DNA of 64,000 bases from Loripinus fragilis (Eukaryota > Mollusca > Bivalvia > Lucinida > Lucinidae): NCBI GenBank assembly GCA_964019695.1, contig OZ026520.1, forward strand, positions 34,638,620 to 34,702,619, in the 5' to 3' direction. Position 1 is the stretch's first letter. Each line of letters starts with the position of its first letter. Position numbers and translations under genes: made by a program. Of this stretch, positions 1-64,000 are shown piece after piece. The notes under the pieces are model-generated. The model saw only the letters and a program-made list of their open reading frames with translations. It was not told where the DNA came from and ran no database searches.

Positions 1-173
1 AGCGTTAAAACATAGTTGCAACGTTTAAAATTCGCGACATGTACCTGATTGACATACATGAGTAAAAGACATAGTGATTTTGCCATTTCGCGAGAGTTTT
101 ATGAAGTTTCGCGAGAATAAAACCCTAGCGAAAAATTTCGAATTTACAGTACAGCACTCTGGCTACGTCCTTG

Positions 174-1056
174 CTAGAGAAAACATATGCTTTTTAAAGC
201 TTTCTTTGTTTTTTCTTTGAATACTGAGCTCATCCAAATGTAGAAGAATGGATTCGCAAACGTATTTATTACAAATGTATACTTTCCGAAAAGAATGAAC
301 ACCTCTCCTGCTTCAGATCTGTGATTTTTGGTCATCTCTCTATAAACATATGCTACCCATGTTGGTATCCATGACAACAGAAAAACCAAGGTGACAGCAA
401 ACATAATTTGAGTGGTACGGTTGACTTTTCTGGCACTGTGTGAACGAATAGCGCCAGGCTTCGCTGTTGTTGGTGGGTTGCTGTAGCTTAGGTCTTGATT
501 TGTTTTTGATGATTGTAGGCTAGTACACCATTGACCATGTGGGCTTGGTTCGGTAGTTGTACGTGGCATAAGCAAGGAATCCCATTTCTGCTCTCCAGCT
601 TTGGTGTTATTTATAGCACGTTGATTAAGCACCATCTCGGATACATTCAATGGTACAACTTTATTTGTACCTGCCCTCTTCATTCCAGGTTTTAGCTTTC
701 TAATTTTAGAGCCACCAACAGATCGTCGGGTTTCAGTTGAATTGGTTGGCATCGCTTTCTTCGTATCAACATGTTCCATGACGCCAGTAGCTGGGTGTCC
801 GCCTCGGTATAATTTTGTTCTGATCGCCTGCGCAACTTTAGCATACGCTACACATACCACTATAAACAAAGCCACGTACGTGAAGATGAGAAAAGCATGC
901 ACTATGAAAACAAAATCAGATCCAGCTTTGTTTACACAGAACTTGTCATTTTTCTCTAAGGTTATAATCGCAGGAATGTTGACGATGAAAGCCACTGCTG
1001 TGATGATAAGACACGCTCTGAAGGCTCTAACTGGTGTGATATATCTTCCATGTGGC
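174..1056 (-). CDS. Class A GPCR, coding exon 2 (TM4-TM7 and C-tail)
   Basis: This is the last coding exon of a rhodopsin-like G-protein-coupled receptor in the plasma membrane; it joins in frame to 2917-3311 (codon AA+G, Lys132). The acceptor is a pyrimidine-rich tract ending in CAG at 1059-1057. The stop is TAG at 176-174, giving 425 aa in total. Visible parts are TM4 (about 143-163, Pro160), an ECL2 cysteine (172) that would pair with Cys101, TM5 (about 179-206, Tyr203), an ICL3 of about 140 residues rich in Ser, Thr and basic residues, TM6 with SWIP (Trp361, Pro363), and TM7 with NPFFY (400-404) followed by a helix-8 stretch. The usual TM4 tryptophan and TM5 proline are not visible. The fold and the long ICL3 resemble peptide or amine receptors of invertebrates, but the ligand cannot be assigned. 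I see no AATAAA on this strand in the 173 bases that follow the stop within the window. Confidence 0.88.
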
Positions 1057-1188
1057 CTGAAAGATATAAACGTGAAATTACATAATAATGTACAAAATCT
1101 TCCAATATACGCCCATGCTGTTGTATCCAGCGGGCTAAAGGTCTAACCTTTGGCCTGAGTTTACATCAAAGTATCGCGTGTCTGTGTG

Positions 1189-1193
<5 letters not shown>

Positions 1194-1224
<31 letters not shown>
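1194..1224. repeat. (AG)n microsatellite
   Basis: About 15 AG units in the GPCR intron. No function is suggested. Confidence 0.95.
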
Positions 1225-1225
<1 letters not shown>

Positions 1226-1226
1226 A

Positions 1227-2256
1227 GTGAAGGCTCTGGCGAAACTCGTTGTGGAGAATCGATAAAATGCTCGGCAAGAATCGCATTTTATCGTTTTTCC
1301 CAAACTCGTTTAATAAATTCAATTAATCATGAGCACTCATGTATGAATAAATTATTGCAACTTTCAAGGCACAAGGATGCAGAGGATTTCATCTATACAA
1401 TGGGCGACATATAATTCTAATGAAATTAGCTATCATAATATAACATAACATAACATTTCTTTATTGATCAAGCTCAGATAACATAATTTGTTGCTATCAG
1501 TTGAGTGGAACTATCACCTCGGATACATAAGATTGAAATGTCAACTCTTCTAACATGATTTCACTGTAGTACATTCATATTTGACACACGTGTTGCCCGA
1601 ACGTTTTATGTAAAAGTGGATTTTTGTTAAAAATACCCCTTTTTTCAAAGCCAAATCGGTGCCACGGGGTTGTCTGCGGTTTGTGATTGTGGTATTTCCT
1701 AACCATACTCACTATTATCAATCAAACACCACAATAGCATCATTTATGTACAGACAATAGCCTTTTGGTGTTGTAGAAACCATTAGGCTACGCTATTAAC
1801 AAATTCGGAAGATTCTACAGAGTTACAGAAAAAATCGTCATTTTCAAGAAAATCAAAAATTACAAAACTTGAGCCATGAACTTAAGCAGCGATTGTTTTA
1901 TCAAAAACTTTTTTTGATCCCAAACTTTGACTTTCTTAGCAAAAATGGCAAAATAAACTGGGTTTCTGTCGTATTGTCTTGTGAAATGCATCACTTGTCT
2001 ATTGGACAGGGGTTAACATTATCACCTATGTAAAATTATCAGGTGTTCCATTAAATATTTTGAGCAGTATTGTATTTTGTATTTGCATTGTATTTTGCAC
2101 ACGGATTGCCTGATGTGTGTAGACGCCAGTAATGGTTTCGCATTGCTTATATGATCTTTGTTTCAAAGGTCAAGGTCAAACTTACTTAATATCTGAAGGT
2201 ACTGGCGAGTGTTTCACCTATGCGAGGCGAATGAGTACAAAATTTGGTGTATTTAA
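1227..2256. other. GPCR intron, no recognised feature
   Basis: AT-rich intron sequence between the microsatellite and the first MITE. I see no conserved reading frame, tandem array or inverted repeat. Confidence 0.6.
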
Positions 2257-2691
2257 CCCATGAAAACCTAGCGCCCTTTTTGTGGGACATAGACAGTGTA
2301 GATCCAGATCAGGATCTCATTGTGGAACATAGACAAACAGTGCAGATCCAGATCAGGGTCTCTATTGTTTGCTGACAGAATGTTATATTAAAATTTGAAA
2401 AAAGACAAATACCAAATAACAACCTAGCGCCCTTTTGTGGGACTTAGACAGTGTAGATCCAGATCAGGGTCTCATTGTGGAACATAGACAAACAGTGCAG
2501 AACCAGATCAGGGTCTCATTGTGGGACATAGACAAACAGTGCAGATCCAGATCAGGATCTATCTCTACTGTTTGCTAACAGAATGTTCTATTAAAAATTG
2601 AAAAAAAGACAGATACCAAATAACCCTTAAAACGGAAATGGACTGGTCCAATTGATAAGAGTGGGAAATTCCATTCGGCTTAAAAAGGTTA
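2257..2691. repeat. MITE family B, rearranged copy
   Basis: Family B is a roughly 230-bp non-autonomous element whose ends read AACCCATTTA... and ...TATGGGTT. Its middle is a palindrome around GATCCAGATCAGGGTCT. This copy is longer because the segment from TGTGGGACATAGACA to AGATCAGGATCT is repeated several times. Other copies lie near 11.2, 38.1, 53.8, 55.1, 56.5 and 59.5 kb. This one lies in the GPCR intron, six bases from a family A copy. Confidence 0.75.
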
Positions 2692-2697
2692 AGCAAA

Positions 2698-2905
2698 TGA
2701 GCCACAACATGATATTTCCAACAAAGTGGTATGTGCGACCGCAGACTGATCAGCGCCTTTGCTGGTCGCTTAAATATTCTATGACTGTAAAACTACTGAC
2801 CGAACCTCATTTGAGGTTTCTAAGCTTAAAAGGAGGCTGTACAGGCTCGTCTGAATCTACACTTGTCAAAATACCACATTGTTTGAAATCACGTGTCACG
2901 GCTCA
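2698..2905. mobile_element. MITE family A, copy 1, beside a splice donor
   Basis: Family A is a roughly 240-bp element with inverted ends TGAGCC...GGCTCA extended by a diverged arm containing TTTCCAACAA/TTGTTGGAAA. It has an internal palindrome around GCGCGTATGCGC. AAAT occurs at both ends as a likely 4-bp target duplication. The right end lies 11 bases inside the GPCR intron, next to donor GTAAGT. Confidence 0.8.
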
Positions 2906-2916
2906 AATAAACTTAC

Positions 2917-3311
2917 TTGCAAGTCTTGAAGAATCTGTCTATCGCCACCGTGGTTAACAGCAATGTCGAAGACAGCATGGTGACTGCCTTAAGGAAATAG
3001 TGTAGCTTACATGTGATATCAGTAGCGATCGCCTGCCAGTATCCCAGGTGATAAATCGTGAATATGGGGATGTTGAATACGGCGAACAAGTTATCGTTGG
3101 CAGACATGAAAAAGACAAGCCAGTCTGTACTTGTCTTAAATTTATTCTGGGTCTCCACAAGAAGAATCAGACTGTTTCCGCCGATTGCCAAAATGGCACT
3201 GATAAGAAGAAATGTGCAAAGGATTAATTCGCACCATCTTGGCACTGCAACTGTCTCTCCCAAGGCTAAAGTCATGTTATTATAAATAACAGTACTGTTT
3301 TCCAAGTCCAT
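2917..3311 (-). CDS. Class A GPCR, coding exon 1 (N-terminus to TM3)
   Basis: First coding exon of the receptor completed at 174-1056. The ATG at 3311-3309 directly follows a T-rich run (A-rich on the coding strand) and is the only start giving a normal short N-terminus with two N-glycosylation sequons (Asn5, Asn12). TM1 (about 28-52) has the GN motif (Asn46). TM2 has Asp73 and Pro82. Trp92 lies in ECL1, and Cys101 is the conserved disulfide cysteine. TM3 ends in DRF (125-127) in place of DRY. The exon ends at 2917 with donor GTAAGT (2916-2911), phase 2. The intron (1057-2916) is 1,860 bases. A non-coding 5' exon upstream is possible but not visible. Confidence 0.87.
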
Positions 3312-3773
3312 TTTTTTTTTTTTTTTGTTTTTTTGTTTTTCTTATCCTAAAATCTAGTAGTTATTCTACAATTTTGTTTTAGAGACTTTTGCGACTTTAT
3401 CTGAGCATGATGAAAGTTCGACTAGTACTGCTCATAAAAAACATGGAGAAAGTTTTATATCCTCGAAACCTGATGTCCAAGTATAGCCCATTCTTTACTG
3501 GAAAAAAAAAGCTAAAAGTGTAGAACCCGATGATGAGAAGCCACCGAACTAGCTCTCAGCATATCACTAGGGTCTGCACTGTGTTGTTAGATAAAAAAAG
3601 TTAACGAAGTATGGTTTTGATATTTAAAACAAAGACTTAAGCCGAAGACAAGTATTGCTTGAGCAACGAGAAGTTAATTTGATGTTTGATTAACGTTTGT
3701 CGATATTCAATTTAAGAAGTTTGCTTGATTTTTGATTTACGTTTCTCGATATTCAAGAAAAGAAAGAAAGGTG
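3312..3773. other. GPCR upstream region
   Basis: A T-rich tract (3312-3345), then AT-rich sequence. A run with TCGATATTCAA motifs (3685-3755) recurs inverted at 5785-5925. Neither a promoter element nor a 5' UTR exon can be identified. Confidence 0.5.
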
Positions 3774-4060
3774 GCAAAGATCAGGAATCGATAGAAACAA
3801 GTACCACACCTGACCCAGGATACCACATGGGAAAGTGACAAAAACACAATTAAACATCACAAACGAGAGCCAGGTGACCACAAGGCAGCAATGAACGGAC
3901 GCGAAAGAATGACAAACACAAAACATAAATAACACGTATGATCCAATAAAGAAGTACCGCCTTGGAATGGCCGGTAAAAATATTTCACTTGAGGGCTTAC
4001 ACCAGTTTCACGGCGCCAACCTCGCCCTTAATTTGAATGTGGACAAGGACACATTTGGAA
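3774..4060 (-). mobile_element. RT element D, 3'-end fragment
   Basis: Matches the 3' untranslated end of the retroelement whose RT is open at 60288-61004: AAAGATCAGGAATCGATA at the 3' terminus, then the conserved block with ACGGCGCCAACCTCGCCCTTA. Only about 290 bases remain and there is no RT coding. This is a typical 5'-truncated copy. Confidence 0.8.
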
Positions 4061-5506
4061 AAGTGACAAAACGCAAGAAAAAGCAACACACACGACAGCC
4101 AACTAAAGCCCACTTTGAATCGAAGTATAGTTCCTACTAAAGTAACTATAGTTCTATTCGAACATCGATAGTCGCTAGTACTCGCTACTATAGTGACGTT
4201 ACGAACCTACTAGAGATCAGCGGTGGGTCAGGGCACCGTTACTCTAATAGCTTGTTATGGTTTCTTCCTCTATACCTATCTAGCAAGATGTTTTCCAGAT
4301 CTGCCAGAAGCCTCAAAATGTAATTTTTACAAAAAAAACATCCGTGCTGTGCTCTATTTGCGGTCCCACTTACTAGTAGGACATCCAGAGCCTGAAAAAA
4401 TATGTTGGAATTTTCGAGTACATTTTGGCATCCAAAACTGTATGAATAAAAGTTATACAAAATCTCTTTTGGATAATACAACCATGCTGACTAAACAAAG
4501 GACATCATCGTGGCATGATACTTATGTGCTTGGATCAAATTTCATTTAAGTGCAAAATCGGTGAAAATTGTAGCAATCTTTTATTTAAAGGGCCAGCTAT
4601 CAAATCTTAAGTTTGTTGCACCCCGTGGAAGAAATATGCCATTGCTATCCTGTGTTAGATATGCATCTATCATGCTTGGAAAGCTATGTTTTACTACGTT
4701 TTCTGTGGTCAAATCTTCATAATAGGCCTGTAAAGTACATTGCCATATAAAAGCAATTAAAATGTAACACAACTAAGAATACATGCAACCATTTTTTGAC
4801 AATTTGTAAAAAAATAATTTATTTTGCTTTATGTTTTGTATGAATGCGCCACTGAATGCAATTGTCTAACTTCTTAAACATAACATATGTTTAAGCTACT
4901 ACTTACGTTAAACTTTGCGGTCTGAAATTGAGCAATTTTCTCAAAGGCATATATGTTCCTGGCTACAACTTTCATGAAGCACTTGGCAATGATGTCGTGC
5001 TATAGTGTCTAAAATAGGACTAAAATATATTTCATTTCTCATCTCACAAATTTGTTGTATTTGTATAACTTATTAATTCAGATCGAAGCCGGTTATTACT
5101 TTCTCATTGTCAAAAATCAATATTAAACCTAAAAATAAAAACAGTTGAAATTGGAATCTCAAGATGCTATTTTTTCTATTTTCGTTTTTCGACGTTTGGA
5201 CTGATACTGTCAACATGGTCAATCAAGTACCTACTATATCCAAAAGCGACAATCGAAAAATAAAATAGCATTTTGAGATTTAAAGTTTTCAAGGTGTTTT
5301 CTTTGGCCGAATAATAATTATGGGTTTTTGAAATCGAGAACCTGATATTCTGGCTATTTCAATCTAGCTGCCCTCTGACCATAACAATAACTTGACGAAC
5401 TCTAACAGCCCAACTATCGAAAAATGAAATATCTAAAATTCACTAACTTAATTTTAATTTAAAATTTGAAAATCGGATGAAGAAAACTCGAAAAGCAAAA
5501 TACAAA
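4061..5506. other. Intergenic, with one inverted repeat
   Basis: Mostly unassigned AT-rich DNA. An inverted repeat with arms of about 30 bp (5152-5181 and 5253-5282, around GATGCTATTTTTT/AAATAGCATTTTGAGAT) suggests a small foldback element. The short open frames here have no recognisable domains. Confidence 0.5.
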
Positions 5507-5745
5507 TGAGCCGTGGCATGTGATTTCCAACAATGTTGCATTTTGACATGTGTAGACTCGGACGAGCCTCTGCAGCCTCCATTTAAGCTTAGAAACTCCA
5601 AATGGTATTCAGTCAGTAGCTTAACAATCAAAGAATACTCGAGCAACTAGCAAAGGCTCTGATCAGACTGCGTGTATGCGCAGGCTGATCTGAGGCTGTG
5701 CTGGTCGCACATACCACATTGTTGAAAATCTCATGCCACGGCTCA
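5507..5745. mobile_element. MITE family A, copy 2
   Basis: A complete copy with TGAGCCGTGGCATG at the left and CATGCCACGGCTCA at the right, flanked by AAAT on both sides. The central palindrome around GCGTATGCGC is retained. Confidence 0.85.
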
Positions 5746-6111
5746 AATGTAATATTAAAAATTGAAAAACAAAAAACGAACTACATTCTTAAATTGAATA
5801 TCGAAAACGACAATCAAACAAACTTGTTACATTGAATATATGGAAAAACGAAAATCAAACAAACTTCTGTATGTGCGTATTGAATAAATAACAATTAACA
5901 ATGTTAAATTGAATATCGACATACAAAAAATAACATTTCCTTGCTAGCGGAAATCGAGTTTATTATAATTACATATATTACATGCACATATCTCACTTCT
6001 CCCTCCTATTCACATTAATATGATTAATAAGCTAGGTTTATCAGTTTTATGCATGTGATCCGCATCACAGACAAACTGCCATCTGGTTCTGTGGTAGAGA
6101 GAAAGTAAAAG

Positions 6112-6350
6112 TGAGCCATGATATGTCATTTCCAACAAAGTGACATTTTGACAAGTGTATACTCATACGAGCCTGATCAGCCTACTTTTAAGCTTAGCAA
6201 CTCCAAATGGTGTTCAGTCAGTAGCTTAACAATCATAGAATACTCAAGCGACTAGCAAAGGCTCTGGTCAGACTGCGCGTATGCGCAGGCTGATCTGAGG
6301 CTTTGCTGGTCGCACATACCATATTGTTGGAAATCTCATGCACTGGCTTA
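6112..6350. mobile_element. MITE family A, copy 3
   Basis: The same 240-bp family with more diverged ends (TGAGCCATGATATG ... TGCACTGGCTTA). It lies in the same orientation as copy 2. Confidence 0.8.
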
Positions 6351-6798
6351 AATATGCAGCTTTAGAGACTAAGGTAAATGGTCTAAAAATCAAGCACTTT
6401 TCTGTATCAAATGTTGGTTATCAGGGGTGGAATTTACAAAATGATTCTCAGAATAGCAAATAGGGAGGATCCTGATCAGACTGCTCCTTCAGCAGCATTC
6501 TGATCTGTTTGTCTAGGTCTCTAGACCTTTGGGAGGTAGCTACGTGTAGTGTTCGAAATTTTAGAAGATGTACCTCCCCGAGAAACTTGTCTTCGGAGAT
6601 TCCGACCAAGTAAGACTCGACCCAGACGTCTAAGCTACAGAAACTAGCTAGAATATCTAACCGTTCCATGTAACTACTAAACAAAATTAGCCATTATACT
6701 TTCCATAGAGCGAATGACAAAAATAGTTTCTGTCTGTCTGTTCTGCCCGGTAATTGTCTTTCGACTTGCTTCAAACTAAATAGCTAAAGACTAATATA
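6351..6798. other. Intergenic, unassigned
   Basis: A 78-codon minus-strand open frame (6448-6684) is present, but it has no recognisable domain or splice context, so I do not call it a gene. Confidence 0.5.
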
Positions 6799-7313
6799 CA
6801 GTTATTTCATGCCTGTTTGTAGTATAGTCGAAACTATTACCCAGATGTGCCGTGGACGACCTGATGCACTATTGCACGAGGCCGAAGGCAGAGTGCAATA
6901 GTGCATCAGGTCGTCCACGGTACCGAGGGGTAATAGTTTGACTATACTACAAACAGGCATGAAATAACTGTTTTATTACCCAACCGATTTGATGAAATAC
7001 TTAGCAGCGTTCCTTGAATGGATTTGCTGAAGACGATGCGGTTTTGTTGCAAAACGGAAAGTTTCACCAAATCTGCTCAACTTTGGTCTCAAAATGTTCC
7101 GCTCGTTCTAACTAAGAAAACGATAACTCACACTTTATGCTTCTGACCATAAACAACGGAGTTATTTGAGTTTAAAGTTGCCAAACCATGCCTCATTTTC
7201 ACCATTGTGACGCCTCCTTTCATAAACGAACCGTACGCGCATCGTCGTCGCGCATGATAATAAGCGCCTGTGTGTTTTAACAGGGAAGCGGGAAACCAGG
7301 TATTTGCTGAGAA
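6799..7313. mobile_element. Foldback element E, copy 1
   Basis: It begins with a near-perfect palindrome (6799-6970; arms of about 80 bp containing TGCACTATTGCACGAG, loop about 12 bases), followed by about 340 bp of unique body. The body and arms recur in inverted orientation at 62221-62682, which defines a dispersed element. No coding capacity is seen. Confidence 0.75.
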
Positions 7314-7481
7314 GAATGATTCTTCAAAAATTAAGCTGGTTACTACCGACCCTCATCAGTAATAAATTAGGGATAATTGACCAACTTTTCTGGTATAATA
7401 TGACATATTAAGATCGATTCGGTGAGGTTTTGACTTGCCAAGTCACATTAATTGAAACAACGACAAATCAAAACAAAGTCA

Positions 7482-7958
7482 GGGGTAACAACCTACGTCA
7501 TAGCGTGGGTGTTGTAAACACGTAGTATGACGCCATCTTTGATTTGCAAGGTTAGTTTTTCCCTTCGTAAATGTCGTACAAATTAGTGTCTGTCAAAACT
7601 AAGCAGTGCAGGCGGTGCCTAACATCACACTTGAACAGAATATACAATGGTCACGTCCAGAAATGCCGTTGCCTTTGTAAACATTCACCCACAAAAATCG
7701 AAGTGGGTGACTGCTAAAATTATCCTCGTGTCTCCCGCCTCGATTCTTGTGGGTGAATGATTACAAAGGCAACGGCATATCGGGGCGTGACCGTTATATA
7801 TTCTGTTCAAGTGTGATGTTAGGCACCGCCTGCACTGCTTTGTTTGTACAGACACTCATTTGTTTAATTTTACGAAGGGGAAAACTGACCTTGTAAATCA
7901 AAGATGGCGCCGTACTACGTGTTTACAACATCAATGCTATGACGTAGGTTGTTACCCT
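7482..7958. mobile_element. Long foldback element, about 220-bp arms
   Basis: The arms (7482-7703 and 7738-7958) are inverted copies at nearly 90 percent identity by eye, beginning GGGTAACAACCTACGTCATA. The spacer is about 35 bases. There is no open frame. The architecture is that of a non-autonomous hairpin-forming element. Confidence 0.85.
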
Positions 7959-8130
7959 TGAAAGTGGCAAAAGCAAAACTAGAACGTTAGAATTTGTTTT
8001 CATGTAACTATAATGCGCTATGTGATGGTTTTAAGCTTTTTTTCAAAAAGCTTATCCTATATGACAATATGATAGTACGCAGCCCGGTAGTTGTCATAGC
8101 CTCAAGAAAGATGGCATATTATAATACTTT

Positions 8131-8703
8131 ATAATTGACTAAGTTTGCAACTTGCATGGTAGCACCGGATACGTAGTGTAGCATGAGATAGCCTTTTCTG
8201 TGCAAATTACCTGTATATATTGTCTCATGGTGTCATTAAAATGACGACCCAGCTCCTCGCCATTCAACTCCGCTCGCGGAGAGATAGCATTTCCTGTGAA
8301 AATTACCTGTATATATTGTCTCATGTTGTCACGAGTATATTTGACTAAGTTTGCAACCTGCATGGTAGCACTGGATACGTAGTGTAGCATGAGATAGCCT
8401 TTTCTATGCAAATTACCTGTATATATTGTCTCATAGTGTCACAACATTAAAATGACGACCCAGCTCCTCGCCATTCAACTCCGCTCGCGGAGAGATAGCA
8501 TTTCCTGTGAAAATTACCTGTATATATTGTCTCATGTTGTCACGAGTATATTTGACTAAGTTTGCAACCTGCATGGTAGCACTGGATACGTAGTGTAGCA
8601 TGAGATAGCCTTTTCTATGCAAATTACCTGTATATATTGTCTCATAGTGTCACAACATTAAAATGACGACCCAGCTCCTCGCCATTCAACTCCGCTCGCG
8701 GAG
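8131..8703. repeat. Tandem repeat, about 206-211-bp unit, 2.7 copies
   Basis: Units start at TTGACTAAGTTTGCAAC (8135, 8341, 8552). Each unit holds two related half-units, both containing AATTACCTGTATATATTGTC, so the array has an internal period near 100 bp as well. The open frames here are by-products of the repeat. Confidence 0.88.
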
Positions 8704-8726
8704 ATGGCGAGAAGATGGGGTATCAT

Positions 8727-9110
8727 TTAAAGAGACTAGGTCTGTAACTATGAACATTTTCGAAAAAAAAAATATTTTCTTTTTAAATCATTTATAAAAA
8801 TAGAATTAAGATATATTTTCACAATAAATATGGCCAGTACAGCTGAAAACTGCAAGGAAACGTGAATTATCTTATTAAAAGCGGTGTTTTTTTTCTCTTA
8901 TTGGCAATTATTTACGTCCCTCCAATAATTCTAGACAGTTGATTTTTAACATAAATGCTGTTGTTTTGATAGTGTTATTTTGTTAAGATTTACGAAAATG
9001 GTGAAATGTTTACCTGAATTTGAGTATTTTTACTGTATTCTTGAAAAATAAAAACTTTATTTCAAAAATTAAAAGATCAAAAGCTACAGACTATGCAATT
9101 TTAATAAATT
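8727..9110. repeat. Dispersed repeat G, copy 1
   Basis: About 380 bp shared at high similarity and in the same orientation with 55300-55668, including CGTCCCTCCAATAATT. No TIR or coding frame is seen, and the class is unknown. Confidence 0.75.
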
Positions 9111-10202
9111 CATCACTTTCCACTTTCCGTCAGTAGACAACAACCCACTTTAGTTGGCAAGTTTTTTAAAAGCTTATACTTGTTGTATACGATTGCCATT
9201 TTTTAAACGTGCATGCGCAACTATCCAGCGAGGACATATTCTATTTTTTCTAATGAACCATACTCTGTGTGTGCGACCAGTAAATTAAGGCTGTGGTAAG
9301 ATGGCGCTAATGCACATGCTCGTATGAGCCATCGCTATTAGCCTATGAGATAAGTGCCAGACTTCCATGTACTAGCTCACTTTTAGAGGTCGCAGCAGCT
9401 GTCGTTGTTTCTGCGTGGAGTTGGTAAAACTTCTCCCGGTACATCGATATAGTGTTGATATTTTTTTCATATTCTGGTCTTTCTGGAATATTGGGTGCTG
9501 ACTGAAAGCAGAATACCACTTAGGCTGGTGCTAGAGAGCGTGTGAATTGTGCTTCCATTCGTTCTCATGAACAGACTCAATAAAACCAAGTCTGCTGTTT
9601 TCTAATATTGTAGGTTCTCTATTCCTGAAGGATCCATTTTTTTTCAGATTATTTAGGCGGTAATATCTGTCTTTAGCATGCGAAAAATCCCTAGTCATCA
9701 TTATGAGACTAATAATATAAAGGCTCTAACAGACCAATTTAGAAGAGCATCAGCTATTTTGAACCGAACCAAACAATACTTAAATACGATATTGTATGTT
9801 TGAACATGTAGAGTATTTTTCAGTGCACTGACCGATTGGGCCTTCGATGTAGGCAGGAACTGGTGTCTTATTATCGTGTTTACTAAGCTAATTATATGAA
9901 TGCGTACCACATGGCATGTAAAACCAGCAAAGTTTCAGTTCACAAGTATGTTCGTTAGCTGCCGTCTCCTAGGATCCAAACTGTTTGCCCCTCGGATGGT
10001 ATTCCCGAAAGACTTTCGAAAAAAGTTGCAAATGGTTTTTGTAAAAAAAAATCAACAAACGGCAAAACCATGCACAATTACCTGGAAGACAAAGAGTAAA
10101 ACTGCTTATTAACGCAATAACCATCTTTTGATTATTTGTTTTTATCTGCTGCCAAAATATACATTAATACAAACAAAAATGTACATTAATGCCAACAACA
10201 AA
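9111..10202. other. Intergenic, unassigned
   Basis: AT-rich DNA without recognisable coding or repeat structure, apart from short open frames lacking domains. Confidence 0.5.
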
Positions 10203-10440
10203 TGAGCCGTGGCATCAGATTTCCAACAATGTGGTGTGTGCGACCAGCAAAAGCTAAGACCAGCCTGCGCTTACGCGCAGTCGGATCGGAGCCTTTGCTA
10301 GTCGCTTACATATTCTAAGAGTGTTAAGCTACTAACTGCGCATCATTTGGAGCGTCTAAGCTTAAAAGGAGGCTACACAGGCTCGTCTGAGTCTTCACTT
10401 GCAAAACGCCACATGGTTGAAAATCACATGTCACGGCTCA
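10203..10440. mobile_element. MITE family A, copy 4
   Basis: A complete copy bounded by TGAGCCGTGGCATC and CATGTCACGGCTCA, with AAAT on both sides. The internal palindrome (GCGCTTACGCGC) is visible. Confidence 0.85.
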
Positions 10441-10765
10441 AATAAAGATATCAGACTGGTTCACATGGTTCAGCAGAGAAATGGCATCTATATGTTCTTC
10501 GGTTAAAGCCACGAGTATTTTACCTTTGCTAATTAGTATAATTACTTTTAACAATGCACGCGCTTCAATTTACTATGTTGCCATTTTTCCATTAATATAG
10601 CATGAAGAGGTCGTCTAGAGAGCAACGGATGTTCATCTTTCCGGGAGGGATACATTAATGTGCTTTCATCAGCTCAGCTTTGATGAAAAGTCACTTGAAG
10701 TTCATGAAGGGAACAATTTTACGCCCAATCTACAATTACACTCCTACGGAATAAAAGTAAGTAAG

Positions 10766-10806
10766 GGTGCAAAGATCAGGAATCGATACAATCAAGTACC
10801 ACACCT
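10766..10806 (-). mobile_element. RT element D, minimal 3' fragment
   Basis: Only the last 40 bases of element D are present (AAAGATCAGGAATCGATACA), adjoining the AGTAAGTAAGG tail seen at other copies. This is consistent with extreme 5' truncation. Confidence 0.6.
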
Positions 10807-11231
10807 ATTTAAGCCGCACCGAATTTCCCTGTCATTATCTATCTGTCTTTGCACTTACGTCACCCCTACAGCTGCTCTCCAGTCCTAGCCCAACTCCAGA
10901 GATGGTCAGAACTCTCACACAACTAAGCTTAGAAGATTCATAACACAGTTCTTTGTTATATGACTCCTATAAAAGACCTCCTCTGATTGGCTGAAACTAG
11001 CTTGCACTGGTTGTGACAGATCATGATGTCAAACAGTGATGAGCTTAAGACAGGTTAACAAGTGTTGTCAGTCTTGACAGAGAGCTAAAAATAGATTGGA
11101 CTAAATCTAGCCCAGGTAACATTGCTTTTTGTCAGTCCTAACAGAGAGCTAAAAATAGACATTGAAACACTGACTGGTTTCTTATGTATATTTCACAGGT
11201 AAAATGTTTGTTCATTTTATGAGAACAGCAT

Positions 11232-11462
11232 TTAACCCATTTATGCCGAATGGAATTTCCCATTGTTATCAATTGGAACAGTCCATTTTAGTTTAAGGGA
11301 TGTTAGGTGGTATTTTTCATTTTATTCAATTTTTGATAGAAAATTTTGCAAGCAAACAGTGGAGACCCTGATCAGACGCCGCATTCTGTGGCATCTGATC
11401 TGGGTCTGCGCTATTTGGCTATGTCCCACATCAAGGACGCTAGGCATATACATGTATGGGTT
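11232..11462. mobile_element. MITE family B, intact copy
   Basis: A complete family B element from TTAACCCATTTATGCCGAA to TATGGGTT, with the central palindrome (CCTGATCAGACGCC / GGCATCTGATCTGGG). It serves as the reference copy in this window. Confidence 0.85.
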
Positions 11463-11635
11463 AAAAATGCAATTATTTTGCTTATCTCATAAGAGGTGCA
11501 GAAATTTGGGAAGTAGATTGTTGAAACAATCTTCCTGGTAAAAGTGCACAAGAAACATCTGACTTGATTAAATTTAGAAATATGAAAACATTTTAAATAA
11601 AACTAGGAAAAGAGAGACAGTGTCATATAACAAAA

Positions 11636-11775
11636 CAATTGGTGCATTCTTTTTCGGTTAACATCAGGATTAGTCAACCCTCGAAAGTGATGTTCACCTC
11701 GGCTTCGCCTCGGTGAACATCACTGTTCTCGGGTTGACAAATCCTGATGTTAACCGAAAAAGAATGCATCAATTG
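11636..11775. mobile_element. 140-bp perfect-style hairpin element
   Basis: The arms (11636-11702 and 11708-11775) are nearly perfect inverted copies from CAATTG to the five-base loop CTTCG, with CCTCGG on both sides. The overall form is a MITE that folds end to end. No coding. Confidence 0.85.
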
Positions 11776-11816
11776 TATAATGGTGTCTATGGAAAGAGAT
11801 TACAACTATACAATTT

Positions 11817-12055
11817 TGAGCCGTGACATGAGATTTCAAACAATGTGGTATGTGCAACCAGCAAAGCCTCAGATCAGCCTGCGCAATCGCGCAGTCTGAT
11901 CAGAGCCTTTGCTAGTCGCTTGAATATTCTATGAATATCAAGCTACTGACTGGACATCATTTGGAGTTTCTAAGCTTAAAAGAGGGTTGCACAGGCTCAT
12001 CTGAGTCTACACTAGTCAAAATACCACATTGTTGGAAATCACATGTCACGGCCCA
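11817..12055. mobile_element. MITE family A, copy 5
   Basis: TGAGCCGTGACATGAG at the left and ATGTCACGGCCCA at the right, with the family palindrome inside. It lies 40 bases from the preceding hairpin element. Confidence 0.83.
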
Positions 12056-12696
12056 TTAATGTTGCAAGACTCCACACAATTCTACACAAAGAATGAGATT
12101 TCAAACACATGCCTCCAAGCAGTGATGCTCTGAATCACAACCCTGTATGGTTTTCAGTATGCTCCCTTAATGGTTATAGGAATGGGGACCAGACAGATGT
12201 TGAATGACCTGAAGTTTTGAATCATAAGAACGAGTTACAGGATATTTTCGTACATAAGGAAAATTTTAACTCTGTGCATTATTTTTATAATCAAAACACA
12301 CTCCAAAAGCAAATGTGATCCCAGAAATAAGTACATTGACCTAAATCAGCTAGAAAACATGTATCGTAATAGTATATATCACAAAAAAATTGGGCCATGG
12401 GTTGGACTAGTTTTCCAACATGGCCGACGGTGGCCATCTTGAATTTTAAGATACTGTTTGTGTATTTGAATAGTTCTTTTTGTTGTGGCGTTTTGGAATT
12501 TATTCACCAAAAGGGACCTTTGCATCATGATTTGAAGTCAAAACCTAACATCTTTATGGTATACACTATACAGAATAATACATGACGGAGCCGTTGTTTA
12601 TGGGCATTCAGCCAAGCAATCGTGGCAGAAGATTTTTTATATCATGGAAACATAATAGTGCATTATTCTATATTTTTCTTGTCTTCAAAGTAAAAA
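12056..12696. other. Intergenic, unassigned
   Basis: No recognisable coding sequence, repeat or inverted repeat. Confidence 0.5.
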
Positions 12697-12806
12697 AGAG
12701 TGCAAAGATCAGGAATCGATACAATCAAGCACCACACCTGACCCAGGATACCAATAGGAAAGTGACAATGTCACAATTAGACATCACAAACGAGAGTCAA
12801 GAGGTA
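12697..12806 (-). mobile_element. RT element D, 3'-end fragment
   Basis: About 110 bases matching the 3' terminus of element D (AAAGATCAGGAATCGATACA through CACAAACGAGAGTCAAGAGG). No coding part remains. Confidence 0.75.
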
Positions 12807-12832
12807 AGCCCTTTCCGAAAACCTACGTACTG

Positions 12833-14095
12833 GTGAATTTCGACCTCAGACAGATCAAAGATCAGACTATTCTAATTGACAGCACGTGAAAGGGGAAACA
12901 GGTAGAAACCGTTATATAGCAGTATCATAGGCGAACACATAATACATTATCTTGATTAACTTTCAACATTTTACTCAACTTTCTCTGTAGGCTGGTAGGT
13001 ATAGGTCAATTTTGACCTCAGACGGATCAAAGGTCAGACGAGTCTACTTAGGAGCACGAGAAAGGTAAATAAGATTGTAACGTTATTGTCTCGCCTAATA
13101 CTTACTGCTTGTGCTATCGACGTACATGTAACAAAAATTTCAATAAATATGTAACGACATGACCAATACAACAACTACAGGCTCAGTCGAGCGGTCAACG
13201 TCTTGAATTGCAAATATTCCCTGGAAGCTTGCAGAGCTCGTATCCCAGAGTTCGAGTCTTAAAGATGTTTTTATTAATATATCTTTTTTTTGGGGGGAGG
13301 GGGGTGGAGGTAAGAATGGTAAATCTACTACCTTTGGGTACCAGTGATATGGCAATTTAGTACATTGTAATTTTAAGTTTGGCGGGAATCAGAACTTTAC
13401 TATATTATTTTCCTGCTATCTTCAAAACACGATTTTCATTTAGACTACTCAGCGGCAAAATGTATTTATGATTGTTTCATTGTGAGGAATAATTTTGCCT
13501 TCAACCTTACTGCTATCAAGGAACTGATTGAAGAGGGCATAAGAGGCATCACACCTTGTGACTGGGCGAAGTGCGTCGAGTTTGTTTTGTCAGTAGAGCG
13601 GGTATACATACTACTTAAAGGAGATCGCGGCAGAGGAAGATGATGAGCCAGTGGTGATTTATCTTGCGTTGGGCTCCGACTGCAGCTCTGATACTGACAC
13701 TGTCAGCGAGACAGAGGGCATTTGAAATTAATTGTATCTGAAATTTAATATATTATGAAATAAATATATACCAAGATGAGAAGATACAATAGAAAAAGAG
13801 CTAAAATGAACACGCACGCACACACACACTTATATTAAAAATTAAAAAAAGGCCTGACCGAGACTCGCACTCAAAAAAAGAAATACTTATACACCTAACA
13901 TCAATGTACTGTTGCTTACCTACCGAGCTACAGAGAAAGTCGAACTAAATATTGAAAAGTTACCTATATAATCATGATAATGTATGATGTAACGCCTATG
14001 ATACCGCTTTATAGCGGTTTCTACCTGTTTCCCCTTTCACGTGCTGTAAATTCGAATCGTCTGATCTTTGATCCGTCTGAGGTCGAAATTCAACA
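12833..14095. mobile_element. Inverted-repeat element with about 100-bp arms
   Basis: The arms 12833-12934 and 13994-14095 are inverted copies at about 90 percent identity (GAATTTCGACCTCAGAC...). A third, direct and more diverged copy lies at 13005-13100. The body holds a tRNA-like stretch (13180-13265, with GAGCGGTCAACG and GAGTTCGAGTCT) and the transposase remnant at 13452-13725. Confidence 0.75.
13452..13725 (+). pseudogene. C-terminal remnant of a DNA transposase
   Basis: The plus-strand frame reads FNLTAIKELIEEGIRGITP, then DWAKCVEFVLSVE, a pattern like the C-terminal end of DDE-type (pogo-like) transposases. A +1 shift near 13612 gives an acidic tail (EEDDEPVV, SSDTDTVSETEG) and a TGA at 13723-13725. 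No catalytic domain remains upstream. Part of the tail recurs in inverse orientation at 14340-14440. The family call is inference from motif memory; a decayed transposase is the safer statement. Confidence 0.45.
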
Positions 14096-14196
14096 ATAAG
14101 AAACAGGGCATTGATGCTAGTCTTGTCTGGTATAAGTATTTCTTTTCTTTAATGCGAGTTCGAGTCTCAGTCAGGTCTTTTTTACTTTAAATATAA

Positions 14197-14241
<45 letters not shown>

Positions 14242-14440
14242 TGCGTGTTCATATTAGCTCTTTTTCTATGTATTCTTTCATCATGGTATTTATTTTATTT
14301 CATTAATTTATTAAATTTCAGATACAATTAAGTTCACATGCCGTCTGTCTCGCTGGCAGTGTCAGTATCAGACCTGTGGTCAAAGCCATCACCACTGGAT
14401 CATGATCTTCCTCTGCCGCGATCTCCTTCAACTATTGTGC
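13616..14440. repeat. Second inverted repeat, overlapping the first
   Basis: The arms 13616-13900 and 14125-14440 are inverted copies carrying, in order, the acidic transposase tail, CAGATACAATTA/TAATTGTATCTG, a CA/TG-rich microsatellite and a tRNA B-box-like GAGTCTC segment. The loop contains the right arm of the 12833-14095 element, so the two inverted repeats interleave. Confidence 0.75.
14203..14247. repeat. (GT)n(GCGT)n microsatellite
   Basis: About 11 GT units followed by about 6 units of the GCGT type. It mirrors the shorter CA-rich tract at 13812-13830 in the opposite arm. Confidence 0.9.
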
Positions 14441-14445
14441 CGTCA

Positions 14446-17400
14446 GAAAGGACCTCGGACAGTTTCCTATTCAATCTGCCCAAATTTTAACAGCCTGTGG
14501 CTGGGATAATGCATGACTAACAACTATAGTTTTGTGCTTAAATCAAACCTTTACATTTAGTGCACCTAACGAAATAAAAATATTTTGAAAATATTGCATA
14601 ATTATGCCGGGACTCTAGGGTTTATGGGGTGGGGGTATTTTTAGGACCAAATTTTATTTCACCGAAAGTCAAAGTTTCATTGAGTATTCACCTAAATACA
14701 TGTAAATATTATGTTTGCGACATAAAACTTGAGACGAAAGTGATGCGTTTGCATAAAATTCGGTTTGAGAAGATTCCATTGTTTCATCTAAAGAAGTATG
14801 CTGTTAATTACTTTTAACCATTACCTGTAATGTTTCAAAGACAACCAGTTTTATTTGTGCACTGAGGTGTATCATATCTACATACTGTATAAATCTTAGT
14901 CTAGATAAACACAGTTTTTGAGCTTAAAATCGTAAATTTTTTCTTACACATCAGATTTAACTTATAATTTGGTGCTTCAAAGAACCGTCTCATTGAGACG
15001 CTTCTTTTGAGTACCCACAACATATGTTTTGGTTGAGAAATGAGACAATTAATTACTTTTTAAGCACTCATAACTAAAGCACTGATACATGCCATTGCAA
15101 ATTGATAATGACCTACAGGTTTTTACAAAATAAGTTTCTAATAAGTTTTTATCATAAAGTGTTCTGGAGCATTTCCGTGACCAATCATGCCGTTTTTAAA
15201 TGGTGTGTGAAATGAAAGACTACAACTGTATGCAAAAGGATTAGTTTGGACACGGGGGGGGGGGGGAGCACTTCAGTAAAACTTTTTCTATTTTCTATAT
15301 GTTGAATAGCAAAAACAGAGTTTTCAACCCATATACAATTGGTACTTGTCCAATGAGAAAACGGCTTTTGTGGCTAAGTAGAGGGTTGAACCTACTATCT
15401 TTCTCATAGAAAAAATATCATTTTCTTCAAAACTTTTCTCTGGTCATTTTTATGGGCAATCCTTCATTAAGACTGTCCGAGGTCCTTCAGTGGACATCGT
15501 TTTTCTTTTTTAAAATGTCTTTTATGATATCATTTGGGACTGAAATTTTGCACATTCATATAATAAATCCCCGCCTAAAACAATTGCATGTTTGAACATA
15601 GAAGTCTGGAATATCTTGTAAAATAAAAACACTTAGTCGTTTTCGATTAGGAACCTCCTCAGTTTCCCTCAATGTATTTCAAATGGGTAACACGTGGTTT
15701 ATACAGTTCAATGATTACGATGTTTACTTTCGTATATCAGGTTATATGATAAACCAAAGATAACGGTCACCAGCAGGATAACTCTTGGTGTGTCTACATA
15801 CACACTGCAAATACTTTGACGAGACTGCGCATATACAATTCTGTCTGAGTTATATCATGTTTCACGAAAATTAAATTTCGCACCTTGGTTCTAAGCGTTC
15901 ATGGTAAAATGACATAAAGAGATTGGACTGCGACTGAGAAAAACTGTCTTCGGTGGTTTGTAACAACAAAGGCGCAGACCAGTCTGCGCATCCGTGCAGT
16001 TTCATCAGCAGTTTTGTCATTAGAATCATATCTAGACTTGCTACGAGCGAAATTTTTCTAGCTAACCTGTTTAGCCGAGGAGACTGGTTTAAGACTCGCT
16101 TTGGACAGGTTTTCTCGCTTCGTGGCATCGTATTATTCTGTTGCTTGCTCGACAGCTCTAGGACAAATATAACAATTGCAACAGATAATACTATTTACAA
16201 CAAATGAGGAGGCTGCGCTCTACGTCGTCTGATACAAAAGTCATTCGTAACTACAGCCCACAGAGCGGGAAATAGGCGGGCACTTTGATTTTCTGGATGC
16301 AATACCCTGGTATGACCCTGTACTGACAGCTCATTTACCCGGCTGGGTCGTGGTTTCAAATGACTGGTGCGTATAATATATTTCGCCTTTATGCACCAGT
16401 CATATTGTGACCACTGTCACCCCCCCCCCTCCCACCAGCCCAGGGGAATGTCAAGGACTTTGATTTTGCGTCTGCAGTTCTTCATAGTAATCACCACACT
16501 GTGTGGACAGCTAGACAAAACCATGACAGTTCTCCCCCGCAGTCTGTTATTATACTGCACTGCCATGTTTGTCTAGGTCTATCACACACCTACATTTCCT
16601 TAGCATTATGGAGACAACGTGAAAGTAAAATCACAGCACATTAGCCAGGCTATCCCCGCCATGCTCAGGGGCTTGGGTGAAGCAGTGGTTCATTATTTAT
16701 AGCCTATGATGCACTTCACAAGGGAATTTAGTTCTCAGCCTACCCCGCCCCCCCCCCCCCCCCCCTAAAAATATATATGTATATATATTGACCCCAAACA
16801 CAAAATATGACATCCGCTGATGTATGATTCAACCTATTTCCACGCACATTCCTTCCCCATCACTAGCTTCTCTTTCTGACATAAACTGTTAAAGGGCTGA
16901 ACGAGCATTATTGGATGAGTCTTTTTTTACTTACATCACACCTACTGGATGAGCCCTGTGGTCTATTTCTCTTATCAATTATAGTTGCCCGTAATTACGA
17001 TGCATATTTTGCTTTGCCTGGTGTCAGGAATAAACAGATAGAAAGTTCAATTAATTTAATAAACAAGTTGGCAAATTGTTTAAAATCTGGTGATCTGAGG
17101 GATAAAACTTTGGTTTAAACTTTATTTTATTTGTATAATATATGACAAGTAAACAAACAACACAGAATACGATTACAATATAACCACTATACAAATGGGA
17201 TTCAGAAGAAAGTCAAATGAATTATTTGAATCTGTATCCTAAGAGTTCACATTACTAATATATGTACTATCATGTCGTATTTGTCATTTATGTAGAGAAT
17301 AATGGTCGCACTTTATAGCTGTTTGGCGATAGGGGTATTAGTTGGCTGTTGAGGGCTCTACAGGGAATGGAATGTAAAGTAATAAGTTCAGTGGTCCTTT

Positions 17401-17699
17401 AATGGACTAATTTCATCCATAACAAATAGATTTCTGAATAAGATACTATTGGGCGTGTGCGTACCCGCAAATTAGTATCATATTAGGTTTTTTATTTTGT
17501 TTTGATTAATTGTGTGTGCAACTATTGTAAGAACTTTCAAATGTGTATCTTTGTTTTAAGCAGAAACGTTTTGTTTTAATATATAATCTTGCACAGCTGA
17601 AAAGAGTTCTGCATTTTCAACATCTGTCAGATCAGTATTACCATATAAGAAAACATTGACCGTTGGTTGACAGTAGGTCGAGACTCTATCTAGCAAAGC
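14446..17699. other. Intergenic, mostly unassigned
   Basis: No host gene is seen. A foldback copy (14973-15042; GAACCGTCTCAT/TGAGACG and CCCACAACATATGTT) belongs to the family also at 37.7, 52.5 and 63.6 kb. An AAGGACCTCGGACAGT motif occurs inverted at 14445 and 15474. Poly-C and poly-G runs lie near 15255, 16422 and 16746. The 84-codon overlapping frames near 15.9-16.2 kb have no domain. Confidence 0.5.
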
Positions 17700-18587
17700 A
17701 TAGTAAGTAAGGGTGCAAAGATCAGGCATAGATTCAATAGAGTACCACACCTGACCCGGGATACCAATGGAAAAGTGACAAACTCACAGTTATACACCAC
17801 AAACGAGAGCCAAGAGGTCAGCCCTTTCCCAGCAGGTGACCACAAAACACATATAAACAGACGCGCACAAAGATATAGCAATCACAAGACAGAACAAAAA
17901 CAAAAAAAAAGATCCACAAAAGAAGTACCGCCTTGGAACGGTCAGTAAAATATTTTACTGGAGGGCTTAAACCGGTTAAATGGCGCCAACCTCACCCTTA
18001 ATTCAGATGTGGATCAAGACATATAGATGTTTGGTTTGCATGAAAGACCCCTAACTTATCAATGCATCATCTCCTAGAACATATAAATCAAGATATAACA
18101 AGGAGATACAGCAAAGATAAGGACTCAACAGTAAATAAAACTGAATACGGGAGCAAAAGAAATCCAACAGGTAAACCCCTGTGGGCCCGACAAACAGCCA
18201 AAGCATCAGGCCCCTACCATCTCATCAATAGATAAGTCTTTAAGTCGGAACCATCATAGAATCTGAAGTCAGACCCACCGGCATACAATTAAAGAGGAAA
18301 GCAAAGTTGCCAACCGTGATTGGGTTGACCACCAAGCATGCAGTCTGTAGCAATACATTAATGTTATAGCCAATCTTTTTATAATGGGAAATTATTTTAA
18401 TGAACTGCACTCAAAAATTATTAGAGCCAACAATCTTCTTCAATTTATACACCAAGTCACTATAGAAATCAGGTTACGAAAGTCCTTGGCGCAAGAGAGA
18501 TTTTAGTCCAACTTGGAATTTAGAAATCAAATCACAGTAGCGTCTATAAAATTTTGAAAATGTTTTGCGAAGTTTATGATACCGATA
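17700..18587 (-). pseudogene. RT element D, split copy, 3' part
   Basis: About 890 bases, very similar to 59753-60630: the 3' tail (AGTAAGTAAGGGTGC), the untranslated end, then the RT C-terminal coding (18250-18587 on the minus strand). An in-frame stop TAA at 18476-18474 replaces the Glu codon of the open copy at 60 kb. The element is interrupted at 18587 by a DNA transposon and resumes at 19526. Confidence 0.85.
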
Positions 18588-19523
18588 TAGTGCGTCCAGC
18601 TAATAGAGACTTGGCGTGTCAGACAGAGCGCTGTCATACACTGTCAAATAAGACTAGTCTACATTAAATCGGGTGTAATAGCCTATGTACGCTTAATTCG
18701 TGCAGCCAACTGAAGCGCAGACGACAAGGGTGACCAACTTTACACATTAGCATGCCTGGTAAACGTTTATATATAGTATGCTGCTGGGGAACTACTGCAT
18801 TTCATTTTCCGGGATGGATATGTTGTGAAAGCTTTGGGGGAGGGTAGGTTTGCACTTTCTTCCATTTCTTTCTGTATGGCAAAACTGGTATGATTTTAAT
18901 CCTGATACAATAATGATAAATCACCTATAATAATTCAGCGGGACAAGGGTTAAGTATCCGGATCATGAGAAAAGGGCATACAAACATGAGACTTGGTCTT
19001 ATCGCATATATTAAAAAAGCCTCTTATAATCGCTCATTCTGGCGTGTCCAGAGGGACTAGATGTTTAAAAGTTGTTTGGAGTCTTTTTCAACTTGCATAC
19101 TTTGTTTATGCGAGAAGCGAAAGTCCTGCGAAGTCATGCGTACATGCAGGCTCGTCGGAGCCTTCGCCACACGCCGATGTAATAAGAACCACTTTCTTGT
19201 GTGCTGACCAATTTATAGTATTAATTTTTCATTGCGGACCATTATTTTATTTTCTTATTCAGTATCATAATTTGAATAGTTTAAATTTCGAAACATTGTC
19301 AGAGCGCATATCTAGACTAGTCAGTCTCCTTGTTATCCAAATTAATTCGAGATGCCTTTTATCTCATAATGGACACAAAACTACAACAGGTATATACAGG
19401 TATACAGCTGTAAAGCGTTTCATGGGTGGTTAAATACACTCAGTCTTACCGATTTTTATATGGAAAAGTCCAGGGGTGTGTCGTTGCTAAGAACCGCCCA
19501 GTCTCTCTTAACTGGTCGGACTA
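18588..19523. mobile_element. 936-bp TIR DNA transposon with TA duplication
   Basis: The ends begin TAGTGCGTCCAGCTAA and (reverse complement) TAGTCCGACCAGTTAA, with inverted similarity over about 33 bases. TA at 18586-18587 and 19524-19525 is the target duplication: the uninterrupted sequence at the homologous 60-kb copy reads CCGATAGCC with one TA. No transposase is recognised; a 146-codon frame inside (18993-19433) shows no motif. It is probably a non-autonomous Tc1/mariner-type element. Confidence 0.85.
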
Positions 19524-19525
19524 TA

Positions 19526-19617
19526 GCCTTGTTTAAGAAGATTCTGAGTTAACAATTTATTGCGAGTGTTGAAGTCAGTAACATAGCTAAATGCTCTAGC
19601 AAAACGAATGAGTTGAG
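19526..19617 (-). pseudogene. RT element D, split copy, distal part
   Basis: It continues element D after the transposon, matching 60634-60725 (GAGTTAACAATTTATTGCGA). It stops at 19617, where LINE sequence begins, so the copy is also 5'-truncated or broken there. Confidence 0.82.
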
Positions 19618-20725
19618 ATCATTGCCTTAATTGTCCATAGAGATTGCAGTGTAAGAAAAAATGTGAAGTATTTTTAATCTCACCGCATCCACATACAGGA
19701 TTGTCAGTGATGTTTTTTCTGGAAAAAATGATACCTCAGTGAGCAGTTCAATCGTGTGCGAGCATGGTATATTTGTCCTAATCGTGAGCCAGAAAAGTAG
19801 TAAGATGGTGGTTTGGTAATGTTGTAGTTGAGCTTATGTTTAAAGGATTCAACCGATGGAGAGTTCTTAGTATCGTCTGGAAGGCTGCTCCAAATACGCG
19901 TGGTTGAAGGGGGAAATGAGTTGTAGTGTTGTTGGGATCTTGCATGGATTGTCTGAAGGTTCGTCTCGTTACGCAAGTTATATTGACTTATATTACCAAC
20001 AGTTGGTGGTACAAGTGAGGAGAGGTATTCAGGTGCCAAAGAATTGATCATCTTATAGAAGAGGACTAGTTTGTGCTTTTCTCTTCTCGATGTGAGATTT
20101 TCCCACCCTGCGTCAGACAATAGAGATTGAATTGGTGCAAGTTTGGTTACTCCCGTAACAATGCGGGCAGCTTCATTTTGATTTTTTTCTAACTCGTTAG
20201 CCTCTTGTTGGGTACAATTCTCCCATACAACATCGGCATATTCAAGAAGAGGCCTTATAAAAGATATATATATATGGTTTGGAGAGACTTCCTGTCAAGC
20301 TGAATATTTAGTCTGCGCATAGTATTTATACGAAGCCATGCTTTAGTTTTCACAAGTTCCAAATGACCGTGCCAGGAGCAGTCCTGTGAGAATGCTAGTC
20401 CTAAATGTTTATGGGAGTTAACGTTGTTAATCAGGTTCTGGTTCATGCTGAGTGATGGGTGGAGAGGTTTATTATGTTTACGTGACAGTATCATAGACTC
20501 AGATTTTGCTGCGTTAAATGATACAAGCCATCTGACTGTCCAAGCATGTATTTTGGCAAGATCAGCGTTTAGTTCGTCAGTCGCGCTTTTGGGGTTATCT
20601 ACAATATTATTATATAGAGACTAGTATCGTCAGGGAAAAGCCGTATGCAAGAATGTATATCATCTACAATATCATTAATATATATGCGAAAAAGGAGAGA
20701 ACCTAAAAAAGATCCTTAATGGTAC
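19618..20725 (-). pseudogene. LINE 1 remnant: RT palm to C-terminal zinc knuckle
   Basis: Read on the minus strand: GSLLFRIYINDI, then FPDDTSLY (catalytic FADD box with Ala changed to Pro), a frameshift, AAKSESMILS, SHKHLGLAFSQDCSWHGHLE (RT thumb), HKLVLFYKMINSLAPEYLS, YNLRN, and a CGCG...H...C zinc knuckle near 19640. Frameshifts occur after the FPDD box and in an A-run before the knuckle. The order is that of jockey/CR1-type non-LTR retrotransposons. The endonuclease and most of the RT are absent, so the copy is dead and 5'-truncated. Confidence 0.85.
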
Positions 20726-20779
20726 GCCAGCTTTAATAAATGCCCAAGACGTAATGTGATGTTTTCAAACAATGAGTCC

Positions 20780-21400
20780 CTAAATATTATTGAAACGTTT
20801 AGTAACTTGTATGTACCTGTGGACTGCTCTGAACAAGACTATGTTGGTTTTCGAAATTCCAGTATTTATTGCAAAAAGTATTAAATTAATGGTTAGGGCT
20901 GGAATACTCTCACTGTATCGTTGAAAACCTGTCTTTCACTGATGTATCTTCTACAAAGAAAGAAGACGTAGATGGCGTCCTCTACCACACCACACAAGTC
21001 GCATAGAGGGTTATCACGTATATGATTTATATAAAAAGCCATATTTAGGTTACTACACTTGTTTCTAAGCCGTATATGTAAGACAGATATATATCTATTT
21101 CCAATGGTTTGTTGAACGTAGAGAGTTTTTTGAAGGTTGTTAACGCTGATAAGTTTTTTTAAAATCTCTTCAATGCCATTCCATAATCTAATGAATGAGG
21201 GTATACAGGATTTCTGTGAAATGTTAGTCCTATTTTAAGGAAGAGATATGTTTCTATTATTTCTCAAAGGATAATCTGAAATTTCACTGACTAATGGAGG
21301 GATTAAATCCGAGATATATGACGGCACCAAGCCAGCATTAACATTATACATGAATGAAAAGTATCTTATTTCAGATCGATGTTCCGACGTTATCGTGACA
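20780..21400 (-). pseudogene. LINE 2 remnant: C-terminal domain
   Basis: The minus strand reads HRSEIRYFSFMYNVNAGLVP, YPLRNN, IRLWNGIEE, HIRLRNKCSNLN, DNPLCDLCG, then a final LFRAVHRYIQVTKRFNNI and a stop. The zinc-knuckle histidine is replaced by Tyr, and there are in-frame stops (for example after VRVFQP). It is related to the fragment at 45.7-46.1 kb but belongs to a different family from the neighbouring LINE 1. Confidence 0.8.
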
Positions 21401-22130
21401 AAATAAAGTAACTAAAATGTGTCCGAAATATCTATTTGACCTTTCATCAGACTTGACCGTCAGATAAATAGATCAGGCAAAAACAAACGATGTACGCAAT
21501 TTTCAAGTTTTAACCTGGTTTGCAAATACGATATTGTCCGAGACTCGGATTTTCTCATCTACATGTATGGCTGTTTTTAGCCGCGCACGACCTGATCTCG
21601 TGGCCCAGTGTTTAACGTGTCGGCCTACAAAACAAGAGGCCCCAAACGTGGGCACGTATTTTCCGTGTGTTTTTTTCTTCGTCCCTTTTTATCATTTTTT
21701 GCGAAGTTACTTCATAGAAAAGGGGCATCATTAAAATGACCGATATTGTCAACCTTTAACTTGCTATATAGAATTATGTATGAAATATGTGGGGTAGGGG
21801 TAGATTTGGCTCTCCAGAAAGATACTTATTTCGGTGACCCCAGATTTTTATGTTGTTTTCTAAAAGGTATAATAATAGCCCGCGAAGTAAAAATAAACCA
21901 TAGATTTTTTCACCATCAGATTTCTTTTAATATAGTTTATTCTAAAAACAAGTTCCAATTTTCGACGAATTGCCAAAATATAGCATGCAGTATCTTGTCA
22001 AAGCGAAGGTTAATAGATAAACTTGCATATTTTCTAGAAGGTTTGAAGTCATGACCAATAATTTAAGTTAAAAGAAAGAAACTGTCTTTCAAGCTTGATA
22101 TTTAGGACTAGTGTTATTCTTTTATCTCCA
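21401..22130. other. Intergenic, unassigned
   Basis: No coding or repeat structure recognised. Confidence 0.5.
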
Positions 22131-22575
22131 TATAGAAAATGTCTCTGGAATAACAATGGTAATCCAGTGTTTTCCATAGGTATTCTAATGACCTTTATCA
22201 AAGTCATCGTTATTCACTGTTATTCTACTGGAAGTCAATGGATGTAAAATAACACTGTTTTTTAACTGTTATTCCAGTGGTATTCCAATGGAAATACCAG
22301 TGGTTTTAACACTGGTATTGTTTCACTGTTATACCAATGAAAATAACAGTGACTTTTCCTTCTAAATTGTTTCACTATTATTCCACTATTTTTTGTTGCT
22401 GTTTTTTTAAAGGTAATAGTATTTTTATCATTGTTTTTGAAATAACAGCGGATATTTTTGTTCCGATCAATAGGTTGGTGTGCACAGTATAGGATCAATC
22501 TAATTAATGACAAAATTCCTTATTGGGAAGAAGTGGGTGATTTTAAGCATTTGAAGAACCCAAGAATTATGAAAG

Positions 22576-22752
22576 TATTTGTTTGTTTGTTTAATTTGAT
22601 TTTTAAGTCCCAGTCAACAATATTCATCTATGTCGAGATACGCCTTCCTTGTTTGAGCCAGTACTAAGCAAGGGTTAATGTATCTTTCTCAAGGACACAA
22701 CGTAGTGACGCCTCGAGTCAAGCACTCTACCACTGAGCCTCTGCGCTCCCTT
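22576..22752 (-). mobile_element. tRNA-derived SINE C, old copy
   Basis: A diverged copy of SINE C: the 3' part TTTGATTTTTAAGTCCCAGT, then CAGTACTAAGCAAGG, then the A-box complement CTCTACCACTGAGCC and the head end CGCTCCCT. The B-box block is lost. The flanks AAGTATTTG and AAGTGTTTG look like a decayed target duplication. Confidence 0.75.
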
Positions 22753-24019
22753 GGAAGTGTTTGATCCCCAGCTCCAATGTACAAAGATACCCCCGCTGTA
22801 AGCTAGCTGACGCACAGTGGATACATGTATTTTGAATTTCTTTACTTTAATATTCCTGTAGGGTTATTATGAAAATCTCAATAGTTGTCACACTTTTTTG
22901 ACAAATAGTGCAGACCCAGGTCAGACCAATAGAGGAAAAGTTACAGTCTGATGAGGATATACTCTTTTGGCAGGGTTCATTCTAGCATGAAATTATATGG
23001 GGCCATATCATACTATAGCAGGGGCTATTTACCAAAACATTGCGGCAGAGAAAAAATTAAAGGTTTATTTATTGTGCATGCACAGTGCAACATTCAAAAT
23101 GATAATGTTATTTAATATGGTATGTAAATAATTTCTCATGGCGCTGATTCTAATGATGTGTTCTCATGCGGAGAAACCCTATTATATAAGATAATTATCG
23201 GGAAAATACATTACACTTCGAAGCCAATGTCTTCTTCCGAGATTAAACTGACAATTTGTTTACATACATGACATTTCCTGGTTTGTACAGTGAGATATAT
23301 TACCCTTCATTCATAATACTACGAGATTTAACAATAAGTTGCTATATGCATTGTTGAATTTCTGTTGTTGAAACAGTGAACTTTAATGTTTAGTTGTTGT
23401 CGATCTGACAATAATCTGTCAACCATTTTTTCCAAAGCCAATTGTAAACCATGCAACAATTGGATAATATGCTTCCCATCAACCAATGAACAGCGTCATT
23501 GCTTTGGCGTGCTGAATCAGGGAGAGCCGTTAGACTGGTTCTCTCTCCCCTACACTAGCTATTGTTACGGAACCATTTTAAAAAGAGCCGTGTGCAAACC
23601 GAGTTATACGAAAATTGCCTGAAAGGCCGTTTTTTTTCTTTATGATTAACAAAAAGAATGATAATCAACTCCTTAAAATAACTAGAGATAGATTAAAAAA
23701 ACAGTCACCAACTGATATCGATATATCGGCCATTTAGGATGGATAAGACACAAACCCACAAACACGTATTGGCTTTTATAAAAGTTAGTAAACAGCTTTT
23801 TGAGGCATTTTAGCTTACATGTAGATAACACTATTCAGTGTTTGGATAGGGTAGAGAGATTTGAACATCAGCTCATTGCTGAATTAAGGAGTAAACCACA
23901 TAATCAAGTACAATTTCATTTTGAATTAGACCCTATAGATCTGTGTTTTTGTGCAAAATTAATTTTTTGTACGTGTTTGGTAGAAATATTTCTGCATCTG
24001 TCTGTCCGTCACAAAATCG

Positions 24020-26060
24020 TGTCAGCTCTATAACTTAATAACCATTTGAAATATTTCAAAGATACTTCACACATTTGTAAAGCACATTCAGATGACGTGT
24101 CATGCACAAGAATCATAACTCTTACATGTATATTTTTTTCAAATTATTCCCCTTGTAACATGAATAAATGCAATTCTTTAATCGACTCTGTAAGTTGAAC
24201 ACTGTTTAAGCTATTTGGTTGAAGCTTCATACACTTCTACAGCACAAAGAGACAATGCGTCATGCACAAAAACCATACATCTGCTTTGGATATTTTTGGA
24301 GTTATTTCCCTTGATCATTTGCAATGCTATTACGTGTCGACTCGCATTTGATAACCCTTAGAGGTATTTCAACGAAACTTCATACATTTATAAAGCACTT
24401 TCAGAGGTTGTGTCATGCATAAGAACTATAACTCTTGTATGTTTATTTTTCAAACGATTCCTCTTGTACCATAACTAAATGCAATTTTTGTCCACTCTGT
24501 AAGTTGCACACTGATTAAGCTAATTGATTGAAACTTTTTACACTTCTAGAGCACAATAGGATAATGCATCATGCACAGGAAACATAACTCTGCTTTCGAT
24601 ATTTTTGGAGTTATTTCCCTTTGACAATTTGCAATGCTATTTTGTGTCCGCTCTATAACTTGAATACTGTTTGAGGTATTTCAACAAACTTCATACATTC
24701 GTAAAGCACATCCAAAAAACGTGCCATGCACAAGAACCATAACTCTTGCATGTTTTTTTTCAAAATATTCTCCTTGTAGCATAAACAACAGCAATTCTGT
24801 GTCCACTCTGTAGGTTGAACACTGTTAAAGCTATTTGGTTGAAACTTCTTACACTTCTAGAGCACAATGAGATAATGTGTCATGCACAAGAATCCATAAC
24901 TCTGCTATGGGTATTGTTTGAGTTATTTCCTTTTGATCATTTGCAATTCTATTTCGTGTCAACTCTAACTTGATAACCCTTAGAGGTATTTCAACGAAAC
25001 TTCATACATTTATAAAGCACTTTCAGAGAATGTGTCATGCATAAGAACTATAACTCTTGTATGTTTCTTTTTCAAACGATTCCTCTTGTAACATAACTAA
25101 ACGCAATTTTTGTCCACTCTGTAAGTTGAACACTGTTTAAGCTATTTGATTGAAACTTTTTACACTTCTAGAGCACAAAAAGATAATGTGTTATGCGCAG
25201 GCAACATAACTCTGCTTTCGATATTTTTGGAGTTAGTTTCCTTTGATAATTTGCATTGCTATTTTGTGTCCGCTCTATAACTTGATAACCGTTTGAGGTA
25301 TTTCAACAAAACTTCATACATTCGTAAAGCACATTCAGAGAACGTGCCATGCACAAGAACCATAACTCTTGCATTTTTTTTTCTCAAAATATTCTCCTTG
25401 TAGCATAAACAACAGCAATTCTTTGTCCACTCTGTAAGTTGAACACTGTTAAAGCTATTTGGTTGAAACTTCTTACACTTCTAGAGCACAATGAGACAAT
25501 GTGTCATGCACAAGAATCCATAACTCTGCTTTGGGTATTGTTGGAGTTATTTCCTTTTGATCATTTGCAATTCTATTTCGTGGCAAATCTAACTTGATAA
25601 CCCTAAGATGGAATTTCAAAGAAACTTCAAACATTTATAAAGCACTTTCAGAGAATGTGTCATTCATAAAAATTATAACTCTTGTATATTTATTTTTCAA
25701 ATCATTCCTCTTGTAACATAACTAAATGCAATTTTTGTCCACTCTGTAAGTTGCACACTGTTTAAGCTAATTGATTGAAACTTTTTTTACACTTCAAGGG
25801 CACAATAAGACAATGTGTCATGCACAGCAAGAATAACTCTGCTTTGGATATTTTTGGAGTTATTTTCCTATGGTCATTTTCAATGGTATTTTGTGTCCAC
25901 ACTGTTACTTGATAACCGTTAGAGGTATTTCAACAAAGAGTACATTGTAAAACACATTCAGACCACGTTTCATGCACAAGAACCATAACTCTTGCATGTT
26001 TATTTTTCAAATTGTTTCCCTTGTAGCATAACTTAACGCAATTTTGTGTTGTTGTTTTTT
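24020..26060. repeat. Satellite, 156-bp monomers with about 622-bp higher-order unit
   Basis: About 13 monomers, each with a TGTCATGCACAAGAA-type core spaced 152-160 bp. Two monomer types alternate: A has CTTCATACATTTGTAAAGCA, and B has CACTTCTAGAGCACA. Identical variants recur every 622-624 bp (TGATAACCCT at 24349, 24971, 25595), so the array grew by copying four-monomer blocks. Confidence 0.9.
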
Positions 26061-26844
26061 TTTTCTTAAAAGTGGGGGCATCTGTTCTTTCGTGAAAAAA
26101 CAGTTCTAGTTTTTTTATATATTTTATAGCATATTTGTATGTGAATCTGAAGGCATTACATGGGACAGTACTTTGTGCACATACTTTCGCTTGTAGCTGA
26201 CAACAACCTTTCTTGAAGGAGGAGAATGTCCTTTGAAATTAGTTCATGATCAATCTCCACGAAAGTATGGAACCAGGAGGTATTAAACTCGTAACCCCTG
26301 GATCTGCAGTCAGACGCTACAGACTAAGCTAACAGACCCGGTCAAAATTAAGTGATATAACCAGTGGAATATCTAGTATTACCAGTGATTCAAGTGTAAT
26401 ATCAGTGGTACACCAGTGGTAATACCAGTGGAAATCAGTGGTACAATTTTGTGTTATAACAAATGATAAACCAATGGTTTCCATTGGTATATCAGTGGTA
26501 TACCAGTGAGTTCCATTGGTATATCAGTGGTATACCAGTATTTTCCAGTGGTATACCACTGTAGATCAGCGGTAAAATTTGGTGGTATTACCAGTGGTAT
26601 ACTAGTGTTTACCAGTGGTATTATCAATGGTATACCGGTGGTATACCACTGGTAATCAGTGGTAAAATTTGGTGGTATTACCACTAGTTTCCACTGATAT
26701 AACAATGGAAATCAGCGGTATTACCACTGTTTTACCACTGGAATCCAATGTTTTCCAGCGGTAATACCACCAAAGGGTTTATCACTGGTTTCCACTGGTA
26801 TACCACTGGTAATACCGCTAGTAATTTCAGAGGCATTTTCTATA

Positions 26845-27758
26845 GGGCTGTTTTGAAATGCTTAAAATTTCCATATGAGATTATGAAAAACTAAGCATGG
26901 TGACAAATTGTTTTTATTTCATAAATGGATAGTCATTTCATAAAACAAACGGTAAGCAAAGTATCATAGGAAGTTCACTGAAACCAATTTCTAATATGTC
27001 ACTTTTCAAACTCATTATTTCTGACCAAAGGCTAATAAAACTGAAATATTTTTTTGCCTACATATGTGCATTTTAATGGGCAAACTTTTAGCGGTGTTTT
27101 TGAACAGTTTTCTTTAAGTTCAATAATTAAGGGTTAAAATGCAAAAATCAACCTTTTAAAGAAAAATATGGTTTTGAGAGTAGTTTTTGTTATAAAATTG
27201 ACGTTGAAGTGGTTTCAAACTGGTCTGTCCGACTTGAAAAACGCCAAACAATTAAAATTTTGCAAATGGTAGATATTTGAAATTCACCAGTAGCTCCTGG
27301 TAAAATTGGTAAATGCACTTAATTTTATTTGAACACTGTAGGCCAAACACAGTAGAACTTGATTAGTCCAGTTTTTGACGATTAGAGTTTTACGATTACT
27401 TTGCACTTCCGGTTTCAATGTTTGAGTTTAAAAATCGATTTGGTAGCATTATGATTTTGACGGGTTTTTTTTTTATCAATTCTCAGAAAAGAACGGTGAC
27501 GTCTGGTGATAATGAATAATCGCTGAAAATTTCAATGCCGTATCGCTGATGATAAAGCCTACAGAGCAGTGCAATTCTCTATGTAAATTACAAGCTTAAA
27601 GCTGAATTTAAATGATTAACCTGCTAAAAGTGTTTGTCTTATGATATTGAGTAGCAAAACCGACGAGTTCGATGGAAACAAAACTTTTAAACTTATTCTT
27701 CTTATATCACGGTAGCCAGTAACATCTTCAAACAAACAAGACAAATTCGACGAATTTA
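26845..27758. other. Intergenic, unassigned
   Basis: AT-rich DNA; no coding or repeat structure recognised. Confidence 0.5.
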
Positions 27759-28909
27759 TATCCCCCGACGAAGGTTATATGAGAGAAACATGTAAATCAC
27801 AAAACATAAATCCCATTTATCTAACCCTTAGTTCACCTTCAGTATCATTCAGATCATAACGAGCGTCTGTCAAGTACGTTTTAGTGCTTAGTTAATAAAA
27901 AATATACTTACATCTGCACATTTTCAATATCTTGACCTTTAAACTCAACCCCAGAGGTCAAGGGTGTGTGTAAATCAAAGTGTAGGTCTAGTTTTACCTT
28001 GCATGTAGGTCTACACTTCGTCCACTTTAATTTGATATGCAACATGACTACTTTTAGCAAAGAAAAAAATGACCTTTTGACCCCACCCAAGGGGTCGTTT
28101 GTGTGTGTAATGACAGCATATTTGCTTTAAGGATGCTCTGTGCTCAATTCCCTTTAATTTGATAAGCAATATGACTACTTTCAGAAAAAGATATAGTTTG
28201 ACTTTTGACCCCACCCCCTGGGTCGAGGGTGTGTCTGTGGGCAAATTGTTTGCTACCATGTTGCTGCCAGCGTCGTCAGCTTTGATTTGATATGCAACAT
28301 GACCATATTCTGAAAAAGTTTAATTTTGGCCTCAGCCCCACCCACTAAGTCCACCCAATGGGCTCAGACCCAGGCCTTCAAACTAAAATCCCGTTTGATA
28401 TGTTTCATATCTACTGCTGCTCTGCCTGCATGCAAACTTTCAGCAAAAAAAAATAATAATTAATAATTGCCTTATTTATTGCGAAATTTAAACATTTGAC
28501 CTTTGACTCCTTAGGTGGGGTCAAAGGGGGTGGGGTAAAACTTTGACACTGCCATGCTTATCTACAGGCACTTGGCAATCATGGTCTGTAGTGAGAAGTT
28601 GTACAATTTAATAGCTTTGATGAAATGTGAAGATCATCACACAAAAAAGCTTATGTTTTGCCTTATAATTGCCTATACTAAAACAAGGGCAATAACTCAA
28701 GTGTTAAGTAGTCGATTTTGACCAAAGTTATAGGATATCGAGAGTCTATAGTACTTATCGTTTGTACCAAGAATAAATCAAATTTGACCAATAGGTACTG
28801 AGATATGGTTCCGGACAGACAAAAAGTGTGGACGGGCGGACGGAATGGACGGACTGACGGACGCACAGAAGACGACAAAACTATATCCCTCCGACTTCTT
28901 CGGGGGATA
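27759..28909. mobile_element. 1.15-kb TIR element with internal tandem repeat
   Basis: The ends read TATCCCCCGACGAAG and (reverse complement) TATCCCCCGAAGAAG. The interior contains 3-4 degenerate units of about 125-130 bp with GATATGCAACATGAC and TTTTGACCCCACCC, plus a GGACGGACGGA-type run near the right end. No coding is supported. Confidence 0.6.
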
Positions 28910-28928
28910 GCAAAAACGTTAATTGATA

Positions 28929-31552
28929 ATGCCTCGGTTACATTTGCTACTGTCGTTGTACGATTTATTTGTCTACGATTTTCCCTACGATTTTTTCGGC
29001 ATCGTAGGCGGCTATAAGCTACGACGTTTGTGTTTACATTGCTTGCGATCACCTTACGATTTCTTCGGCGACAAACTTGGACAAAACCTTACAGAGACCT
29101 TGCGGATATCGTACGACAACCGCAAGGTTATCGTACAATCATCGTGTTATCTTCACTACCTCCCTCTATAAATCGCACGATGTCCGTACGATGACCTTGC
29201 GGAAGTCGCAAGGAGTCGGTATGTCGTGTAATTATCTGCATGGATTTAAACGGCCATCCATGTTCATTTTTGGATTCCATTTGGAATGTGTTTCAAAGTC
29301 ATGTGATCACAAATCGTGCTATGAAGAGGCTAGTGTTTTAGTTAAACATGGTCCCAAGGTATTGAACAGTGTGATACGTTTGTGTATATTTTAATGTCAA
29401 TTTTTAAGTTTTGCAATTTTCATAAAGTTTAAATCACAGAATATAACAACAACCCCTTTTTTTTAAATTTCACTTTTATAATTCGAAAAGTATCACTTTA
29501 ATTGAAAATATAAAGGTGCTTTACGAGGGTCAGTCAAAAATAACTGAGCCCTACCTCATAACATTTTAGTTTGGTATTGTGGACACCAAATGTGATTATG
29601 TTCTATAAGTATTATATGTCATAGATGTTTTGATTCTGAAGAATTATCCTAGTGAAGCTTCTATTATGGTTGCTAGGCAACTGAAGATAGTCAGTCAGAG
29701 TGATGCGTTCACGATCTCAACCACCAGGAATTTAAAGTATGTCTTTAAAAAGCTTGTGTGCTTGATAGTTTTTCTGAAAGACATATTAGACATTTATTTA
29801 AATAACATATATCATATTATCTTTTCATTACACTTGGTTTGTTAATGTTTAGGTGAACATTGATTGCGCGCGTTGCCTAGCAACACAAAACGTCTAAATT
29901 CCACAATTTTTAAAGTACAGGAGGATTCTGTTGCCATGGAAACAAAATTGTGCATTTAAATTAAGAAACTTAATATGTCTGAGGGTTGGTTTGTGTATGC
30001 AGTACTGTTAAAGCGTTAATAGGCTAATGTTTTGTGTTTTCTGTTAAAATTGTGTAAATATAAATGTGGGTGGGGTAATTTATAGGACTTTAGGCTTGTT
30101 AAAATTTGATAAATTCTGAAATCAAACTACTACATCATCTATAATTTGGAATCAGTTGGTTTCTGTATTGTGACACTGAATAGGTACATGTTATAGATAT
30201 AAAACGACAGTGAATAAAGCCGTGCTTAAACAATACTGTTTCCATAGCAACGCTTAGATTTAGATGTATCACAGCGTGAACGCACCCCTTTGACAGGTCA
30301 TATTCTGTTGCCTAGCAACCGTTACAAAAAGTCTACCAACAGAAATAAATTAGGCGATATAATAGATGACATATAACTGCAATGGAATATCATCTAAATA
30401 TATGTCCATTTTACTTTATTTAAATGTTATGAGGTAAGGCTCAGTTATTTTTGACTAACCCTCGTAATTGTATCGTCTCGTAGATTCAGCATAGACTAAA
30501 ACGCTTATTATGATTTTGTTCAGTTTAATCACCCAAAGGCACTCTACGGCCAGCAGCACATAAAATTTTCGTCATAAGCAAAAATGAAGTCGTTGCATGC
30601 GAATAAGAAAGGTACTGACCAGAATGCGCTTTCTTCCACCCAGCCTGGTCAGCACATTTGCCATTCGTTTTCAGTAAAATTTATTTTGTAGAACATTCAT
30701 TCATTCAAATTTCAATGTTCCAACTAGTCACATGTTCTCACTACGAGACCCATATATTTTATTCCTTGAAGTAATACTCAAATTCAAATTCCAGAGTTAT
30801 AAATCACAAAAGATATCTGGACTTTTTATTAATCTTATCTCATTTATTGAACCCCTATCCAACCAGCATTTTATATACTGAAAATGCATATGCATTTCAC
30901 GTTAGGTGCATATTTTCACTTGCACTTCAGACAATTTTACCATGGAAGCATACTCTATGGGCCGTGATTAGACCGCTTCCATCAGCAAACTGAACTGGGT
31001 CCATATTGAGTCACTCTGAGTGGTGGTATTAGAGACATCGCCTGAATACAAATATTGAAATGAAACAAACAGCTATATAATGATAACCAATATATACCTG
31101 TCTGGAAATTGTTGGCACGTCGCAAGGCGCCCGCACGATCATTGTGCCATCGCCCTGGGGTTACCGCAGGATGATCGTCCGATGTCCTTACGATTTTATG
31201 GGCCCTGCAAGGGCATCGTGCGGCGACCTTGCGGGCTCCCTACGACTACCGCAAGAGTCTACGATCATTTTTTTGCCAAACTGACAATCTAAAACCCTGC
31301 GTTGTCCTCACGATCACCGTGCGGTGCCCGTACGGGGATCGTACGATGTCACTGCGATGTGTCTACGGGCTACGGGCTTACGATTTTTTCAACTTTGTCA
31401 TTGTGCGGAGTTAAACAAAATCGTAGAGGCCACGATGCCCGTAAATCCGTACGATGATCGCAAGGTCTCCCTGCGGAGGCCGCACGGAAACGGTGATTTG
31501 TATATCGTACGGACATCGTTTACTCGCCGTAAGGCAAATGTAACCGAGGCAT
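28929..31552. mobile_element. 2.6-kb TIR element with CGTACGAT-motif arms
   Basis: Perfect 19-bp inverted ends (ATGCCTCGGTTACATTTGC at 28929-28947 and its complement at 31534-31552). Each end opens into a GC-richer arm (about 290 and 440 bp) of degenerate CGTACGATG / CCTTGCGG words in shifting order. The open frames there are by-products. A mariner-like MITE (29524-30464) sits inside. Confidence 0.7.
29524..30464. mobile_element. Mariner-like MITE X, copy 1, with five X-box-like sites
   Basis: A 941-bp element flanked by TA (29522-29523 and 30465-30466), with inverted ends CGAGGGTCAGTCAAAAATAA (the right end has one change). There is no transposase. It contains palindromes of the RFX X-box form GTTGCC(A/T)(T/A)GG(C/A)AAC at 29669, 29872, 29930, 30238 and 30307. 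The second copy is at 50666-51595. It is nested in the 28929-31552 element. Confidence 0.85.
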
Positions 31553-31823
31553 CAGGGCTCTATGTTATGATTTATATCGTAGAAAAGTGTGACTTTTTTG
31601 AAATGAGGGTACCTTTTCTCCAACTTTGTCCGTGCAAGAATTACGTCACGTCATTTTTAAATGACATAACTTACAGAGTCTCGGCAAAGTACTGCTTCAT
31701 TAATAAAAAGCCTGTATTTTGTATACCCTGTGTTTCACTTTCTGAACTAGCGTAAAAACGTAAGGTGACCGATTAGAACTTCGCTTTAGTATATTTAGTA
31801 GCATATAGACGAATGGCTGAGAA

Positions 31824-34800
31824 TGGGTTTGCTCCCCCCATCCCTAGGGAATTTCGCAGACATATCCTATCTTGTAGGAAATTGAAAACCGAGTCTTTTA
31901 AGAAAAGTTTGCACTCTGTGCGTTGGGGCGTTATTCTGTAAGAGCCTGTAACATACGTTACTTTAATAAATTAAGAAAAAGTAAATTGAAAGTTTGGGCT
32001 ACAAATTTAAGATATTAAAATGTTTATTTTTAAAAATCATTCATATAGTCTGCATACTGGATATCTTAACTACGTATGACAGCCATTTGAACAAAATTGC
32101 GGCTTCCTAAGGTGTCATATGCGTTACATAAATCAGATAACCCATTAAAATAAGCAAATGTGGCTAACAACATTTACATTCACAATCTCTCTGTGTGTTC
32201 TGCAAAATGTTTTAACCATGTCTGACTAGCTTATGCAGTTGGCTAACAGAAAAATTAAAGTTTGTTTCCCTATCTTAAATATTTTTCTGGAATAAGCAAT
32301 TAATTAACCCTACCCCTACCCAGTTTTAAGGTGAAAAGTTTGGTATTAAAACTAAAGTAAAACAAAAATAAAAAATATTTGCAGTTGATGAATATATAAC
32401 ATTGTTTGGCATTTTTTTGCTTATATAAAAAGACTTACAAATCTGCAATTTTGTTGCAAAATTGTTAAGATCAGAAGCTGTAACATATGTTACCTGATGT
32501 AATAAATGGGCAAGCTCATTGTCTTTACGTAAGATATGCCTAAAAATGTTTTAATCTCCTCGAGGGAATTTTGCAGACATATTCCTTCTTAATGTACAAC
32601 TCAAGCTACATTGAATCAGGGATGTTTGCACTTTCTAAGTTGGGGTGTTAGTCTGAAACAGCATGTTACATGCGATACTATATCAGATAAAGGAAATGTA
32701 GTTTGAAAGTTTGAGCTAAAATTGTGAAAAAAAACTCGCAGCTGCTGGATATCTTACATTGTTAAGGGATTTTAAGCTGGCTCGTATGATAAGGACTTAT
32801 AGATATGCTAGTTGTCACCAAATTTTAAAGATCAGAGAGTGTTACATATATAAGCCTGATAAGTAAAATCATCAAACAGTATTTTGACATCAAGCTGAGT
32901 AAGGGCCTGCTCCATCCTAATCCCCTTTGGAATTCTGCAGACATATTACATCTTATGTAACCATTCAAGGTGCATTTAATAAGAAATGTTGGCACTCTCT
33001 AAGTCGGGGCGTTAGCCTGTAACAGATGGTTACATATGTTACTATCTCAATTTGAGAATAAGAAATTTGAATGTTTGAGCTACAGAAAGAAGACATTAAA
33101 ATTATTTCATAAATTGACATTCTTATAGTCTGCATACTGGATGTCTTTACTACATATGGAAGCTGTTTAACATTTATACGGCTAACTGTGGTGTTATGTG
33201 CGTTACATGAACCTAATTATAATTTAAAAGCCATAATTGTGGCTATCGTCATTTAGTTAAACAACTACTATGACTTGGTTTCAAACTGTTTTATTAGATT
33301 TTACAAACATATACTCAATTGATGAATAAATATATTGTCTTAAGGGAGTTAATACACAGCCCTACTCCCAGTTTTACTGAGTAGCAAATTTTGTTATTAC
33401 CGTTTAAATAAAACACATGAAAGCGATTGCAGCGTGTGGATATTTTACTTTTTCTTAGTCTGTCTTGCTCATATATCTGCAATATGTCGCTAAGTTTAAG
33501 ATCAGGACACTTAATGTGTACTTATAAGTCGTTGGTGCGAAAACACCAGAAATTATATTCATTTCTGATTATCAAGTCCATGGACTGTTGTTACAGATGT
33601 TATCAATGACCTTTTGGACACATTTCCTAATACTGTGCATATAATGCTAAATATAGAGCGACAAATAGAAAGGATAGTTTAACATTTGTACAACACAATA
33701 CAATAAATGAAATGGTCACAACTAATTCTCATCGATTTAACACTCATGTTAAACGTTTGTCGTTGTCTGCTTCTGTGGTAATCATTATTATCACACGCCA
33801 CGCTTCCTTGCAACTAGTAGAATAATCACACAATATTCAATCATTTACTGTTATACAGTTTGACCACCAGTCCACTCAAAATTGATGAGCCATTATCAAC
33901 TTTCCAATTTTTCCATTCACGGCTTGGAACATTCGGAAACTGATATGAATTCCTAATAGTTGGCTCTTTGAGTATGTGTTTCAAGTGATACTCTGCAAGT
34001 AGGAGAAAGACTAAAGCTTTACAAGGAGAAAAACTTTGCCATTAAAAGCAATGAGTACCTGGACTGATGTACCTTGATATATCTGTGATAAAGAAGCATA
34101 TCTTAGCTGGTTAACTTTTATAAATGTAGCCTTTCAATACATGCAACAAGCATATTTTCATCTAATAATGTCTCTGCACTTATTATCTTTCACCAAACAT
34201 TCAAAACTTATTTGAAGTCTTAGTACTTCTGAAGTGCTGAAACCGAGGTAACTTTTCCCTTCAGTTAAACGAGCTAGGTGTATCACAGCAGCTAAAGCAA
34301 TGAAATGCAGGATGAACAGAGCGCAAATTAGACCCTTTCACATCAATGATTCACTAAGTTTCTAAGATAAGAGCGCTTAATAAAGGATGTAACATATATA
34401 ACTCGTCATAATAAATAAGCAAGGGCATTGTCGTGACATCCTTTTTGATAACACAGTCAGATGCAAGTGTTTTCAATTTCAGTGTTTCAATGGATCATGA
34501 AATGGGGCAACCTTATCAACTTGTTTACTCTGTATAAATCTTCGATAGAGCATAATAATATAGAACTACTGGTTATCCGATTCTACCCATAGTCCACTTT
34601 CCTTCTTTTGAATGCTACATCTAATGATATGGCTGCAAAAACTGAGAAATCAAAGGTTTAACATTATTTTAAGGCTTGCTTGAATGTACTAACATCAAAA
34701 AACAACCAGCTGCAAACATAATTGATGGCAATATCCAACTTCATGTTCTTTCTCATATACCTTATAACTTTCAAGGTGTAACAGAAATTGTTTCAGACGG

Positions 34801-36772
34801 TCTGCCAAAACCACCAAGAGTCAACATTGTAAGTAAAGAAAACTTCTAAAGTTCTTTGGGTGCAGCAAAAATACTATTGGTCTAAGACCTGAGGACTTAA
34901 GCACCAAAGGACTGGAAAGGTTTCATGGCAAATGATGCAAAAAAGCAGCCTATCAAATTTCTGTTTGACAAATGTCAGAAATCTTAAAGTATTCTTAGAG
35001 ATACACGGTAGAGACATAGCTTTTGCAAAATCAGAGCAAAGTTATCATTTGACTAGCACGGATGCAGAGGCAGCTGCAGTAAGATTGCTCTTGCCACTTC
35101 ATAGGAAGAGACGTATGCAAGAGTCATACTCCATTGTATGCATATATGTAAAATGGCATTAAACCCATATAAAATCAGGTGTTTGATCCCATGACACTGA
35201 CATGCTGTTTCTGCTTTTGAAGAATGCTAAGGTTTCAAGTTATAGCTGGCGCTTGTACTGGTCACACATACAAAGAAAATTAAGTCTTTTGGTGGCAAAA
35301 TAGAAGAATCACGCGAAATGCTTATAAGTGATGTTTGTCACAATTACCAATTTTAAAAAAGTAATCTTAATTGATGTAACACATATAACACCATAGGAAA
35401 CTGTATATTTGTCAAAAACACTTTCTTATGTATCAAAGGTATTCAGCATGCAAACTACATTGAATAATTCAAATAAATAAATAGTTTTATGCCTTCTTTC
35501 TGTTTCTCAGACTTTCAATTCATTTATTCTTAAATTGATATGGTACCATACGTTACATACCATTACAGGCTAACCCCCTGGTTAATAGAGTGCAAACATC
35601 TCTTATTTGATGCAGCTTGGATCGTTCTGTAAGGTAGGATATGTTTGCACAATTCCAAAAGAGGTGAAGTGGAACAGGAATGTACTCAGTTTGCAGTCCT
35701 AATACTATGCCATGATTCTACTGGTTGTGATGAAATGGGTAATTATTTTGCAATTGAAGCAGACACAATGATAGACATTGTGAGGGTGACTTGAATAAAG
35801 TTTGTTTTTGAATAATTATATTTAAAAGGAATATTTATTAAATTGTGTCATTTAAATGAGAACTATTATTTACTATCTATACGTCTATATATGTTAATAT
35901 TATAGACATTTGGAAATATGTGATAAAAAGATTATATATAACATCTGTAACACAATTCTATGGGCTTGTTATCAGCAAAGACTATAATTACTAAGCACCA
36001 GAGGCTAGAGATTAATAGGAAAACATGTGAAAATAGTATTTTTTCTGAAATATCATCTCTTACTTCCAAGACAATTTCCTTGCACAGATATTATGCCATG
36101 TAACATACGATACATACTTGAATGAGTGCTCTGATCCTGATGTCAAACTTGCAAATGTATGATTCTTCATTGCATTAGTAAGACAGTGCCAAAATGTAAG
36201 ATATCCACGAGCGTCATATATTTTTCTTCAATAATAGATACCAAAATTAGGTACTTAATATTGGGGGTAGGGTTGTTTAATAGCTCATATAAAACAATTT
36301 ATTCGAGATAGAAAAGCAAACTTTGCTTTTTCTATTAGTCGAATAAGCATTTAAGCGAACTAAGATTAAAAACACTTGTAAAAATGCACAAATCGTCTGT
36401 AAAATTAAATGATTTTAGTCACAATCTAACTTTCAAAGGGAAATTTAATCTATGTAACGCATATAACAGCATTGAAGGCTGTAATTTTGTTTAAAATGTT
36501 GCTTTTATGTAGCTTAGATATCCAGCTTGCAAACTACATAAGAAATTTGAATAATTAGATAGTTTAATGTCTTCTTTCTGTAGCTCTAACTTTCATTATG
36601 ATTTTTTCCTTAGTTTGTTACAGTAACATATGTTACAGGCTGTCAAAGACTAACGCCCCGGAGCACAGAGTGCAAACATCTCTTAAAATTGCGGCTTGAA
36701 ATTTTCTTCAAGGTAGGAAATGTCTGCAAAATTCCCTAGGGGAGTGGGGGGGGGGGGGGGGGAGCAGGACCT
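31824..36772. mobile_element. 5-kb inverted-repeat element with repeated arms
   Basis: The left end (GCTCCCCCC...CCCTAGGGAATTT) is inverted at the right end (36.74-36.77 kb), and similarity continues for about 650 bp at each side. The unit recurs as direct copies in the left half (starts near 31.83, 32.56 and 32.92 kb) and inverted in the right half (near 35.69 and 36.77 kb). Each unit carries a GTTACATATGTTAC palindrome and a GTTTGCACTCT block. The centre (34.6-35.3 kb) has a broken mobile-element ORF. It ends 710 bases before the CYYR1-like start codon. Confidence 0.7.
34640..35250 (+). pseudogene. Broken mobile-element ORF (EEADTR / DTD type)
   Basis: Fragments in shifting plus-strand frames read SHIPYNFQGVTEIVSDGLPK, NDAKKQPIKFLFDKC, GRDIAFAKSEQSYHLTSTDA, a decayed EEADTRVILH-like segment (ARVILHCMHI) and HDTDMLFLLLKNAK. 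The order matches a large ORF common in mollusc and cnidarian repeats, in which EEADTR is followed by SPDTDV(L/F)VLLL. I know it only as a recurrent, poorly characterised mobile-element protein. Several stops and frameshifts make it non-functional. Confidence 0.45.
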
Positions 36773-37481
36773 TTTTTAGCTCGAAGTCTAAATTAAAGGT
36801 AATAATCATTCGGACTTATTCTTATAACGGATTTGAAATGTGAATTAAGTGTAGCTGTCATTGCACTTTCTATACAGGTACCCGTGACCTGATTAAAAGG
36901 CCACATTTTGTATGGATTATCATTTAAACGGATTGACCATTGCCATTGTTGTACTGAATGCGGGTCTAGTCACGGGAAATTTCGATTTTGTTGCAATGCG
37001 AACAAGAAAGGTGCAGATCATACTGCGCGGATGCGCGCAGTCTGATTAGCGCATTTGTTATTCACTCTCTGGAAAGAATAACAGTTAAACTAGCTACATG
37101 CACATTTGAATAGTCTAGCTAGTCTTTGTAGCTGGGCGAGCTGGTTTGAGTTTCATCGGATCGCAAACCCCGAAGACATGTTTTCTCACGTTGGAGCCCA
37201 TTTTGTTGTAGCTACAATTGATCAATGATCCATGATCATCGCAATTATTTAATAGGTTTTTACTTAATATATAAAACAGTGACACCCAGAGCAGAATGCG
37301 CCGATCTTGGTCATCTGCTTTTCTTTCCGCACATACATGTACCACATACAAGTATAAAACCCTTGAATAATGAAACTTTTCTCAGTTGGCACGGCTTAAG
37401 CAGTCTTGGCAATATTTACCAAGTGTCCACTTTTACATATTTTAATCCGTACATTTAGTGTTGATTAAGACCACAGACAAT
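36773..37481 (+). promoter_or_regulatory. Upstream region of the CYYR1-like gene
   Basis: Unique-looking sequence between the 5-kb element and the first coding exon. A TATA-like TATATAAAAC at 37268 lies about 210 bases upstream of the ATG. That is the only core-promoter-like word, and the 5' end of the mRNA is not determined. Assignment as a promoter is inference from position. Confidence 0.3.
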
Positions 37482-37533
37482 ATGGAAGCTACAATTTTGT
37501 TTTTAGCTTCCATTTGGATTGCCTTTCTTGAAG
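37482..37533 (+). CDS. CYYR1-like membrane protein, exon 1 (signal peptide)
   Basis: ATG at 37482 opens MEATILFLASIWIAFLE, a hydrophobic signal peptide, ending phase 1 at donor G|GTATGTT (37534). It joins 39485-39802 and 52673-52824 in frame (522 nt with stop, 173 aa). The exon is too short to stand out as an open frame; the clean splice phases on both sides support it. Confidence 0.85.
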
Positions 37534-37684
37534 GTATGTTTCTATTTGCTCATTGAGGTCTTTTAGCAGATAGTTTGTTTCATATCTTTTCGGAAGGAAC
37601 TTTGGTAAGAAACATTGAAATATATATTATATTATTGTTACTGATACTTTTAAACAGGCTTTTAGTTAAGAGTGCGTAATAAAT

Positions 37685-37747
37685 AATCTTGTTTCTCAAC
37701 CAAAACATATGTTGTGGGTACTCTAAAGACCAGTCTCAATGAGTCCG
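37685..37747. repeat. Foldback family I, partial copy
   Basis: AACATATGTTGTGGGTACTC followed by part of the AGTCTCAATGAG hairpin. The right arm is missing. Fuller copies lie at 14973, 52490 and 63622. Confidence 0.7.
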
Positions 37748-38130
37748 ACGATATACCTCCCCATCCTCGTTATGATGCACTTGTGACATTTTAACTTAAA
37801 ACTACAGTGAAAAACGTAGCATGTTGCTCCAACGTTCAGCGGCTGGCAGCTGCATAAAACCGCTTGCCAGCTGCATAAAAAACACTAGTCAGCCATTGAA
37901 AAGTGACGTTAATTGCAAATTTATGACGTTATCCAGTCTGATGACGCGTTACATTTGCAGAATTGATATTTTGTCTGCGGATCTTTTTTACCTTTACATG
38001 TACAAACAGTGTAGACGCTGATGAAATGCAGCATTATGCTGCATTTCATATATAATGCTGCATTTCATATGGGTCTTCAAAGTTTGTAAAGGTACTCGCG
38101 ATCGTTTAGGGGTTTCCCGAATGCAAATGG

Positions 38131-38345
38131 TTAATACATTTAAGACTAATTGGACTTCCCACTCTTATCAATTGGACCTGTCCATTTTCGTTTTAAGGGA
38201 TATTGGCTGGGATCTTTCATTTTAGTCAGATTTTAATAGAACATCCTGTAAGCAAAGAGTGGGGGACCCCGAATAGACTCCGCATTCTGCGTCTCCACTG
38301 TTTGCATATGACCCACAAAAAGGACGCTAGGCTTATATGGGTTTA
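38131..38345. mobile_element. MITE family B copy
   Basis: GGACTTCCCACTCTTATCAA to ACGCTAGGCTTATATGGGTT, with a reduced central palindrome. It lies in intron 1 of the CYYR1-like gene. Confidence 0.78.
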
Positions 38346-38973
38346 AGACAAAATGTAATTTTCGACGTTTGAAAAGAGTGAATTATAGTCGAAAATTGTT
38401 TCCCCTTTTTTGATCACCTCTGATAGGGGGGGGTTAAATAACAAGGGTTGTCTAGGCGCGGAATGTTCATTCAGCTTTTGGAATGACCGACTACTGAAAC
38501 GGACGTGTTTTAGGTCAGGAAGGTAGGTTGTGTATTTTCATAACGAATGGAGTACGAGTTGGTTGGAATTTGTGCTTAAATGATGCAATTTGTATGTTAT
38601 TGTATATTAAAGGATAGTCGGTCGGTTGTTCCAACAGGCTTACACCAAAAGACAACATTTCTTGTTTAGTTCGTTAAGGGTTTATTCCTGTGTGAATTTT
38701 AAGGGTAATCGGAGTTGTTTGAGCAAGGGAACACTTTTTAACGACCCGCACTCCGATGTATACTAGAAATATGAGCTGGCCGGCAACTACATGTATGTAG
38801 TTACAGTAGAAGCCTCCCAATTTAGGAAAATGTGCAGACATTTCTCTTTAACAAGGTCTGTTATGTTTGATAAAGCTGAAATAGATTGATGATGTGCTCA
38901 AAACCAGTGGTCCGGTTTTCCGCCCATGTTGCGATTTCTCTACAATAAGAATATTTTTTTTATTTCTTTGTTC

Positions 38974-38995
38974 ATTATTGTTATTATTATTATTA

Positions 38996-39031
<36 letters not shown>
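38974..39031. repeat. (ATT)n microsatellite
   Basis: About 19 ATT units with two interruptions, in intron 1. Confidence 0.95.
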
Positions 39032-39035
<4 letters not shown>

Positions 39036-39102
39036 TTTTCCAAATTTTCGAGGGCATCCCATCTTCTTCGGTGTTTAATTGACTACACTTTATTACATTT
39101 TA

Positions 39103-39297
39103 CAGTGAAACCTGTCGTAAGCGGCCACTCAAAAATAAACAAAACAAAAGTCTTAAACACATGAGATGGCTTAGAGCAGGTCAAAAGTAGGCGGAGCATT
39201 CTGCAATACTTTCGACCTGCATTAAACGTTATCCGCTTGAAAACATATTTTAGGGGTCTTCTTTTGAGTGGCCGCTTTTTAAAAACAAGTTTTACTG
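39103..39297. mobile_element. 195-bp pogo-like MITE
   Basis: TA-flanked (39101-39102 and 39298-39299), with ends CAGTGAAACCTGT and CAGTAAAACTTGT (reverse complement). Both ends also carry GCGGCCACTCAAAA. It lies in intron 1, 187 bases before exon 2. Confidence 0.78.
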
Positions 39298-39396
39298 TAG
39301 GCCTACATTGCATTTCAATATACCTTCCAAACGTTTGTGGCGTCCAGAAAATGTTGAAGAATAGGGGTAACCATCGAAAATTTGATTATGATAATC

Positions 39397-39397
39397 G

Positions 39398-39456
<59 letters not shown>
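39397..39456. repeat. (TTA)n microsatellite
   Basis: About 19 uninterrupted TTA units ending 28 bases before exon 2, just upstream of its polypyrimidine tract. Confidence 0.95.
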
Positions 39457-39460
<4 letters not shown>

Positions 39461-39484
39461 TTTTCATATTCTATTTATTTGCAG

Positions 39485-39802
39485 GTGCCCAAGCGACCTA
39501 TTATTGCTACAATTCTTACTATTCCATTACCTACCGTTGTGATTATGGATGTTGCGGGTCCAGCAGCACCAGAACGTGTTGCGATTACGAGTACGAGTAT
39601 ACTGATTTAACAGGCATCATCGTTGGCGCCGTGGTCGGTGGCATCGTGTTAATTTCAGTGATCGTTGTTGTTTGTATAGTAATTATGAAGAAGAAAGGCT
39701 ATGGTGGAAAAGTATTCGGTCGATTTGGCGGCAACAGATCCGTCGGTGTCGTCAACCATCATCCGCCGACGACTACGGTCACGACGACACCAGGACACCA
39801 AG
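39485..39802 (+). CDS. CYYR1-like membrane protein, exon 2 (Cys-rich ectodomain, TM)
   Basis: The central exon encodes residues 19-123 of a type I single-pass protein. After signal cleavage (about Ala21), a short tyrosine-rich ectodomain carries six cysteines (25, 36, 40, 41, 49, 50), including two CC pairs and YEYEY. A membrane helix follows (61-85), then the stop-transfer KKK. The acceptor is TTTATTTGCAG (39474-39484). The donor is CAAG|GTAATG (39803), phase 1. The CC...CC-Y-TM layout with a Pro/Tyr-rich tail matches the cysteine and tyrosine-rich protein 1 group, related to Shisa proteins, which are thought to act as membrane adaptors. The molecular role is not established, and orthology to vertebrate CYYR1 is inference. 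Confidence 0.85.
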
Positions 39803-39883
39803 GTAATGCTCCAATTATTTGCGGCCGGGGCCCTCATGGCTCATGAAGATGGAATTTATTCATCCATAGGTAGTAGATACATA

Positions 39884-40338
39884 TGAGCCGCGAAATGTGA
39901 TTTCCAACAATGTTGCATTTTGACAAGTGTTGACTCAGACGAGCTTGTTCAGTCTCCTTTTAAGCTTAGAAACTCCAAATTATGTTCTGGCAGTAGCTTA
40001 ACAGTCATAGAATATTCAAGCGACTAGCAAAGGCTCTGATAAGACTGCGAGCATGCGCAGGCTGATCTGAGGCTGTGTTTGTTTTTTGTTTGTTTGATTT
40101 GATTGTTTACGTCCCATCAACAATCTTTCAGTTATATAGGGACGAGTCTTCCTGGGTTGAACCAGTACTAAGCTAGGATAACTGTGTCTTGCTCAAGGAC
40201 CACAACGCAGTGACGCCGGTGAGGCTGGAACCCGCGGTCCATTGGTCTCGAGTCAAGCACTCTACCACTGAGCCACTGCGCTCCCTATCTGAGGCTTTGC
40301 TGGTCGCACATACCACATTGTTGGAAATTTCATGTCGG
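39884..40338. mobile_element. MITE family A, copy 6, split by a SINE
   Basis: TGAGCCGCGAAATG at the left; CCACATTGTTGGAAATTTCA at the right. The middle is interrupted at ATCTGAGGCT by SINE C (40075-40286). It lies in intron 2, 81 bases after exon 2. Confidence 0.83.
40075..40286 (-). mobile_element. tRNA-derived SINE C, full-length copy
   Basis: The minus strand starts GGGAGCGCAGTGGCTCAGTG (A box TGGCTCAGTGG), then a B-box-like GGTTCCAGCC, then a tRNA-unrelated body and a tail ending in CAAACAAA. The target duplication ATCTGAGGCT is at 40065-40074 and 40287-40296, inside a family A MITE. It is presumably mobilised by LINE machinery. Confidence 0.88.
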
Positions 40339-41640
40339 GAGGATGTTGATGGAGGAGGTGGGGTCTGCTGGATACAGTTATCGATGTAAAATTTAGGCCC
40401 AAATACCAGTTACATGTATCAGTATTACAAATGTCATGTTTCAGACATCAGTTAGAGAAGGTTCTAGATATCAGTTCAAACATCAGTCATCAGAAGTTAA
40501 ATATCCAAATACCAGCTATGAGTTACATAGAGGATCTTGCATAAGTGCTCATGTTTTATTGAATTTATTAAACGAGTTGGGGAAAAGAGATAAAATGCGA
40601 GGCTTGCCTAGCATTTTATATCTTTTTCGAAACGAGTTTAATAAATTCAATAATACATGCGCACGAATGTTAGATTCTATTTATCACATGACATTAAGAC
40701 TTTGAAATCTCATTTCTGGCGTAAAACGTTATAATTTTGTCATTATATACGCTAGAATGGTTCACTCTCCTACACTGGCTATTGTAGGGACAGGTCATCA
40801 ATTAATCAAACGGGCAGAAATCTGCCCGTCTCACGGAATGTCACGGAGCTAGCCGACAACTCGGAACCAGTTTAAAATTTCCATACAGGCTACATAAAAA
40901 GCTTATATGTTTTTCTATTAAATATCGCTTTATCATTTTCCTTTCTATGACGTTTATCGAGTTTGAAACGCTACATTCAAACTTGTTATTGTGTTGGCAT
41001 AGTTTTCGTGACGTCAACGTCACCGTTAACGTCGGGATATGTTGGCGGAGACAGTCATGTTTCTGTGGTTGTCTTTTCAACTTAACGATTTGTAATACAA
41101 CGTATGATTGGCCGACCAAATACAGCCCACCTAACATTATACATGACCAGTTGTTAATTTGAACAACTCGTGACCAGTTTATACATACGCAACGTTGTTA
41201 TGGACGTCATATGCCCAACGTTGTTATGGACGTCATAACGTTTCCCGAAAATATGTAAACCACTAGTGGTTTATCGATTTTATTGCATGACGTTATTTCA
41301 CTCCCAGACGCGACATCATGTGATAAATGTGAACCCACCACCACCTTCATATGGGCCATATTGTATGATACATGTACCCTACCACTCCCTTTTTTGCATG
41401 CGAATGACGTAAGCGCAGACCAACCTTTGATCAATGCTTATGTTATTTAACCCTTTCGATGCCAAGCGAATTTCTTAGTACTTGCCAAAATGACGGCACT
41501 TTTTTTCGACGTCTTGTACTTGTTTACGACGTCCGTAACAACGGGAACGTCATTAAGTGTTGGCGCGAAAAACTCGCTGACTATTCTGAATATATCGTCT
41601 TACTTTCCCGCTAACGTCTGAAGGGGCGTACATAAAGTTG
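40339..41640. other. Intron 2 segment rich in ACGT/CRE-like words
   Basis: No repeat is identified. Between about 41000 and 41620 there are at least ten ACGT cores, including TGACGTCA near 41010 and two copies of CAACGTTGTTATGGACGTCA (41191 and 41217). Regulatory use is unproven. Confidence 0.4.
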
Positions 41641-42075
41641 GACACTATGTCCCTGGCGAGAAACCACCTTTGCATAGGCTCGGGCTTGTCTGAGCCTTAG
41701 TCACAAAACCCAATCTCGAGCGCTTGATCAAATGGCGTATGGCGCACAATGCGATAAGTTAATGCGAGCAGCGAATGGTCTGACGGGTTTGGTCATTTTT
41801 ATATTCACTCGACAATGCAGAATACCAATGTTTGAAATGCTGGCTCAAATGGCGATAGTTTGCTATGTAAGCGAGCAGCGAAAGGCTATGACGAGTCTGC
41901 ACTTTTGCACAGGCTCGCCTGAGCCTTAGTCACTGGACAAAGCGTTAAGTACAACTCAGACGGTGCTTTGGGTCTCATTTATGCTAGCAGCGCAGGCTCT
42001 AGCGAGTCTGAACATTGCACAGGCTCACCGGAGCCGTCGCCACAGTACCAAAAGCGAATACATTGATGAGTCTGC
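41641..42075. repeat. Degenerate CAGGCTCG...GAGCC repeats
   Basis: Three diverged copies (about 41660, 41900 and 42000) of a 50-60-bp block with GCACAGGCTCGCCTGAGCC-like hairpins. Similar words occur near 19150 and 63500. Confidence 0.5.
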
Positions 42076-43213
42076 ACAAGAAACCTCGGGTCCGATAAAA
42101 CGTTCTTACGAGAATGCGCGCATGTGTAGTAATGAGTGAGGCTTTGCTGTTGGAGAGGACAGTGTTGTATTTTTAAGCGCGTAATTCTGTCTAATCGTCT
42201 ACTCGTTTTTTGGTGGTTATTTTATTGCAGTAAGTTTTCTTGCAGGAATGCGCTTACATGTGTGTGCAGTCTCATATTAGCATTCTCTGCTCGAGAGGAA
42301 GGTGTCATATTTTTTTTTCTTTCGGTCATCTCTCCTTTTTGTGCAAGTTACTTTACTGTCCACAATCATCTGCGCGTTTTGTGTTAGTTATTTTATAGAG
42401 CAATGTAGTTTCGCGATTTTAGTGAGAAAGAAAAAAAATAAAACTTATACACGCGAACATGCGAACATGTCCATATATACATGCTGTGTATTATTATACC
42501 ATAGTCCAGTTTTGCAAAACACGAAAATGATTCCACGCCAAAATTTCAGCAAAGACAAAAACATGCGAAAATTTAAGTTGGTTTATAAGTTCAGTCAGCG
42601 CTTATCCCGAGTTTCCATGTCGTGGCTGGATGAGACACCCACTAAAGATAAAGGTCCGGAAGCTGACCCGGATGGAATAAAACACTGAATCCGTCCCTAA
42701 TCGCATTTCTTGCAAGATCAAATTGCTTCAGCGAACTGCATATCGGGGACACAGCTAATGTATTATCTCTAACAATTTTGTTTTTGAAGCGTCGGCGATC
42801 GTGGCATGCATTTATTGATTTGTTTTTATATTCATTCACTTGTTTTACAAAATATATTTGGAAAGGAGAAAAAGAATGGAAAAACAACAACAACACTGTT
42901 TTGTGCTGAGAAATAATAATTATTTCACCGAAACCAACACTTTCTGGACGTCCCTTGTCCATTGCGCGCCGTCGCACGTTACAATTGGCGTCTCGTGAGA
43001 TTTATGACGTCAAGTCATAGAAAGCGGGAAAAAACATAGCAACGGCATGTTGATTTTTACTGACACTACCTTCATATAATCTCCTCTGATGCCTAGTGCG
43101 TTTCATGAAATGGGTCCCGCCCAAAAATATTTTGCTGAAAAAGGATTTTTCTTTACATTGAGAACAACTAAGATATAAATAGCAGTAGAGTTTTCTCGAA
43201 AATCAAAACCAAA
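42076..43213. other. Intron 2, unassigned
   Basis: No coding exon or repeat recognised. The open frames of 80-130 codons here lack domains and conserved splice sites. Confidence 0.5.
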
Positions 43214-43284
43214 CAGGTGGCCCAAAAGTGGCCCGTTGGCACTCAAAGGAGTACTACTGGTGGCCCAAAAGTGGCCCGTTGGCA
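43214..43284. repeat. 26-bp direct repeat pair
   Basis: GGTGGCCCAAAAGTGGCCCG and the following bases occur twice, 44 bp apart. Each copy contains the small palindrome GGCCC...GGCCC. Confidence 0.85.
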
Positions 43285-43990
43285 AACAGAAGGTTAATTT
43301 GTGATAATCCACGGTTTAAAAACTATAGCCCCGAGATTTTAAAACTTTATCATGCTCAACTGAGCATGAAATTTCAACTGCTCATAAAAACTAAAATGGT
43401 GAAAAGTAAAGACTTGTTTTGCTTTCAAGCTCTAAGATGCTGTATTTGTGCAAATAAATGTTAAAATGCCAGCACAACGCTTGGCATGCTAGGAATCGAA
43501 GTTCAGTTATGATAACATTATCCTGTGTGTGCTAAATAAATTACATGTGTGAAATAAATTTTAGTTTTTTTCTATGAATGCCATACGTGTTCAGTTAAGA
43601 TAAAGTCATCATGTTTACTTTTATCTGAAAGAAATGCGATCATTACTTCATGGATCTCTGAAAATGGAATACATCGCATTTTTGCATAAACATTTTATAA
43701 TCAAAATTATCAAAACATGTACGTTAGGATAAAAATCAATTTTGCATTTAATTTTTAATCATTTTAAGATTTAATTGGATTGTAAAACGGAACAGCGGAA
43801 TAGTCAACGTGAACACGGACTGCAAATTAACCATTTCCTTCATGAGTATTCATGCTAGACTGCTAAATTTTGTACACCCTAATTTTCAATAAAACTTTCA
43901 TGTTGGTACATAGAATAAAGAAATTACTTGTCAGTCCACTGGTGTAAGATCAGATATATCATATCTCCATAAGCGAACAGAGTAGACTCT

Positions 43991-44022
43991 GATCAGGCAG
44001 CTCTTACAAGAGCTGCCTGATC
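43991..44022. repeat. Perfect 15-bp-arm hairpin
   Basis: GATCAGGCAGCTCTT, a two-base loop, then the exact complement, followed by TGGGTCTG as in family B MITEs. It is probably the core of a decayed family B copy. Confidence 0.85.
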
Positions 44023-44124
44023 TGGGTCTGCTATTTGCAAAAGCGTTAAAATGCGTCTCTTTACGGTAAAGGGATAAGCAAACAAGATGCTTGTTTGCAC
44101 GTACGTTCATGGTAATGGTGTTAT

Positions 44125-44975
44125 TGGCAATACACTTCTTCTTTATGCAGATGACTCTGCAATATTGGTAGCAGATAAGGATATATATACTGCAGAACAT
44201 TCTCTTCAAACAGATCTCCAGATAGTGAGTGGCTGATTTAATAACAAATTATCGTTGCATTTTGATAAAACTGAGTCTATTTCTTTCGGCTCTAAATCAG
44301 GGCTCAGACCCCTGTCAAACTTAAATATAGAATGTAAAGGCAGTAAAATTGAGCCAAAAGACAAAGTCAAATACATTTGAGCTATTTTTATCAAACCAGG
44401 GCAGGGGAAAGCATGGTTAATTCTATTTTGCAGAGAGCTAACGCCAGACTTAAGTTTTTATAAGTGAAACAGACATTTTTTAACTTTTCATAGAAAAATA
44501 ACTTTAAGTCATGTCCCTCATACAATGCCATTCCAATTACGTCTGTTCCATCTGGTATATGGGAATATCAAAATTGCTAAAAAAACAGACTTCAAGTTAC
44601 ACAAAATAGTATTATCAGGTCCGTTCATAAAATGGATCAAAGGTCTCATGCAGGTGCTAATGAATTCAAGTTCACTGGCTGGTTGCCAGTTTTACGTAGG
44701 GTTGATCAGATCATTTTAAACCATGTTTTTTAAATCAAATCCAGGCAGTCAGCTCATTATATGACTGAAAATTTTATATAAGCAAGTTTAATACATTCTT
44801 ATGGCACTAGGTTTGGGGAAGGTAGGAACTTTCCATTCCTAAATTGAAACGTTTTGGCGAAAAATTATTTGTTTACAATGGATACATCTTGTGAAATGAC
44901 TGCCTAGTCATATAAAAGAAAAACAAGGCATTTATGATTTTAAAACGACTGCTAAAAAGCATTTCTTAGAATAAC
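44125..44975 (+). pseudogene. LINE 3 remnant: RT palm to C-terminus
   Basis: The plus strand reads LLLYADDSAILVADKDIYTA (catalytic YADD at 44144-44155), NNKLSLHFDKTESISFGS, KIEPKDKVKY, a thumb region, and the closing LPSHIKEKQGIYDF and FKTTAKKHFLE in shifting frames. Stops (for example after LQIVSG) and frameshifts show it is dead. The N-terminal RT and endonuclease are missing. It is a non-LTR type, inserted in sense orientation in intron 2. Confidence 0.83.
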
Positions 44976-45154
44976 TTCCAACATAGTTTTGTTTAGTTTA
45001 GTTTGGTTTAAACATATCTTATTGCCAAAAAATGCAGCAATGGGGTTGGGTCACAAGTTCTCTCAACATTAGTTACGACCCTCCCCCTACATATGCAAAC
45101 TTCATAATCTAGACATGCAAACATGGCTAGTATACACAAATTATCTAATGTATT

Positions 45155-45189
45155 GTAATAAATAAATAAATAAATAAATAAACCAATAA

Positions 45190-45278
<89 letters not shown>
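45155..45278. repeat. (AAAT)n and (AT)n microsatellite
   Basis: A short AAAT run, then about 40 AT units (45196-45278). Confidence 0.95.
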
Positions 45279-45279
<1 letters not shown>

Positions 45280-45716
45280 ATTAATGCAAATTGGTATGAG
45301 TTAAGTTGCAGCTACTTAAAGCCAAACAATACGACTCCCTTCATTCAATGGATGACAGATTCATGTTGTTTACATATCTGATATTTACCCTCTGATTTGT
45401 ACTCATCATTAGTTATTATCATACTTTATTGACTTAACTTTAGTCAAATAGAGTACGATTAAAGCAAATCATCGTACACACTCAAGTCTATTTGGCTAAG
45501 AGATACGTAAGCTCCAAAGAAATGCATTCAAATGTCCTAGAAATAAGATATAAATAAAGGTTAAATACTCTTTTCCACGTACCCACCAGTCCATGAGGAA
45601 GATACCACATTGACAAACAAAGTTTTTCAAGTATAACCAATGGTATAACAAATGATAACACCATTGGGATAAATAACTTTAAACTAACAAACTTTGATGG
45701 AGACACACATGCTCAT

Positions 45717-46090
45717 TCAGTATCAAATCTTTTAGTGTTCTTGAGATACCCATGTACCGCTCTAAATAATGTTATGTTACTTGTATTATACAGTGTGTCA
45801 TTTCCTTATAATAATAGTTTGATGGTAAGTGGTTGGAAGTCTCTAACTGCTTCGAAAAATATAAGACGCTCATTTCTGTACTGTTTACAAGTAAAGAAGT
45901 AATGTTTGGCATCCTCTATTACATTGCACCAACTACAGAAGGGTCTTTTGCGAAGATGGCTTATAAAGAAATCAGTGTTTAGATTGCTACAATTATTGCT
46001 TAATCTAGCATGCAATACTTACTTAACTGTCTTACATTCTATATGTAAATTTCCTTTGTTTTCATTTTTACTATTTATTAGATTTTGATT
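45717..46090 (-). pseudogene. LINE 4 remnant: C-terminal zinc knuckle
   Basis: The minus strand reads HARLSNNCSNLNTDFFISHL, FCSWC, EDAKHYFFTC (a C-x2-C...H-x4-C knuckle), FQPLTIKLLL, a stop, then LFRAVHGYLKNTKRFDTE and a terminal stop. It is the same family as the 20.78-21.40 kb remnant. Two in-frame stops are seen. Confidence 0.83.
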
Positions 46091-46770
46091 GGAAATCTTA
46101 AGATTTAAGAGCATTAGTAGTCTAATGGTTCGTTTTTTTATTTTTTTAATGAACATGTACTACAATTTTACTTCCCAAAGCAATTTTACGTTTCACGCCT
46201 CACTATGACTTGCAATCAAAAACTTAAGGACCACAATGCAAATAACAGAAATCACCTTCTCGTTTTTTGTTATCCTTGGTACTGATAAGCAAACCATGAT
46301 CTCTTAAGTGTGACTTTTAAATGTAAATGTTCAAGCATGTATATTTGTTATCACATTGTTGTAATATGAATTGTTGATCTTTTATACCGAAATCAAGCAG
46401 TCAGTAGGTGTGGCTCGCTACCATTCACAATGGTGAAAACATTAGCTATTTGAAGCGTATTGCAAGTACAAATGAGCTTTTTGAAAGGTTTCAAAAATTT
46501 AAAGAATGTTAATATTCATTTGTAATCCAAGTTCTCCCGAATTTCATGCATGAATATTAACATTTCAAGGCAATCCTATAAAGAATCTTAAGATTTTGTT
46601 TCCGTTCAAAAGATCATGGACCACAGCAATATAAGTGACGATTAACTTAGCTCAAGTGCCTGTGTAATAGTCGCTTCATACGGTTAATTTATTCGCCAGC
46701 GGAGACAACGAGGCTGTCAGATTCACGTTGGCTGTTCCTTTCTACAATCCAACAAAATGGTTAATATGAT
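46091..46770. other. Intron 2, unassigned
   Basis: AT-rich DNA with no recognised coding or repeat structure. Confidence 0.5.
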
Positions 46771-46945
46771 TTATACCACCCTTACCAACTTAAGCACGAA
46801 ATATCGCACGATGTGCAAGGTCTACACTGATATAGGTGGTATAAAATAGTTATTCCATGTTTGTCCACCTGTACGTAAGATAATCCACTCGCTAAAGCTC
46901 GTGGATTATCTCCACGTACAGGCGGACAACCCATGGTATAACTAT
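46771..46945. repeat. Foldback element, two nested inverted repeats
   Basis: TTATACCACC/GGTGGTATA (46771-46852) is followed by 44-bp arms (46845-46888 and 46901-46945) around GATAATCCAC/GTGGATTATC. A partial relative lies at about 63015-63190. Confidence 0.75.
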
Positions 46946-47298
46946 AACTAATAAGCCTTTAAAAATAAAAGCTTTAACTTTGGTATGAAGGTCGCATTAC
47001 CCACTCAAGATTCATCAAAGTTCAAATATGACAAGTCTATAAACATGTCACTGAAATCTTACTGTTTAAGTTCTTTAATCCCGTCTATCCCAGTGGCTGA
47101 GGATTACCATACTTACTAACACAATTAGATACTCAACCATGACTTTAGTTTTGGCATTACATTAGTGGCAATTAAATGACAATTGTAAATAATTATCAGT
47201 TATAATTGACAAAAATTCATAGATGAGTTAAATAATTTATTTATTTGCGCATGTATCCTCGGACCCAATAAACACGGACTGGTGACTTACATACAGGT

Positions 47299-47413
47299 TT
47301 TGTTTGTTTGATTTGATTCTTTACGTCCACTCAACAATCTTTCAGCTATGCGGGACGGTTCTTCCTGGGTTTAACCAGTACTAAGCTAGGATAAATGTGT
47401 CTTGCTCAAGGAC
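47299..47413 (-). mobile_element. SINE C, 5'-truncated, perfect 14-bp TSD
   Basis: Only the tail-side half of SINE C remains; the tRNA head is missing. The exact duplication ACTTACATACAGGT flanks it (47285-47298 and 47414-47427), which shows a retroposition event rather than later deletion. Confidence 0.9.
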
Positions 47414-47428
47414 ACTTACATACAGGTA

Positions 47429-48421
47429 AATGTATATATTGGAAATACGTTGTCTTGGCTCAACGGTGTCTGAGCTTTCAAAACTGACATATGTTGGAGA
47501 TTAAATAATCATATCGTTATTTCTATGCATATCTTTCAATTTTCATCAAAAAATGGCTCAATATATTATCTTTAAGACTGTATTGTTATATTTATTGAAC
47601 GTTTATCCGTCTTTATGAACATCAGCAAGAAACCTAGGTACCCCTTTTAGCTATTTTCGGCACTTTTAGCCGAAAATCGTCAGAAATCACCATTAAACGA
47701 TGAGAAACTTCAATTCTTTTTACTGTAACTCATAATATTTTGGCTTCGCATACGGGGTGTAACCTCTTATAATCTCGTGTTTGTTCAAAATCAATTTTAT
47801 TGGCTGTAGTACTTTGAACTAACGCTAAAATAAAGCCTAGCATAACTTTGTATTTCCGTCAGTGACCAGTCCGTTTATACTGGGTCCGAGATGTATCGCA
47901 TGTTTTGTATGTCTCTTGAAGCAGGAACAAACATTGTGCCGCATGTAATGGTACTTGTATCTTGATGACTATATAAGTCTTATTATTGATTATGAATTTA
48001 TTCATTTATCGGACCGGTAGCTGACATCCATATGGAATCTTTTAATGTACATGTATAATAGGATCATTGATATTTATTTTTTATTTAAATTTGCTCCCTA
48101 GCATACCTATGTCAGTCATGATCATTCATTATAATGACTTTTCTCTCTGTTATTTAAGCCAATTATTTCCTTATCATTGCCTTGCCAAAAGAAGATCAAC
48201 ATATTTGGTCATCTGTTTTATTAACCTTGTTGGAGGGTCATAAAATTTAAACCACAACTGAAATATTTTTATAATTTAAATGTGACATTGTCACTATAAG
48301 GTAACAAACTTTGTTTGAAATTGACCAGAGTCTCAAATTACGTGTTTAAACAAAAATATGTTCCTTTTCCTGTACAATTATGCCTCTATTTTGAATCTTA
48401 GTGTTTTTATTTTCCTGGATG
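47429..48421. other. Intron 2, unassigned
   Basis: No recognised coding or repeat structure. Confidence 0.5.
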
Positions 48422-48626
48422 CAGGGCCGTAGGAATAAGGAGGGGGGGCACGGGGGGGCGTGTCCCCCCCCCCCCCCCCAATAATTTGCAAAAAGGTGAG
48501 GGATTTTATAGTGCAAATACTGTATTGCTCATTACAAAGGTATGTCATTTTTAAAAAAAATTATGTGTGCCCCCCCAATCTGTGTGTGCCCCCCTCCCCA
48601 ATCTGTAATTGCTTCCTACGGGCCTG
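48422..48626. mobile_element. hAT-like MITE with C/G runs
   Basis: The ends CAGGGCCGTAGGAA and CAGGCCCGTAGGAA (reverse complement) fit the CAGNG start of hAT elements. The flanks share GGATG, but a full 8-bp duplication is not seen. The interior has long C and G tracts. Confidence 0.6.
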
Positions 48627-48641
48627 GGATGTTGTCATTGA

Positions 48642-48642
<1 letters not shown>

Positions 48643-48704
<62 letters not shown>
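48643..48704. repeat. (GAT)n microsatellite
   Basis: About 20 GAT units. The open frames of Asp, Met or Ile runs across it are artefacts. Confidence 0.95.
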
Positions 48705-48706
<2 letters not shown>

Positions 48707-48759
48707 TATTCAGCACTATTTGTTGAGCCATACATTTGATAAAATCTATTACATTTTAT

Positions 48760-49323
48760 TGAAATTTTAACTGGATAGCTATGGTAACAAGAGTGACTGG
48801 TCATTTTAGGCTGATCAAATATAACTTAAGTACAGCTAGTGCCATACATGACTGCTGCAAAAAAATCTAAAACAGTAGTAAAATTTAGTTGACCGTAACC
48901 TTCAAATATCGGTAATTCTTCGATACGGAAGCGGTATCGTGCCATACATTTTTTTTAAACCATCGACGCAGATATTTCTTTACAATTCTCGCGTTTTAAC
49001 TATCATTCTTTCAGCGCCAACGTGACAAGCATTTTTAAAACTAATGAAAAGCCCAACACCGAAAAATAAATAAACATAACATAAAGCTCTGCTACTAAAT
49101 CTCATCGATAGATGAATAACCATTTAATGGCATGTACTCTGAGTCTCTTCCATACTGAGATCAGGTCAGCTTTTCACCAACAATGAAATTGTAAGACTTC
49201 GTCCAATAATATTTAACAGTCATTCTTGCACACCGGATAAGGATATCCGATATTTTATCCTGGCATAGAAAAACTAACCTTACCCATGTTATCTTACCCA
49301 GGCCGTCATGATCACGTGCGGGA
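48760..49323. other. Intron 2, unassigned
   Basis: No recognised feature. Confidence 0.5.
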
Positions 49324-49325
49324 TA

Positions 49326-50649
49326 CGAGGGCTGTTCAAATATGAATGCAAGTAGCTTCATAATTTTCGTCACATATATGCTACGACAAAATGGTATACG
49401 TTTCTATAAAGGATTATATGTCATCTTTAAACTGGTACCTGACCTAAATCCAAATACAGTATACTCATCGAGTTATCGCCCTTTGAATGAGGGTCACTTT
49501 AATATACTAACAAACTCAATGCTTCGAACATACCAGTGATATAGAAAAGCGTAAAATTCTTTGATAAATCGGTGAAATTTCTTGAAATTTTTAAGGAAGT
49601 ATCCCCATATACTTATATAATGATTCTGTGAACGTGGCAAAAATCCGACATGTTTTTGTTAAATTACATGGAATCGTTTTCACTAAAGTCTCCTTATGTT
49701 TGCAAATAAATGGTAAACAAAACACCACCTTTCAGTTTTCAGTCAAACTTTTCTGTAACAAAATGCACGAAGCAACAGTTAAACTAGTTTTAACTCAAAG
49801 ACAATATGTTGATCGCTCATACTGAGTTGTTGATACAAATCATTGAAGGATAATGGGTAATTTTAAACGCTGAACAGCATTTTTATTAAGGCAAAACTGC
49901 CTTAAGTGAAGAGGTTATAGAACTTACACTTAATTTTGTTGCGATAACATTACGGTTTTAATCTAAATTTGAACGTTACCTTTAAGACTTACCAAAATAG
50001 GCATTATTTACAATAAAATTACTCACCTGGTCTTGAGGACTAGACAGATTGAACATATTTTAATTAATGTCAGCACGTCATTAAGAAGTAGAAAAATGCT
50101 TGAAAAATGATATAAAGTGTGATAACTCTGTAAATAGAGAACGGAGCGTTTTGAAAACTTCCTTATGACATATTAAGCATGTTTTAAGCAAAACGCAAAG
50201 AAAAATACACAGCGATATTCATTATTGCATCATCAGTAGATAACTCAAAATGACGTTTATCGTAAAATTTATGACGTCACAAACGTGTCTGTTTACTTGA
50301 GATTGAAACAGGATTATATAAACTTTTTCCTGCAAGCAACTTTGTCAATGTATCTTAAACTTGCATCTAAAATTTGGTGCCATTTTGTCTCAAACTTACA
50401 AAGATATTATTCTATATCTGCACATGTACCAAAACATGCATGGCAATTTGCTTCTGAAAAACGCTAGTATACAGAAATGGCCTTTATATAAGCGTCTGTA
50501 GCTTGAGAAATAAAGTGATTTATTTCTTTATGTTTGGTGCCATTTTAAAAGCGACGAATAGCTCTTTCCAGAAAGGTATGACATTTTGTGGTATCATATA
50601 TGTGAAGAAAATTATGAAGCTACTTGCAGTCATATTTGAACAGCCCTCG
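49326..50649. mobile_element. 1.3-kb mariner-like element with about 54-bp TIRs
   Basis: Flanked by TA (49324-49325 and 50650-50651). The ends CGAGGGCTGTTCAAATATGA match inverted for about 54 bases with two or three changes. The length suits an autonomous mariner, but no DD(D/E) transposase is recognisable on either strand, so it is decayed or non-autonomous. Confidence 0.82.
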
Positions 50650-50665
50650 TACATCGGTTGTATTA

Positions 50666-51595
50666 CGAGGGTCAGTCAAAAATAACTGAGAGTTGATTCA
50701 TATCTCTTACGTAGGCTAACGTACACTAGTGAAATTTGGCACATGCATGCAATGAACTATCCCGCGTCAGAATATGCAATATACAAGACCATGCAAAGTA
50801 AAGATTGTTGTTGCTTAGAAACCAAAGAATGTGAAATACCGTCATGCGTTCACGCTGGAATATAGCGTTGCCATGGAAACACTATACATCTTTAAGTTAC
50901 ATAAACTTGTGCATTTGTTGCAAATACAGTATGTGAATGTATTTTGTGAAATGCAACAACTGGGATTGAGGCGTTGGAATTTTGATACATAAATAAGATG
51001 AAAATTAACTAAATTTTCTGAAAATTTTCACCCAAAAATATACCCCACCCACCAGTTACGGTTCATTTTAGAGCAATATTATCAACTAAGTATCATATCA
51101 TATGACCATTTAATTGTATTTTTAGCTATTGGTTTTGACATCTGAATGCATGTCATGAATATTCCCAGGAATAAACGGTTGCCATAGCAACAAAATCTGG
51201 TCTTTTAGTTAAAGTTGGAATTTCCATCGATTTTGGTTGCTAGGCAACGAAATTTGCATGTATTGTATTTACTACCTATTGCACTTCTTCAAAACATTGC
51301 TAACACATTGTTTGATACAATTAAAGAGATAAAGGGTCGGTTATTATACTGTTTTAGATTTGAAATGATTTTAAATTCATGGCTGCTTAGTCAGAAGTGT
51401 CGTCAGCGCGAACGCACATGGCTGAGAGACGGCTTTCGGTTGCCTAGCAACAGCGCATTGAAGATGATAAGACGCCAACTTCTATATGTAATGAAGCACA
51501 GAGGCTCATTCTATATGTGTATAAAGTTTCAGCCAAAACTGCCGACCCAGTAAAAAGATACTAACCAACTCTCAGTTATTTTTGACTGACCCTCG
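50666..51595. mobile_element. Mariner-like MITE X, copy 2, with five X-box-like sites
   Basis: A 930-bp relative of 29524-30464: TA-flanked (50664-50665 and 51596-51597), ends CGAGGGTCAGTCAAAAATAA inverted, no transposase. X-box-like palindromes lie at 50810 (weak), 50867 (GTTGCCATGGAAAC), 51178, 51236 and 51439. It begins 14 bases after the neighbouring TIR element's TSD. Confidence 0.87.
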
Positions 51596-51687
51596 TAGAA
51601 CTCACGCATATGGTCGTCAAGTAACGTCATTGTTATGTTAAAGTGACGTCATAATACAAAATTGTATCTCAGCGTATTCAGGGACTT

Positions 51688-51925
51688 TAATTTTAAAATG
51701 AAAAAAACGATAAGCAAGATTTGTGTGAGGATAGGATAGAAAAATCCAAGCCTCGTGATGTCAAATGGTGATCCTCGGGACGGATTTTTCTATCCTACCC
51801 TCAGCTTTAATTTTAAAATGAAAAAACGATAAGCAAGATTTGTGTGAGGATAGGATAGAAATATCCAAGCCTCGTGACGCCAAATGATGATCCTCGGGAC
51901 GGATTTCTCTATCCTACCCTCACAC
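51688..51925. repeat. 118-bp tandem duplication with hairpins
   Basis: Two units start at TTTAATTTTAAAATGAAAAA. Each holds GAGGATAGGATAGAAA inverted against TTTCTCTATCCTACCCTC, so each folds separately. The copies differ at a few bases. Confidence 0.85.
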
Positions 51926-52489
51926 TCATGATAGATTCTTATACGCTTACTTTTATCAAGTTCATAATCACGCTTACAGTTTACAAACAATAACTGGTCA
52001 TGGACCAAAAGTAATAAATAACACAATGTCAGACTTCAGTTCTGTGGTTTTTCACGTTTTCAAGAAAATTTACTACGCAGTACAGCTTGCCAACATAAAA
52101 TTATGCTTTTGGTGTCAATTCAAAGTTAGATGAATAAGGTAGTATTCTATATAGTTTCATTAAATTTCACCCAGGCATTTTTAAGGTGCTGAGATTTAAA
52201 GAGTTTGCAAGAGTTTTTCGACAATTTTTGGACAACTTCACCATTGACTTCAATGGAAAAGTATTGAAGTATTGTTGTATTTGAAAACTCCAAAGACGAA
52301 ACTTCATCTAAATTGCCCAGTGCATGCATCTATTATTAAGCTTTACAAAGATTACAAAGTATTAAATTGCTATATTATCTTGACATGAAAATGCATTAAA
52401 GTCTATAGGAAATTAATTTTGAGGAATTACAGTTCAGGCATTCAGTTATAATAGTGCGTATTGGGAAACTATTTTCTCATTTTTCACAC
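51926..52489. other. Intron 2, unassigned
   Basis: No recognised feature. Confidence 0.5.
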
Positions 52490-52562
52490 AAAACATATGT
52501 TGTGGGTACTCAAAAGAACCGTCTCAATGAGACGGTTCTTTTGAGCACCCAAAACACATGTT
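52490..52562. mobile_element. Foldback family I, complete copy
   Basis: AAACATATGTTGTGGGTACT ... GAACCGTCTCAATGAGACGG ... GCACCCAAAACACATGTTT form a hairpin of about 35-bp arms. It lies 110 bases before exon 3 of the CYYR1-like gene. Confidence 0.85.
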
Positions 52563-52672
52563 TAAATTGATGGTTAAGGAAATAATAACAGTTTTGCGCT
52601 CATGCAATTTCTTTATATGGGCCTATGAATTATTACCTTTGGTCATTGACTGTATGCTTCCTTTCATTTCAG

Positions 52673-52824
52673 GCAATACTTACCCCATGGGATATCAGCA
52701 GCCGCCGCCTAATTACAATCAAGCGACAGTGTACCCTCAAGGATCCGCCCAGCAGCCTAACTATCCACCGCCACCTGGAGCTATGTATGGTGATCCAGCC
52801 TATCCGCCGGAATACAAACAGTAG
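52673..52824 (+). CDS. CYYR1-like membrane protein, exon 3 (Pro/Tyr-rich tail)
   Basis: Acceptor CTTTCATTTCAG (52661-52672), phase 1, continuing in frame (Gly124). It encodes residues 125-173: a cytoplasmic tail rich in Pro, Tyr and Gln with two PPxY motifs, PPNY (135-138) and PPEY (168-171), of the kind bound by WW domains, for example in NEDD4-type ligases. Stop TAG at 52822-52824. No canonical AATAAA is seen in the next 400 bases. The tail supports the CYYR1/Shisa-like assignment made from exon 2. Confidence 0.87.
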
Positions 52825-53004
52825 AACAGAATAGTAGCAGTGCGATGAAGCGAACAATCAACCCTTTTCATTCTGAGAGATTGGTGCAAAAAGTACGGAA
52901 TGCGCATGCTCCATTCTGTATGTTAATGGGTCACAAGTCAAAATTTCTATAAAATGGTATATTTCTGTCCCTCAATATTATTTTTATGCAAGCCTTGATA
53001 TATT

Positions 53005-53209
53005 ATTTGATTTTGTTTGATTTGATTCTTTACGTCCCATCAACAATTTTTCAGTTACAGAGGGATGGTTCTTCTTGGGATGAACCAGTACTAAGCAAGG
53101 ATACATGTGTCTTGCTCAAGGACCACAACGCAGTGACGCCGGTGAGGCTCGAACCCGCGACCCCTCGGTCTCGAGTCAAGCACTCTACCACTGAGCCACT
53201 GGGCTCCCT
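53005..53209 (-). mobile_element. tRNA-derived SINE C, full-length, 12-bp TSD
   Basis: A box (complement at 53183-53198) and B box GGTTCGAGCC (complement at 53146-53155) are both intact, making this the best-preserved copy. CCTTGATATATT flanks it at 52993-53004 and 53210-53221. Confidence 0.92.
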
Positions 53210-53221
53210 CCTTGATATATT

Positions 53222-53848
53222 GTGGCATTTCATATGGGTCTTCACTGATTGCCAAAGTTTACAAGTACCAGTATCCAGAATGAAAATGGTAATGACGTTT
53301 CCTTTCAAAAAGGTGAAAATTCAAATGCTTCTTGTATATGCGCTGTGATTCAGGTTGTTACCCTTGAAAAGTGTTATTGCGTGGCTTTCCGTTTCTGAGT
53401 GATTTGAAAGATAAAAAAAATACAAAAAATAACGTAACAGTTAAAAGATAAATTATATTTTTTGATAATGCTGAGGGGTTTATTTTTGTAACTTCTAGCC
53501 TGTTCCTAAGTTTAATTAAATTTGTTACAAACAATGTTTTATGTTTATTTTGTTTTGTTCACCATTGCCCGGCTGAACCCGATTTTTTTAAACACTGTAG
53601 ATCCAGATCAGATGGCCAGAAACCACACTGTTCTCCTATCTGATTAAAAATGCTTACAACTGGAGTGCTTTCCGTTATCTCTGCATTCATCAGAAAGCAG
53701 GATCGCATCTGGGTCATCGATGATGGGTGGAGGCCATATTTAATAGAACATAGGGGTGCGGTGTTTATCCAACTTCTGATCATTTCTTATTCAGAAATAT
53801 CTATAGATCATAAAGAACACATTCTTAAGCAAACATGTATGAACACAT
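53222..53848. other. Intergenic, unassigned
   Basis: A family B-like scrap (CACTGTAGATCCAGATCAGA near 53595) and otherwise no recognised feature. Confidence 0.45.
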
Positions 53849-54062
53849 TAACCCATTTAAGCCAAATGGACTTGCCTACCATTATCAGTAGGGCGTTTAG
53901 TAAAGAAGTATTGGGTGGTATTTTATCATTTGTATTCAAATTTTAATAGAACATTCTGTAAACAAGCCATGGAGACCCTCAGACGCCACAGAACGCGGCG
54001 TCTGCTCTGGGTCTGCACTGTTTGTCAATGTTCAAAAGGGACGCTACGCTCAAATGGCTTTA
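53849..54062. mobile_element. MITE family B copy
   Basis: TTAACCCATTTAAGCCAAAT to GACGCTACGCTCAAATGGCT; the central palindrome (CAGACGCCACAGAACGCGGC) is partly shortened. Confidence 0.8.
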
Positions 54063-54261
54063 GCCAGTACATAAATCATCAACGTGAAGCGAATCTTACA
54101 TTTGACAAAGTACAGCCGATTCTCGTCAATTCGCAGTCCTCGGGATCATAATATGTACTTCGATTTATTAGTAGTTTGAATAAATACATAGAGGTATTCA
54201 TTATTAAATACATAGCGAAAATTACATTCAAATTTCATAGTTCTTAGCAAAATGAAGACGA

Positions 54262-54435
54262 AGGTAAAGATCAGGAATCGATACAATCAACTACCACACC
54301 TGACCCAAGACACCACATGGGAAAGTGAAGAAAAACACAAGGAAACATCGCACACAAGAGAGCCAAGAGGTCAGCCCTTTCCTAGCAGGTAATCACAAGG
54401 AACACACTCACAAACATGAAACATAAATAACAAAG
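54262..54435 (-). mobile_element. RT element D, 3'-end fragment
   Basis: AAAGATCAGGAATCGATACA and the following 3' untranslated block only, more diverged than the 60-kb copy. Confidence 0.75.
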
Positions 54436-54501
54436 CAAATATTCTGTATGAGGCCCTGTTTCATTGAGTCCTAGCAGTCCCTTAACAGTGGCTTTAGTGC
54501 A

Positions 54502-54717
54502 GGGGCGGATCCAGGATTTCTGGAAAGGGGGTTCATATGCATTAAGGTGTGGTGGTTCGCTTTTATGATTTTATCTCATTCTAAATATCCCATGAAAATA
54601 AAATAATTTGGTCTCACTGAGACCAAATTATTTCATTTTCATAGGATATTTAAAAACGGTGAGTAAGGAGGGGGTTAGAGCGAACCCCCTGAACCCACTC
54701 TGGATCTAACACTGTAG
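54502..54717. mobile_element. hAT-like MITE with central hairpin
   Basis: The ends CAGGGGCGGATCCAGG and CAGTGTTAGATCCAGA (reverse complement) fit a hAT-type TIR. The centre (54582-54652) is a near-perfect hairpin around TTTGGTCTCA/TGAGACCAAA. A clear 8-bp duplication is not seen. Confidence 0.65.
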
Positions 54718-55086
54718 TGGTACATCGGCTTTCTGGCTAGGCCCAGTGCTCCAAAGGACTAAAATATGACCGTTATATGGTTACTTCTTCGCACGAATCT
54801 GTTGTGGTTAAAACATGCAGAGCTAGCGAGTCACATATTTTATATGTATAGTTGAAGTTTTGTATACTGTCGTCGCCCTGGCCCCGGTCACCCGTTAAAC
54901 TTACGTTATTTGGGAGCCAACTCACACATTTTAACAAAACATAAACGAATTATACATACATGCTGGTGAGACAGCTCGGGTTTAAAACTTAATAATATGG
55001 ACGAGTTATCGATCCTTGGGGTAATAGCTGTACCTCAAGTTGTCTATGCCCATCTTCTTGATCAAATAATATGATGTGAAACGGCT

Positions 55087-55303
55087 TTAACCACTTACAT
55101 GTATAGGTCTAGCGTATTTTGTGAGACATAAGCAAACAATGCAGATTCAAATCAGAAGCCACAGATTGCTTCGTCTGATCAGGGTCGCCTCTGTTTGCTT
55201 ACAGAACTTTGAATAAAAATGAACACTTACACCCAGGAACCCTTAAAATGAAAATGATCTTGCCCGATTGATAAGAATGGAAAATTACATTCAACTTAAA
55301 GAG
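55087..55303. mobile_element. MITE family B copy, inverted
   Basis: Reverse orientation; ACATGTATAGGTCTAGCGTA to the CATTCAACTTAAAG end. It directly adjoins repeat G copy 2, whereas repeat G copy 1 at 8.7 kb has a different neighbour. Confidence 0.8.
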
Positions 55304-55668
55304 ACTAAGTCTGCAACTTTGAACATTTTTCGATTTTTTTTATTTTCTTTTTAAATCATTTGTAAAAGTAAAATTAGGTTATGTTTTCACAATAAATCTG
55401 TTCGCTATAGCTGAAAACTGCTCGGAAAAGTGAATTGTCTTATAAAACAGGTGTGTTTTTCTCTTGTTGGTAATTATTTGCGTCCCTCCAATAATTATAG
55501 ACAGTTAATGTTAGCTTAAATGCTGTTGTTTTGATACTGATACTTTGTTAAGATTTACGAAATTGGTAAAATGTATATCTGAATTTTAGTTTTTTACTGC
55601 GTTCTTGAAAAATAGAAACATTAGTTCTAAAATTAAAAGATCAAAAGTTACAGACTATGCAGCTTTAA
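55300..55668. repeat. Dispersed repeat G, copy 2
   Basis: Collinear with 8727-9110, from TAAAGAGACTAAGTCTG to ACAGACTATGCAG. Class unknown. Confidence 0.75.
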
Positions 55669-56523
55669 ATGAGTGAAGTTTATAACACCTTTGAGACACG
55701 TTTAAATTTCTGCAGATTCAATACGTATACAGACGGGTGAGAATGCCTTATGTTCATATTGAAGAGAAACCCTCAATGAAATAAACGGCTATAAATGTTG
55801 CTTCTAAGCCAGTTAGTGCATGGCAAAACCAATAAAAATAACTTATCGCCCATACAGACTCAGACTAGCCTGGGCATCCGCCCAGACTGATTAGATTCTT
55901 CGCTATGCACATGAAGAAATTACGAGAACTCGTCTCCTTATTTTTTATCAGATTGTATATGGTGTCCACGCTAATGCGATGAGTCTTAGCTGTATGCAGA
56001 CAATATTTTGTTCATTTTTTTTTTATAAATTGGCTCTTATTTGATTAAAATCAACTGATCAGGGTCCACTACTTTTTATATCTGCAAGATGAATGAGAAT
56101 CATAATAGATGAGCGTCGTTTGGTATCAGGTTCGCCATACAAGGTTTCGAGAAGGATTGATGAATCACGAGGCTTGCCGAGCGAATCAACATGTGTTCTT
56201 AAAGCCGAGCCTGGTAAATTTTATATAAAAATGCGTGAACCAGGTATTCTCTTTATCAGTGTACCCATTGATTTACTCTTCAAAACAGCATTGATGATGT
56301 AATCATGACTAGAAAGGCCACTAAGATCTTTATCACAAAACAATAAACAAATCCCCACACACAATGAGAACAAACACCAAACCAACAACAACATAATCAC
56401 CGTATTAGAACAGAGAGGAGCCGATGCCACTAGAGGGCTTAAACATAATTATGTTACCGACCAGATCTTCACAAGTTCATAACATTCACACTGGAACTGA
56501 TACTACACACTTTTCATTGCAAT
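55669..56523. other. Intergenic, unassigned
   Basis: No recognised feature. Confidence 0.5.
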
Positions 56524-56749
56524 AGTTAGATCTTCCGAATGAAATTTCACTTTCTTATCAATTGGAGTAGTTCATTTCAATTTGAAGGGGTGTTTGGTGG
56601 TACTTTTCAACTTTATTCCAATTTTAAAAGAATCTTCTATAAGTAAACAGTGGAGAACCTGATCAGACGCCACGTTATGTGGCGTCTGATCTGGTTTTGC
56701 ACGGTTTGCTGATGTCCCATAAAATGGACGCTAGGCTTATATGGGTTAA
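56524..56749. mobile_element. MITE family B copy
   Basis: CTTCCGAATGAAATTTCAC to ACGCTAGGCTTATATGGGTT, with the central palindrome around GACGCCACGTTATGTGGCGT intact. Confidence 0.83.
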
Positions 56750-56754
56750 CATGA

Positions 56755-59544
<2,790 letters not shown>

Positions 59545-59713
59545 TTGGTTAGCCCATAGAAGTCACCACAGAACGAGGCGTCTGATCAGGGTCTCCACAG
59601 TTTGCTTACATAATATTCTATGAACTTTTAATAAACACCCAACAACCCTAAACACGAAAATGGACTGACCCACTTGATATTAATTGGAAATTCCATTCGG
59701 CTTTAATAGGTTA
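59545..59713. mobile_element. MITE family B copy, inverted, shortened
   Basis: AACGAGGCGTCTGATCAGGG to TTCGGCTTTAATAGGTTAA. Part of the central palindrome is missing. Confidence 0.75.
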
Positions 59714-59752
59714 ACTGACAGTCTCGGCAGACATAAGGCATAAATCTACAAC

Positions 59753-60287
59753 AAAGTAAGTAAGGTTGCAAAGATCAGGAATCGATACAATCAAGTACCA
59801 CACCTTACCCAGGATACCAATGGGAAAGTGACAAACTCACAGAAGACACCACAAACGAGAGCCAAGAGGTCAGCCCTTTCCCAGCAGGTGACCACGAAGC
59901 ACATAGAAACAGACGCGCACAAAACATAGCAAACACAAGACAGAACAAAAACATAAAAGATCCACAAAAGAAGTACCGCCTTGGAACGGTCAGTAAAATA
60001 TTTTACTGGAGGGCTTAAACCGGTTTAACGGCGCCAACCTCACCCTTAATTCAGATGTGGATCAAGACACATAGATATTTGGTTTGCATGAAAGACCCCT
60101 AACTTATCAATGCATCATCTCCTAAAACATATAAATCAAGATATAAAAAGGAGATAAAGCAAAGATAAGGACTCAACAGTAAATTAAACTGAATACCGGA
60201 GCAAAAGAAATCCAACAGGTAAACCCCGGTGGGCCCGACAAACAGCCAAAGCATCAGGCCCCTACCATCTCATCAATAGATAAGTCT
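59753..60287 (-). mobile_element. RT element D, 3' untranslated end
   Basis: About 535 bases after the RT stop, ending in TTTGCAACCTTACTTACT (minus strand). The CTTA-type tail recurs at the 3' ends near 10.76 and 17.70 kb, so it belongs to the element. Shorter copies of this end lie at 3.8, 10.8, 12.7 and 54.3 kb. Confidence 0.82.
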
Positions 60288-61004
60288 TTAAGTCGGAACC
60301 ATCATAGAGTCTGAAGTCCGACCCACCGGCGTGCAATTAAAGAGGAAAGCAAAGTTGCCAACTGTGATTGGGTTGACTACCAAGCATGCAGTCTGTTGCA
60401 ATACATTAATGTTATAGCCAGTCTTTTTATAATGGGAAATTATTTTAATGAACTGCGCTGAAAAATTATTAGAGCCAACAATCTTCTTCAACTTATACAC
60501 CAAGTCACCATAGAAATCAGGCTCCGAAAGTCCTTGGCGCAAGAGAGATTTAAGTCCAAATTGGAATTTAGAAATCAAATCAAAGTATCGTCTATAAAAT
60601 TTTGAAACTGTTTTGCGAAGTTTATGATACCGATAGCCCTGTTTAAGAAGTTTCTGAGTTAACAATTTATTGCGAGTGTTGAAGTCAGTAACATAGCTGG
60701 ATGCTCTAGCAAAACGAATGAGTTGAGAGATATAGACTCCATAGGATGTAGAACGAGGAACATCACCATCTAAAAATGGGAAATTGACAATTTCAAAATC
60801 AAAGTCGTCACGTTTATCATAAATTTTGGTAGAAACAATACCATTAGAAATTGACAAATGCAAGTCTAAAAATGCGGCTTCGGTATCAGAGGCATTGGCT
60901 TTATTAAGTTGGAGCTCTGAAGGGTATATTTGACTAACCATATTTTCAAAATAAACATTATTAATATTTAAAATATCGTCCAAATAACAAAAACGATGCT
61001 TTAT
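60288..61004 (-). CDS. Reverse transcriptase, 5'-truncated element D
   Basis: An open minus-strand frame from an upstream stop (61007-61005) to TAA at 60290-60288. It begins KHRFCYLDDILNINN, so the catalytic YLDD box (60986-60975) is at its very start; the fingers and most of the palm are missing. Downstream are FLDLHLSISNG, YDKRDDFDFEIVNFPFLDG, SYGVYISQLIRFARAS, GYRYHKLRK, FYGDLVYKLK and NPITVGNFAFLFNCTP. No endonuclease is visible. The thumb layout recalls Penelope-like RTs, but the class is unsettled. The intact frame suggests a recent insertion; 17.7-19.6 kb is a broken sister. Confidence 0.8.
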   Translation of the reverse strand: MKHRFCYLDDILNINNVYFENMVSQIYPSELQLNKANASDTEAAFLDLHLSISNGIVSTKIYDKRDDFDFEIVNFPFLDGDVPRSTSYGVYISQLIRFARASSYVTDFNTRNKLLTQKLLKQGYRYHKLRKTVSKFYRRYFDLISKFQFGLKSLLRQGLSEPDFYGDLVYKLKKIVGSNNFSAQFIKIISHYKKTGYNINVLQQTACLVVNPITVGNFAFLFNCTPVGRTSDSMMVPT

Positions 61005-61314
61005 TTAAAGTGTATTTGCCACTGAATGGTGTCATTGTTCATCCACGATTAAAATAAACTTTAATTTATTGATTGTAATGATTTTGTCTTGGCGACCTGT
61101 AAACATTAGCTTTTACCTGTCTTTTGTTGTCGGACCTAGCCATGATTTTTTTTGGGAGGTTTTGAACGTTATCGCACCAAGGTCCATCTAAATAAAAGCC
61201 TCAATCACAACATGTTACAAGAAATGTTAAATAAATAGCCAGGATCGATGCAGTACTTATTGTCAAAGATATCATTGTGATCTACAGAAAAAGTGAAACT
61301 ATTTTGATTTTAAT

Positions 61315-61407
61315 AAGTTTGTTTGATTTGATTATTTACGTCCCATCAACAAACTTTCAGTTATATAGGAACGGGTCTTCCTTGGTTGAACCAGTATTAA
61401 GCTAGGT
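61315..61407 (-). mobile_element. SINE C, 5'-truncated
   Basis: TTTGATTTGATTATTTACGT to CCAGTATTAAGCTAGG; the tRNA head is missing. No target duplication is evident. Confidence 0.75.
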
Positions 61408-61523
61408 TCCAAACGCTATTTTTGCAACTTAACTTAAGCCTTCCTTAAAGTAACTTTAAGGGGGGAATTGTAATTTTGGGCCCTGTTGTCTTATATTCCA
61501 ATCCATGAGAAATGTATAAAACA

Positions 61524-61555
61524 TGAAACCTGTGCAATTTTGCACAGGTTTCATA
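61524..61555. repeat. Perfect 15-bp-arm hairpin
   Basis: ATGAAACCTGTGCAA, loop TT, and the exact complement. Not part of a recognised element here. Confidence 0.85.
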
Positions 61556-62192
61556 TTTTGTACATTTTTGCGGTTGTAATATTTAACAAAAACCTTTACG
61601 CGTAAAATATTGTTTTAGAAATTGTGTCGGTTAATTATTGAACATATTAGTAAAGTGCTCCTGGTATACACACGCCAACCAATCCATCTCCTTTATCGCA
61701 TGCACATGTATATGTACCAATTGGGTTCAACTTTCTGATTCTTGATTTTGAGAGCAAAATTTAGAAATCGGGCAAAGCTATTCGACGAAACACCTAACGA
61801 ATGTGTGCACAATGGTGTCGTTTTAAAGGGATATTCTGCTTGGCAGTTTAAAATGTTTTGTTAGGAATAAAATGGGCTTTTTTCAACTTCAACACATATA
61901 CTAAAAAGAGCCTATGTTCTAGAGCATAATATTTAAGGTATATTGGAGGTAACCATCAAGACCATCAAATAGTATTTTTTGAATTGTAAAAGTTTCTATA
62001 TATTGACAAAAAATAGTAATAACGATTTTGATGAATTTAAGGTCCATCTTATTGATAGGAAACATGTCTCTCTTCTTCATAACACAGTTTGCTTTTATGC
62101 CATGGTAGGTGTGTCAAAGGGCATTATTCAACCGTCTATATACGGAGTAATTGTCTATTTTTTGCTATGTCATGAGTCACTGAACTATAAAC

Positions 62193-62219
62193 CAGTCAAT
62201 ATTTTTGACTATTGACTGG
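62193..62219. repeat. Short hairpin beside foldback element E
   Basis: CCAGTCAATA and TATTGACTGG around an eight-base loop, immediately before element E copy 2. Confidence 0.7.
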
Positions 62220-62220
62220 C

Positions 62221-62682
62221 ACCTGGTTACCCGCTTCCCTGTTAAAAACACACATGCGCTTATCGACATGCGCGACAACGATTCGCGTATGGCTCGTTTG
62301 TGAAAGGAGACGTTAGGTAACAATGGTGAAAATAAGGCATGGTTTGGCAACTTTAAACTCTAATAACTCCAGTGTTTGTGGTTAGAAATGTAAAGTGTGG
62401 GTACTCGTTTTCTTAGTTAGAACGAGCGGAACATTTTGAGATCAAAATTGAGCAGATTTGGTGAAATTTTCTGTTTTGCAACAAAGCCGCATCGTCTACA
62501 GCAACTCTATTCTAGGACCGCTGCTAAGAATTTCATCGAATGGGTTGGGTAATAAACAATTAATGTATGCCTGTTTGTAGTATAGTCAAACTATTACCCC
62601 TCGGTACCGTGGACGACCTGATGCACTATTACACGAGGGAGGGTACGTTTTGACTATACTACAGACAGGCATGAAATAACTG
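62221..62682. mobile_element. Foldback element E, copy 2, inverted
   Basis: The reverse complement of 6799-7313 at roughly 85 percent by eye: the body (CATGGTTTGGCAACTTTAAA, AGAACGAGCGGAACATTTTG), then the hairpin part (TATAGTCAAACTATTACC / TTTTGACTATACTACA). The hairpin loop region is shorter than in copy 1. Confidence 0.75.
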
Positions 62683-63621
62683 TATACTATGCAATTTCGA
62701 ACAGTGTGTTTCTATTGCATAAACACGTACATGCAATACTGTGCTGTAGTTCTAATATTAATGCGAGGATCCATAAAACCTCTTGTCATCAACGTATTTC
62801 ACAGAGGGCTGCACGGTTCTCCCTCGAGAAGCAATTGGATCCAATGGGTTCGATTGTCTCTCTAGGGGTTCCGTACCAGTGTTTCTAAGGAAACCGTGAT
62901 TTTCCAAGGGAGTCCAGACTCTTGCCACCCCCCCCCCCCCCGTCTAGATACACACTTGAATGTTCATGGTATCATACTTCAGTAGGTAGATTTCACAATA
63001 TGTGAATATTATACCACCTTTCCAATATCAAATTTATGTACTACATGTGCATGTAATTGTATATCTTTTTTTCTACTATTTTTTACTCTATACAACTTTA
63101 GCACGAACCCCGAAATTTCTTGTTATGTGCAACGTCTTTAATGATGTAGGTGGTATAAAGTACATGGTTATCCACGTGTACAGGCGATGCACTGGTTTCA
63201 AACGAATTCTTTTTTTGGGGTGAAGGGTATATGCTGAGCCCGAGCCTACGTATGAAGAAAAAATAAGAGTGCATGTACCCCCCCCCCTGGGGGCTCATAT
63301 GAGTGTACAATGTAATACATTTGTACCGTTTATCGCGGCATATGCGTAAAGCCATGCATCTGCAGCTGTAGTGGGACTAGCTAGATGCCTTAATTTTGGC
63401 ATCGACCTTCATCAACTTCCTTACTTTGCATTTGCGAGCATACGTCCGTACTTTGTAAGTGTACGAGGGGCGAAGAATCTGGCGAGACTGTGTGGATGCG
63501 CAGGTTCATCTGAGTCTATGCGATAAGGACCTCAAATTAAGCCTCATACTCAATTGTAGAGCCAGTTAAGCAAATTTATTTAGAGTAAAATTGTTGTTAA
63601 TTTCTTACCTATCAATTTAAA
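62683..63621. other. Intergenic, mostly unassigned
   Basis: Poly-C runs at 62927 and 63279. A partial relative of the 46.77-46.95 kb foldback (TATACCACCTTTCC / GTAGGTGGTATAAA) lies at about 63012-63160. No gene. Confidence 0.5.
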
Positions 63622-63706
63622 CATCTGTTTTGGTTGCTCAAAAGAGTCGTCTGATTTAGACGGTTCTTTTGAGTATCCCCAACATTTGCTTTGGATGAGA
63701 AATAAA
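63622..63706. mobile_element. Foldback family I, copy
   Basis: TGTTTTGGTTGCTCAAAAGA ... GTCGTCTGATTTAGACGGTT ... GAGTATCCCCAACATTTGCT; hairpin arms with several mismatches. Confidence 0.78.
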
Positions 63707-64000
63707 GAAAATAGTTTTCCACTGGAGGCCTGGATATACTAGGCCTGCAAAGTTAAAAATAATTTATACTTAATATTTTCCATACTTGTTTGTTTAAAAC
63801 TAGTATAGTTATGACTTCCGTTCGCCTTTTATAGCAGTCTTTATTTACACTGGATTAATTCCAAAGTTTAGTTTTACTACACAATACGGATTAAATGGTT
63901 TGTCCGCATAAAACGTTTTCATGCTGAACCTTGGTCATTCCTTTCGTGAAAACAGTGCAGATCAAGATCCAGCTGGTTTCTGTAGAGAACGTATATGATC

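What the first reader, a model, noticed from the sequence alone, without database searches (positions are those of the whole stretch)
29524..30464. MITE carrying five RFX X-box-like palindromes (copy 1)
This TA-flanked 941-bp element holds GTTGCTAGGCAAC (29669), GTTGCCTAGCAAC (29872 and 30307), GTTGCCATGGAAAC (29930) and GTTTCCATAGCAAC (30238). Each fits the RFX X-box form GTTGCC-N2-GGYAAC. Five such 13-14-mers in under 1 kb is far above chance. The element could spread RFX (ciliary or neuronal) binding sites, or use RFX-type proteins itself.
Basis: partly seen in the sequence, partly recalled or inferred. Interest (0 to 1): 0.75.

Follow-up and report, generated by a model that had tools for sequence, protein, structure and literature searches.

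The report
Jumping DNA with conserved RFX sites
Two abundant families of short, gene-less jumping DNA in an animal genome keep five look-alike docking sites for the host's RFX gene regulator at nearly fixed positions while most of the DNA between the sites has changed beyond recognition, which suggests that the elements use this host protein to spread.

Summary
The TA-flanked element at 29524-30464 has five RFX X-box-like palindromes at the stated places, far above chance. A second element (50666-51595, reverse orientation) shares the 25-bp terminal repeat and carries five palindromes at the same offsets within 1-2 bp, except the last (10 bp). Between the two families six of nine spacers have 25-36% identity (shuffles about 28%), yet eight of nine spacer lengths agree within 1 bp. 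A TGCGTTC motif lies exactly 22 bp inward of the outer palindrome in all four arms.

The whole-genome search (1.99 Gb, unnamed) gave 1788 and 1581 candidate copies (40 of each scored) and 3202 exact palindrome-N21-23-TGCGTTC modules, against 0 for the reversed-pattern control. In 40 family-1 copies, palindromes vary less than spacers and terminal repeats; shared variants are nearly absent from them (1 against 24 expected).

Best reading: non-autonomous mariner-type transposons that depend on host RFX-type protein. The outer palindromes, 144-145 bp from each end, probably pair or open the element for a transposase supplied in trans; the inner ones act enhancer-like. RFX binding and transposition were not tested, and no autonomous partner was found.

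The parts
29522..29523 (.). TA target duplication, left of element 1
29524..29548 (+). 25-bp terminal inverted repeat, element 1 (family 1), left
29524..30464 (+). Element 1: 941-bp MITE of family 1; 1788 genome candidates, 40 scored, all 40 full length at 90-100%
29669..29681 (+). X1 palindrome GTTGCTAGGCAAC, offset 145 from the end
29704..29713 (+). TGCGTTCACG motif, 22 bp inward of X1
29872..29884 (+). X2 palindrome GTTGCCTAGCAAC
29930..29943 (+). X3 palindrome GTTGCCATGGAAAC, 58 bp after X2 start
30066..30077 (+). Conserved GTGGGTGGGGTA (CACCC-box-like; the label is recalled)
30238..30251 (+). X4 palindrome GTTTCCATAGCAAC
30275..30284 (-). TGCGTTCACG motif of the right arm (CGTGAACGCA on +)
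30307..30319 (+). X5 palindrome GTTGCCTAGCAAC, mirror of X1 at 145 from the right end
30440..30464 (-). Right terminal inverted repeat, element 1, followed by TA
50666..51595 (-). Element 2: 930-bp MITE of family 2; 1581 genome candidates, 40 scored; same architecture, most spacers near random identity to element 1
50810..50822 (-). X5 of element 2 (GTTTCTAAGCAAC on -; family consensus GTTGCTAAGCAAC)
50845..50854 (+). TGCGTTCACG, right arm of element 2
50867..50880 (-). X4 of element 2 (GTTTCCATGGCAAC on -)
51041..51052 (-). GTGGGTGGGGTA of element 2
51178..51191 (-). X3 of element 2 (GTTGCTATGGCAAC on -)
51236..51248 (-). X2 of element 2 (GTTGCCTAGCAAC on -)
51407..51416 (-). TGCGTTCGCG, left arm of element 2
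51439..51451 (-). X1 of element 2 (GTTGCTAGGCAAC on -), offset 144
49326..50649 (+). Control: 1324-bp TA-flanked element with a related terminal repeat (CGAGGGCTGTTC) and no X-box or TGCGTTC

Best explanation
Elements 1 and 2 are non-autonomous Tc1/mariner-type transposons (MITEs) that have built host RFX-type binding sites into their working anatomy.

SHOWN: TA duplication; shared 25-bp ends; no recognisable gene; five X-box-like palindromes, two TGCGTTC motifs and one GTGGGTGGGGTA kept at near-fixed positions; most spacers near random identity but kept in length; palindromes nearly free of shared variants in the family-1 copies examined and depleted of them in family 2.

INFERRED: a host RFX dimer occupies each palindrome. 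The symmetric outer module (end - 119/120 bp - X - 22 bp - TGCGTTC) sits identically at both ends. RFX dimers there, with a second protein on TGCGTTC, bring the two ends together and/or keep the element open in RFX-expressing cells such as the germ line. A mariner-type transposase made by another element can then synapse and excise it. The asymmetric inner sites (X2, X3, X4, GTGGGTGGGGTA) would act enhancer-like. Copies that lose sites stop spreading, so selection acts on the mobile lineage more than on each insertion.
For: (1) Unbiased search for exact blocks of 8 or more bases at offsets within 12 bp between the two elements returned 9 blocks: both terminal repeats, X1, X2, X4 (two pieces), GTGGGTGGGGTA, CAGCGTGAACGCA and AAATTCCA; about 0.5 blocks expected per comparison. 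285 random window pairs had 0-2 such blocks of 9 or more, the elements 7.
(2) In all four arms X1 starts at 145/145/144/144 and TGCGTTC at 180/180/179/179, gap 22 each time. TIR-X1 spacer identity between elements is 26-32%, shuffle means 27-28%.
(3) Family consensuses: X-boxes 62 of 67, all motifs 142 of 149 identical (sums from the rows); six of nine spacers 0.25-0.36, three short ones higher (22 bp 0.64; 45/44 bp 0.39-0.55; 23/12 bp 0.50-0.67).
(4) Family 1, 40 copies: shared variants in X-boxes 1 against 24.3 for random spacer sets (0 of 5000 as low). Family 2, 30 copies: 9 against 18.2 (33 of 5000).
(5) 3202 exact X-N21-23-TGCGTTC modules in the genome; reversed-pattern control 0.
(6) Two spacings between half-sites (1 bp in X1, X2, X5; 2 bp in X3, X4) coexist and are kept site by site in both families, as the RFX form N0-3 allows.
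(7) The neighbouring element with a related end has no X-box; below for other CGAGGG starts.
(8) Precedents: Rfx2 at chromatin-loop anchors (PMC5245798, passages); RFX2 in spermatogenesis (PMC2797782, passages); RFX1/3 on the AAV terminal repeat (PMC5760533, passages).
Against: No binding, chromatin, expression or excision data. No autonomous partner or transposase was found, so transposition in trans is assumed. A transposase search was sent once and not answered, and three long candidate copies proved to be MITEs with insertions. The inner sites are not symmetric, which a pure end-pairing role does not predict. Spacers are not all random: in the window copies T-X2 (0.35), X1-T (0.45) and X2-X3 (0.44) exceed shuffles (34, 11 and 22 of 1000 shuffles as good), and a gapped global alignment of the two elements scores 798 against a shuffle maximum of 357, with 69% identity in gap-inflated columns, so ordinary homology explains part of the shared layout. 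Private variants are also depleted in X-boxes (ratio 0.64 and 0.52), in family 2 about as much as shared ones, so selection on individual copies, or my use of best-scoring copies (40 of 1788 and 30 of 1581), cannot be excluded. In family 2 X-boxes vary slightly more than terminal repeats (0.0204 against 0.0153). A test for AT periodicity (nucleosomes) in the spacers was not significant at any of seven periods (lowest 20 of 300 shuffles, at 10.2 bp).
Confidence: 0.55

Rival explanations
1. Host-level use: the elements were adopted as movable enhancers. They spread RFX sites to host genes (ciliary, sperm or neuronal), and natural selection on the host keeps the sites.
For: Private variants in X-boxes are fewer than expected (0.64 and 0.52 of expectation). 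In the fetched loci, elements hold 188 strict X-boxes in 65,432 bp, against 14 in 189,694 bp of flanks, 7 of which lie in a tandem neighbour copy. Helitrons carrying heat-shock elements in Caenorhabditis are a precedent (PMC6927752, abstract start seen in the listing).
Against: Selection at single loci would not fix the same sites at the same offsets in the source lineages of two families, about as tightly as the terminal repeats needed for mobility. With well over a thousand candidate copies per family, most insertions are unlikely to be useful (inference). Position near genes was not tested.
Confidence: 0.15
2. Transposon-protein sites: the palindromes are recognised by the transposase (or another element-encoded protein), not by RFX, like inner repeats of IR/DR transposons.
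For: The outer module is mirrored at both ends at fixed distance, as inner direct repeats are in Sleeping Beauty (PMC7827188, passages) and 11-bp subterminal repeats in the P element (about 100-bp spacers; PMC7776569, passages).
Against: The terminal repeat contains no copy of the palindrome (by eye). Half-site spacing varies (1 or 2 bp), which fits RFX dimers. In family 1 all five sites match the animal RFX consensus exactly or with one mismatch. Inner sites are asymmetric.
Confidence: 0.15
3. Captured promoter or enhancer: the X-boxes are cis-regulatory sites inherited from the autonomous ancestor or a host gene, giving transcription or open chromatin; end pairing plays no part.
For: A mixed cluster (X-boxes, TGCGTTC, GTGGGTGGGGTA) resembles an enhancer (inference). 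RFX sites are present in viral enhancers (PMC5760533, passages).
Against: A non-coding element has no known transcript to make, and mirror placement at both ends with a fixed 22-bp gap is not an obvious need of an enhancer.
Confidence: 0.25
4. Shared descent only: the sites are conserved because the families are young or share an ancestor, without selection.
For: Family-1 copies are on average 5% from consensus (30 copies), so much identity is simple descent; the two elements are homologous overall by gapped alignment.
Against: Most spacers of the same age have diverged to near random identity between families and carry far more shared variants within family 1.
Confidence: 0.02

Closest known systems
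Tc1/mariner-derived MITEs (Stowaway-like in the general sense)
   Same: TA duplication, short terminal repeats, no recognisable gene, about 1600-1800 candidate copies per family
   Different: Interior constraint: palindromes and spacings kept while most spacers randomise; ordinary MITEs are conserved mainly at the ends (general knowledge, recalled). The related element at 49326-50649 lacks the sites.
P element subterminal inverted repeats (PMC7776569, passages)
   Same: Short inverted repeat about 100-120 bp inside a 25-31 bp terminal repeat, at both ends; a host protein acts at P-element DNA
   Different: P elements have 8-bp duplications; here TA, and the repeat is an X-box-like palindrome with three more copies inside.
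Sleeping Beauty IR/DR ends with HMGB1 (PMC7827188, passages)
   Same: Inner binding site per arm, host cofactor helps pairing, TA target; superfamily Tc1/mariner
   Different: The inner site in Sleeping Beauty is a second transposase site; here it is unrelated to the terminal repeat.
Helitrons carrying heat-shock elements in Caenorhabditis (PMC6927752, abstract start in a listing)
   Same: DNA transposon family carrying binding sites of one host factor
   Different: As far as the abstract start shows, reported as diversification of a host response; whether sites sit in a fixed architecture was not seen.
RFX1/RFX3 sites in viral enhancers and the AAV terminal repeat (PMC5760533, passages)
   Same: Inverted-repeat RFX (EF-C) sites in viral DNA, and an RFX-bound sequence in a terminal repeat
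   Different: Viruses, not a transposon; no five-site array seen in the passages.

Membership tests
Tc1/mariner-type MITE | TA target-site duplication | tested here: met
   TA on both sides in 30 of 30 family-1 copies, 9 of 10 more, and 22 of 30 family-2 copies (several of the 8 others have ends that the local alignment cut short)
Tc1/mariner-type MITE | Terminal inverted repeats | tested here: met
   25 bp, matched 24 of 25 (element 1) and 25 of 25 (element 2) between ends
Tc1/mariner-type MITE | No transposase gene | tested here: met
   Longest stop-to-stop frame 78 aa in element 1 (not scanned) and 114 aa in element 2; that frame and two others of element 2 have no Pfam match at E 0.001
Tc1/mariner-type MITE | Mobilised by a mariner transposase | not tested
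   Transposase search not answered; no autonomous copy among three long candidates
RFX X-box | Consensus GTNRCC N0-3 RGYAAC | tested here: met
   3 of 5 exact, 2 of 5 with one mismatch (by hand) in element 1; consensus
RFX X-box | Bound by an RFX dimer | not testable with these tools
   needs EMSA or ChIP
P element | 8-bp target-site duplication | tested here: not met
   flanks of 30 copies share TA only
Sleeping Beauty-like IR/DR | Inner repeat is a copy of the outer transposase site | tested here: not met
   Scan for the terminal repeat with up to 8 mismatches finds no inner copy in either element

The most novel reading that the evidence does not exclude
A eukaryotic DNA transposon whose ends include obligatory binding sites for a host transcription factor: RFX dimers at a fixed 144-145 bp from each terminus, with a second factor 22 bp further in, act as a host-made part of the transposition complex. 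Mobility is thereby tied to cells that make RFX (sperm and ciliated lineages).
Probability: 0.3. Interest if true: 0.9.

Novelty: new variant of a known kind. Interest (0 to 1): 0.72.

Why it matters
MITEs are usually seen as passive DNA with functional ends only. Here more constrained bases lie inside the element than in its ends, and they look like sites of one host regulator. That makes it directly testable whether a host transcription factor can be a working part of a eukaryotic transposon. It also shows how thousands of strong RFX-type sites can be seeded in a genome, possibly rewiring ciliary or sperm gene control. The pattern (changed spacers, fixed motifs and fixed lengths) suggests a sequence-only way to look for such dependencies in other transposons.

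Tried and rejected
Rejected: simple chance; hairpin or foldback as the reason for the palindromes (the full element folds as one long imperfect foldback, z -9.2 against 20 shuffles, but I read that as the work of the paired arms, not of the 13-mers; not tested apart); a nucleosome ruler (no significant periodicity); an autonomous relative among long module pairs (three fetched, all MITEs with insertions); an MHC class II-like X-Y promoter (the kept motif 22 bp away is TGCGTTC, not CCAAT; by eye only).

Led nowhere: exact scans of viral contigs for the terminal repeat and the module (0 hits). A looser module gave 16 viral and 5 bacterial loci, with no terminal repeat and one or two X sites each; I take these for chance, without a control. 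Paper searches for RFX sites in transposons or MITEs and for the motif letters themselves listed none that is about such an element, judged by titles and abstract starts (one search showed 20 of 66 papers); this covers only that open-access library. A protein search did not name the host. Queries did not complete: the terminal repeat followed by GTTGC, L097, the mariner transposase family, the genome count of GTTGCTAGGCAAC.

Partial lead: a third, more diverged group with ends CGAGGGTCATCCAATA (L086, L097) has X-boxes at 131 and 193, or 143 and 200 (also 359 and 749), from the end; no right end was found for either. The search with the L086 arm found 912 candidates, 40 scored, 2 at 91-100% and 38 at 71-78%. 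Four of these were fetched; three lack the terminal CGAGGG and keep one palindrome.

Dropped or weighed rows: 7 of 14 flank X-boxes were set aside because they lie in a tandem neighbour copy (L080/L091); 2 of the other 7 are the third-group pair in L086. In one search, 14 TACGAGGG starts were listed; 4 have an X-box within 420 bp, of which two are family-1 copies with a gap in the terminal repeat and two are the same L086 locus listed twice; the 10 without X-box are 7 distinct starts, some of which may be chance octamers. Family analyses used the best-scoring 40 of 1788 and 30 of 1581 candidates. One search was run with about half the copies unoriented; its conservation figures are replaced, and only its flank readout is used.
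Full report
WHAT WAS CHECKED. The strict published X-box form GTNRCC N0-3 RGYAAC (PMC10530576, passages) occurs 7 times in the 64-kb window, 6 of them inside two elements that make up 2.9% of it. Second-order Markov windows average 0.32, with a maximum of 2 in 60. The two 14-mers in element 1 deviate from the strict form by one base each. With a looser score the window has 11 sites, 10 of them in the elements; Markov windows average 3.5.

TWO FAMILIES, ONE PLAN. A self-comparison of the window with blastn aligned only the terminal repeats of element 1 with a second element at 50666-51595, but that element also carries five X-box-like palindromes. Turned around, it lines up with the first (0-based offsets): X1 145/144, TGCGTTC 180/179, X2 348/347, X3 406/404, GTGGGTGGGGTA 542/543, X4 714/715, GAACGCA 754/744, X5 783/773, lengths 941/930. 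The TIR-X1 spacer is at random identity (31 of 119 ungapped, 757 of 1000 shuffles as good; gapped 216 of 300) yet 120 and 119 bp long. Other spacers of the window copies keep some likeness: T-X2 56 of 161 (34 of 1000 shuffles as good), X1-T 10 of 22 (11 of 1000), X2-X3 20 of 45 (22 of 1000). A gapped global alignment of the whole elements scores 798, shuffles at most 357, so the two are homologous. In the family consensuses the nine spacers have lengths 120/119, 22/22, 158/158, 45/44, 122/123, 160/159, 23/12, 22/22, 120/119. Ungapped identities there are 0.25-0.36 for six of them; the three others are X1-TGCGTTC 0.64, X2-X3 0.39-0.55 and the 23/12 one 0.50-0.67. Within each element the two arms resemble each other more in the TIR-X1 spacer (0.57 and 0.45) than across elements (0.26-0.32), while all four arms keep X1 (one in a variant form) and TGCGTTC. 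X5 of the window copy of family 2 is that variant; the family consensus is the intact palindrome GTTGCTAAGCAAC.

UNBIASED SEARCH. Exact blocks of at least 8 bases at offsets within 12 bp between the two elements number nine: both ends, X1, X2, two pieces of X4, GTGGGTGGGGTA, CAGCGTGAACGCA and AAATTCCA. About 0.5 such blocks of any length are expected from Markov sequence. In 285 pairs of other window stretches, 244 had no block of 9 or more, 38 had one and 3 had two; the elements have seven.

THE GENOME. Rhodopsin-type receptor pieces in the window make it an animal (inference). Element 1 has 1788 first-look candidates, of which 40 were scored, all full length at 90-100%. Element 2 has 1581 candidates, 40 scored. 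All 30 first-fetched family-1 copies, 9 of 10 further ones, and 22 of 30 family-2 copies have TA on both sides. Of 30 family-1 copies, 24 keep all five palindromes, 5 keep four and 1 keeps three. The composite GTTGCNNNGCAAC-N21-23-TGCGTTC occurs 1596 + 1606 times exactly; the pattern read backwards occurs 0 times. In the rows listed (the first places only, on one contig), read by eye, two have spacing 23 and the rest 22. In the 70 family loci the elements hold 188 strict X-boxes in 65,432 bp, and the flanks 14 in 189,694 bp, of which 7 belong to a tandem neighbour copy.

SELECTION ON WHAT. In 40 family-1 copies the mean minor-allele frequency is 0.0097 in X-boxes, 0.0180 in terminal repeats and 0.0597 in spacers. 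Variants shared by two or more copies number 1 in X-boxes against 24.3 in random spacer sets (0 of 5000 as low). Private variants number 24 against 36.8 (160 of 5000). In 30 family-2 copies the frequencies are X 0.0204, terminal repeats 0.0153 and spacers 0.0414; shared variants 9 against 18.2 (33 of 5000), private 20 against 36.7 (2 of 5000). The private deficit remains outside CpG/TpG/CpA context (0.61 and 0.50). The strong deficit of shared variants in family 1 suggests that lineages which lose X-boxes do not propagate. The weaker private deficit may reflect some selection on copies, or the use of top-scoring copies. In family 2 the two deficits are similar in size, so the separation rests mainly on family 1 and on the comparison between families.

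CONTROLS AND RELATIVES. A 1324-bp TA-flanked neighbour of element 2 with a related end (CGAGGGCTGTTC) has no X-box and no TGCGTTC. Of 14 other TACGAGGG starts in the window and fetched loci, 10 (7 distinct) have no X-box within 420 bp; the 4 with one are two family-1 copies with a gapped terminal repeat and one third-group locus listed twice. This third, more diverged group with ends CGAGGGTCATCCAATA has X-box pairs at 131/193 (L086) and 143/200 (L097) from the end, which recalls X5 and X4 of family 2 at 144/201. A search with the L086 arm gave 912 candidates, 40 scored, 2 at 91-100% and 38 at 71-78%. Of four fetched stretches, three lack the CGAGGG end and keep one palindrome, and no right end was found for L086 or L097, so this is only a lead.

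HOW IT MOST LIKELY WORKS. The conserved set in each arm is end, X-box at a fixed distance, 22 bp, TGCGTTC. Its mirror symmetry resembles the subterminal inverted repeats of P elements (about 100-bp spacers; PMC7776569, passages) and the inner repeats of Sleeping Beauty, where a host protein, HMGB1, helps pairing (PMC7827188, passages). RFX proteins dimerise and Rfx2 peak pairs are enriched at both ends of chromatin loops (PMC5245798, passages), so RFX pairs could hold the two ends together. RFX2 acts in male germ cells (PMC2797782, passages), a useful place for a transposon. RFX1 and RFX3 also bind the AAV terminal repeat (PMC5760533, passages). I therefore favour a host-RFX-assisted transposon, with end pairing or opening as the job of the outer modules and an enhancer-like job for the inner ones. 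Binding, the identity of the TGCGTTC factor, the transposase and the tissue are all inferred.

LIMITS. No autonomous partner was found: three long module pairs were MITEs with insertions, and the transposase query did not complete. Copies are best-scoring subsets. The novelty statement rests on five searches of an open-access library, judged by listings.

Noticed in passing
49326-50649: A different 1324-bp TA-flanked MITE with long ends (56 of the first 60 bases matched) and one TGACGTCA site; it ends 14 bp before the TA of element 2.
   Followed up: partly
L080/L091 (G000:C658:40639-42487): Two family-2 copies in head-to-tail tandem, sharing a border.
   Followed up: no
L099, L100, L101: Family 1 and 2 copies split by insertions of about 1.6-1.8 kb; L099 matches the family-1 consensus at 86%.
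   Followed up: partly
L094, L095, L096: Three near-alike repeats that carry a decayed arm (end-like start plus GTTGCTAAGCAAC) without the terminal CGAGGG, as if the arm had been captured by another repeat.
   Followed up: no
L045:2847-2916: GTTGCCTAGCAAC with a partial X-box about 56 bp further (by eye), outside any recognised element; spacing like X2-X3.
   Followed up: no
24017-26045: Tandem array of a 311-bp unit, 6.5 copies.
   Followed up: no
26396-26683: Short tandem arrays built on ACCAGTGGTAT-like units, rich in palindromes.
   Followed up: no
174-3341 (-): Two rhodopsin-type 7TM receptor gene pieces (Pfam PF00001).
   Followed up: partly
40211-40282 (-): tRNA-like match (32.7 bits, gathering 29) not called by ARAGORN; possibly a SINE.
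   Followed up: no
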